Shown here: positions 1-39,369 of the stretch, piece after piece
How positions within the stretch are numbered: position 1 is the stretch's first letter
How the letters are laid out: every line of letters starts with the position of its first letter
IMG/VR virus record: IMGVR_UViG_3300030098_006408
Location: 1-39,369 of that record
Length of the DNA: 39,369 nt
Direction: 5' to 3' (one strand)
DNA from: a virus
Notes under the pieces: model-generated
Told to the model about the DNA's origin: nothing
The model's database searches: none
What the model saw: only the letters and a program-made list of their open reading frames with translations
Program-made: the position numbers and the translations under genes

Positions 1-1556
1 TCATGAATCCAAAGCCTTTGGTGTCCTTGGATCATGTGGTCATCAGCTAGGTTGTTAATCATGACAACCCATTCCTTGCAGATGATTGCTCCAGCACTTT
101 GAAGAAGGGTATTGAGAGCAGCGTGTTGGTGTCTGATGGGAATTTTTCGCCCGTCTAAACCAAGGATGAATCCCTGCTTGGCTCTTTCGTTTACGGCATC
201 CTGAAGTTTCTTGAGGGCTGGTAGTTGAGAGAGGAATTTTTTCCTTAGTGAGGCCCCTGCTTTTACACCCTTTCCAACTATCTGACCTATCTTAAAATTC
301 CCAGCCCCATACAAAAACCCATAGATAAATGTTTTGGCTTGGTCCCTGGTTTCAAGCCCAGCAGCCTTTTGATTTATAGTGTGGATGTCACCTTCCAAAA
401 GCTTCTGGGTGTACTCCCCTCCATCAAATCTCCCCATGTAATGAGCAAGACACCGAAGCTCCAATCCTGATAAGTCAGCACCCACAAAAATTTGGTTTCT
501 CGGAGCATAGAAAAGCTCTCGACATTCCTTTCCAAACGGGACTCTGACCGAGGGAACTTGAGCAAGATTAGGGTGCATATGAGAAGCCCTTGCAGTAACA
601 GGCCCTTGAGTTTTCACTCTTCCATGTATGGTCCCCTCTTTGGTCACACACTTAAGCCACGCTTGAGATCCTTCAGCCAACTGGGATATACGCTTTTGGA
701 CCATAAGGTATTTTTCCAACAGCTTTGCCTCTGGGTACTCAAGCGTGGACATGACTTCTTCGTCTACCCTTGGCTTACCCTTAGGTGTCAGAAGCTTTGG
801 TTTCCAACCGTATTTTTTCTGGAGACAAAGAGCTATGTGGTCTCGGGATCTTGGGTTGAATTCGATCCGTTCAATTTTTTCGTACTCACACCCCTTTGTA
901 ATGCCTCTAGATTTATTGTTAACCAAAGGCACATGGACTCCACGGGAGACCCACCATGAACCAAAGGTTTCTTTAAGGTCCTCTTCAAGCTCATGCCTTT
1001 GAGTGGAGAGTTTCGCATAAAGTTTTTGACCTTCGGTCTCATTAAAATAAACCCCAACCTTGGTTTGGTTCAGACAGATCCTATGGATCTCATGCTCCAA
1101 ATCTACAGCTTGGGAAGAGGATTCAGTTCTTTGTATGTGATTAAAGAGATCACGGGTGAGAAGTACATCTTGTCTACAATATTTCAACATATCCTCGGTA
1201 TACTCAGACCAGACATCAGGGCTCTTGGCCTTTGGGTTGTCCAAGGTATAGCCCCAGGATTCTAGGGAGTGACTTGGTCTCTCAGGCCAGAGCAATCTTG
1301 AGATCACCAGGGTGTCCCAGATTTGCCCAGTTTCTACCCATCTAGGACGAAGCTTCTTTATGGCAGGAATATCAAATTCCATGATGTTATGACCAATCAA
1401 CTGGTCAGCTTCACTCAGGAACACCAGCCCATCCTTTAGTTTGTCTGGGGGAAACTCATGGACCTGATTGGTATCGGCATCCACTGCTACAATACAATGG
1501 AGGGTCTTGAGGTTGTTGAGTAACCCGTCTGTCTCGATGTCAAAAATCAATCGCAT
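1..1556 (-). CDS. T7-like family A DNA polymerase (partial, C-terminus beyond left edge)
   Basis: Replicative DNA polymerase homologous to T7 gp5, with a 3'-5' proofreading domain followed by the polymerase domain. My reading of the minus strand from the ATG at 1556 gives 518 residues. They include exonuclease motif I (FDIETDG, residues 5-11), motif II (HNIMEFD, about 57), a YCRQDV exo III motif, polymerase motif A (GADLSGLELR, about 362) and motif B (KTFIYGFLYGAG, about 410). The frame runs into the window edge at W-I-H, exactly where motif C (HDE) should continue, so roughly the last 60-80 residues are missing. The start overlaps the end of the primase-helicase gene by 17 bases. T7 gp5 is 704 residues, so this enzyme looks shorter than T7's. 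Identification is by motifs and by gene order. Confidence 0.97.
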   Translation of the reverse strand, partial: MRLIFDIETDGLLNNLKTLHCIVAVDADTNQVHEFPPDKLKDGLVFLSEADQLIGHNIMEFDIPAIKKLRPRWVETGQIWDTLVISRLLWPERPSHSLESWGYTLDNPKAKSPDVWSEYTEDMLKYCRQDVLLTRDLFNHIQRTESSSQAVDLEHEIHRICLNQTKVGVYFNETEGQKLYAKLSTQRHELEEDLKETFGSWWVSRGVHVPLVNNKSRGITKGCEYEKIERIEFNPRSRDHIALCLQKKYGWKPKLLTPKGKPRVDEEVMSTLEYPEAKLLEKYLMVQKRISQLAEGSQAWLKCVTKEGTIHGRVKTQGPVTARASHMHPNLAQVPSVRVPFGKECRELFYAPRNQIFVGADLSGLELRCLAHYMGRFDGGEYTQKLLEGDIHTINQKAAGLETRDQAKTFIYGFLYGAGNFKIGQIVGKGVKAGASLRKKFLSQLPALKKLQDAVNERAKQGFILGLDGRKIPIRHQHAALNTLLQSAGAIICKEWVVMINNLADDHMIQGHQRLWIH

Positions 1557-3168
1557 TTTGGCTCTCCCCCTGGTCAAATACTTTTTGTAGTTCTGGGTCT
1601 ACTTCCCTCAGTCTCCCCGTGTCTCTGTTGTACCGAAGGTAGCAAGCAACCCCTGTTTCTCCCGAGAGTCTGTTCTTTAGAATTCTTACCGTCACAAGGT
1701 CTGGTTCCTCACCTTGTTGGTCACGTTCTAACCCAATAACATTATCTGAAATCTGAGCTATAGAGGCCGAGCCCCTGAGAGAATTGATACTAGTCTGAGC
1801 CCCTTCTTCGTACCCTTTACCAAAAGGTTTCTTGAGATGGGAAATAATAATTAGACCAACCTTAGACTCTTGGACAAAGGATCTAAGTTTTGTCATGAGG
1901 ACATCGATGGTCCTTCTTTCGTCAGCCGTATCTAACCCAGAGACAACGATGCTGATGTGATCAAGAACAATAAAATCACAATCCAAACCTCTGGCTAAGA
2001 ACCTAAGTCTTGCCATCAGATTGTCTTCGTCCAGGGAGCCCCAGTGATCGTAAAGATACAGTTTTCTAGAAAGCTGAAGATCGTTCATGGCCCACTCCAT
2101 GTGATCTTTATCCTCACTGGTAATTTTGTTGAGGTGATAAGGGGTGGAAAGGTGGAGAGACAGCAACCCTATGAGGGTCTTAAGATTTGATTCCTCAAGG
2201 GCAACGTAGCCTATGCGGAGACCATTTTGGATTAGGTGAAACGCTATCTCTTTGGCTGCTTGAGATTTACCTTGGCCTGTTCCAGCAGTGATGCAGACAA
2301 TCTCTTGTTTTCGAATCCCTTTAAATTTTTCATTGAGTCCCTGGAAGGGATACATATAAGAGTCTTCATCTTCAGTTCGAAGGTAGTTTTCCCAAACTTC
2401 CTCGACTCCTACGATGCCGTCTGGTCTCCAAGGTTGAGCTTCCCAAAGAGCAGAATTAAGTTCCTCAACTCTACCCTCCATAAGCATCGCATTGGCATCC
2501 TTTAGAGGTAGAGAAACAATGTAGGCTTTACCAGGAGACAAAAGGACTGCACACTCCTCGGCTGCTTTTCTCCCAGCATCATCTTGGTCAAAACAAATCT
2601 TTACCTGAGAAAATTTCTCAAGCCATTCCAGATTCTTTTTAAAAATTTTCTTTGCTTCCGCTGCTCCATTCGGAATTGAGACCACGGGCCATTTACATTC
2701 ACCGAGTTGAGATATTGTAAGAGCATCAATTTCCCCTTCGGTGACAGTGAGAATTCTTCCCCCCTTCCACTTATGCTGGCCCCAGAATTTGTCTGATGAC
2801 TGTCCTGTCCACCAAAATTTTTTGTCCTTATCTCTGATCTTCTGACCAGTAATCTCCCTCCCCCCGTCACGATAATTTGCGATGTGGACGGTTTTGTTAT
2901 CGTAAAGTGCTGTCCTATAGTCCCATCTCTTCGTAGTGTCAGCATTGATCCCTCTTTTTTTAAGTGGTTTTACATCCCCTAAAATTAGATCAGTAATCTG
3001 GGAAAGCTTCCCTTCATACTCATGATTCTTAGTGTGTTTTTTACAACTGAAGCAATAGGTGTGATCCCCGTAGTCAGCTAAGGCATCACTTGATCCACAA
3101 TCTTCACATGGGAGATGTCCCTTGTGTTCTCCGCTATCCAATCCTTCGGTATCCATCGTTTCGCCCAT
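1540..3168 (-). CDS. T7-like primase-helicase (gp4 family)
   Basis: Bifunctional replisome protein of 542 residues (T7 gp4 is 566). The N-terminus has a C4 zinc ribbon (CEDC ... CFSC, residues about 21-43) for primase template recognition. A TOPRIM core follows (TEGEID about 142, DQDDAGR about 194). The C-terminal RecA-type helicase has a Walker A motif (GTGQGKS about 297) and a hydrophobic strand ending VLDH (about 401). The protein ends in a short tail with a terminal Phe, as in T7 gp4, where the tail contacts the polymerase. The first ATG overlaps the endonuclease gene by 91 bases; a second in-frame ATG at 3156 is an alternative start. It sits between endonuclease I and DNA polymerase, the T7 order without the gp3.5 lysozyme. 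Confidence 0.96.
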   Translation of the reverse strand: MGETMDTEGLDSGEHKGHLPCEDCGSSDALADYGDHTYCFSCKKHTKNHEYEGKLSQITDLILGDVKPLKKRGINADTTKRWDYRTALYDNKTVHIANYRDGGREITGQKIRDKDKKFWWTGQSSDKFWGQHKWKGGRILTVTEGEIDALTISQLGECKWPVVSIPNGAAEAKKIFKKNLEWLEKFSQVKICFDQDDAGRKAAEECAVLLSPGKAYIVSLPLKDANAMLMEGRVEELNSALWEAQPWRPDGIVGVEEVWENYLRTEDEDSYMYPFQGLNEKFKGIRKQEIVCITAGTGQGKSQAAKEIAFHLIQNGLRIGYVALEESNLKTLIGLLSLHLSTPYHLNKITSEDKDHMEWAMNDLQLSRKLYLYDHWGSLDEDNLMARLRFLARGLDCDFIVLDHISIVVSGLDTADERRTIDVLMTKLRSFVQESKVGLIIISHLKKPFGKGYEEGAQTSINSLRGSASIAQISDNVIGLERDQQGEEPDLVTVRILKNRLSGETGVACYLRYNRDTGRLREVDPELQKVFDQGESQNAIDF

Positions 3169-3533
3169 TTGTATCCATGTTTGTCAGCCCACTTGGCACA
3201 TGTTAATTTTTTAGCACCCCCAACTATTCCGTTGGGGGCCTGGAAGACAAAGCGGATATCGAGGTCAGGGTGTTGCTCTTTGATGGCTAGGTGTTTCTTT
3301 CTATCGTCTACTTTAAAAAACCCTTTGCATTCCACTAGGATTCCATTGGGTAAGATAAAGTCAGGGATATAAATATGAGACAGAACATAAGGAATGTTGA
3401 CTGTCTCAAATTCGTAATCGACACCAGCCTCGGTTAAAGCAAGAGCAATCGACTTTTCAAATCCGCTTCTAAATTTTTTCTTAAAAATCTTCGGTTTCAC
3501 TTTCAAGGGCTCTGTCCATTTGCTCTTTGTCAT
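3078..3533 (-). CDS. Endonuclease I, Holliday-junction resolvase (T7 gp3 family)
   Basis: Junction-resolving nuclease that debranches replicating phage DNA and degrades host DNA in T7. The core shows the family's nuclease residues: Glu in SGFEK, Asp in YIPDF, and the E-x-K pair in VECKG, followed by the hydrophobic strand IRFVFQ. I chose the ATG at 3533 rather than 3566 because a GAAGGG ribosome-binding sequence lies just upstream. That gives 151 residues, close to the 149 of T7. The longer start would overlap the ssDNA-binding gene more. The 3' end overlaps primase-helicase. Confidence 0.93.
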   Translation of the reverse strand: MTKSKWTEPLKVKPKIFKKKFRSGFEKSIALALTEAGVDYEFETVNIPYVLSHIYIPDFILPNGILVECKGFFKVDDRKKHLAIKEQHPDLDIRFVFQAPNGIVGGAKKLTCAKWADKHGYKWAKRWIPKDWIAENTRDISHVKIVDQVMP

Positions 3534-4074
3534 AGGAAAACCCTTCTTCCTCTTCTTCAAAACCAAAGGCTTTGGGATCAGAGTTTACCCCGTAATGAAC
3601 GAGGTCTATGACTTGGACCGCTTTGAGTCGAAGAGAAACTCCAGCTTTCCCCTTGTTTAAATAAGGGGCCATGAAATAAGCGACTTTGACTACGGACCCG
3701 TTGCCAATCCTAAAAGACTTGTCTGTAATCAGGTTTCCCTTTGCATCAAAGACCTGAGGGTGCTGTTCAACAGTTTCCCCGTCCCTGGTGACAAAGGATT
3801 TTTTCATGTTGAATTTAAATCGGATTTCTCCTGTTTCCATTCCTTCAGCATCCTCAACTACTCTCCAAGGAAAGTGTTCAACCTTAGGCTTTTTCTTTCC
3901 TTCGGTGTGCATCTCTACCTTCTTGTCTATCTCAGACTGAATGAGAGCTTTGAATTCCTCTTGTTTAGATTTGTCTAACAAGATTTCTATGTTAAAGGTT
4001 TGGTATTCCTTATCGGGAACCATTACCTTGGCCCAATAAGCTTGGCCTTTTACCGTCCTGGTTGTGGCTGCCAT
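3481..4074 (-). CDS. Single-stranded DNA-binding protein (T7 gp2.5 family)
   Basis: Predicted ssDNA-binding protein of 197 residues with the T7 gp2.5 layout: a beta-rich OB-fold body and an acidic C-terminal tail ending ESETEDF. The terminal aromatic after acidic residues is the hallmark used by gp2.5 to contact polymerase and helicase. It lies directly downstream of RNA polymerase, with only 22 bases between them, and upstream of endonuclease I, the same order as T7 genes 1, 2.5 and 3. Sequence similarity in the body is modest by eye; the call rests on the tail, length and position. Confidence 0.88.
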   Translation of the reverse strand: MAATTRTVKGQAYWAKVMVPDKEYQTFNIEILLDKSKQEEFKALIQSEIDKKVEMHTEGKKKPKVEHFPWRVVEDAEGMETGEIRFKFNMKKSFVTRDGETVEQHPQVFDAKGNLITDKSFRIGNGSVVKVAYFMAPYLNKGKAGVSLRLKAVQVIDLVHYGVNSDPKAFGFEEEEEGFSYDKEQMDRALESETEDF

Positions 4075-4096
4075 GTAGCTCCTTATGCTTGGCGTT

Positions 4097-6559
4097 TTAA
4101 CAAAAGAAGAAATCTGAGTCTTTCACTTGAGAGACATCAAGATTCCCATAAGCTGGGGGATCAGGGAGATCAGAAACCCCAAAGGATTTCATTTGCTCAT
4201 GCCAATCGCCCAATACATCCTCGGTGTACATTTCAACAAATGCTTCCCGAAGAATTCTGTTAAGAAGGGGGGCCTGAGAGGCAACTGCACCATAAGAATC
4301 ATGGACACAATTGACCTGGGTCAGCCCTAGTTCCCTTGCTTTTTTAAGTGTTAAATGAAGGTGTGCTGCATCAAAGGAATGGATCACATTAGGTGGGGTT
4401 GACTGTCTGACCTTTGGACTTTCAACCCTTCCATCTTGTTCCTCGGTAAATCTAAGAAAAACAGTATTACCATAAAGTTCAGTTTTTATTCTTTTTGATC
4501 GGTACTCAGGGTAATATTGGAGACAGTCAAACCCTGATGGTGAAATCCACCTTAGGTGATGCCCCTGATCTGCTATTTTCTTAGAGACCTTTTGGAAATA
4601 TTTCATCCCTTCGGCTGCTGCGACTACTACCTCATCGATAGCCTTTTTGACAAAGGGGCCGATATAGCTGGCAGGGCCGAAGGTATCAGTCCCTTGGAGC
4701 TTCCCCCCGTCAAATGGGTAAGCCTTACCTTTGTCTAAAATTTCCTGGGTAATGTAATCCTTGATGTAAGCCTTGGTGGAAAACAGAGTCCCACCATAGG
4801 GGTAAACCATCGTGGGTTTCTTCCCGAGCTTACGGGTTAATAGTCCACTCTTTTCCCACTCTCGGGCATAGTGGTGATTCTCATGTTTGATGAGTTCAGC
4901 AACTCGGTCAGCTACCCTTTGGTAAAGATCTTCGGGTTTATCCTGGGGGATGAGGTTGACAGCCCTTGCAGTGTCCTCATGTCTCAAGAGTGCAGCGTAG
5001 TGTTGGATTCCGTTTTGTGAACCATCGGTTTGGACAAAGAGAGAACTAATGAAACCCTTTCCTCTTTTTACAAACCCAAACCACTCAAAACAAAAGGCCA
5101 GGAATCCCCAAGGTTCTGAAGCTTCTTGCCACCAATCAAATCCAAGAGGGTCTTGAGCAACCCTGATGATGTCAGCCTCGTTCGCCAGGACCCAACCGTA
5201 GCGTTCCTCTAGTGAGACTTTGTCAAACCCAAACATATTGGCCCCGTGGACCGCAAGGGCTTCCACTTGGTTGTCATCTACCAAAGGTAGACCAAGACTA
5301 GACTTGAGTAAGGACCTTGAATAATCAGGGCCTTGAGGACTAAGGAAAGAAAAACAAGGATATAACCTACCCCTAAAATCTGCTTGCCAGACAAACCAAA
5401 ATTCTTTGTACTTCAAAAATTGTTCAGCCATCATAAGGGTCCTGATGAACTGGATTCGTTTACTTGTCTGTCTTTCGTTTGACCTATGGATTCCCCCTGC
5501 CATCTGAGCCCAATCTTGGTAAATTTTTATTTGTGATTCATTCATATCCCGTCTTCTAATGCCTTCAATGCTTTGGGGCATAGGGGGAATCTGAGCATCT
5601 CGGACTACGGGGATGCCTTGGGTGGTGGCATCAGAATCCTTAAGGGTTTTCATAACCTTGAGGACAGGGATATTTAGACTGAAGCTTGAGCCTTGACAGA
5701 GATTTAAAGCACCGTAAAAGGTGTCCATACTCTCGGACTCAGAAATCTCTGGGAGAAGCCTACGGTTTTTAACCTTTACTGCATTGACCCCCTTCAGCCA
5801 CCCTGACCAATATCCCCCACCAATAACATCTGACCACTCGTTAGGCTTGAGGACACACGGCATATAAATTTGACTGAGGTATTCATGTCTTTTATTCATT
5901 TCCTCAAGCCAAGCTATTGTTGCTTCGTTGGCTACAAGGTAGTGAAAAGTTTTACCCTTAATTATTTGTCTAGATTTTTGAACAAGGGCTGTCTGGCGAA
6001 TGATGATTTCAACCATAACAGCACCTACCTTCATTCGTTCCTTTGCACCCCAAATGTCCCACTCTATCCCTGCTTTTTTCTTTGCTTGGTTGTGAAGGAC
6101 ATCCCTAATTTTCCAAGCTGGCTTTCGGGATTGTTGCTGGTGGGTTTTGATTTTGTTGAACCAGTGAGGATAGGCTTTTTTGAAGACAAGAAATCTGGCT
6201 TGGTCCTCTATGGCTTTGCCTATTTTGAAACAAGTGTCTGAGTGGCTGTTCTTCAGGACGATAGAGTCCATGACAATAGCCAGGGCTATGTAGCTGGCCT
6301 CTCGGGGATCTATACCAATGGACCCCATAAGAGCCACACCGATATTCTGTACCCCTTTACCATCACCGTATTTTGCTGTAATAAGCTGAGTAAGTTCATC
6401 CGAAACCAGCCCTACGGCTTCTCGGACGATAGAACGACTGGAGGGAAGTCGCATCCATGCTTGGTCTTTGGTTGCACCAAGGACGATTCTCTTGAATCTC
6501 TCCCCTCCTAGTCTTCTAGACTGTTTCTCTAGCTGGAGTTGTTCTTCGAACAGATTCAC
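4097..6559 (-). CDS. Single-subunit DNA-directed RNA polymerase (T7 gp1 family)
   Basis: Phage RNA polymerase that transcribes the replication and virion genes; 820 residues against 883 in T7. Visible motifs: DFRGRLY (T7 DxxGR, about 391), motif A with the first catalytic Asp (TDGSQNGIQH, about 512), motif B with Arg, Lys and the YPYGG turn (about 575-590), and motif C with the second catalytic Asp (HDSYG, about 752). The C-terminus reads DSDFFFC; T7 ends in an SDFAFA foot that sits near the active site, so the aromatic end is kept but a Cys is added. The start overlaps the preceding zinc-ribbon gene by 44 bases. No phage promoter was identified with certainty. Confidence 0.98.
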   Translation of the reverse strand: MNLFEEQLQLEKQSRRLGGERFKRIVLGATKDQAWMRLPSSRSIVREAVGLVSDELTQLITAKYGDGKGVQNIGVALMGSIGIDPREASYIALAIVMDSIVLKNSHSDTCFKIGKAIEDQARFLVFKKAYPHWFNKIKTHQQQSRKPAWKIRDVLHNQAKKKAGIEWDIWGAKERMKVGAVMVEIIIRQTALVQKSRQIIKGKTFHYLVANEATIAWLEEMNKRHEYLSQIYMPCVLKPNEWSDVIGGGYWSGWLKGVNAVKVKNRRLLPEISESESMDTFYGALNLCQGSSFSLNIPVLKVMKTLKDSDATTQGIPVVRDAQIPPMPQSIEGIRRRDMNESQIKIYQDWAQMAGGIHRSNERQTSKRIQFIRTLMMAEQFLKYKEFWFVWQADFRGRLYPCFSFLSPQGPDYSRSLLKSSLGLPLVDDNQVEALAVHGANMFGFDKVSLEERYGWVLANEADIIRVAQDPLGFDWWQEASEPWGFLAFCFEWFGFVKRGKGFISSLFVQTDGSQNGIQHYAALLRHEDTARAVNLIPQDKPEDLYQRVADRVAELIKHENHHYAREWEKSGLLTRKLGKKPTMVYPYGGTLFSTKAYIKDYITQEILDKGKAYPFDGGKLQGTDTFGPASYIGPFVKKAIDEVVVAAAEGMKYFQKVSKKIADQGHHLRWISPSGFDCLQYYPEYRSKRIKTELYGNTVFLRFTEEQDGRVESPKVRQSTPPNVIHSFDAAHLHLTLKKARELGLTQVNCVHDSYGAVASQAPLLNRILREAFVEMYTEDVLGDWHEQMKSFGVSDLPDPPAYGNLDVSQVKDSDFFFC

Positions 6560-6746
6560 TTCGTTTCTTTTTATCCTTCAATGGCAGCAATTTGAGAAAA
6601 TCCATTTTCTCTAACCTACAAACAAGTAGGATTTTTTCTTCACAGTGCATACACTGGATCTCCTCTCGGAGTTGATAGATCCCAGTGACAAATCTTTTTT
6701 CACACCAGGGGCAATCCACCCCCACCATTCTCATTTCAGGTTTCAT
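6516..6746 (-). CDS. Small zinc-ribbon protein upstream of RNA polymerase
   Basis: Protein of 76 residues with two CxxC knuckles (CPWC and CMHC) spaced like a zinc ribbon, followed by a basic C-terminal tail. I place the start at the ATG at 6746, whose first base is the last base of the preceding stop codon (TGATG), which implies translational coupling; an ATG at 6767 is also in frame. The 3' end runs 44 bases into RNA polymerase. Function unknown; a nucleic-acid or polymerase-binding role is only a guess from the fold and position. Confidence 0.75.
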   Translation of the reverse strand: MKPEMRMVGVDCPWCEKRFVTGIYQLREEIQCMHCEEKILLVCRLEKMDFLKLLPLKDKKKRSESVRRTTPARETV

Positions 6747-7003
6747 CAATGATGCCCCCATCCCCATTTGTTCTCGTAGACAGTAGGATCAATTACTGGG
6801 TTGTTCTGTCTAATCACAATCCCCTCTACATCGTCTATGTCAGTCGGCTTGTCCATATCCTTTAGCTGTTTAATCTTCCCACCTTTTTCAAGAAACCTTT
6901 CGATGGCATCATCGATAATTTCATGGGTAAGTTTTTTTAATTTCCTTCTCTTTTTTCTGCTCAAGACAAACCCTAGTGCCTCAGTTTTTTTGTTTTTTTT
7001 CAT
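6746..7003 (-). CDS. Hypothetical basic early protein
   Basis: Protein of 85 residues, very basic at the N-terminus (Lys/Arg-rich to about residue 25), then a predicted helix and the segment FLEKGGKIKQL. That FLxKGGKI pattern is common in small phage proteins of unknown role. It is first in the RNA polymerase operon, coupled through TGATG to the zinc-ribbon gene. The upstream leader holds a large hairpin (7033-7093). I do not recognise a function. Confidence 0.72.
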   Translation of the reverse strand: MKKNKKTEALGFVLSRKKRRKLKKLTHEIIDDAIERFLEKGGKIKQLKDMDKPTDIDDVEGIVIRQNNPVIDPTVYENKWGWGHH

Positions 7004-7032
7004 CTATTTAAACCTCTCTAATAGAATGTGGT

Positions 7033-7105
7033 GCAAGCTGGGGTCAGATGGACCGCAAGAAGAATCCAAAAGAGAGAGCCACCCCTAGCTTGCGAGGGCG
7101 ATTTT
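7033..7105. promoter_or_regulatory. Long hairpin with alternative terminator-like fold upstream of int and of the RNA polymerase operon
   Basis: GCAAGCTGGGGT (7033-7044) pairs with ACCCCTAGCTTGC (7081-7093) through 12 base pairs with a single T bulge. On the plus strand the right arm can instead form CCCT/AGGG (7083-7086 with 7095-7098), followed by CGATTTTTTTA, which resembles an intrinsic terminator. The two folds exclude each other. On the minus strand the same hairpin would lie in the leader of the RNA polymerase operon, where T7 has RNase III sites. Role not established. Confidence 0.5.
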
Positions 7106-7182
7106 TTTATTAGTTGGAAAATTGAAATTAAATAAGCTGTAATTCATTCCTCTCTCTTGTCCCCCTTCCTGGGCATGAATCA

Positions 7183-7208
7183 GCTACTACAGTAAACGCA
7201 TTAGTAGC
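7183..7208. repeat. 7-bp perfect inverted repeat next to the integrase start
   Basis: GCTACTA (7183-7189) and TAGTAGC (7202-7208) are perfect inverted repeats separated by 12 bases, just before the plus-strand integrase. Tyrosine recombinases bind short inverted core sites around a crossover region, so this could be part of attP; it could equally be an operator for int. The sequence TACTACAGTA inside it recurs at 13484-13493. Confidence 0.4.
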
Positions 7209-7294
7209 ATAGTGTCCCAGGATAATGGGTGTCAAGACTTTTATTGCATTTTTTTAATAAAAGTGTAAGATCCTCGAAAATCACTGGGATACCT

Positions 7295-8284
7295 ATGGCA
7301 AATGTACACCAACTGCTAAAGGATCTCATGGAAGAGATTGGCCCAAGGGAACAGGATGTTCCCACTATTGGCAAACTATATAAAAAATGGATGAATGAAG
7401 CCCAGCGGTTTCGTTCCATGAAATCCATCAACGCTTATAAGATGACTTTGACCTATATAAAGGCTTCCAAGCCTAAGGGTCAGCATCATAAAAGGAAATG
7501 TAATATTTCGAACCTAAAGGAACTTTCCTTAAGTTTCAAGGATTATCTTGACACCAGGAACCTTTCCCCTAGTTCCATCAATTCCTACCTGATCAATCTC
7601 CAGACCTTTTATAACTGGCTTAAGAAGCATGGTTATATAACTGAAAGGGTAGGGGTTCAAAAAATCAAAGTCTCAGAGAAATCCATCAAACCTTTTTCGG
7701 AAGACCAGATGGAGATGATAAAGGACAGGATTCTGTACAGAATGGAGAATGCTGTTGGGCAACAAAAGGCCCGTAGAGTTTTCTACAAGTGTCATCTAAG
7801 GGCATACTATGTAGCTCGGTACGCTGGGCTGCGATGTGGGGAACTGGTGAACCTGAGGCTTTCGGACATCGATTTGAATACCAGGGAGATTTGGGTCAGG
7901 GATGTAGGGGACTCAATTGTAAAGGGGGCCAGAGAAGAATCTGTCCCTATGGGAGACACCCTCTATGAGTTTATAAAAAGGGATTTAGGGGACCGTAGTG
8001 TCTACGAGAAGTGGTTCCTTGATTCTGGATTTGGTTACAAGGCTTACTCCAGGTCCATGAACCTTTCGAATGCCATGAAGGTCCACTTGGATGCCCTTGG
8101 AATTTCGGGAATCAAACCCTTGCATGGTTTTCGGGCTGCATTTTGTCGCAACCTTGGGATTTCGGGAGCCCCACTTCCAATCCTTAAGGACTTGATGAGA
8201 CACAAGGACTTGCAGACAACCCTGAGGTACATGGACATCCACTCACCAAAGGATAAGCTCAGGGCTGTCAATCTATTGAACTAG
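7295..8284 (+). CDS. int: Tyrosine-family site-specific integrase
   Basis: Full-length phage integrase, 329 residues from the ATG at 7295; an in-frame GTG at 7229 would add 22 residues. The N-terminal half is a SAM-like core-binding domain (about residues 65-115). The catalytic domain carries all expected residues: Arg in GLRCGEL (about 180), Lys near 210, HGFR (about 276), His in MRHKD (about 302) and the Tyr nucleophile in LRYMDI (about 311). It is the only long plus-strand gene and sits just upstream of the RNA polymerase operon, as in integrase-bearing T7-like marine phages. Its stop overlaps, tail to tail, that of the regulator gene: both use the palindrome CTAG at 8281-8284. It contains one GTTTTCGGG nonamer, at the HGFR codons. 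Confidence 0.96.
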   Translation: MANVHQLLKDLMEEIGPREQDVPTIGKLYKKWMNEAQRFRSMKSINAYKMTLTYIKASKPKGQHHKRKCNISNLKELSLSFKDYLDTRNLSPSSINSYLINLQTFYNWLKKHGYITERVGVQKIKVSEKSIKPFSEDQMEMIKDRILYRMENAVGQQKARRVFYKCHLRAYYVARYAGLRCGELVNLRLSDIDLNTREIWVRDVGDSIVKGAREESVPMGDTLYEFIKRDLGDRSVYEKWFLDSGFGYKAYSRSMNLSNAMKVHLDALGISGIKPLHGFRAAFCRNLGISGAPLPILKDLMRHKDLQTTLRYMDIHSPKDKLRAVNLLN

Positions 8285-8297
8285 TTAGCCTTTTTTA
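8263..8297 (+). terminator. Weak intrinsic terminator after int
   Basis: GGCT (8263-8266) pairs with AGCC (8287-8290), with an inner TCAA/TTGA pairing, followed directly by TTTTTT (8291-8296). The stem is imperfect and spans the int stop codon. In the opposite direction it lies inside the regulator gene. Confidence 0.38.
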
Positions 8298-8463
8298 GTT
8301 TATCTCGGACAGCCCCTTCAACGAACTCTCTTATTGTCAAGCGGTTGTCCAAGGTTTCCCTTGAGACAACATATTTTTTAACGTCCAGCAAAAGTTGGGC
8401 ATTGATCTTCATCGTTTGTGCTGGTTCATCGATGGAGCTTTTAGAGCCCTTTGTAATAGCCAT
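8281..8463 (-). CDS. Ribbon-helix-helix (CopG/Arc-like) regulator
   Basis: Protein of 60 residues whose C-terminal part fits a ribbon-helix-helix: a short beta strand (TMKINA), a first helix (QLLLDVKKYVV) and a second helix (TIREFVEGAVRDKLKK). Proteins of this fold bind operator DNA as dimers. AGGA lies eight bases before the ATG. It is the last gene of the accessory minus-strand operon, overlaps the preceding gene by 23 bases and converges exactly on int. That makes it a candidate repressor of integration or of early genes; this is inference. Palindromes such as 12793-12808 are possible targets. Confidence 0.72.
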   Translation of the reverse strand: MAITKGSKSSIDEPAQTMKINAQLLLDVKKYVVSRETLDNRLTIREFVEGAVRDKLKKAN

Positions 8464-8674
8464 AATATTTATCCTTTGACCTTGGTGGTGGGTCTGATTT
8501 ATAGGTTATCCATTTCATAATAAATGTAGAGTCACGTTGCATTTTGGAAAACCATTTGTTTTCCCAATTTGTAGGAAAACTAGATGGTGGTGGGTGTCTA
8601 AAGACCCAAGCCCTACGGGCATTTCGGGAAGGTCTCTTCCAACTTTTCGATATCCTAACCTTTAAAGTTTGCAT
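8441..8674 (-). CDS. Hypothetical basic protein
   Basis: Protein of 77 residues, rich in Arg, Lys, Trp, Pro and Tyr, with no domain I recognise. A strong AGGTGA ribosome-binding sequence precedes the ATG at 8674, and the gene overlaps the following ribbon-helix-helix gene by 23 bases, so the two are probably co-translated. It follows a copy of the bipartite leader element (8771-8801) and a possible 25-codon upstream reading frame. Confidence 0.68.
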   Translation of the reverse strand: MQTLKVRISKSWKRPSRNARRAWVFRHPPPSSFPTNWENKWFSKMQRDSTFIMKWITYKSDPPPRSKDKYYGYYKGL

Positions 8675-8678
8675 AATC

Positions 8679-8756
8679 TCACCTTTCTGTCTGATTAAGG
8701 TGTTGAAAAGAAAGCCGTCCTATGGCACGATAGAAATCCCACCCCTTTTGATCCAT
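8679..8756 (-). CDS. Possible 25-residue upstream peptide
   Basis: A short frame (ATG at 8756, TGA at 8679-8681) encodes 25 residues starting MDQKGWDFYRA. It ends four bases before the start of the 77-residue gene, and its last codons contain that gene's ribosome-binding sequence, an arrangement typical of coupled leader peptides. It has no clear ribosome-binding site itself. An in-frame TGA directly precedes the ATG, so no longer start exists. Confidence 0.33.
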   Translation of the reverse strand: MDQKGWDFYRAIGRLSFQHLNQTER

Positions 8757-8770
8757 TCAATGTTGGGGAG

Positions 8771-8801
8771 GGTTTTGCAACCCCTTGGGCCTCGGTGCTA
8801 A
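8771..8801 (-). promoter_or_regulatory. Bipartite leader element, copy A
   Basis: Minus-strand TTAGCACC (8794-8801) and GCAAAACC (8771-8778) separated by 15 bases. In this copy GGGUU pairs with AACCC around a GCAA tetraloop (GNRA type). It lies between the short recombinase gene and the 77-residue gene. The same two blocks precede the genes at 10711, 11725 and 12710. Confidence 0.65.
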
Positions 8802-8822
8802 CCTTTTTGAGGTCCTTGGGGG

Positions 8823-9377
8823 TCACAATCCCAATGAATCCACTACATCCAAAGCATTATTAGCTGACACGTTCAGGTACAGAGAAGTGTTAGCGACACT
8901 CTGATGCCCTGCCAACTGACGGCATACCTCAATATCCTTTGTCCTCTCGTAGACAATGGATAATTTGGATCTCCGCATACTATGCGTAGAGAATTCCTTG
9001 TGGTCCAATTTGCAAATCATGGCCCACTTTTTTACTAACCTGGAATATTGGATACCCGATAGGTGTTCTCCATCACTTCTACCAGGAAAAAGATAGTTTT
9101 CGGGCCTGAGACCCTCAGACTGTACGAAATCAAGGATAACTTGGTTTGTAAATGGACTCAAGGCCCAAGTAACTTTTCTCCCTGTCTTCTCCATGATCTT
9201 GGTCTCCCGAGTTTTCGGGGCTCCGTTGATGTCAATAACGTCAGAGACCCTTAGGGTCAAGAGATCTGATTTTCTCAGGACACTATCAAACGCTACGGAG
9301 AAGAGGACTAAGTCTCTACCCTGGAGCTTTTCCCTGAGAAGCAAAACGTGTTCGTAGGTAAAAGGTTTCTTTTGCAT
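8823..9377 (-). CDS. Short tyrosine recombinase lacking the N-terminal core-binding domain
   Basis: Recombinase of 184 residues that is essentially only a catalytic domain, the size class of FimB/FimE-type invertases. All catalytic residues are visible: Arg35 (VLRKSDLL), Lys64 (EKTGRKV), His132 and Arg135 (HSMRR), His158 (LAGHQS) and the nucleophile Tyr167 (TSLYLNV). The start at 9377 is set by AGGGG just upstream; a longer in-frame start at 9452 would run back through the preceding gene. It is the second tyrosine recombinase in the window, transcribed opposite to int and with little similarity to it outside the motifs. Its DNA substrate is unknown: it could invert or excise a segment, resolve dimers, or act with int. 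Two GTTTTCGGG nonamers lie within it. Confidence 0.93.
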   Translation of the reverse strand: MQKKPFTYEHVLLLREKLQGRDLVLFSVAFDSVLRKSDLLTLRVSDVIDINGAPKTRETKIMEKTGRKVTWALSPFTNQVILDFVQSEGLRPENYLFPGRSDGEHLSGIQYSRLVKKWAMICKLDHKEFSTHSMRRSKLSIVYERTKDIEVCRQLAGHQSVANTSLYLNVSANNALDVVDSLGL

Positions 9378-9378
9378 T

Positions 9379-9585
9379 TTAGTTCCCCTTTTTGTTGTAT
9401 TTTTCATAAAGGTGATGAGTTTCTTGGAAATAGCACTCTTCACAAACCACAATAGTGTCTATACCCTCATCATATTCCCACCCGTTACGATCATTTAGGG
9501 CTTTGGAGTATTTGAGGGACCAACCTTTCTCTTTGTAGTCCCCCAATTCATCACAAATAAAACATCTAAAAATATTATCATCCAT
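9379..9585 (-). CDS. Small zinc-knuckle protein
   Basis: Protein of 68 residues with paired knuckles CFIC near the N-terminus and CEEC near residue 48, which should coordinate one zinc. I choose the ATG at 9585 because GGGAAG lies five bases before it; a GTG at 9591 is also in frame. Its stop is one base before the start of the short recombinase gene, so the two are probably co-translated. Function unknown. Confidence 0.7.
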   Translation of the reverse strand: MDDNIFRCFICDELGDYKEKGWSLKYSKALNDRNGWEYDEGIDTIVVCEECYFQETHHLYEKYNKKGN

Positions 9586-9587
9586 AT

Positions 9588-9767
9588 TCACTTCCCTTTC
9601 TCTTGGTTTTCAATTTTCGAGAATTGGCTTTGTATCTCATATGCTCTGTCAATAATTTCTTCTCCTTCTTCCACCAACATTTCATAACTAAGACTGGCAA
9701 TATAATTTACGAGCCCCCGAGCCTTTTTATTGAGAATAAAAGTTTCTCCTTTTTTACTTAAATTCAT
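9588..9767 (-). CDS. Hypothetical 59-residue protein
   Basis: A short gene of 59 codons (ATG at 9767, TGA at 9588-9590) beginning MNLSKKGETF and predicted mostly helical and acidic in its second half. GGAAAGA precedes the start, and its stop touches the start region of the zinc-knuckle gene. The close packing on both sides supports it being real. No family recognised. Confidence 0.6.
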   Translation of the reverse strand: MNLSKKGETFILNKKARGLVNYIASLSYEMLVEEGEEIIDRAYEIQSQFSKIENQEKGK

Positions 9768-9778
9768 TCTTTCCTTTT

Positions 9779-10090
9779 CTATTCAATAATAAATTCACCA
9801 GTTGATGCAGTGCCAGATACAACTACACAGTCTTTATGTCTCCTCAGTTTTTTTCGGGATTCTTCACGGTGTTTTACAAAAGACTCTGTATTTAAACTCT
9901 CAGCGGCAATTCTTGATGTTTTACAAAGCTTTTTTCTGTTACACCTTTCAAGGGCCTCTTTAGAACTCCCCGTATAGTATGGGTAAGCTCCCATTGGGAT
10001 AATTTCAATGACTTCATTTTTTAAATAATTTATCGCAGCCCAAGCTTTCCCTGCGATACCAAACGCTAATTGAGTTTTATAAACTTTCAT
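9779..10090 (-). CDS. Hypothetical basic protein
   Basis: Protein of 103 residues; a good AAAGGGAA ribosome-binding sequence precedes the ATG. The middle is rich in Lys/Arg (RKKLCKTSR, EESRKKLRRHK) and the end is a predicted beta segment (VVVSGTASTGEFIIE). It sits in a run of closely spaced small minus-strand genes. No domain recognised. Confidence 0.65.
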   Translation of the reverse strand: MKVYKTQLAFGIAGKAWAAINYLKNEVIEIIPMGAYPYYTGSSKEALERCNRKKLCKTSRIAAESLNTESFVKHREESRKKLRRHKDCVVVSGTASTGEFIIE

Positions 10091-10112
10091 ATCAATTCCC
10101 TTTCTCTTTCAT

Positions 10113-10475
10113 TTATAGTTCAACCGTTTTATCAATATAGACAAACTTCCCTGACGGGTAAGTTAATCTGATTTTTCCCGTATTTCCATTCCTTGTGGAT
10201 TTTCGGGCCTTCCATCCCTCATTGCCTTTGGACAACTGGTTCCCCTTTTGGAATCCTTTGGCCCTGGAGAGATTTAGTTTTCGGGTGTCCTTTGCAAGAC
10301 AACCACAAGATTTGACGTTACCCCTCTTAACCTCTTTCTTTTCCTTTATCGTTTCGGTGTTGCATCGAGTGCAAAGGTAGACAAAAAAGGTACGGCCCCC
10401 CGTGCGTTCATAAAATCGCAGGGGGACCAGAAAAGAGTTTTCGGGGACGTTATGGAGCAAACTTAATACCCCCAT
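10113..10475 (-). CDS. Zinc-finger DNA-binding protein related to phage homing-endonuclease N-termini
   Basis: Protein of 120 residues. Residues about 35-60 have the pattern CTRC ... VKRGNVKSCGCL, the small zinc-binding module usually found at the N-terminus of phage HNH/AP2 homing endonucleases. The expected HNH or AP2 catalytic part does not follow. Instead there is a polar, basic linker (GFQKGNQLSKGNEG) and a short beta-rich end. It may be a remnant of a homing endonuclease or a free-standing DNA-binding protein. GGGAG precedes the ATG, and the start overlaps the upstream gene by 13 bases. It contains three copies of the plus-strand TTTTCGGG sequence. Confidence 0.66.
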   Translation of the reverse strand: MGVLSLLHNVPENSFLVPLRFYERTGGRTFFVYLCTRCNTETIKEKKEVKRGNVKSCGCLAKDTRKLNLSRAKGFQKGNQLSKGNEGWKARKSTRNGNTGKIRLTYPSGKFVYIDKTVEL

Positions 10476-10711
10476 GAATTAGGCTCCCAACCTTTCCAAT
10501 CATCGTAAGACTGACCACAAAACTCATGGTAGTTTTCGGACCTATCACCAAACTCAGGGACCTTGTAAACTGGCAGGGTTTTCGGGTCTATCTGGTGGTT
10601 TTCGGGCTTTAGTTTTCGGGGGGGTTTTCGGGGTTTAGACAAAACAGTTTTAACAGCCCTTCGGCTAATGTTTTGCTGGTCTATCGTTTTGAGTAAATCT
10701 AAATTTCTCAT
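10463..10711 (-). CDS. Hypothetical proline- and lysine-rich protein shaped by a DNA repeat
   Basis: Protein of 82 residues from the ATG at 10711 (an ATG at 10723 is also in frame). The central part is Pro/Lys/Arg-rich because four copies of GTTTTCGGG occur in 55 bases, read in more than one frame (PRK, PRK, PEN, DPKT). The C-terminal third (SYDDWKGWEPNSWGY) is aromatic and looks more protein-like. It follows leader element copy B. No family recognised. Confidence 0.55.
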   Translation of the reverse strand: MRNLDLLKTIDQQNISRRAVKTVLSKPRKPPRKLKPENHQIDPKTLPVYKVPEFGDRSENYHEFCGQSYDDWKGWEPNSWGY

Positions 10712-10731
10712 AATCCATTCCATAAGAAATA

Positions 10732-10765
10732 GGTTTTGCTAAGTTTGGCCCCCTTTGGGTGCTAA
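10732..10765 (-). promoter_or_regulatory. Bipartite leader element, copy B
   Basis: Minus-strand TTAGCACC (10758-10765) and GCAAAACC (10732-10739) with an 18-base spacer, directly before the gene starting at 10711. A CCC/GGG pairing is possible inside the spacer. Confidence 0.65.
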
Positions 10766-10791
10766 TCAAAAAGGGGAGTGCTGAACACAAA

Positions 10792-10844
10792 TGATCAGCC
10801 CTAAGCCCTTAAGAGAAAACCCTTAAGGGCTCCAAGTGATCACT
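10792..10844. repeat. 53-bp nested inverted repeat, copy 1
   Basis: Identical over 53 bases to 11814-11866. The inner stem AGCCCTTAAG/CTTAAGGGCT (10804-10813 with 10822-10831) is 10 perfect base pairs around an 8-base loop. An outer stem pairs TGATCA with the palindrome AGTGATCACT, with AAA/TTT flanks. The stop codon of the upstream small gene lies inside it. No U-tract follows in either direction, so it is not a classic intrinsic terminator. Confidence 0.85.
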
Positions 10845-10980
10845 TTAAAAGTAATTTAACTTGTTCCTGACATTCTTTAGAACAAGCCTCTAGCTTTTTT
10901 CCATCAAGAAAATACTCCATTAATGGGAATTTTTTATTTTGTTTATTAATATGTTTATTAAAATATTTTTTATTTTTCAT
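10840..10980 (-). CDS. Hypothetical small basic protein
   Basis: Protein of 46 residues, Lys- and Asn-rich at the N-terminus, ending with a helix containing one Cys pair (CSKEC). I chose the ATG at 10980 because AAAGGAAAAAGAG precedes it. It starts 13 bases after GP88 ends, so it is in the same cassette. Its TGA stop lies within the 53-bp inverted repeat. No family recognised. Confidence 0.55.
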   Translation of the reverse strand: MKNKKYFNKHINKQNKKFPLMEYFLDGKKLEACSKECQEQVKLLLK

Positions 10981-10993
10981 TCTCTTTTTCCTT

Positions 10994-11725
10994 TCAGTTT
11001 TGAATGACAAACCCTGATTGATCTTTTTTAGCTTTGCCCTTTGCAGACAAGCCAATAATGAAACCCTTAGGATCTAAAAACCTTAGGTCTGTATTATCAC
11101 CATTGATAACTGGGAGCCCTTCAAAATAAGCAGGGATTGAATCCTTAAAGACAACAGCGACATTTTTCTTGGATGCTACTATTGAAAAAATATCTTCATC
11201 GGGGGTGATCTCAGACCTTGAAAAAGTGAGATCATAATTTTTTGGCAGGGTTTTGCTCAGGGCTCTTCTTTTAGATTTTGTATAATCATAAAATTGAACA
11301 TTAGAAAACCTTTGAAAAATATTGATCAAAGGGCTCCAAGTCTTTTCAGTGTCTTGAATTTTTATATTTTCAAATGGAATGTCAGATGTTCCGTTGAGTC
11401 TTATGGCTGGTTTGAGTTTTCTTTTTTCACAATGTCTTTCGAAAGATTCTATTTCTTTAATCAATTGTTTCATAAATCCAAATTTATCCCTGATAAAGAA
11501 ATGAGATTTATTTAGCCTAGCATTTTGAACACTATCAAAACGTCCATGACCAGCAACATTAAGACATCCATCAATACAGCCAGGGCTTGCATTGGCACAA
11601 AAGTTTTTTCCTGAAAGTTTATGGGGGCTTAGGTGAAGGATGGCTGTTTTAAAGCCCTTGCCTGATTTATCTGACTTATTGATCTTAGGGTTTGAACCTA
11701 TAGATAACAGTTTGCCTTTATACAT
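10994..11725 (-). CDS. GP88-family phage protein
   Basis: Protein of 243 residues that I recognise as the 'gene product 88' family first seen in mycobacteriophages. Family signs: the N-terminal Cys cluster C43-x6-C50-x3-C54 (FCANASPGC ... GC), followed by NVAGHGRF and NARLNK; a middle segment RLNGTSDIPFE; and the C-terminal LDPKGFIIGLSAKGKAK. The biochemical role of the family is not known to me; the Cys cluster suggests metal binding. It is preceded by leader element copy C and followed in the same cassette by a 46-residue gene. Base composition is AT-rich, like the rest of 9.4-13.1 kb. Confidence 0.85.
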   Translation of the reverse strand: MYKGKLLSIGSNPKINKSDKSGKGFKTAILHLSPHKLSGKNFCANASPGCIDGCLNVAGHGRFDSVQNARLNKSHFFIRDKFGFMKQLIKEIESFERHCEKRKLKPAIRLNGTSDIPFENIKIQDTEKTWSPLINIFQRFSNVQFYDYTKSKRRALSKTLPKNYDLTFSRSEITPDEDIFSIVASKKNVAVVFKDSIPAYFEGLPVINGDNTDLRFLDPKGFIIGLSAKGKAKKDQSGFVIQN

Positions 11726-11745
11726 AATTCACCATTCAAAAAAAG

Positions 11746-11783
11746 GGTTTTGCTAAAAGCCTTTAAGATTTCCAGGGTGCTAA
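11746..11783 (-). promoter_or_regulatory. Bipartite leader element, copy C
   Basis: Minus-strand TTAGCACC (11776-11783) and GCAAAACC (11746-11753) with a 22-base spacer, upstream of the GP88 gene. A partial extra copy of the first block (AGCACCC, about 11797-11803) lies just upstream. Confidence 0.65.
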
Positions 11784-11808
11784 TCTGAAAACCCAAAGGG
11801 TGCTGGTC

Positions 11809-11869
11809 TTTAGTGATCAGCCCTAAGCCCTTAAGAGAAAACCCTTAAGGGCTCCAAGTGATCACTAAA
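11809..11869. repeat. 53-bp nested inverted repeat, copy 2
   Basis: The 53-base core (11814-11866) is identical to copy 1. The outer stem is longer here: TTTAGTGATCA (11809-11819) pairs with TGATCACTAAA (11859-11869), 11 perfect pairs. Copy 1 has AAA/TTT where this copy has TTT/AAA, so the outer bases differ but still pair. The stop codon of the upstream gene lies inside it. Confidence 0.87.
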
Positions 11870-12710
11870 TATTATATCTAATGGCCTCAAGTGATCCGCT
11901 ATTAGGGTCTTGAAAACAATTCCAAACCTTATCCTCAATGATCACTTTTAGATCATTAAAGTTTTCCAAGATTTTTTCAGAATTACGGTAAAGGTCTTTA
12001 CCAATGAAGACATCATCCAGGGTCTCTCGATCAACTCCAATGATGTCCTTATAAAAGGATTGAACAAAATAAAATACTTGATTTGATCCGTTACAAACTG
12101 GGCTCAAGGTTTCGAATTCAAATTCATTAAGTAATTCTTGTTTTATTTGAGGCCAGTTTTCATCAATGTCAACGTAAGGTTCATCATGATCATCATAAGA
12201 CCATTCACATTCATTTAGAGCAAAGATGATGTCTGAGTCTTTAAACTGATTATGAAAGGGTGAAAGAATCTCATCATCATCTATTTTGTTATAGACTTCA
12301 TTTAAACCGATATCAGACACCCAATCATTGAAAGATTCTAATTGCATATTAGAAAAGTGATCTTCATTAAGAATAGGGTAGTCAGTAAGGCTCAATTGAT
12401 CTTGAAGGGCTTGATCTAATACTAAAGAATCAATGGGGTTCAGAATGACAACCTCAAACCATCCACAAGCCCAGTGACCGAAACGATGAATTTGCCAATG
12501 GTCCCCTTCGGGCTCAATGTCCGTTAATCCTTTTATATAGGTCTCAAAGTTTGATTTCTCAATAAGCCCTGAATCCCTATTCAATTGAATAGATGACACT
12601 AACCAATCTCTGTTATCAAAATCGGCCCCCTTTCCTTTTCTATCATATTCCGTTGGTTGGAATTCACCGAAGGTCTGCAGACTGTTTTTGATTTGTTCTA
12701 GATTTTCCAT
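11865..12710 (-). CDS. Highly acidic early protein of unknown function
   Basis: Protein of 281 residues, the first gene after the sigma70-like early promoter. It has about 58 Asp/Glu against about 20 Lys/Arg by my count, so it is strongly negative. Residues 78-84 (GHWACGW) and 110-120 (DYPILNEDHFS) resemble a conserved pattern I recall from uncharacterised phage and plasmid proteins (HW..GW, then DYPvLdEdd.S). AAGGA precedes the ATG. The position matches T7 gene 0.3, whose product Ocr is an acidic DNA mimic that blocks restriction enzymes. An anti-defence or host-takeover role is inference from charge and position only. Confidence 0.8.
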   Translation of the reverse strand: MENLEQIKNSLQTFGEFQPTEYDRKGKGADFDNRDWLVSSIQLNRDSGLIEKSNFETYIKGLTDIEPEGDHWQIHRFGHWACGWFEVVILNPIDSLVLDQALQDQLSLTDYPILNEDHFSNMQLESFNDWVSDIGLNEVYNKIDDDEILSPFHNQFKDSDIIFALNECEWSYDDHDEPYVDIDENWPQIKQELLNEFEFETLSPVCNGSNQVFYFVQSFYKDIIGVDRETLDDVFIGKDLYRNSEKILENFNDLKVIIEDKVWNCFQDPNSGSLEAIRYNI

Positions 12711-12734
12711 ATTAATGATCCTTATTCATTAAAG

Positions 12735-12770
12735 GGTTTTGCAATTCACCAAAGGCTCATTGGGTGCTAA
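12735..12770 (-). promoter_or_regulatory. Bipartite leader element, copy D
   Basis: Minus-strand TTAGCACC (12763-12770) and GCAAAACC (12735-12742) with a 20-base spacer. It lies downstream of the predicted start of the early promoter, so it would be transcribed as part of the 5' leader. CACC can pair with GGUG inside this copy. Confidence 0.65.
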
Positions 12771-12783
12771 TCAATCAACCCTG

Positions 12784-12819
12784 GTGATCCTATCTTAGGA
12801 CACTAAGAAACCATGTCAA
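12784..12819 (-). promoter_or_regulatory. Sigma70-like early promoter with overlapping operators
   Basis: On the minus strand, TTGACA (12814-12819) and TAAGAT (12792-12797) are separated by 16 bases, with an AT-rich stretch upstream. The palindrome TCTTAG-N4-CTAAGA (12793-12808) overlaps the -10 box and spacer. A TGATCC unit (GTGATCC, 12784-12790) covers the expected start point. It drives the acidic gene and probably the accessory region. Confidence 0.65.
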
Positions 12820-12876
12820 GCAAAAAAATGATTATTTTTATTTTTTTTTGATCCTGGGGTATTTTATGGAAGAAAT

Positions 12877-12898
12877 CCTTATACATATATATATAAGG
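12877..12898. repeat. AT-rich inverted repeat
   Basis: CCTTATA (12877-12883) and TATAAGG (12892-12898) around CATATATA. It lies next to the TGATCC array, as an easily melted element might beside iterons. Confidence 0.5.
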
Positions 12899-12930
12899 GA
12901 AAAATTTTGGATTCAGCAGGGTCCGAAGAT

Positions 12931-13086
12931 TGATCCCGAAGTGATCCTGAAGTGATCCAAGGTGATCCCGAAGTGAAACCCTCAATATTATCCCGAAGTG
13001 ATCCCGAAGTGATCCCGAAGTGATCCAAGGTGAAACCCACAATATTATCCCTCAATGATCCCTCAGTGATCCCTCAGTGATCCAAG
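12931..13086. repeat. Phased TGATCC iteron array
   Basis: Ten TGATCC units, mostly within AGTGATCCCGA or AGTGATCCCTC and spaced about 11 bases apart. They are grouped into three higher-order blocks, each ending in AAGGTGAA and the first two followed by a CAATATT segment. Further single TGATCC units lie nearby at about 12785, 12850 and 13288. Every unit contains GATC, the Dam methylation site. The helical spacing suggests a protein bound repeatedly on one DNA face. Confidence 0.9.
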
Positions 13087-13139
13087 GTGAAAACTAAAAA
13101 CAAATTTTTAAAGGGTAGACAAACAAGACAAGATTATCA

Positions 13140-13256
13140 TCATGGTTTGGTTTTACTTGAGATCAGACAAACAGTGAATCCAATGATGAAACCCATCAAA
13201 AAACCTAAGAGAAAATAAAAAACTATAGCATTTTCAAATGAATCAATTGAAATCAT
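13140..13256 (-). CDS. Possible 38-residue membrane peptide
   Basis: A short frame from the ATG at 13256 (MISIDSFENA...) contains one strongly hydrophobic stretch of about 20 residues with Gly and Phe (FLLGFLMGFIIGF) and a basic end (SSKTKP), the shape of a single-span membrane peptide. No ribosome-binding site is visible, so expression is doubtful. Confidence 0.35.
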   Translation of the reverse strand: MISIDSFENAIVFYFLLGFLMGFIIGFTVCLISSKTKP

Positions 13257-13370
13257 TGGTTTTTTTACGATCAAGACTGCTAAGAATGATCCTCAGGGCT
13301 GGAAAGGCCAGGGAAAGGGTCAAGGGGGGAAAGGGATTTCGGGACATTAGCGTTACCCCTTCACATTTTT

Positions 13371-13418
13371 CACCAAAAACCACCAGGACTACACCAAGGT
13401 CACACCAAATCCACACCA
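13371..13418. repeat. Phased CACCA array
   Basis: CACCA occurs at 13371, 13381, 13392, 13403 and 13414, spacing 10, 11, 11 and 11 bases; the last three copies read ACACCAA. Like the TGATCC array it has helical phasing, but the unit differs, implying a different binder. Confidence 0.7.
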
Positions 13419-13483
13419 AAATTTACAGTTGTCACAAAGATTTACAAAATACCTTACGGATTTGACTTGACACTACTATAGGA

Positions 13484-13503
13484 TACTACAGTATACTATA
13501 GTA
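13484..13503. repeat. 20-bp near-palindrome
   Basis: TACTACA-GTATAC-TATAGTA is a palindrome with one mismatched pair. Its first ten bases match the inverted repeat beside int (7185-7194). A TTGACACTACTATAGGA stretch lies just upstream on the plus strand. Confidence 0.5.
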
Positions 13504-13556
13504 CCCCTAGGGATAACTAAGGGGCTCTAGTGTAACCTAGTGGTATAGGAGGTGGA

Positions 13557-13587
13557 TATTATTAGTAATACTAAAGTGTTAATAATA
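13557..13587. repeat. AT-rich hairpin near the end of the large terminase gene
   Basis: TATTATTA (13557-13564) and TAATAATA (13580-13587) are perfect complements around a 15-base loop. It contains no GC pairs, so it is not a convincing terminator. Confidence 0.45.
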
Positions 13588-13639
13588 GTATATACCTAGT
13601 ATCCTTGTCTAAATTTGAGCTTCTGTGTGTCTCCCCTTT

Positions 13640-15328
13640 TTAGTTAAGGATGTGGCTCTGGGGCTTTCCCGTGACCAAACTGACCCCCTCAATAAAATCC
13701 TCAAGCATCTGATCCACCTCTTCCTCTCTTCGTAAACTTTGGGCCTCTTCCTGCTCCACGTTCATTCGGTCCACCCAGTACCTTATAGCCATAGCGAGAC
13801 AATCAAGCCTATCGTCATGTCTAAGAGCCCCTCGGTCTTTGGTGATCCTTGTCATCTGATAAAATAACTGGTAGGCCAGAGCAGCCTCAGGGGGAAGGTG
13901 TTGGGTACTTTGAAAATCATTCACCACAACCTGGGTGTCCACTATGAGCCTATGTTGGTTCATCACGGGCTCTAGGCAATCTATGATCCTTTTTTCCTTT
14001 TGGGTTTGGTGTCTCACCTCTTCTATCCCTACGGGGTAGATTTTCTTAAGGTGAGGCTCAAGAAGAGCCTGGAACATCCCGTCCCCAAAGTTGCTCTCAA
14101 TAAGCACTAGGTTAACCTTATGGTTCTTTGCTTGTTTACAAAGTAGACCCATCACCTCATCACTATAACCCCCTTGGATTCCTCCTTGGGCCACCAAGAA
14201 CAAATTACCCCCAAGCATCTTAACGACACACCAAGAGGTCTCATCCCTACCTCGGCCCGAGGGGTCCACGGCAAGCACTGAGCCTTCATAGGGTATCCAT
14301 TTACCCCCTATGTCAAGGGGACGATACCACTTGTCTCCATGAAGACCCACCATAGGGATCTCATCATTTTGAAGATAGGGAGCCCTTTGAAACACTAGGG
14401 TCTCAGGTGCTGTATCGGTGTTGAGGTCCATGACCATAAGGTCAGAAATCTTGAGAGGATATCGATCCATGTCAGACAAACTGGTGTCCAACATAAACTG
14501 TAGAGCAAACCCAGACTTCCCATAGGAAAGCTCTCGCTCAATGAGGTCCTCTTCAGAAAACCTAAGGGGGTCCGTAGGCTCCCCAGGATTCATTCCAGCC
14601 TTATCAACCATTTCGTTGATAAAGGGGGAGATTCTTCCAAGGTACTTATCCCTTTGGGCCTCAAGTGGAAACCTTGCGGGCCAGATTCTCATTTCGTACC
14701 CCCTGGAGGGTAGGACATCATAAATCGTTTGCTCACACTGGGGAGTCCCCAAAAAGATCACTTGGCCTCCTGGTGACAGCACGGCATCAAATTCCTTGAT
14801 CGACTCCCCAAGCTTTTCCCTCATCATCTGAGTTTGGCTGTTGGAGGGAATCTCTATGTCATCCGCAATGATCAAGTCTGCTCTAGACCCACTAAGCTGT
14901 CCAGTGATCCCTATACTCTTCACCGAGGGTGCGTGGGCTGCTTTGGTTGGTCCCACATCAAAACTAATCTTGGAATCCCTTTGTCCCTCCCGAGGAATCA
15001 GTTCCTCAAGGATGGGCATTTCCTTAATAAGCCTTTGGGTAAAAGTGGAGAAGTCATCAGCCCTCACTTTAGAGGCTGAGACAACCAAACACTTGATGTC
15101 AGGGTTCAATAACAGACGATAACAAACATAGGCCGAGGTGATGTAGGATTTCCCTACTCCCCGAAAAGCCTCCACAATGGCCCTCCTTGGACTTTTTTGG
15201 GGGTCACCTATGTAATCGGCTATGTCGAGTTGAATTGGTGTAGGAGGGGGCAATCTGAGGTGTTTCCAGACCTCTTTAAGAAATACTTGAAATGTTAACC
15301 TGTTAGAAAGGTAGGTTCCTCGGTCCAT
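13640..15328 (-). CDS. terL: Terminase large subunit (T7 gp19 family)
   Basis: Packaging motor of 562 residues (T7 gp19 is 586) that hydrolyses ATP and cuts concatemers. ATPase motifs: Walker A FRGVGKS (about 54-60) and Walker B LIIADDIE (about 153). Nuclease motifs: AVDPSGRGRDE (about 354), NLVLIESNFGDG and HDDRLDCLAMA (about 506), carrying the acidic metal ligands. It overlaps the DUF6378-like gene by 34 bases and is the last gene of the structural operon; the downstream region carries the TGATCC array. Confidence 0.97.
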   Translation of the reverse strand: MDRGTYLSNRLTFQVFLKEVWKHLRLPPPTPIQLDIADYIGDPQKSPRRAIVEAFRGVGKSYITSAYVCYRLLLNPDIKCLVVSASKVRADDFSTFTQRLIKEMPILEELIPREGQRDSKISFDVGPTKAAHAPSVKSIGITGQLSGSRADLIIADDIEIPSNSQTQMMREKLGESIKEFDAVLSPGGQVIFLGTPQCEQTIYDVLPSRGYEMRIWPARFPLEAQRDKYLGRISPFINEMVDKAGMNPGEPTDPLRFSEEDLIERELSYGKSGFALQFMLDTSLSDMDRYPLKISDLMVMDLNTDTAPETLVFQRAPYLQNDEIPMVGLHGDKWYRPLDIGGKWIPYEGSVLAVDPSGRGRDETSWCVVKMLGGNLFLVAQGGIQGGYSDEVMGLLCKQAKNHKVNLVLIESNFGDGMFQALLEPHLKKIYPVGIEEVRHQTQKEKRIIDCLEPVMNQHRLIVDTQVVVNDFQSTQHLPPEAALAYQLFYQMTRITKDRGALRHDDRLDCLAMAIRYWVDRMNVEQEEAQSLRREEEVDQMLEDFIEGVSLVTGKPQSHILN

Positions 15329-15642
15329 TCTTGGCCTTTATCAGCACTTCGTTGATCCCTCTCTTTTTCGATCATGTCTATACAAGCTGCATATCCCATC
15401 ATGTCCACAAGGTTATCCCTGGTGCTACGGTGAATTTGACGGGCTATCTTTAGCCCTATCATCATAAGAGCAACCTTTTCTGGTTCTAATGGTTTGTCTA
15501 ACTCAAGGATCGTGGCCCAAATTTCCCCTATTCTCTTACAATTATCGAGAGGGTGGTCATAGGCCCACTGTCTGTCTCCGTTAACTAACCTTTGAGCTTC
15601 TTCAAATATTGATTCCGTATTTTCTTCCTCAGTGTTCTCCAT
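15295..15642 (-). CDS. DUF6378-like phage protein
   Basis: Protein of 115 residues from the ATG at 15642; upstream in-frame ATGs at 15705 and 15801 would run back over the small terminase gene. The core (NGDRQWAYDHPLDNCKR, then PEKVALMMIGLKIARQ and DNLVDMMGYAACIDMIE) matches the helical family I know as DUF6378, frequent in phages and sometimes compared with MazG-like folds. Function unknown. It sits between small and large terminase and overlaps the latter. Confidence 0.78.
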   Translation of the reverse strand: MENTEEENTESIFEEAQRLVNGDRQWAYDHPLDNCKRIGEIWATILELDKPLEPEKVALMMIGLKIARQIHRSTRDNLVDMMGYAACIDMIEKERDQRSADKGQEWTEEPTFLTG

Positions 15643-15670
15643 GTATCTCAACTTAGGCCATCGGTTATCG

Positions 15671-15922
15671 TTAATTATTGGTGTACTTTGATGGGTGGGG
15701 GACATCTTTGGAGGGGAATTCTTGGACTTGTTCAGGGTCTGGTAATGTTTCCAATAACCTTCTGAGTGGGCTGTCATCCACTGGTAAGCTTTCGATACCA
15801 TTGTCCTTTAGAAATTGTCTGGCAACATTAAGATCCGAAGGGGCTGCTTCCCCTGATTTAATTCTATTAGCCAATTCATCGGCTAGAAGACCGTGTAGGT
15901 CCCTAAGATTAGTACCTGTCAT
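15671..15922 (-). CDS. terS: Terminase small subunit (T7 gp18-like)
   Basis: Protein of 83 residues (T7 gp18 is 89). The pattern LHGLLADELANRIKSGE, then PSDLNVARQFLKDNGI, is typical of small terminases in marine T7-like phages. I chose the ATG at 15922, seven bases after GGAG; a longer start at 15964 overlaps the preceding gene. It would recognise packaging DNA, possibly the repeats below 13.1 kb. Confidence 0.85.
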   Translation of the reverse strand: MTGTNLRDLHGLLADELANRIKSGEAAPSDLNVARQFLKDNGIESLPVDDSPLRRLLETLPDPEQVQEFPSKDVPHPSKYTNN

Positions 15923-16094
15923 AAATACACTCCGAGCATTCTTCGTCAGACAAAACATTGTCATGTTTCATAATTTCTTCCCAAGGTGTTTCAGGGTGAC
16001 CGTAAAATTCGTTTATGGTTGTACCACATGAAATACATTTGCCATGAGATTCATCCATTTGTTTTTCTAAATAATACCTTTTCATCAACCCCAT
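15909..16094 (-). CDS. Small zinc-knuckle protein
   Basis: Protein of 61 residues with CISC near residue 20 and CSEC near the C-terminus, likely one zinc site. It starts just after the endolysin stop and overlaps the small terminase start by 14 bases. Function unknown. Confidence 0.65.
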   Translation of the reverse strand: MGLMKRYYLEKQMDESHGKCISCGTTINEFYGHPETPWEEIMKHDNVLSDEECSECIYDRY

Positions 16095-16511
16095 TTAATA
16101 ACTCCATATGTGTGGTCTAGGACCTTTGAACCCTTCCTTGGGGTCATGGTTGTCCAGGTGTATGAACCTTTTGTTTCTAGGTCCTCTCTGGGCAATCCCA
16201 ATGCCCGTCATTCCATGCCTTTTGGCAATCTCTACCAACCTAAGGGCTTCTGAGCCGTAGATGTGAATATCAGTGGCCCTACCACCTTGGGTCTCATGAG
16301 GAACATGGGGGCCGTTAGGTCCTGTTGTAGACACCCGTTGATTATGTGTACTACACCTGACACCACTGGTCACTGGCATTCTGGTCCCTAATTCGTCACG
16401 GATACCTTGAAGCATCCCCATGAAATCAGGGTCCATATCAGATAAATCACATTCACCACAACGGCACTTAACTTCATCTATTGTAAAATTCTTTGTAACG
16501 TATTTAGCCAC
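16095..16511 (-). CDS. Endolysin, M15-family D-Ala-D-Ala carboxypeptidase-like
   Basis: Peptidoglycan peptidase of 138 residues. I take a GTG start at 16511 because AGGA lies six bases upstream and it begins right after the preceding gene; the longer ATG frame (16658) would overlap that gene. Motifs: a Cys-rich N-terminus (VKCRCGEC), SGVRC, the zinc-binding H-x(n)-GGRATDIHI pair and FIHLD near the C-terminus, as in the peptidase M15_3 group. It is the only lysis enzyme visible; no T7 gp3.5 amidase is present. Confidence 0.85.
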   Translation of the reverse strand: MAKYVTKNFTIDEVKCRCGECDLSDMDPDFMGMLQGIRDELGTRMPVTSGVRCSTHNQRVSTTGPNGPHVPHETQGGRATDIHIYGSEALRLVEIAKRHGMTGIGIAQRGPRNKRFIHLDNHDPKEGFKGPRPHIWSY

Positions 16512-16551
16512 TATTATTCCTACTATAGGTTGGATTAAAAATTCTCTACGG

Positions 16552-16734
16552 CTATATTTTTCCTTGCTCTTCCAAACGCTGCCTAACCGTAGAAACCAGT
16601 TTATCGTCCAACTCATTTGTCGAGCGTTTAGCAAGCCAATCAAGTACTTCAATTGCAACCTTCATTATTACTCGTTCACTAAGCAAACTGATAATCAGTG
16701 TCTTAGCAGCCCCAGCCAACATTGGTACAATCAT
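16552..16734 (-). CDS. Small lysis-cassette protein, possibly holin-associated
   Basis: Protein of 60 residues with a hydrophobic N-terminal half (MLAGAAKTLIISLL, VIMKVAIEVL) and the end STNELDDKLVSTVRQRL. Short proteins with the LDDKLV pattern often lie beside lysins in marine phages. It overlaps the BhlA-like gene by four bases and precedes the endolysin. Membrane association is likely; the exact role is not known. Confidence 0.6.
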   Translation of the reverse strand: MIVPMLAGAAKTLIISLLSERVIMKVAIEVLDWLAKRSTNELDDKLVSTVRQRLEEQGKI

Positions 16735-17180
16735 CGTATTGAGCCCTTTCTTTGTCCTATTGTTGCTATAAGTGCATCCATCGATTTAGTATTTGCCTCA
16801 AGGGATGCAGTGTGGTTAGAAATAACTTCGTGATTCTTTTCTAGTATTTCAAATACCCTATTATCTGATTCAGAGTCTTTTTTATTCCACTCATCTTGGA
16901 TTTCTTTCATCCTGTCTGATTGGTATTTTATAAACCAAAATGCAGCCATACAAATAACAAACACTGGCCCTAAATTCTGTACTAAATCAATAATTTCATT
17001 TCCTGACATTTTGGTCTTTTCCTGGGGTGCTGGTGGATGATGATCTAACTTATGAAATCTTTCTTCATAATGTGGTGGGTAATTTTGGTACGGGTGTTTC
17101 TCTGCCAATACGATTGGGGTCACATAACTTAGAAAAATTAGTGAAAGCCAAAGATAAATTGTCAGTTTTTTCATAGTCAT
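16731..17180 (-). CDS. BhlA/UviB-like holin with an extra N-terminal signal segment
   Basis: Protein of 149 residues. Residues 3-26 look like a signal peptide (MKKLTIYLW ... VLA). A Pro/His-rich stretch follows, then a transmembrane helix (GPVFVICMAAFWFIKY, about 71-86) and a charged coiled-coil tail, the arrangement of BhlA-type holins. An internal ATG at 17009 (MSGNEIIDL) is preceded by AGGA and would give the usual short holin; the upstream start has a weaker site. The long form overlaps the lipoprotein gene by 116 bases. Confidence 0.65.
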   Translation of the reverse strand: MTMKKLTIYLWLSLIFLSYVTPIVLAEKHPYQNYPPHYEERFHKLDHHPPAPQEKTKMSGNEIIDLVQNLGPVFVICMAAFWFIKYQSDRMKEIQDEWNKKDSESDNRVFEILEKNHEVISNHTASLEANTKSMDALIATIGQRKGSIR

Positions 17181-17397
17181 TCACTGAGTATTTTTCTCTA
17201 CTTTTATCAATAAGACAGTCACAAAAACTAATGTGGTGTCTTTTAAATGGGTAGGGGTTACTTTTGAGAGAAGTTAAGTAGCAGACAGCCCACATATCTC
17301 TAATTTTAGAGGTTGGGTGGTCCCCACTAAATAAAGCTTCTTTTTTTGTTTGGGTACAGCTAGAGATTAAAATAAGAGGAATTACTAACCATTTCAT
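17065..17397 (-). CDS. Predicted lipoprotein in the lysis region
   Basis: Protein of 110 residues with a lipoprotein signal peptide: hydrophobic MKWLVIPLILISSC with the lipobox Cys at 14. The mature part carries four further Cys (VCYL, FCDC, LCD) and is otherwise polar. It could be an outer-membrane spanin component, since it sits beside the holin, but it has no partner with an inner-membrane spanin shape, so that is uncertain. Confidence 0.6.
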   Translation of the reverse strand: MKWLVIPLILISSCTQTKKEALFSGDHPTSKIRDMWAVCYLTSLKSNPYPFKRHHISFCDCLIDKSREKYSVNDYEKTDNLSLAFTNFSKLCDPNRIGRETPVPKLPTTL

Positions 17398-17400
17398 CCA

Positions 17401-17694
17401 TTACTCAGGTTTAGGATATTTTACTTTAACTGCTGTACGCTTTACTTGTAACGCATCCAAATCATTGTCTAGGATTGCATGAATGCACTCTTGGATACTT
17501 GGGTATTCTTGAAGTCTGTCACGTTGGTATTTTTTAGAATTGTAATCTTTTAAAAGTTTTTGTTCTTCTTCTTCAATCTTAGTCCAATTTAATTCAATTA
17601 AATTCCAATCTTCATCTCTAGCTTCTTTATCAGAATTTATAGTGGTGGCTTCTGGATGTACTTTTTTTATAGCTTTGGATCTAAACATACTCAT
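17401..17694 (-). CDS. Putative tail fibre assembly protein
   Basis: Protein of 97 residues; the C-terminus (EYPSIQECIHAILDNDLDALQVKR ending VKVKYPKPE) fits the pattern YPsi-x-hDal ... VKxkYPKP seen in small proteins next to marine phage tail fibres. The start overlaps the upstream tail gene by ATGA, with GGAGG close by. The role in fibre assembly is inferred from position. Confidence 0.6.
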   Translation of the reverse strand: MSMFRSKAIKKVHPEATTINSDKEARDEDWNLIELNWTKIEEEEQKLLKDYNSKKYQRDRLQEYPSIQECIHAILDNDLDALQVKRTAVKVKYPKPE

Positions 17695-18341
17695 CCTGCC
17701 ACCTCCATTACTATTAAGTTTGAATACAATAGATAACCATTTGTAGCCGAACCTGTAAGATTATCTGGCCTGTTAATCCATGTGCTATAACTTGCTCCTT
17801 CCGACATAAATTGAGGCTTATAAGTTATCTCCGAAGTAGTGGATGGTGAATCTAAATAAGTCATTGACATAGAACGCATATCTAACGCCTGAGAGCCGTA
17901 ATTTCCAAAAGTTGCAGTTGTATTACTGCCACTGGCATTTCCTTTGGCAATATCTATTCCATCTCTTTTTAATTTAATTTTTGCACCTGCATTACCCGCT
18001 TCTGACCCGACATTAAGATTTGCCATAAATAGTATTTTACTAGAAGTAGCACTTGGAGTTATTTTAACACAAAAAACACTTCCTGAACCCGCTTGATCCG
18101 TGCCGGGAATGTCACCAAAAGTAGCACTTTCTATTGATGCAGTATCAGATTTTGCTGATTGAACTATTTGCAAAATATGACCAGCAGGGAAAGTCCCATT
18201 AAACGTGCCAGATGTAACAGTACCCAACCTAGTAATATTATCTTGAACTGTGTTACCTAAAGTACCAGTAGTTATATCACTAGCATCAAACCCTGACCCA
18301 GCTTGTGCGCCAAGGTTTGCCATATCTCTAGCCCTACTCAT
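17691..18341 (-). CDS. Accessory tail / receptor-binding protein
   Basis: Protein of 216 residues. The N-terminus (MSRARDMANLGAQAG, then DASDITTGTLGN and TSGTFNGTFPAG) is a repeat style widespread in marine phage tail proteins. The C-terminal part (KILFMANLNVG ... IKLKRDG ... TYLDSP) looks like a beta-sandwich of the jelly-roll kind. It is likely part of the host-contact apparatus, with the fibre two genes upstream. No enzymatic motif seen. Confidence 0.7.
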   Translation of the reverse strand: MSRARDMANLGAQAGSGFDASDITTGTLGNTVQDNITRLGTVTSGTFNGTFPAGHILQIVQSAKSDTASIESATFGDIPGTDQAGSGSVFCVKITPSATSSKILFMANLNVGSEAGNAGAKIKLKRDGIDIAKGNASGSNTTATFGNYGSQALDMRSMSMTYLDSPSTTSEITYKPQFMSEGASYSTWINRPDNLTGSATNGYLLYSNLIVMEVAG

Positions 18342-18549
18342 TTTGCTCCGTTGATTCTATTGTTAATTCGCCTGCATCTACTTGTCGCATAATTTCTGCG
18401 TAGTGTGTGTTTGCTGGGTCTAGTGGTACAAACCATAATCTTTCATCATCAGTAAACTTTACTCTAATGCCTTGTTTTTCTTTTACACCAACTGCTTCTA
18501 TGCTACTTTCTACATATTTTGCAGAAGTAATTTTTCTATAATTCAGCAT
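18334..18549 (-). CDS. Small tail-region protein
   Basis: Protein of 71 residues containing FTDDERLWFVPLDPANTHYAEIMRQVDAG, a pattern often found in small genes after tail fibres in marine phages. It overlaps the fibre stop by 14 bases and the next gene by 8. Function unknown, perhaps fibre assembly. Confidence 0.65.
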   Translation of the reverse strand: MLNYRKITSAKYVESSIEAVGVKEKQGIRVKFTDDERLWFVPLDPANTHYAEIMRQVDAGELTIESTEQNE

Positions 18550-21433
18550 CGAATTCTCCTGCTGTTAAATAATATGATTGTGTTTCTGTAGAAGCTTTGG
18601 CTAAGTAAGCTTTCCAATGATCTGGACTCGGCCCATATTCATAAGTTGTAACGGGACCATTTACAGTTATAGTTTCGGCAGGTGTTGCTCTCATTCTTAC
18701 TTTTAAATCAACTATACACATTCTATAACCGGAACTATATTGTAAAAAATAGTTATAAAATGGACCTGAACTTCCACTTAATTTGTAATAATACCTTAAA
18801 CACTTTAGTAACTCATCTCCATAACTTCTATGCTCAAACGGAGTTGCTACACTGCCAAGTTCTAGTTGGAGGCCTGTGATTTGCCATGTAGCATTTAACG
18901 TGTTTTGGAATTGTGCAGTTTGACCATAGTTTGCTTTATTATTGGCATAATTTGACCAACTAGATGACGAATCTACGCTAGTCCAATCAGTTCCTGCACC
19001 TAGACAAAAACTTAGATTAAATCGTTCTGCATTATCATCAGTTAATGCAGTAGCTGTGTCACCAGGAATTGTCACGGTTTTATATTCCCAACTATTAACA
19101 TCACTTGACTCAATAACATAAGTTTTTGTTATAATCCTTTCAGTACCTCCAGTAACGTTTTTAAAAGCAATATTATAAGTTCCAGCTAATGAAGTTTTTA
19201 CATAAAAAGACAGAGTTAAATTTTTTGCATTTGAAGTTCCATACGCCAATTGTTGAAGATCTTGTCCTTCAATTTTATACTCTAAACCTCGGTAATTATC
19301 ACCAGAACCAACTGTACCCTCTGCAGTTGTACAAGTAATCTTTAAGCTTTTTGCAAATCCATCAGGTCCATCAGAGACTTGTTCATGAGTAAATTGTGCA
19401 GTAGCTAAACTGTTTTCATAGGTACTCATGCGGTCAATGGTTTTATAACCTCCAGAAGTAATTCCAGTAACTTGGTCACTTCTTTGTGATACTTGCATCG
19501 CTCCATTAATCACTATATTTCTGTGGCTTAACGGAGTTGCAGGGACGAAATCAGAACTTAGTGTTACTGCACCAGTTGAACTAATGGTTATTGCATCTGC
19601 ATCACTAGCAGAACCAATAGTTCCACCATCTTTTACCTTTAAGTTTCCTGCTATTGTTACATTATCAGAAGTGTCTAAAGTAATTGTTGATCCACCATCA
19701 CTTGCTTTTATAACATTAGAAGAAAGTGTTAAATTCGGTACAGTAACATTCCCAGAGAAAGTTCCACCAGTAGAAGCAGGAACGGCATCACCGACTGTAA
19801 AAGTTTTGTAAACAACAATTTTGACAATATCACCAGATACAACAGCACTATTAAAAGTTACAGTGTTAGACGAAGCATTAAGTTGATAATCATCACTAGC
19901 ACCCTCAATTAACTGAACACCATTAAGATACACATGAACGCTTTCATTTGATCCAAAACTTACAGAAGCATTATTGTTTTCTGCGAATCCAGTGCCTGAG
20001 GCCCCAACAATTGCTGTCACTGTCCCAGCGATGTCGTAAACGTACTCTAGTATTGTAGCGTTTTGAGCAGCCGAGGCAGCAATCCATGAAGATCCATCGT
20101 AGACCCTCATCTCACCATCAGTAGTGTTAAAATAAAGATTACCAGAGACTAAAGCATCCCCGTCATTATTTAATGCAGGGCCATCCTTTGATCCGTTAAA
20201 AGCTCCGTAGACACCCTGGCCTCTAAAATCAAGATCAACACTAGATCCTGCAGCAGCCATGTTTTCAGATATAGTGACTTCATTTGATAAGCTACTTATC
20301 GAAATAACATTTGCATCCGTTGGAATTCCTGAGCCTGTTACTTCCTGACCTACAATGATATTAGATTTTGATGCTACAGTAATAACACTGGAATTCTTAG
20401 CCCAAGTACCCGTGGTGTCTGCATCAGTAGCAGTGGCATTATCTGCCATTTGCCCTAGATATTTATCATCAAATTTATCGAATATTTGTGCGGTGGCAGC
20501 AGCACTTGCAGCAGCAGCAGTTTCAGAAGCAGCAGCAGCAGTGGCACTACCAGAAGCATCTTGAGCGTGTTTCTTTGCAGAGTATTCACCCCCTGAGACT
20601 GCATTACCTACTGTCCCTTCACCCCCTATGGCCCACTCTTTTGCAGATCCATCTGAAGGTGTGTTAGAAGCATGGACCCCTACGGCCCAGTTTTTAGCTG
20701 AATAGTCTGAGGTGTTGGTCCCAGTGCCCGAGGAATTATTGGCAGCCCCTGAGAAAGTTTGTGCTGGCCCATCGGTCCTAGTGGCATAAGACTCAGCAGT
20801 GTCTCGGTAATCTTGGGCCTTGTTTCTGTATGTTTCTGCACTAGCTACAGTGGTGTCAGCGTAACTTTTAGGGACAGCATCATTAGCATTAGATGGAGTA
20901 GCGACTCCAAAAATCCTTTTATCAGCACCCTCAATTTGAATGTTGTACTGAGTAGAGTCATTACCATCAATTGAGATACTCTCATCGGCCCTATCAACAG
21001 CTTCAAGAGAAAGAAATCTAGCTTGGTTGTTAGCTTTGTTCAGGTCTGAATCCGCAAGGATGGACCCCGAAGAAAACGTAACTTCAGCAGTGTCTCTGTT
21101 AGTTTTTCTAAAGATCCTAAGAGGAATAGAGGAACTAAGAGTAGGGACACCATCGGTTACCGTAACCCCAGAAACTGTAAAGGTTACAGCAGCACTATTG
21201 GCATTAGTTTTTATAGTTATAGACCCACTTGAAACTGTGTATTCAGCCTCAGGTGTAGACCCAGATCCTGGGAGTCTTGTTGTAGTGTTATACTCGGTAA
21301 CCCCGTCATACAAATGAACACCACCTATGGTTACCTTAATATTCGTAGTGTCTTTTGCAACAGCATCAAAGGCAAAAGCAAACTCTCGTTGTCCAGAACT
21401 TCTGGTTGTGTATTCTTTGTAACTAAAAGCCAT
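18536..21433 (-). CDS. Tail fibre protein (T7 gp17 N-terminal domain)
   Basis: Fibre of 965 residues (T7 gp17 is 553). Residues 1-150 form the T7 fibre attachment domain (MAFSYKEYTTRSSGQREFAF ... RIFRKTN). The middle is Ala/Ser/Thr/Gly-rich, with an Ala-rich trimeric coiled-coil segment about 285-315. From about residue 637 (RNIVINGAMQVSQRS) to about 875 (YGDELLKCLRYYYKL) is a receptor-binding domain common in marine phage fibres, followed by about 85 residues. The C-terminal half is more AT-rich than the N-terminus, consistent with exchange of the host-binding part. Confidence 0.93.
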   Translation of the reverse strand: MAFSYKEYTTRSSGQREFAFAFDAVAKDTTNIKVTIGGVHLYDGVTEYNTTTRLPGSGSTPEAEYTVSSGSITIKTNANSAAVTFTVSGVTVTDGVPTLSSSIPLRIFRKTNRDTAEVTFSSGSILADSDLNKANNQARFLSLEAVDRADESISIDGNDSTQYNIQIEGADKRIFGVATPSNANDAVPKSYADTTVASAETYRNKAQDYRDTAESYATRTDGPAQTFSGAANNSSGTGTNTSDYSAKNWAVGVHASNTPSDGSAKEWAIGGEGTVGNAVSGGEYSAKKHAQDASGSATAAAASETAAAASAAATAQIFDKFDDKYLGQMADNATATDADTTGTWAKNSSVITVASKSNIIVGQEVTGSGIPTDANVISISSLSNEVTISENMAAAGSSVDLDFRGQGVYGAFNGSKDGPALNNDGDALVSGNLYFNTTDGEMRVYDGSSWIAASAAQNATILEYVYDIAGTVTAIVGASGTGFAENNNASVSFGSNESVHVYLNGVQLIEGASDDYQLNASSNTVTFNSAVVSGDIVKIVVYKTFTVGDAVPASTGGTFSGNVTVPNLTLSSNVIKASDGGSTITLDTSDNVTIAGNLKVKDGGTIGSASDADAITISSTGAVTLSSDFVPATPLSHRNIVINGAMQVSQRSDQVTGITSGGYKTIDRMSTYENSLATAQFTHEQVSDGPDGFAKSLKITCTTAEGTVGSGDNYRGLEYKIEGQDLQQLAYGTSNAKNLTLSFYVKTSLAGTYNIAFKNVTGGTERIITKTYVIESSDVNSWEYKTVTIPGDTATALTDDNAERFNLSFCLGAGTDWTSVDSSSSWSNYANNKANYGQTAQFQNTLNATWQITGLQLELGSVATPFEHRSYGDELLKCLRYYYKLSGSSGPFYNYFLQYSSGYRMCIVDLKVRMRATPAETITVNGPVTTYEYGPSPDHWKAYLAKASTETQSYYLTAGEFDAEL

Positions 21434-21438
21434 TTTCT

Positions 21439-24400
21439 TTATCTAGTGTAAGCAGGATTCATTTGAATTGGTTGGGTAAGACTTTGGATGTCAGAAATCT
21501 TAAAGTTAATCATTTGCTGTCTTAACTCAGGAAACTCAGCCAACAGAAGCTGTTTGGCAATTGATCTATTTTTAGCAAGGGCATTACTGAGAAAAGTGCT
21601 TTGGATTCCATCAGGCATATTGTTAAACCACTTCTTTCCAATTTCTTTTTCAAGGATGGTCTTATTCAGCTTGCCAGCTTCTTTAGCCCAAAAGTGCTGT
21701 TGTTCCATAGACAAAGGTATTGTCTCAGACCCAAGTTTTCCTCGGACACTAATGGATCTCCAGCGACTTGGAGGGGTAGCCCTGACACCAAGCTCGACAA
21801 TCTTATTGATCAGTTTCCCCTTTTGTTTTGGTCTTGGGGGAGTGGGAATAAATAGGTTTTGAACTAATCTCATCCCTCTACCTGAGGTACTAAACTCATC
21901 GTAGATATCGTTCAGCACTGGTTCCCCTATGTAATTTAATCGGGGATAGAGCTTTTTGTTGAGCATTGGATTTCTCTTCATAAAGTCATTCCAAATCTCA
22001 TCTATGACTTCAGCGTGTCGAGAATTCCTCACTATAGGATCAGTACCCCTGGCAATGTCACCCCTGAGTCCTGAGTAAAAGGTGAACATCGGAGACAAAG
22101 GATTCACGGGTGCAGTAGTGATCAAAGTCTTAAGAGCATTCTTTTGTCTAATAGGATCACCCGAGAAAATAGCGACAAGATCAGAGAAGCCCTTGAGCAT
22201 TGCCTTGTCTTCCAGCATCTCCCTGGTGTTGTAAAGGATAGTCCCAGCTATGTCTTCCAGATGAGTATTGGCATTCTCAGATTCCTCTGGTGACATGAGC
22301 CTGGGATCATTAATAAGGACCTGAAGGTTCTGTATGTCAGCCGAAAGGGCCATGATGGTCCCAAGGGGGTCAAGACGGGAAAAAGGAATGTAGACATCCT
22401 TACCGTTAATTTGGGTCACAAAGGAATAAGGGGTAGAACCTTTTTCAAAATAGTTCATTCGTTGCCCCAGGTCCTCAGGTGGAGACCCAGTAATCATCCC
22501 AGCTTCAGCCAATTGATACCCAGCACCATAGAGGGTGGTCCCGTAAAGAGTCTTAGCCCAAGCCATTTGACGGGCTCTGTCTCCATTTCGGCCCATGATG
22601 TCATCAAACATAGAGTAAGCTTGTACTCTACCTGACTCAGACAAACCGACTCGGTTCATCAGTAGATTGACCCCTGGAGTTCTTTCCAGGGTGTACTTGA
22701 AGATATTGAGAACCGTAGAGTAAAACGGGATGTAAATCTGGCCTAAACCAAAGGGAAATTCTTTTCTTACTTGGTCAAACCCTCGGAGCAATCGGTTTTG
22801 AATCGGGGTGGAAAAGACAGACTTAGCCCCTTCAAGGGCTGCAATCATGTCTACCTCGGCAAGCTTAGGATCAGCAGAGTTCCTCAGATCCTCAGGTCTC
22901 ATGTCCATGACCCTACGGTATTCTTCGATGTAGCCTAACCCCTTAGTGGGGTCTAAATCTAAAGCTTTTCTATGGGCCATCGAAGCCCGTTCCATCTGAT
23001 ACCCTAAGCCTCTAAAGACTTCGTCAGAAGACAACATTAAATTAGTGGGTATCCTGGTTATGGTTCCAAAGGCATCAACTGTAGATCCAAGGATTCCATC
23101 GAGGCCAAAGTTCTCCCCAGTAATAACATTAGGGTGCTTGAGTTCCCCTCGGACAAATCGTCCCGAAGAGTCCCCTGTTCTAAGGGCTTGCCCAGCCAAT
23201 TTTATAATTTCCATCGGCTGTTGTTTAAGGCCCTTCATCATAGCAAGGGTCTCACCTTTTTGGACTCCGCTCCCTGGTAACAACTCAGCAATCTTTCTTT
23301 CAATAAGATTGTTTCCTAGCACTAATGCAGATCCTATGGAGTTAGCGACTGTCGAATCGAAACCAGAGAGTATCCCGTTGATATAGACTTGGAGAAAAGC
23401 ATTCTTTGTCTTTGATCCCCAGCCTTGAGCAACCTTAGCAGCAGCTTTGTTTCTCCCAGCTTTACCTTTTCGGTTAAAGGCTGCATCCATCATTTTGACT
23501 TCTTGGAGAGCCCGTTTCCTTATTGCTTCTTCACCTCCGTGAGCATCGAGGAATTGACCGTAGTGGAAATCCATAGCTACCTTGGATCTCTCGGTAATCT
23601 TAAGGGCTTGAAGGGCTCTACCAAGTTCAGACCTTACGGCTCTGTTTTGACTGTAGAGCATTGTATGGACTGCTTGGTGTTTCTGCTTTGCCATAAGCTG
23701 ATCATTCATAGCATTGGGGTTAAACTCCAATTTACCATCAGCCCCTATTCTTTTAGAGAACATCTCCAGGGTCTCATTCCTGGCTATGGCAGCAGTAAGC
23801 TTATAGAGGTGTTCAGCAGAGTCTTCGATGATGAGGTTCATCAAAGTTACATCTGAGGTGAGATTCTCGAAATTCTTAGTTATGGAATTAACTCTGGCTA
23901 TAGTTTGCCCAGTGTTATTCGCTAATCTCTTTTTGGCTGCTTCAGCTTTCTGAAGGGTCTGTTTGTTTGTCTGTTTTCCCCCTTTGACCCCAAGCATCTC
24001 AGGACCAACATCCATGACATCAGCAAAGGCTGACTTGACCCCTGAAAGGACCTTGTTGACAGCATCTTCATCACCTACGGCTTTCCAGTTGATGGAAATA
24101 TCTTTACTCCAATCAACCTCATCAAAGGCAATCTCTTTTTCCCTTAAGGTTTTCTTGGTCTCGTCTGTGAGTCTTACCTCGATCAAAGGTGCTACAACAG
24201 TTTGATCAGGTTTTTCCTTAGGGGATGGTTTGGGAGTGGATTGAGAAATATTCTCAGGAACAGGATTTCCAAGGGGGCCTCTTTCAACTTGAGGACCTAA
24301 TTCTTCTACTCCCTCAGGGATTGCTTGGTCAGGTGAAGTTTCCCTAGTATCTGTTGGAGTTGGGGCTTCATCAGTAAAGTCCTCAATGGGCCTTAGGGTA

Positions 24401-25065
24401 TCCCCGTCCATTGCCCGTCTTCCATTTTGGAGACCAGCCCTCAAGAGCCTTGCTCCCTGGAAGACACCCTCAAAGGCCAGACCTAACCCTGCACCTTCAA
24501 GCATATTTTTAAATCTACCTTCAAACTCACCGTCTGACCGATCTTCAGGGGCTGCTAAAAACTCTGTGATGGGATTATTCATCTCAGGGTAGCTTTCAAT
24601 GAAGTTGGAGATCCGAGGATCGTTGGCTCCAAAGGAAGCAAAGTCAGACAAGCCTGAGGCTACAGCAGTTCGAACAAAACTGTTGGTTACCCCAGCAAGC
24701 TTAAGGGCTCTAAAGGCTGGGACAAACCCAGTGAGAAACTGGGCTCCACCACGGACAAAAGCTCCAGCAGCAGTGCTTGCAGGATCTACCGTAGGGATTC
24801 TTCCAGATTCTGTAGGTAGCTCAATGTCTGTTCCAGCTAGTGCGTTAAATAACGTGCCGTACTCATTAAGGGCATCGATGACACCACCAACCACTTGAGG
24901 GATTGATTCAGTTACAAATTGACCAGCAGATTCATAAAATGGGGTGTCTTCAGCTTTTTGTTCGTTTTCAAATTCCTGAAGATCCATTTCCAAGGATTCA
25001 GAAGTAGCCCTTGGGGGTGCAGTAGTTCCACCGTAGGCCCTTAGGAGATCAAGTGTTACTGTCAT
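21439..25065 (-). CDS. Internal virion protein D (T7 gp16-like), no visible transglycosylase domain
   Basis: Large core protein of 1208 residues (T7 gp16 is 1318) that in T7 is ejected to form a channel for DNA entry. The call rests on size, position after gp15 and before the fibre, and its long helical body. The N-terminal 250 residues are Pro/Glu-rich and acidic and lack the lytic transglycosylase motifs present in T7 gp16. ATGA overlap with the gp15 gene, with AGGAG just upstream. Confidence 0.82.
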   Translation of the reverse strand: MTVTLDLLRAYGGTTAPPRATSESLEMDLQEFENEQKAEDTPFYESAGQFVTESIPQVVGGVIDALNEYGTLFNALAGTDIELPTESGRIPTVDPASTAAGAFVRGGAQFLTGFVPAFRALKLAGVTNSFVRTAVASGLSDFASFGANDPRISNFIESYPEMNNPITEFLAAPEDRSDGEFEGRFKNMLEGAGLGLAFEGVFQGARLLRAGLQNGRRAMDGDTLRPIEDFTDEAPTPTDTRETSPDQAIPEGVEELGPQVERGPLGNPVPENISQSTPKPSPKEKPDQTVVAPLIEVRLTDETKKTLREKEIAFDEVDWSKDISINWKAVGDEDAVNKVLSGVKSAFADVMDVGPEMLGVKGGKQTNKQTLQKAEAAKKRLANNTGQTIARVNSITKNFENLTSDVTLMNLIIEDSAEHLYKLTAAIARNETLEMFSKRIGADGKLEFNPNAMNDQLMAKQKHQAVHTMLYSQNRAVRSELGRALQALKITERSKVAMDFHYGQFLDAHGGEEAIRKRALQEVKMMDAAFNRKGKAGRNKAAAKVAQGWGSKTKNAFLQVYINGILSGFDSTVANSIGSALVLGNNLIERKIAELLPGSGVQKGETLAMMKGLKQQPMEIIKLAGQALRTGDSSGRFVRGELKHPNVITGENFGLDGILGSTVDAFGTITRIPTNLMLSSDEVFRGLGYQMERASMAHRKALDLDPTKGLGYIEEYRRVMDMRPEDLRNSADPKLAEVDMIAALEGAKSVFSTPIQNRLLRGFDQVRKEFPFGLGQIYIPFYSTVLNIFKYTLERTPGVNLLMNRVGLSESGRVQAYSMFDDIMGRNGDRARQMAWAKTLYGTTLYGAGYQLAEAGMITGSPPEDLGQRMNYFEKGSTPYSFVTQINGKDVYIPFSRLDPLGTIMALSADIQNLQVLINDPRLMSPEESENANTHLEDIAGTILYNTREMLEDKAMLKGFSDLVAIFSGDPIRQKNALKTLITTAPVNPLSPMFTFYSGLRGDIARGTDPIVRNSRHAEVIDEIWNDFMKRNPMLNKKLYPRLNYIGEPVLNDIYDEFSTSGRGMRLVQNLFIPTPPRPKQKGKLINKIVELGVRATPPSRWRSISVRGKLGSETIPLSMEQQHFWAKEAGKLNKTILEKEIGKKWFNNMPDGIQSTFLSNALAKNRSIAKQLLLAEFPELRQQMINFKISDIQSLTQPIQMNPAYTR

Positions 25066-27257
25066 TCGACTCCTAATACTTCTTTACCTTTATCCCCTAA
25101 TACAAAGTCTACAAAACTAGACTCTTTTTTCACATAATTTCTACCTAAAACAAAACGTAAATTCTTTTTTAATGTTTTTGTGGGAGTCTGGATATCTTTT
25201 ATATTTTCCTTGGGGGCAACTTTACTAAGTAAATGTTGCATAGCCCCTTCTAATGCTTCACCAACAATTTTAAAACCTTTCATATCATCAAAGATTTTAT
25301 CTTTAGCCCATAAATTAAAATTATATTTTTTATCAGTATCACCTATTGTTGGAATAGAAATTGTATTTCTTCGCAATAAAGCATTAAACTCCGCTCTTCC
25401 ATCGGTGTAACTTAAACCTTTAAATAGATTTTCTTCATCTAATACTAGAGAGGCATCTTTTTTAGTAGGGTTATTCTTTAAAAAGAAATCGTAATAATCT
25501 TCATAAAGTTTTTCCCACCCATCTTCAGCACTGATGTACCTTTGTTCTATTTTTTGTTCTCTTGTAACAGTGTCTTCTTCATCTATTTCTTTAGACGGCT
25601 TTGTATCCCCAATAATATTGGTGATATGGTTATCATATTTTTCTATTGCTGCTTTTACTCTAGGGGATTCCCTTGCTTGTCTTATCAACTCAATTTGCCT
25701 TGATACATCAAGGTTCTCTGTATTACTCTCAAGGAGATTTTGAGCCTCTTCAATAATTACGGCTTGTAACTCAATTTCGTATTTTTTTGCAGTTGACAAA
25801 CCTTGAGGATTCTTGAGTTTTAGTATGTCTGTTTGTGTGGGAGTAATTTGTTTAAGGCTGTTAGATATATCGTCTAAAAATAAATTAAATACACCAGAGG
25901 TAAACTTTTTACTACCACTTATTGCAGTTGTAAGAGTGTTAAAATCTCCTTTAGTTATCTGCTTTGCTGCTAGAAAAGTCAGAGCCTCATTATAAGTAAG
26001 AATACCTTGTTTTGCTTTTACCAATAATTCCCCAAATACGTTTGGGTCAAGTTGGTCTTTTTTGTTTCTATCTTTTAATGTATTGGCAAAATTAAAAGCT
26101 ACCCTTAAATCTTCATCTTTTAAATCAGGCCCTAGGTTTTCAAAATCCTTTAATGTAGCTTGCCCATCATTATTAATAATAAACTTTGTTACTGCTAAAG
26201 CTTGGTTATCTATTCTGTCTTGTTTTTTCTTTTCCTCTTTTACCTCAATAGCTCTTCTTTTTTTATCTATAGCACCACCAGCACCACCAAGAGAAGTGTA
26301 GGCCCTTTGTGCATCCTCTTTAAAAATAGGAATATCAATTAATAAGGCCCGTCCTTTTACTCCAGGTTTTGATTTAATGACGGTGTCAAAAACAGACAAC
26401 ATCTTTTCAACTATCTCTAAATCTTCATCAGAGTCAGCGTTCTCAATCATCTGTCCAATTTCACTATTAAAAATCCTTATGGACTCTCCGAGTGCTGCAT
26501 CTTCACTAAGACCAGCAACACTGCTAAAGGATGCTGAAAGGTTCCTGAGGTACTCCTGGTTAAATTCAATATCCTTTTCACCTCTACTGACCGCTAGAAT
26601 ATCTGTCTCTAGTTGAAGCCTAAAACTTTGACTGAAGTTTTCCCGTCTACCGTTAAAAGTTTCCTTTTGGACCTTCTCGTAGAAAGCTTTGTTGATCTCA
26701 CTGGCATAAGGCTGCATCGCCTCACCAAAGCCTGAGTAAAACGCATCGGAAGAATCAGGAACTTGGTCTCTGTAGAAATCTTTTCTGTCTTCCAACAGTT
26801 CGCTAAAGATATCTTCAACTTTTCTGTTGTGATTCTCAGGAAGTTTTGACTGAGCAAAGGCTTGATCCATAAGGCCCATTTGACCTTCAGAACCCGTAGT
26901 AATCTCAGCGACTAATTTAGCCCCTATTTCTTTACCGTAGTTCTTTCCTTGAAGGTATCTTCCAAACTTTTGGTAGTCATCATCTTCGTTCTCAAGATTG
27001 GCATCTAGTTCCCCTCGGGCATTGTCAGCAAGGGCCCTGAGTTGAGCCCGTTCTTGATTATCTACATTCTCCGAAACTCTCCAATCAGCCATTGACTTAA
27101 CAAAGTCCTGAAAAGAATCTACCTGGGCTTTGTAGTCAGTAAGGTTTGGGTTTAGCTGTCTTGGGCGAACATAAGTGGATACTGGTGCAGCTTGGGGAGA
27201 CAGACGATAAGACCCAGTATTAGGGGCCGATAATCGATATTCAGGGGGTTTTGCCAT
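25062..27257 (-). CDS. Internal virion protein C (T7 gp15-like)
   Basis: Protein of 731 residues (T7 gp15 is 747), mostly helical, with the N-terminus MAKPPEYRLSAPNTGSYRLS and the conserved stretch SMADWRVSENVDNQERAQ. It forms the internal core with gp14 and gp16. Its start shares a base with the gp14 stop. The part encoded by about 25.08-26.24 kb is clearly richer in A/T and in AAA, TTA and ATT codons than the N-terminal third, suggesting a recombined C-terminal section. Confidence 0.85.
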   Translation of the reverse strand: MAKPPEYRLSAPNTGSYRLSPQAAPVSTYVRPRQLNPNLTDYKAQVDSFQDFVKSMADWRVSENVDNQERAQLRALADNARGELDANLENEDDDYQKFGRYLQGKNYGKEIGAKLVAEITTGSEGQMGLMDQAFAQSKLPENHNRKVEDIFSELLEDRKDFYRDQVPDSSDAFYSGFGEAMQPYASEINKAFYEKVQKETFNGRRENFSQSFRLQLETDILAVSRGEKDIEFNQEYLRNLSASFSSVAGLSEDAALGESIRIFNSEIGQMIENADSDEDLEIVEKMLSVFDTVIKSKPGVKGRALLIDIPIFKEDAQRAYTSLGGAGGAIDKKRRAIEVKEEKKKQDRIDNQALAVTKFIINNDGQATLKDFENLGPDLKDEDLRVAFNFANTLKDRNKKDQLDPNVFGELLVKAKQGILTYNEALTFLAAKQITKGDFNTLTTAISGSKKFTSGVFNLFLDDISNSLKQITPTQTDILKLKNPQGLSTAKKYEIELQAVIIEEAQNLLESNTENLDVSRQIELIRQARESPRVKAAIEKYDNHITNIIGDTKPSKEIDEEDTVTREQKIEQRYISAEDGWEKLYEDYYDFFLKNNPTKKDASLVLDEENLFKGLSYTDGRAEFNALLRRNTISIPTIGDTDKKYNFNLWAKDKIFDDMKGFKIVGEALEGAMQHLLSKVAPKENIKDIQTPTKTLKKNLRFVLGRNYVKKESSFVDFVLGDKGKEVLGVE

Positions 27258-27964
27258 TAAAGGTATTTACCTCTTGGTGTTGCTGGATTTACCCCCCTAT
27301 TAACAGAACTTCTACTTGTTGTTTTCTTATTATCAGACCCAAAATCAAACCAAGACTTTCCAGCCTTTGCATCCATACCAGCACCTTGGGTAACTCCAGT
27401 AGCCATTGAAAACAAAGATGAAACTGGATCAGGTTTCCCTGGCATCTGAAAGGACCTTAGACGATTAAGATAAGTAGCTTTGGCCCCTTGCCTTGCAATC
27501 CCCAATTGCTCAGTAAGGTATTTATAATTCTGTTTATCTACTGATCTTTGGAACCCTAACATCTCTTTTTCCCGTCTGAGGTTTTCAGAAGTTCCAAAGT
27601 TGGCCCTAGCCAAATCTCTTTCAATACCAATCCCTAACCCTCGGACCTCTCCACCCCCTCGGGCCTTGATGGCACTAAGGGCCTGTTCAGCTTGAAGTTG
27701 GTTGTAGAACTTTTGCTCCGAAGATTGCTCAGACAACTCTTGGCTTCTTCGGGTCCTCAAGCGTTCTTGGTTGACAAGGGCTTGCTGTTCCTGGGCTTCC
27801 CTTAGATTTAGTTGTTCGTAGGTCAGCCTTAGTTCGTCTTCAGCAGCTTCTTTATTTTCCTCTCTGGCCCTAAGGGCTTCATTGTAAGCCTTAGCTTGTT
27901 GACCGTAGGAATAGACAGCCCCTGCAACCGTTAAGGCTGCGTAGGCTCCACCTGGGCTACACAT
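27257..27964 (-). CDS. Internal virion protein B (T7 gp14-like)
   Basis: Protein of 235 residues (T7 gp14 is 196). The N-terminus is hydrophobic and Ala-rich (AYAALTVAGAVYSYGQQ), then comes a long charged helix (about 30-100) and a Gly/Ser-rich basic end. Position between gp13 and gp15 homologues supports the call. In T7 this protein forms an outer-membrane pore during ejection. Confidence 0.83.
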   Translation of the reverse strand: MCSPGGAYAALTVAGAVYSYGQQAKAYNEALRAREENKEAAEDELRLTYEQLNLREAQEQQALVNQERLRTRRSQELSEQSSEQKFYNQLQAEQALSAIKARGGGEVRGLGIGIERDLARANFGTSENLRREKEMLGFQRSVDKQNYKYLTEQLGIARQGAKATYLNRLRSFQMPGKPDPVSSLFSMATGVTQGAGMDAKAGKSWFDFGSDNKKTTSRSSVNRGVNPATPRGKYL

Positions 27965-28497
27965 TCGTTTGAGACAAGATAGAATTCATAGAAAGTATCA
28001 CTTTTACCGAAACCATATTTAGGGATGGCTCTCATGAATTTGAACCCGAGCCACTTAAGCCACCTTATTGAATCTGTATTTTCTGAGTGGACATAGTTGA
28101 AGAGTACTTGGTGTCTCTTCTTAAGATTTCCTATCCACTGTCTTCCCTGTTTAAGAAACTTTTTCCTAAAACCCTGAAAGTCCCCATCAGTGAGCATCCA
28201 CGGTACACCTGACATAGTGTCTCCACCGTAGCCCACCCCAAACATTCCCATAGGCTCACCGTTGCGAAGAATAGTGTGACACTCATACGATCTTTCCAGG
28301 GACATCAAAAGGGCATCCAAAGGACTCAAGCCATCGGAAGACAAAACCTCGTAGGCATCCTGCGGACAAAGCCTTGGTGCGAGTTCGTAGCAGTCTAATT
28401 TTATAGAAGGACGATATTCAGCGGATGTACTGGGACCTGAGATGCCATAGTCCTTCCCATTCCGCACTCTGGAAGACACAAGGGAGGAAGGTGTCAT
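27931..28497 (-). CDS. T7 gp13-like internal virion protein A (GNAT-like fold)
   Basis: Up to 188 residues. The segment LFNYVHSENTDSIRWLKWLGFKF aligns with T7 gp13 (WNYVWVGNTSHIRFLKTIGAVF), and GMFGVGY and WMLTDGDF fit the same acetyltransferase-like phage family. The first ATG overlaps tail tubular protein B by 80 bases and has no ribosome-binding site; homology seems to begin only near residue 30, so a later non-ATG start is possible. Confidence 0.83.
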   Translation of the reverse strand: MTPSSLVSSRVRNGKDYGISGPSTSAEYRPSIKLDCYELAPRLCPQDAYEVLSSDGLSPLDALLMSLERSYECHTILRNGEPMGMFGVGYGGDTMSGVPWMLTDGDFQGFRKKFLKQGRQWIGNLKKRHQVLFNYVHSENTDSIRWLKWLGFKFMRAIPKYGFGKSDTFYEFYLVSNECVAQVEPTQP

Positions 28498-31339
28498 TTA
28501 GTAATTTTACGGTGACCTCGCTGGATCTTGAGAGAACTGGAAACCTATAGGACCCAGTATCCAACGGGGTGTTATTAAGGGTATGACCAGAATCTGAAGT
28601 GATTCTACCGTTAAAGGTGTAGGTGTCAGCATCTCTTTGGGAAGCCGTAATTTGCATGGTGAAGAACCCAGTGTTTGAGTAGAGAACAGTCATGTTCCTT
28701 ATCTGCAATCTACCGTTGGTAAGGGGTGTGTCAGTCTCCCCTTGTCTCACCATAACTTCCGAAAATTCGTATTCAAAACCGTAGTTGATCCCAGCATAGA
28801 CAAAACCATCCCTGGTAATGGCTTGTTTAATTTTATTGAGGGTCAGCTTATAGTCATCATTTGTGTCAATATCACCAAGACTTGTCGCTGCTACAGTTTC
28901 TTGAGTTACATCAGCATTAATAGTTCCCGTAGTCCCCTTTGTACTGTTTTCTACAACAGTCCCACTATAGACACCGTTGGTCTGAAACTTAGCAGAAGAA
29001 TCAGTGATGCTTGTGGCATTATCAGACCCAGTGTGAGTCCCAAAGATCTCTACAGTATCAGTAGTTCCTAGTATTTCCCCAAATTTAGAAACGTAGACAA
29101 CAGAATTATTATTTGAATAATCTGTTGAGTTTCCATCGGAATAAAAGGTGGAACTAAAATTATCAAAATTGGCAGTAGTCGTTAGTTTTGCCCTTCGATC
29201 AAGGTGGACAGGGTGTGAAGCTGCCATAATACTAACTGCATCGTCTTGAGAAAGTTTTAGTTTCTCCAGGTAAACATTAGCTCCCCTTTGGACCACCATG
29301 TAGATCTCATCTTGGAGAAATTCAGCAGACACAATTGAGGAATCAAAGGTAAATTTAGACCAAGCACTTTGGAGCTTGTTGGTCCCCTGCCAAAAATAAC
29401 GATAGACATACATGGTCTTGGTGGCATCAGTGCCATCAGTAAGGACCAAAAGCATATCGTTGTTACTTGATGCAGCCATGTGCTTCACATTCCCATCAAG
29501 GTACTGGGGAACGTGTGAGGTAATTTCTACTGCATCGTTGGTCTCACTATCTACCTCTACAAAATACTCTCGGATACCCGTGTGAGCCCCCATGTCCGTA
29601 GCGAAGAATACGAATCTTCCAGCACCTACGGGCTTTGCGTCAAGGTCAGCCTCAAATTCAGTGGTTACGTTAAGGCTGACGTTGGTAGGACTCAGATACT
29701 CAGAACTTTTCATAATGAACTGAGTGAGATCCGAGAAGATCAAAATGGATTCAGAGAACGGGACAGCGTGTTTGAGGATAGAAACTTTATTGTTGGAGAC
29801 AGCAACATCGATAGGGTTTGTCTCCAGGCTTGTCAGGACCGTAGGACTGAACCAGTTATAGAATTCCCCTGATTCTGTAAAGATGACATTTTCATCCGCA
29901 AGGACTCCTAAGCGGTTTTGGTGAAAGAAGATGTCATTGATCTTTTTACCCACAAAACTAGGAAACTCATTGGTCTCATCATCTCCAGCGACTCGGGCAT
30001 TCCAAGGGGTCTGTTTTAGACTAAAGGTCCCGTCAGTTTCCTTAATCAACTGAATGGGCATAGTCGAGGCACTCAGATCATTCTGAAGCCCTGGACCCAC
30101 TACCTCAGACCAGACACCATTCTTTGAGTCATCAAATTTAACGTAGAAATTATCTTGGAACTTCGCACTGTCTCCAGTGATCTCAACAACCATTCCCTCA
30201 GCCTCTTCAGGACCGTGGCCCACTAAGCGAGTAAACGAAGGATATTTATCCTTAAAGACCCTGGTGTAGACATTACCTCTGGAGTCTAAGACTTGGATGT
30301 CAAAGTCGTGTCCAGCACTACCAGTTTGAATATGGATTACAGAACCTTTTGTATTAACCGTAAAGTCATAGGTTGCTTTAGCATCCGTAGAATTTCCATC
30401 GGCAACACTAGAGGTGGTTATGGTGTAAGTATTTTCATCAGTAACAGTGACAGTATATTCATCATCTAAATTAGAGGTAGAAGATCCCCTTAATTGTATC
30501 TTGTCTCCCGTAGTCAACCCATGACCATTTTGGGTCACTGTACCAACATTAGAGGCTACAGAAATTGAGGTGCTTACTTTAAAAGGGTCATCAGTGCCAC
30601 CAAGCCAAGAGGTACTAGTAATAGTTTCATTTAAAGATGTTGGATTTGAAGCAGCAGCAACCTCAGTAGAAGGGTCCTGAGTAAGCTCCGAAGCAATAGT
30701 ATTAGTGGCTATTGCAAGTTCATTACTACCTTCTGATATCTTGGTAGTTAATGAGGCTATTTCAGTGTAGGTAGTGGCTGATTTCTTTTTTATTTCAATT
30801 TTATAATCAGTCCCGTAATCCCCAGTAGCTATGTAAACTAAAGCCTCAGGGTTTCTCTTGGACCCTACGGTAGCACTTTTGGCTACAGTAATGGTTTTGT
30901 TGAGAATAAAGGTATAGTCAGCAATCGTAGTGGCTGCAAAGGATGTCTGAGGGGTTGTGGCAGCTAGGTAGGCTTTTACTTCATCGTAAAGAGTGCCTGA
31001 AGTCTTTGTGACATTACTGGAATCCTTTACGTTTACCGTCTTGGCTACTCCAGATTTGTCAAAAACCTTAATTCTATCCGAGACATTAGTCCCTGTTCCT
31101 GTGAAGACCACAATATAAGCTTCGTCCTCATCCCTTTTGAGAGCATGAATAAAGGCTCCTGAGAGAGAAGAGGTAGATATCTTTGCGATATGCTCTGTCC
31201 CTGGCCTCTTTTGTAGTCCATCAACAACATCGGAGATTGCATTAACTTGGGCCGATCCTTGAGTCTTTAAGCGGATAGAGGCTGGCTGTTGTGATATCCC
31301 ACCTATCAAATTAGGAATCGTAGAGGAAACAAGAGGCAT
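28418..31339 (-). CDS. Tail tubular protein B / nozzle (T7 gp12)
   Basis: Tail nozzle protein of 973 residues (T7 gp12 is 794). The N-terminus PNLIGGISQQPASIRLKTQ is diagnostic, as is FHQNRLGVLADENVIFTESGEFYNWF in the middle. About 70 residues (about 255-325, GTVTQNGHGLTTGDKI ... YTVTV) form an extra Ig- or jelly-roll-like beta module, which explains part of the length difference. Confidence 0.95.
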   Translation of the reverse strand: MPLVSSTIPNLIGGISQQPASIRLKTQGSAQVNAISDVVDGLQKRPGTEHIAKISTSSLSGAFIHALKRDEDEAYIVVFTGTGTNVSDRIKVFDKSGVAKTVNVKDSSNVTKTSGTLYDEVKAYLAATTPQTSFAATTIADYTFILNKTITVAKSATVGSKRNPEALVYIATGDYGTDYKIEIKKKSATTYTEIASLTTKISEGSNELAIATNTIASELTQDPSTEVAAASNPTSLNETITSTSWLGGTDDPFKVSTSISVASNVGTVTQNGHGLTTGDKIQLRGSSTSNLDDEYTVTVTDENTYTITTSSVADGNSTDAKATYDFTVNTKGSVIHIQTGSAGHDFDIQVLDSRGNVYTRVFKDKYPSFTRLVGHGPEEAEGMVVEITGDSAKFQDNFYVKFDDSKNGVWSEVVGPGLQNDLSASTMPIQLIKETDGTFSLKQTPWNARVAGDDETNEFPSFVGKKINDIFFHQNRLGVLADENVIFTESGEFYNWFSPTVLTSLETNPIDVAVSNNKVSILKHAVPFSESILIFSDLTQFIMKSSEYLSPTNVSLNVTTEFEADLDAKPVGAGRFVFFATDMGAHTGIREYFVEVDSETNDAVEITSHVPQYLDGNVKHMAASSNNDMLLVLTDGTDATKTMYVYRYFWQGTNKLQSAWSKFTFDSSIVSAEFLQDEIYMVVQRGANVYLEKLKLSQDDAVSIMAASHPVHLDRRAKLTTTANFDNFSSTFYSDGNSTDYSNNNSVVYVSKFGEILGTTDTVEIFGTHTGSDNATSITDSSAKFQTNGVYSGTVVENSTKGTTGTINADVTQETVAATSLGDIDTNDDYKLTLNKIKQAITRDGFVYAGINYGFEYEFSEVMVRQGETDTPLTNGRLQIRNMTVLYSNTGFFTMQITASQRDADTYTFNGRITSDSGHTLNNTPLDTGSYRFPVLSRSSEVTVKLLNDTFLPCVFQSAEWEGLWHLRSQYIR

Positions 31340-31347
31340 GAATGTCT

Positions 31348-31962
31348 TTAATGAGCGTAGCGTAGTCTTTGTCCACCTCCAGGGGCTCGATCAACCACTG
31401 AGTAGACAGAATAATCCTGAAAGATATTGTGTTCCCCGTTTTCACCTTCGGTGTCCTTGAGGTCAGCAAAGGCAATAAACTCATCTTCTTGTTGGAACCC
31501 GTGAAGATCAGTGGCCCCAGTTGTTCTGTCTTGGAAAACTCTGGCAGCTTTGAGCCCAATGTAGCGTTTAGCTACCTCAGGAAGATCATCAAAGTCCAAT
31601 TGGATAATCAGGTCAGCAAAGATATAGTCATAGTTAGACCCTATGTCAAAGGTGTGATTGGCTGCATCGTAGACCTTAAAACCTCTTTGGACAAAATCCT
31701 TGTAGGTAGATTCCTTAACGAAATCAGATTTCAAAGTGTTATAAGGGAAAACAATTTCACCCGTAGTTGCATCAGGGGTAAATTTTCTCGCTATGTCCCT
31801 GTTGAACCACCAACCCATCCCTTGGGTGTCTCTATCTATAGAGTTAAGAATGGTCTCTGCCATTTCAGCATCCACCAAACCTGAACTAAGAGAAGACACG
31901 GGTCTTTCACCTATGGAAGACAGCATTATATTAACTGTCTCAAGTTGAGTAGTTCTGGACAT
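31348..31962 (-). CDS. Tail tubular protein A / gatekeeper (T7 gp11)
   Basis: Protein of 204 residues (T7 gp11 is 196). The N-terminus TVNIMLSSIGERPVSSL and the FNRDIARKFTPD and AKRYIGLKAARVFQDR segments are typical of this family, which connects portal and nozzle. It lies just upstream of gp12 with an eight-base gap and downstream of a terminator-like hairpin. Confidence 0.95.
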   Translation of the reverse strand: MSRTTQLETVNIMLSSIGERPVSSLSSGLVDAEMAETILNSIDRDTQGMGWWFNRDIARKFTPDATTGEIVFPYNTLKSDFVKESTYKDFVQRGFKVYDAANHTFDIGSNYDYIFADLIIQLDFDDLPEVAKRYIGLKAARVFQDRTTGATDLHGFQQEDEFIAFADLKDTEGENGEHNIFQDYSVYSVVDRAPGGGQRLRYAH

Positions 31963-31989
31963 ATTTTAAAAAAAAGGAAAGGGGCATGA

Positions 31990-32031
31990 TAAGAAGTAAA
32001 AGCCAGAGAGGAGAAAGGGGGAAACTCTGGC
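31990..32031 (-). terminator. Intrinsic terminator-like hairpin before tail tubular protein A
   Basis: On the minus strand GCCAGAG and CTCTGGC (7 pairs, 32025-32031 with 32002-32008) enclose a pyrimidine-rich loop of 16 bases and are followed by TTTTACTTCTT. Confidence 0.55.
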
Positions 32032-32052
32032 CTCTTTGGGGTTACCACACCC

Positions 32053-32286
32053 CTAATTTTCTTCGGTATCTGGTGAAGCTAAGTTCCTATCGTATTTTGT
32101 AGAATCTTTATGAACTTTTGATCCTCGGTTCTTAATCCCTCGGGTTCTCTTAGTCTTTGTTTTGGTCTCTTTTTCCAAGTCCTCTCGGGCAATCCGTTGT
32201 TTTTCCATCTCTTTCCAAACTGACTGCGACATATTGGGAGGACAGGGGTTATACCTGGAATTCTTGATGAGAGCTTCAAGGGTCAT
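32053..32286 (-). CDS. Hypothetical basic protein after the capsid gene
   Basis: Protein of 77 residues; after a short N-terminal helix it is highly charged and basic (KETKTKTKRTRGIKNRG). It is isolated between two terminator-like hairpins downstream of the major capsid gene. No family recognised; a head-decoration or DNA-contact role cannot be judged. Confidence 0.6.
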   Translation of the reverse strand: MTLEALIKNSRYNPCPPNMSQSVWKEMEKQRIAREDLEKETKTKTKRTRGIKNRGSKVHKDSTKYDRNLASPDTEEN

Positions 32287-32314
32287 ACTTTAGTTTTAAA
32301 GGGGTTAAATAAAA

Positions 32315-32362
32315 GGGGAGAGAAAACAGGGTTCCCCGAAATGCTAATAAAAAGGGAACCCC
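32315..32362 (-). terminator. Terminator after the major capsid gene
   Basis: On the minus strand GGGTTCCC and GGGAACCC (8 perfect pairs, 32354-32361 with 32329-32336) are followed by TGTTTTCTC. It corresponds in position to the T7 T-phi terminator after gene 10, which sets high capsid expression. A second, weaker stem (AGTGGTG/CACCACT) lies just upstream. Confidence 0.7.
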
Positions 32363-32433
32363 GTAAACTCACATGACAAATGAAGTGGTGAGGGTTACAA
32401 AGCCACCACTCACTGGGCTACGATGGACGATTA

Positions 32434-33429
32434 TTAAGTGTAGAACTTAATACATGACTCAGGTCGCAGTACCCCGTGGCCTACGGCACACTTTGCCACC
32501 ATCAACGTACCTTGTCTTCGCATATCGTACTCAGCTTCAATGCTGATGTCCTTCAGCTTGACAGTACCCACCGCAGAGCTATGAAACGCAAGGAACTGAG
32601 TCGAAGCAAAGTTTCCTGGGTCATTAGCAGTGTTGTTGGCATCAACATAAGAGTTGTTTTCACCATCAACAGCAGTGTAGTTACTTGTGGTTAAGTGATT
32701 GGACTTAAGGATACTGATACCAGCAACCTCAAGGACATTACCACCTTGGTAAGAACCACTTGGGTTTGGTGAATAGTCCCTGTTCACTGCTTTATCACTT
32801 TGAATCAGTGCATAGAACATTGAAGGGGGCATTACGGCATAACGGTTTTCCTGAGGCACATGGTTCTCATCGAACTTTTGTGCAGCTTGGAAAATGTATT
32901 TAGCCACATTGTCACCATCAGTAAGAGCATCAGTACTGGTATCAATCTCAATACCAGCCTCAAGTCCTGTGACTGTTGGTGTTTGATTCTGGGCTCCGAT
33001 ATCCACTAAGCGAAGAAGATTCTCATCCATTCGCTTTGCCAAAGCAGCACCAATTTCTTGGGCATAAGGGCCTCGGACATCGTAGTGATTCATGGCCTCT
33101 TCAAGGGAATCGATGAAGACAGAAGAGATCAAAAGGTCATCAATGTTGATGGTGATCTCGTTGGTCTTTACGTTTCCTCCAGTGATCTCAGCACCTGGGG
33201 TGTGGTATGAGGCCGTTGTCCTACCAAGGGCAGGAAATTGGGCTGTCTTCCCCGAATTAATGGTTCTGACAGTGGTTACGGGTAACATTACATTTTGCTC
33301 TTCGAAGGCCGTAAGGACTTCTCCAGCAAACAATTTAAGAAAGAGAGCTTTCTGGTCAGCAAAGGTAGTACTGTAACTACCATTCGAAGCATTAACTCTA
33401 CCTAGCCAGTTAGGATTAGCAGCAGACAT
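32434..33429 (-). CDS. Major capsid protein (T7 gp10A family)
   Basis: HK97-fold head protein of 331 residues (T7 gp10A is 345). Typical segments: ALFLKLFAGEVLTAFEE at residues about 28-44, FPALGRTTASYHTPG, and INIDDLLISSVFIDSLEEAM. GGAG lies ten bases before the ATG. No frameshift extension like T7 gp10B is evident. Followed by a strong terminator. Confidence 0.97.
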   Translation of the reverse strand: MSAANPNWLGRVNASNGSYSTTFADQKALFLKLFAGEVLTAFEEQNVMLPVTTVRTINSGKTAQFPALGRTTASYHTPGAEITGGNVKTNEITINIDDLLISSVFIDSLEEAMNHYDVRGPYAQEIGAALAKRMDENLLRLVDIGAQNQTPTVTGLEAGIEIDTSTDALTDGDNVAKYIFQAAQKFDENHVPQENRYAVMPPSMFYALIQSDKAVNRDYSPNPSGSYQGGNVLEVAGISILKSNHLTTSNYTAVDGENNSYVDANNTANDPGNFASTQFLAFHSSAVGTVKLKDISIEAEYDMRRQGTLMVAKCAVGHGVLRPESCIKFYT

Positions 33430-33582
33430 AAGGAATAATCTCCAAAATAATAAAAATTGTTAAACTACAGATTAAATTAAAAAGCCTAAAATCTGAGTAA
33501 AACCAGTTTTAATTTTGGGTAAGACAAAGAAGATTATCCACCACGGTGGGTTTCCCTATTACCTAATTTAAACTTTAGGTTT

Positions 33583-34389
33583 TTACATGATGTTCGAAAC
33601 AGAAAGTTTTTGCATGACTTCGTTTCTATAGGCTGGATCATTTTTGTACCTAGAGTCTTTCATGGCCTCTTTTAACTGAGCTACGCTTTGAAAGCCCCCA
33701 GGACGGGCTTGACCCGTACCCTGGACAAGATTTGGTTGCACTCCATTTGACATAGCATAACGGGTAAAAAGACCCTTAATGGCAAACTGAGCCCGTTCCA
33801 AATCCTGTTGTCCTATATCCTGATTGAAAGCCTCGATCTCACCTTTTGAAAGGTTTCCCTTGGCCCATTCAACCATAGATTTATATCTTTGTTCTCCCCC
33901 TACAATATTGTAAGCATTCTGTTGAATCAGTTGAGTTTTAGCTTCTTGTCCTTCGATAAACTGATCCACCATTTGCTGAGGGATTCCAGCTTTTTCGAGA
34001 GCATCGTAAGAGTTGTCTGAAAGCTCACCATTTTGAGCGTATTCGTTTGCAAGCATCCCAAAGTCCAAGCCAGCGTTCTCAACTGCTTTTTCAGCTTCTT
34101 GGAGAGCTTGGTCATTAGAGACCTCATCAGCTTGTAACTCGGTATCCCCAGATTTCTGCTGGCCTTGTCTACCCAATCGTTGCTCAAGCTGTTTATAGGA
34201 CTCAACCAAATCCTCAGGGCTCTTAAATTTCTCTGGAAGCCACTCGGGTCTCTGTTGTTGTTGTTCACCTTGGAAATCAACTTCAGTGACTTGAGGATTG
34301 TTAGCTTGTTCAGCTTTGTCCACCATCTGCTGGATGTATTCTTGAGATTCCCCAGGTGGTGGTTCATAGGTTTCTATTTGTTCAGCCAT
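33583..34389 (-). CDS. Capsid assembly scaffold protein (T7 gp9-like)
   Basis: Protein of 268 residues (T7 gp9 is 307), very rich in Glu and Gln, starting with a Pro/Glu/Gln segment and containing RPEWLPEKFKSPEDLVESYKQLE, a hallmark of podovirus scaffolds. It lies between portal and capsid genes, as in T7. AGGGG precedes the start. Confidence 0.93.
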   Translation of the reverse strand: MAEQIETYEPPPGESQEYIQQMVDKAEQANNPQVTEVDFQGEQQQQRPEWLPEKFKSPEDLVESYKQLEQRLGRQGQQKSGDTELQADEVSNDQALQEAEKAVENAGLDFGMLANEYAQNGELSDNSYDALEKAGIPQQMVDQFIEGQEAKTQLIQQNAYNIVGGEQRYKSMVEWAKGNLSKGEIEAFNQDIGQQDLERAQFAIKGLFTRYAMSNGVQPNLVQGTGQARPGGFQSVAQLKEAMKDSRYKNDPAYRNEVMQKLSVSNIM

Positions 34390-34497
34390 AAATTATATTC
34401 CCCTTTCCTTTTTATTAAATTAATAACCAGGGATCATAAGCTTTTTTCTGCTTGTCCCTTTTTTCTTATTTTTTCTTTTCTTTTTAGACCACATAAA

Positions 34498-34863
34498 TCA
34501 ATATCCCATCCAATCTCTTAATTGTTTAAGTGTAGGGTTATTAAATGTTTTAACTTCTACACCTGATTTATTCCCATCAAACGGTGTGTAAGCTTTTATT
34601 TTACCGTTTTTTGAATATGTGTAGGTATAAGGTTTTCCAGGAGTATCCGATAACCTATAGTGGTGATTTTCAAGAAACTTTTCAGTTAATTGTTGTCTTT
34701 CATTCCTATCTTTTAAACGGACATCTTGCCAATCCCTTTTACCACGTTTTTTAGGTATCTTTAGTGCTGATCTACCTCTTGGCCCCCCTGCTATACCTAA
34801 ACTTTCTAAAATATCCCCAACAGTCACCCGAGGTAACATTTTTTTCTTTTTAGGTGTAGACAT
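34498..34863 (-). CDS. Hypothetical basic protein between portal and scaffold
   Basis: Protein of 121 residues, very basic at the N-terminus (MSTPKKKKMLPR) with a Gly/Arg patch (AGGPRGRSA) and a beta-rich second half (YTYTYSKNGKIKAYTPF). The region is AT-rich compared with its neighbours, suggesting a later insertion into the head operon. No family recognised. Confidence 0.65.
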   Translation of the reverse strand: MSTPKKKKMLPRVTVGDILESLGIAGGPRGRSALKIPKKRGKRDWQDVRLKDRNERQQLTEKFLENHHYRLSDTPGKPYTYTYSKNGKIKAYTPFDGNKSGVEVKTFNNPTLKQLRDWMGY

Positions 34864-34867
34864 ACAT

Positions 34868-36445
34868 TTAATTCTGAGTAGGTGGAGTCATCCCAGTAAA
34901 CTGTTCCATAAACTGAGGACCAAATTGCTTAATTAACTCAGGCCCAGCTTTAGACATAAAGTCTGCCATCTGTTGCTGTTGTTGCATCTGTTGCTGTTGT
35001 TGTTGCTCTTGCTGCTTTTGCTCAGGTGTCTTTATAAGGCCCTGAGTGTCAATACCGAGAGAAGCAGCCAGACGATCAATATAATCATCAACATTAAGTT
35101 CCCTAAGGACTGCTTCGGGGCCGAGAGGCTGAAGCATCTGGAGCATCTGGGCAAGCTTGTTAAGGTCCTGGGATCTAGCAAGAGCTTCAACCCCCGTGAC
35201 AATCTGGGGTCTGACAATCCCTTCAGGCAACGCTGGCATCTTCCCTGATTCTTCCATCCTTTGGAGAAGAATACCTACTAAGGGTAACTGGAACTCTGAA
35301 GACAGAAGGCTATAGACACCACCTAGAGACTGTTCTAACTCTGAGGCTAAAAGGTTTATCTCGTAAGCTGTAACTCTTTCAGCATCTCTTTGGACCGCTG
35401 AGTTAAGCAGGAAGGCATAAGACAAACGCTCAGTGATGGATCTCGACATCTCAAGAGCCACCCTAAAGTCGTTAAATTTATTTAGCTGAAGGACACCAAC
35501 ATCATTGATATCCCCTTGGATGATCCCTCCGTTTCCTGTCTTGGCTATAAGCCTCGGTTTGGTAGTGGAATTAGGACGAACCATAAAGAGAACCTTGCTG
35601 GCAGCAGCAGATCCCTCGACTACGGCCCTGGTCAATCCCTCAAGTGACTTAAGGTCCCCGAGGTACTGTTCTACCAATCCCCGTCCAAAAGACTCAGATT
35701 CTATTCTGTCAAACCTAAGGGCTAAAAATGGGAGTTTATTGGCTGGATACATCCCCATGGAATTAGGAATGACCACCCCACCCACTTCTTGTCTAACTAA
35801 ATATTGTTGGTCTTCATCCAGGTAAATATAAGTATATAGGTCAATCTCATTATCTGGTGATCCTGGTCCTTCGTCAGTGTCTCCAACAAGGGCTCGGGTC
35901 TCTGGGTCCAGCATTACTGGAGCTATCGTTTCCTTGGTGATAATTTCAAGGACATTACCCATAGCATCTCTTTGGACCACATATCGATCCAAAGGGAAAA
36001 CTCTCATACCACCCTCTGGGGGTATGTGGACCAACACGTTACCTGAGACAAGCAAAAGCTTTAACGCTTCGTAACAAGGAACCCTGAGGTTCAGGATTTC
36101 TATTTCAGAAATAATACTTCTTTCAATCCTGGCAAGGGCTTCTTCTACCTCTCCCCTCTGTCCTTCCCCCTGGAGCATGGTGAGATCAAAGTCATCTACT
36201 ACCAACCTAAAAAAAGGACTGTTAGGGGGCAAAAGAGCCATGAGCATTTTAGCTGCCAAATTGTTGACAGCCCTGGCCCCTATAGATTGAAAGGGAGTGG
36301 GGTAATCAGTAGATCCTGAGTGACCATCAGGGGGAATAAGAGTAGGAATGGTAAGCTCAGAACACTCTCTAGCCCTTCGAAGAAAGGGGTCTCGGTGGAT
36401 CTCCAGTTGGGCATATCTGGATTGAGCATTCACTTCTTCAGGCAT
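34868..36445 (-). CDS. Portal protein / head-tail connector (T7 gp8 family)
   Basis: Dodecameric portal subunit of 525 residues (T7 gp8 is 536). Diagnostic stretches: AVNNLAAKMLMALLPPNSPFFRL near residue 65, YVVQRDAMGNVLEI, and RDAERVTAYEINLLASELEQSLGGVYS. The C-terminus has a Gln-rich run followed by FMSKAGPELIKQFG. The gene lies between the tail-assembly-like proteins and the scaffold. Confidence 0.97.
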   Translation of the reverse strand: MPEEVNAQSRYAQLEIHRDPFLRRARECSELTIPTLIPPDGHSGSTDYPTPFQSIGARAVNNLAAKMLMALLPPNSPFFRLVVDDFDLTMLQGEGQRGEVEEALARIERSIISEIEILNLRVPCYEALKLLLVSGNVLVHIPPEGGMRVFPLDRYVVQRDAMGNVLEIITKETIAPVMLDPETRALVGDTDEGPGSPDNEIDLYTYIYLDEDQQYLVRQEVGGVVIPNSMGMYPANKLPFLALRFDRIESESFGRGLVEQYLGDLKSLEGLTRAVVEGSAAASKVLFMVRPNSTTKPRLIAKTGNGGIIQGDINDVGVLQLNKFNDFRVALEMSRSITERLSYAFLLNSAVQRDAERVTAYEINLLASELEQSLGGVYSLLSSEFQLPLVGILLQRMEESGKMPALPEGIVRPQIVTGVEALARSQDLNKLAQMLQMLQPLGPEAVLRELNVDDYIDRLAASLGIDTQGLIKTPEQKQQEQQQQQQMQQQQQMADFMSKAGPELIKQFGPQFMEQFTGMTPPTQN

Positions 36446-36457
36446 ATTTTTTATTTA

Positions 36458-37270
36458 TTAGGCTGGGACTTGGAGCCCTGATCCAACAGGGATATAAAGA
36501 CCACCTCCTTTCCTGAGTTGTGCTTTACCTCTTTTTCTTGCTCTGTTTCTTCGGGCCATGAGCGACAGCATTCTGGGATCACCAGCCATAATGGCTTCAG
36601 CATTTCCCACACCATCTTCTTCGGCTTGTTTACGGCTTAGTAATCCTGCTGATACTAAAGCATTAATTAGGTCATCCCCAGCTTGGGTAACTTGAGTGGC
36701 AGCGTTTTCCCCTGCTTGTGTTACGGTTTCCATTCCTGTTATTTGGGTCTCCGTAGCAACCTCACCAATCTCTTCGGCTGTCTCACCTATATCAGTAACT
36801 ACCTCTCCGTAATCCTCAACTGTCCCTGTGACTTCTTCTGAAGTCCCCTCACCAAAATCTTCAGCCCTGTCAACGGCATCTTTAATTACCTTGGAAGGGT
36901 TCTTTACAAAATCCACTGTCTGATCAAGAGCCCCTTTTAATCCAGTATCTCCAAGATTGTGATCTAAAATTTCCTGGGTGGTCCCTAAGGGATTAGTAAG
37001 AAAATCCCCAGCAGTTTCCGTAGCATCGGTCATAACAGTCCCGAGATCCCCTTGAAGAATATCAGTCGTTATACCCCCTACGGTTTCTCCAACGACTGTA
37101 CTAGTGTCAGAAATACCCGTAGCTATATTTTGAGTAAGATCTGTAAGGCCCGTGGTGTCTATTATGAGGTTAGGGGTGGAATCACTAACTTTATCTTTTA
37201 CTTCGTCAAGGGTTGGTATTTCTACTGGGACAGATATTCCACCACCTCCACCACCTCCACCAGCACACAT
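36458..37270 (-). CDS. Putative tail-assembly protein (T7 gp7.3-like position)
   Basis: Protein of 270 residues: poly-Gly N-terminus (MCAGGGGGGGGI), a long acidic helical middle rich in Thr, Val, Asp and Glu, and a short basic end (RRNRARKRGKAQLRKGGG) finishing LYIPVGSGLQVPA. Position immediately before the portal and the basic C-terminus suggest a gp7.3-type tail assembly role. The C-terminal IPxG ... VPxA motif recurs in the upstream gene. Confidence 0.55.
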   Translation of the reverse strand: MCAGGGGGGGGISVPVEIPTLDEVKDKVSDSTPNLIIDTTGLTDLTQNIATGISDTSTVVGETVGGITTDILQGDLGTVMTDATETAGDFLTNPLGTTQEILDHNLGDTGLKGALDQTVDFVKNPSKVIKDAVDRAEDFGEGTSEEVTGTVEDYGEVVTDIGETAEEIGEVATETQITGMETVTQAGENAATQVTQAGDDLINALVSAGLLSRKQAEEDGVGNAEAIMAGDPRMLSLMARRNRARKRGKAQLRKGGGLYIPVGSGLQVPA

Positions 37271-37271
37271 C

Positions 37272-37625
37272 TCAGGAAGCTCCAGGGACGTTAATAACTT
37301 TTCTTCCCGTAGGAATAGCTAAATCTTTTCTCATTTGTTTCCTAAGGCGATTCTTTGAAGACCGTGATCTTCTCTTTAGTGACGGGTCCGATTTTCCACC
37401 TACAGCAGCACCCCCGAATCCTACATCACTATCACTAGATGAGCTTGAGGATGAAGAAGAAACTTCAGTCTCTTCATTGTAGTCAAAGAGGTCATCATCT
37501 GTTTTACCGAAGTCTTCACCTAACCCAACTCGGTTCATCCAATTTCTTCCACCCCAAGACTCATCATAAATTTGGGAAAGATTTCCACCCATCATTGCTT
37601 CAGTTCCAGTGGCAGTAAAACACAT
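37272..37625 (-). CDS. Putative virion-assembly protein with Ser-rich linker
   Basis: Protein of 117 residues: N-terminus MCFTATGTEAMMGGN, an acidic segment, a run of nine Ser, a Gly-rich stretch, and a basic end (KRRSRSSKNRLRKQMRKD) finishing LAIPTGRKVINVPGAS. The N-terminal Met-Cys and the C-terminal IPxG ... VPxA resemble the next gene, so the two may be related parts of one assembly factor. The stop is one base before the next start. Confidence 0.55.
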   Translation of the reverse strand: MCFTATGTEAMMGGNLSQIYDESWGGRNWMNRVGLGEDFGKTDDDLFDYNEETEVSSSSSSSSSDSDVGFGGAAVGGKSDPSLKRRSRSSKNRLRKQMRKDLAIPTGRKVINVPGAS

Positions 37626-37636
37626 AAAAGCTTTAT

Positions 37637-37837
37637 TTAGATTGGGTGAGTATTGTCTTCGCCATCATCATCATCATCTTCTTCTTCCACGTTAATCATT
37701 TGAATACATTTTTCCACGACGCTGCGTTGCCCAGTGCGATACCAGATTTCACGATCAGTATCGTGGAGATCAGGACAACGAGAAGGATACAAGCGATCAA
37801 GAAGATCAACGAGTTCACCAACTGTCTGCGGAGCCAT
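37637..37837 (-). CDS. Hypothetical acidic small protein
   Basis: Protein of 66 residues: a helical N-terminal part (TVGELVDLLDRLYPS) and a strongly acidic end (EEEDDDDDGED). It lies between the exonuclease and the virion-assembly genes. No ribosome-binding site is obvious; function unknown. Confidence 0.6.
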   Translation of the reverse strand: MAPQTVGELVDLLDRLYPSRCPDLHDTDREIWYRTGQRSVVEKCIQMINVEEEDDDDDGEDNTHPI

Positions 37838-37898
37838 TTAAATAACTTGGAGAAGTGTCGAGACATACGGCAAGGTATAGATCCCGAAAAAAATGATA

Positions 37899-37920
37899 AA
37901 AAATCTTCTATAGGGCAACG
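37899..37920 (-). promoter_or_regulatory. Candidate phage RNA polymerase promoter
   Basis: The minus-strand sequence TTGCCCTATAGAAG at the end of the exonuclease gene shares CTATAGAAG with the SP6-type promoter core. It precedes the virion genes, where T7 has phi6.5. One match is weak evidence, since it overlaps coding sequence and the polymerase's specificity is unknown. Confidence 0.3.
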
Positions 37921-38678
37921 GTGCGAAAAGTACGAGTGCCGTCAAAATTAAAAAGAAGAGGGCTTTTGGTAGAAAAGTCAAAGTCTTCCCAGCGTAGTAT
38001 CCTTGCCAATCTAGCCATCTGAAGTTGGTTGTCTACGTTATTCTTTCGATATGTTTCGCAAACAGCACTTTGGTAATCATTTGGATCATATTTACTAAGG
38101 ATTTTTTCAGCAGTCTTTGGGCCTACCCCTGGACACCCAGGATAATTATCCGTTGAGTCCCCCGTCAGGATTTGCTTGTAAAAATTATAGTCAGCTTCGG
38201 CCTCGCTGATCTCAAAAGATTCCCCAGTGTCTGGGTTGTAATGAGTACCAGGAATGGTCTTCATATCTTTGTCTATGGAGACACCAATTTTAATTTGTTT
38301 TCCTGGTTTAGTCATATGAATACCCATGACATCATCAGCTTCTAGGTAATCGTATTGGATGCTTTTGTATTCGTGAGACAGCCATCTCTTTATCCCTCGC
38401 ATCCCAAGAGGCTTCCTTTGATTTTTTCTGTTTCCTTTGTACTCAGGATAGATTTCTTTTCTAAAAGATTTACCATTACTGAAACAGATCCTCAGGGTGG
38501 ATTTCTTAGCTGAACAAGCCAACCTAATATCCTCAAGCATCTCTCTTGCTATTGTCTTTGCCTGTTCTTCATTCATCGACAAAGTCCAATCCCCATCACC
38601 CCAATAGATTTCCATCTCTGAGGCAAAACAGGCTTTGTGAAGAATGATATCACCGTCTATAAAGATAAGTTTTCTCAT
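37908..38678 (-). CDS. 5'-3' exonuclease (T7 gp6 family)
   Basis: FEN/PIN-type exonuclease of 256 residues (T7 gp6 is 300) that removes primers and helps degrade host DNA. Acidic metal-binding motifs: FIDGD at the N-terminus, YLEADDVMG (about 111), SIDKDM (about 134) and GDSTDNYPGCPGVGPKTAEKIL (about 173-194), the last a helix-hairpin-helix. Overlaps the preceding gene by 29 bases. Confidence 0.94.
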   Translation of the reverse strand: MRKLIFIDGDIILHKACFASEMEIYWGDGDWTLSMNEEQAKTIAREMLEDIRLACSAKKSTLRICFSNGKSFRKEIYPEYKGNRKNQRKPLGMRGIKRWLSHEYKSIQYDYLEADDVMGIHMTKPGKQIKIGVSIDKDMKTIPGTHYNPDTGESFEISEAEADYNFYKQILTGDSTDNYPGCPGVGPKTAEKILSKYDPNDYQSAVCETYRKNNVDNQLQMARLARILRWEDFDFSTKSPLLFNFDGTRTFRTVAL

Positions 38679-39015
38679 ATTGTTCCCTTTCCTTTGTTTT
38701 TGTTTTTTTACTGACTCGTATTTCTTTTTCCTTGTCCTTCCGAATTTTTTCCATAGCTATGGTCCTTAGTTCACTTTGAACCTTACGGTCCCAAGCATCC
38801 AAAGGCATAGGCCAAGTAACTTTGGTCTTGCCACACCTTCCTTCAACAGTCCCATTGGTCCTGAAGGAAATTAAAACGGGAGCCCCAAGTCTTCCGTTCT
38901 TCTTTACCCGTTTAAACCCAATCGATATAGGGCTTAAGAGTGAGTAATCTTTTAAAAACCCTGAGAAAACCTTTGCGTGTCTTCTCGCCAAACCAACCAT
39001 TTTCATCTCATCCAT
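38650..39015 (-). CDS. Hypothetical basic protein upstream of the exonuclease
   Basis: Protein of 121 residues: a mixed alpha/beta body (FKRVKKNGRLGAPVLISF, then GKTKVTWPMPLDAW) and a very Lys/Arg-rich helical tail. It overlaps both neighbours by a few bases, so it belongs to the polymerase-exonuclease operon. A nucleic-acid role is plausible from its charge; not recognised. Confidence 0.65.
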   Translation of the reverse strand: MDEMKMVGLARRHAKVFSGFLKDYSLLSPISIGFKRVKKNGRLGAPVLISFRTNGTVEGRCGKTKVTWPMPLDAWDRKVQSELRTIAMEKIRKDKEKEIRVSKKTKTKEREQYEKTYLYRR

Positions 39016-39253
39016 TTTGGCATTCCTCTATTTCCCATTTTCTTTTTTTGATAGCCCACTTCATTAAATCCCTTTGTGGTTTGTTTTTACATTTACTGTA
39101 AAGCTCATCTACTTCTAGATCATCAAGCTTCCTTACTTCACTGCATAACAAACTTGAGTAAAGAGGGATGATATTTTTCAGTTCCTTCATTCTTATGATT
39201 TGGTAAAAAAGACTCACATAGTTGTCATGTAAGACCTCTTCTTTATGATCCAT
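39008..39253 (-). CDS. Hypothetical helical protein
   Basis: Protein of 81 residues, mostly charged helix (IIRMKELKNIIPLYSSLL, then LMKWAIKKRKWEIEE). AAAGGAG precedes the ATG. Its end overlaps the next gene by eight bases. No family recognised. Confidence 0.65.
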   Translation of the reverse strand: MDHKEEVLHDNYVSLFYQIIRMKELKNIIPLYSSLLCSEVRKLDDLEVDELYSKCKNKPQRDLMKWAIKKRKWEIEECQNG

Positions 39254-39268
39254 TAAGACTCCTTTCTC

Positions 39269-39369
39269 TTAAAACTTAGTAATAAATTTTCCTATTGAGT
39301 TAACAAAAGGCAGTAGAGTTACTGCCATTAATAAATTTACTCCCGAGTGAACCATTGCAATTTGTCTTA
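39269..39369 (-). CDS. C-terminal end of a small hydrophobic protein (cut by right edge)
   Basis: A minus-strand frame runs open from the window edge to a TAA at 39269. Its last 28 residues from an internal Met (39355) are hydrophobic with a basic end (GVNLLMAVTLLPFVNSIGKF), like one membrane span. No ribosome-binding site precedes that Met, so the gene probably begins outside the window. It does not continue the DNA polymerase frame. Confidence 0.4.
   Translation of the reverse strand, partial: RQIAMVHSGVNLLMAVTLLPFVNSIGKFITKF

Follow-up and report, generated by a model that had tools for sequence, protein, structure and literature searches.

The window, that is, the whole stretch of 39,369 nucleotides analysed here, accounts for most of a viral record of 39,629 bases and represents a marine T7-like podovirus, read backwards. 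The families found in it include a single-subunit RNA polymerase, a primase-helicase, a DNA polymerase, portal, capsid and tail proteins, the large (TerL) and small (TerS) terminases and an integrase. The RNA polymerase, the T7-type TerL with TerS and the gene order in one direction assign the phage to the T7-like phages (autographiviruses). As the genes lie on the minus strand, the order on that strand is TerL, approximately 930 bp of non-coding DNA with a repeat array, a sigma-70-type promoter and the early genes, which is also the gene order across the T7 concatemer junction. The features of this part of the genome are as follows:

8823-9452: integrase (family search)
11865..12710, minus strand: first early gene, function not assigned (ORF list and family search)
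12792..12819, minus strand: sigma-70-type early promoter TTGACA-16-TAAGAT (TTGACA kept in the closest relative, L009)
12926..13083, minus strand: SRL-like array of 14 units with core (G)GATCACTNNG, 11-bp phase and three blocks (repeat analysis; same place in L009)
13640..15328, minus strand: large terminase TerL (PHROG 38, E 6e-111)
15671..15964, minus strand: small terminase TerS, T7 gp18 family (PHROG 891, 2e-14; PF11123, 2e-18)

The array adjoins the large terminase, as had been stated from the sequence. The true start of TerS is probably at MTGTNL. The AlphaFold model of this protein (mean pLDDT 69) shows two helices and a short third with no confident PDB match, and for this reason no HTH is claimed. 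The relatives found for the first early gene are distant only (up to 47% identity, over part of the gene). A 168-aa ORF at 15295-15801 overlaps the start of TerL; it is named "phosphofructokinase" by PHROG 474 and DUF6378 by Pfam (1.5e-22), and the PHROG name looks misleading. At the other side of the record, beside an N10 gap at the record end, a fragment of a Na+/Pi-cotransporter (PF02690, E 4e-15) spans 39275-39369 of the window and L007 (record 39383-39629). It is either a phage-carried, host-derived phosphate transporter gene or a chimeric scaffold join.

The original prediction described ten TGATCC units in three blocks at a spacing of about 11 bp, and the word count confirmed it. The word starts at 12931, 12942, 12953, 12963, 12999, 13010, 13021, 13056, 13067 and 13078, and the blocks repeat at a distance of 57 bp. 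In 200 first-order Markov simulations with the dinucleotide make-up of the window, TGATCC/GGATCA reached a maximum of 3 per 156 bp, compared with the 10 observed. Read on the minus (transcribed) strand, the array contains 14 units, namely GGATCACTGAG or GGATCACTTCG and several degenerate forms (e.g., GGATAATATTG and TTTCAC..). The steps between them are 11, 11, 11, 14, 10, 11, 11, 11, 14, 11, 10, 11 and 11 bp, that is, mostly 11 bp with two of 14 and two of 10 bp, a regularity beyond chance, as is expected of an SRL-type array.

Two details of the same description held in part. Further copies within 300 bases exist (12716 and 12785) but carry less weight, the word being common across the whole window (52 vs 24 expected) and these copies being mostly explained otherwise. 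At 12716 the word represents the AAGGATCA Shine-Dalgarno sequence of the first early gene. At 12785, where it overlaps the early promoter start, L009 reads AGGTCAC, and this copy is thus not conserved. The statement that all units contain GATC is true of those defined by TGATCC, and only because the unit had been so defined; GATC is found in 10 of the 14 phased units (10 in 158 bp) and is missing from the other four.

The comparison with L009, whose TerL is 94% identical and which was the sole phage relative found in an exact-pattern scan for the array, indicates what is kept. An AT-rich stretch at 12880-12918 lies beside the array, and direct repeats next to such a TATATA-rich sequence could form an iteron-type replication origin, at which an initiator bound to the repeats would melt the stretch. 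However, L009 lacks the AT-rich stretch, which was therefore rejected as a melting element. Moreover, the phage carries a T7-type replication set (RNA polymerase, primase-helicase, polymerase), and no cognate initiator gene was recognised. An origin of this type is thus quite unlikely.

In order to place the array relative to the genome ends, the non-coding region was compared with those of reference phages. The terminal features are the following:

13364..13417, minus strand: second phased repeat at the SRR position, with GGTG at intervals of 10-11 bp, which extends into the cut signature (10-bp spacing in L009)
13354..13379, minus strand: left terminal (terminase cut) signature TTTTTGGTGAAAAATGTGAAGGGGTA, with the direct terminal repeat (DTR) predicted directly after it (match to reference phages)
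13324..13329, minus strand: C6 tract at a fixed 41 bp from AAAAAT (spacing conserved in the family)
13128..13353, minus strand: predicted DTR of approximately 226 bp, in single copy in the metagenome assembly (left, signature; right, TCTGTT-type boundary and a second island of window/L009 conservation)
13113..13131, minus strand: predicted right DTR boundary TTGTCTTGTTTGTCTACCC (counterpart of A[TC]CTGTT after the DTR in T7, T3, Syn5 and P-SSP7)

In detail, the window has AAAAATGTGAAGGGGTA followed 41 bp on by CCCCCC (13370-13324), and the left signature occurs once in the window against 0 expected. The corresponding 17-mers are AAAAATCTGAGTGACTA in T7, AAAAATCTGAATGGGTA in T3, ..TTTTGTGAAGGGGTA in Syn5 and AAATGTCTGAGGTCATA in P-SSP7, the ends of which were sequenced from virion DNA (PMC3350473). 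In all four phages the first base of the DTR directly follows the 17-mer, and a C run is located 24-26 bp after the DTR start. Since the window has a single copy of the 17-mer, the left end is predicted at 13353. In SP6 the left cut motif is absent.

More generally, the motif TTTT-N3-7-AAAAATGTGARGGGGTA, with variation in a few letters, was found in 41 non-redundant loci, identified via TerL or by pattern. In nearly all of them it is followed by a hypervariable stretch and then by CCCCC(C) 41-44 bp on; the spacing from AAAAAT to the C tract is 41-44 bp in the family and 41-43 bp in phages with a recorded DTR. With looser letters, bacterial genome assemblies also contain the motif at 23 of 41 TerL-flanking loci, compared with no occurrence in 164 kb of control sequence. 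The DTR of the cultured relative HTVC134P should accordingly start directly after AAAAATGCGAAAGGGTA. Within the phage collection, the signature stretch of the window has a single significant match, which stops 14 bp short of the ProddE record end, and the annotated terminal repeat of ProddE starts at base 1. According to the annotations of LUZ100 and ProddE, their DTRs start 12 and 8 bp, respectively, past the point used by T7, T3, Syn5 and P-SSP7, which leaves an uncertainty of about 12 bp on the first base of the DTR. These two annotations (OP329100 for LUZ100 and MZ666938 for ProddE) may be slightly off. Metagenome contigs usually lose or bury the terminal repeat, and the signature would allow a near-base prediction of the ends of uncultured T7-like phages from such contigs; earlier descriptions of it may exist outside the open-access literature.

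To the right of the DTR, ATCTGTT is found in T7, T3 and Syn5, ACCTGTT in P-SSP7 and TCTGTT in SP6. The respective words are TCTTGTTTGTC in the window and TCTGTTTGTC in L009, in a stretch which is 91% identical between the two, while the interior of the DTR is only 58% identical. The DTR is therefore predicted from approximately 13353 to 13128, that is, 226 bp, and its right end could be placed as late as about 13118. Both cut positions are inferred by homology. The predicted length compares with 160 bp in T7, 231 in T3, 237 in Syn5, 206 in P-SSP7, 174 in SP6 and 244 in LUZ100.

A short palindromic tract rich in ACTATAG / CTGTAG is located downstream of TerL at 13474-13503, at the place of the T7 phiOR, and is possibly a set of tandem phage promoters. 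In CRP-227, TerL is likewise followed by tandem repeats of a similar kind, ACTATAGG.

The distance from the predicted DTR to the start of the array is 45 bp, and that from the predicted genome end is less than 300 bp. The proposed parallel with the T7 SRL/SRR repeats was borne out, the array being placed in the SRL position between the predicted DTR and the first host promoter. In T7, CCTAAAG words in 13-bp steps occupy 175-338, just right of the 160-bp DTR, with the A1 promoter further right at 498. Both arrays thus consist of short direct repeats that immediately follow the left DTR on its right and lie upstream of a host early promoter, with a length of about 160 bp and 12-14 copies. They differ in the unit (CCTAAAG in T7 vs GGATCACTNNG in the window) and in the period (13 vs 11 bp). 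SP6 likewise has a phased array (CCTTAGT, 12 bp, p=0.001) just right of its 174-bp DTR, with another unit and no left cut signature. The T7 SRL parallel thus holds, and a role in packaging or concatemer maturation is the likeliest.

The proximity of the early promoter, approximately 110 bp off, and the presence of the integrase would also suit an operator array, on which a phage repressor bound to phased repeats controls the early promoter in a lysogeny decision; a MarR-type control has been proposed for integrase-bearing T7-like phages (PMC10134795). However, the lytic T7 and SP6 bear such arrays at the same place, and none of the early ORFs scanned was recognised as repressor-like. In addition, the distance that is kept is the one from the array start to the predicted cut (270 bp in the window, 273 bp in L009) and not the one from the array end to the promoter (106 and 60 bp, respectively). 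Such a function is unlikely.

The survey of arrays included the 38 loci with enough sequence, which had been picked by the signature and not by their arrays. At +200..+420 from the motif, an array of significant periodicity was found in 20 of the 38, against 2/30 and 1/40 of control regions, with E-values and shuffles that account only partly for the kinship among loci. The lag was 11 in 14 of these loci, 12 in three, and 10, 20 and 21 in one each, and the mean autocorrelation over the signature loci peaks at lags 11 and 22. The unit sequences differ widely, for instance CACTGAGGACA, CACTCAYAGGA, CCTACCTAYTG, CAACCTAGAGAT, CCTAAAGCAAA and CCAACATCAAG. The arrays of several relatives are built of CCTAAAG/CCTAGAG, the former being the T7 SRL word, which links the family to the T7 SRL. 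At this place the 11-bp periodicity is family-wide, and the unit sequence drifts freely.

About half of the relatives have no significant array of this spacing at +200..+420, nor do Syn5 and P-SSP7 at that place, which means that the array is not universally required. The signal at the left end of T3 is weak, and in LUZ100 a 12-bp CCTCAAG array lies to the opposite side of the DTR. On the SRR side, the region -300..-80 from the signature is periodic in the window (p=0.01), and 11 of the 41 loci are periodic with mixed lags; over 23 loci, units common to the SRR- and SRL-position arrays in inverted orientation gave no overall signal.

These absences, together with the fast turnover of the units and copy numbers from a few to more than 10 among relatives, would be expected if the repeats had no function of their own and arose as a by-product, through slippage or recombination, where non-coding DNA close to the genome end evolves fast. 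Slippage leaves the preference for 10-12 bp, with its peak at 11, unexplained, as well as the occurrence of unrelated unit sequences at the same place and the rarity of arrays in control regions. We regard this explanation as rather improbable.

The survey also bears on the suggestion of a Dam-methylation-controlled packaging site like the P1 pac. P1 is a headful packager with TGATC hexamers in a Dam-dependent site inside a gene. The window resembles it in having several short GATC-containing repeats near packaging genes, ten GATC within 158 bp. In contrast to P1, the genome is predicted to have a DTR, the array lies between genes and its GATC is not conserved. In L009, where GCATCAC replaces GGATCAC in 4 of the 11 units, GATC is present in six and missing from five, while TCAC is kept in all 11. 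Outside this pair, GATC occurs in the unit junction of CAACCTAGAGAT in L087, but it is not regular in T7 or in most other relatives' arrays. Furthermore, the genome is not GATC-poor (179 vs 145 expected). A Dam-controlled site is highly improbable, and thus of the earlier interpretation the part which rests on the position beside TerL, in the SRL place and near the predicted end, stands, but that of Dam methylation and a P1-type pac was not borne out.

We therefore consider it fairly probable that the array is an SRL-type phased repeat of a T7-like phage which serves terminase cutting and packaging. In the concatemer, the array would be located just right of the single DTR copy, flanked by the right cut site and the early promoter. 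The phage RNA polymerase would traverse TerL and the DTR and pause at the right DTR boundary. In T7, the ATCTGTT at the concatemer junction is a class II pause signal for the RNA polymerase. At the T7 junction, the paused polymerase-lysozyme complex interacts with gp18 and gp19, leading to maturation and the start of packaging (PMC3276506). The terminase complex would assemble at the right DTR boundary and cut at about 13353 and 13128, producing the two genome ends. The array may act as a helically phased platform, which would keep packaging proteins (TerS/TerL, and perhaps the phage RNA polymerase in its paused state) on a single face of the DNA. Alternatively within the same mechanism, it may be easily bent DNA for packaging proteins to wrap. 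In either case spacing would weigh more than sequence.

A dependence of the unit sequence on that of TerS was contradicted by three loci (L083, L089 and L113) with identical TerS cores and different array units, which makes it unlikely that TerS reads the unit sequence. This agrees with reports that gp18 of T3 and T7 are interchangeable and that specificity comes from gp19 and near-end sequences (PMC3276506); according to work cited there, T3/T7 hybrids assign packaging specificity to gp19 and to sequence no more than 5% of the genome away from the ends. It also agrees with the TerS of SF6, which is reported to select bent DNA instead of repeat sequence and did not prefer the pac repeats of SPP1 (PMC4737164). 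The SPP1/SF6 pac region is similar to the window in its repeats near the cut and in a recognition that may rest on DNA bending and not on sequence (PMC4737164), but these are headful phages with a few box repeats and not a long 11-bp phased array.

Tentatively, and with some doubt, the information of the terminal array may be its helical phase (one-turn spacing or bendability) instead of its sequence, near a signature common to T7, cyanophages, pelagiphages and T7-like prophages of many bacteria. The period of the T7 array, 13 bp, is not one helical turn and speaks against a helically phased platform. Given a comparative set that retains phase and position and not the letters, the purpose of SRL and SRR and the target of the T7 terminase at the concatemer junction become testable by respacing the SRL of T7.

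Arrays of NATCACTNNGG-like units with an 11-bp spacing were also found in two unrelated contigs (L013 near 5927 and L014 near 5478). The one in L014 adjoins an apparent ParA gene, and both are possibly partition or operator sites, a sign that arrays with an 11-bp phase have come about in several kinds of system.
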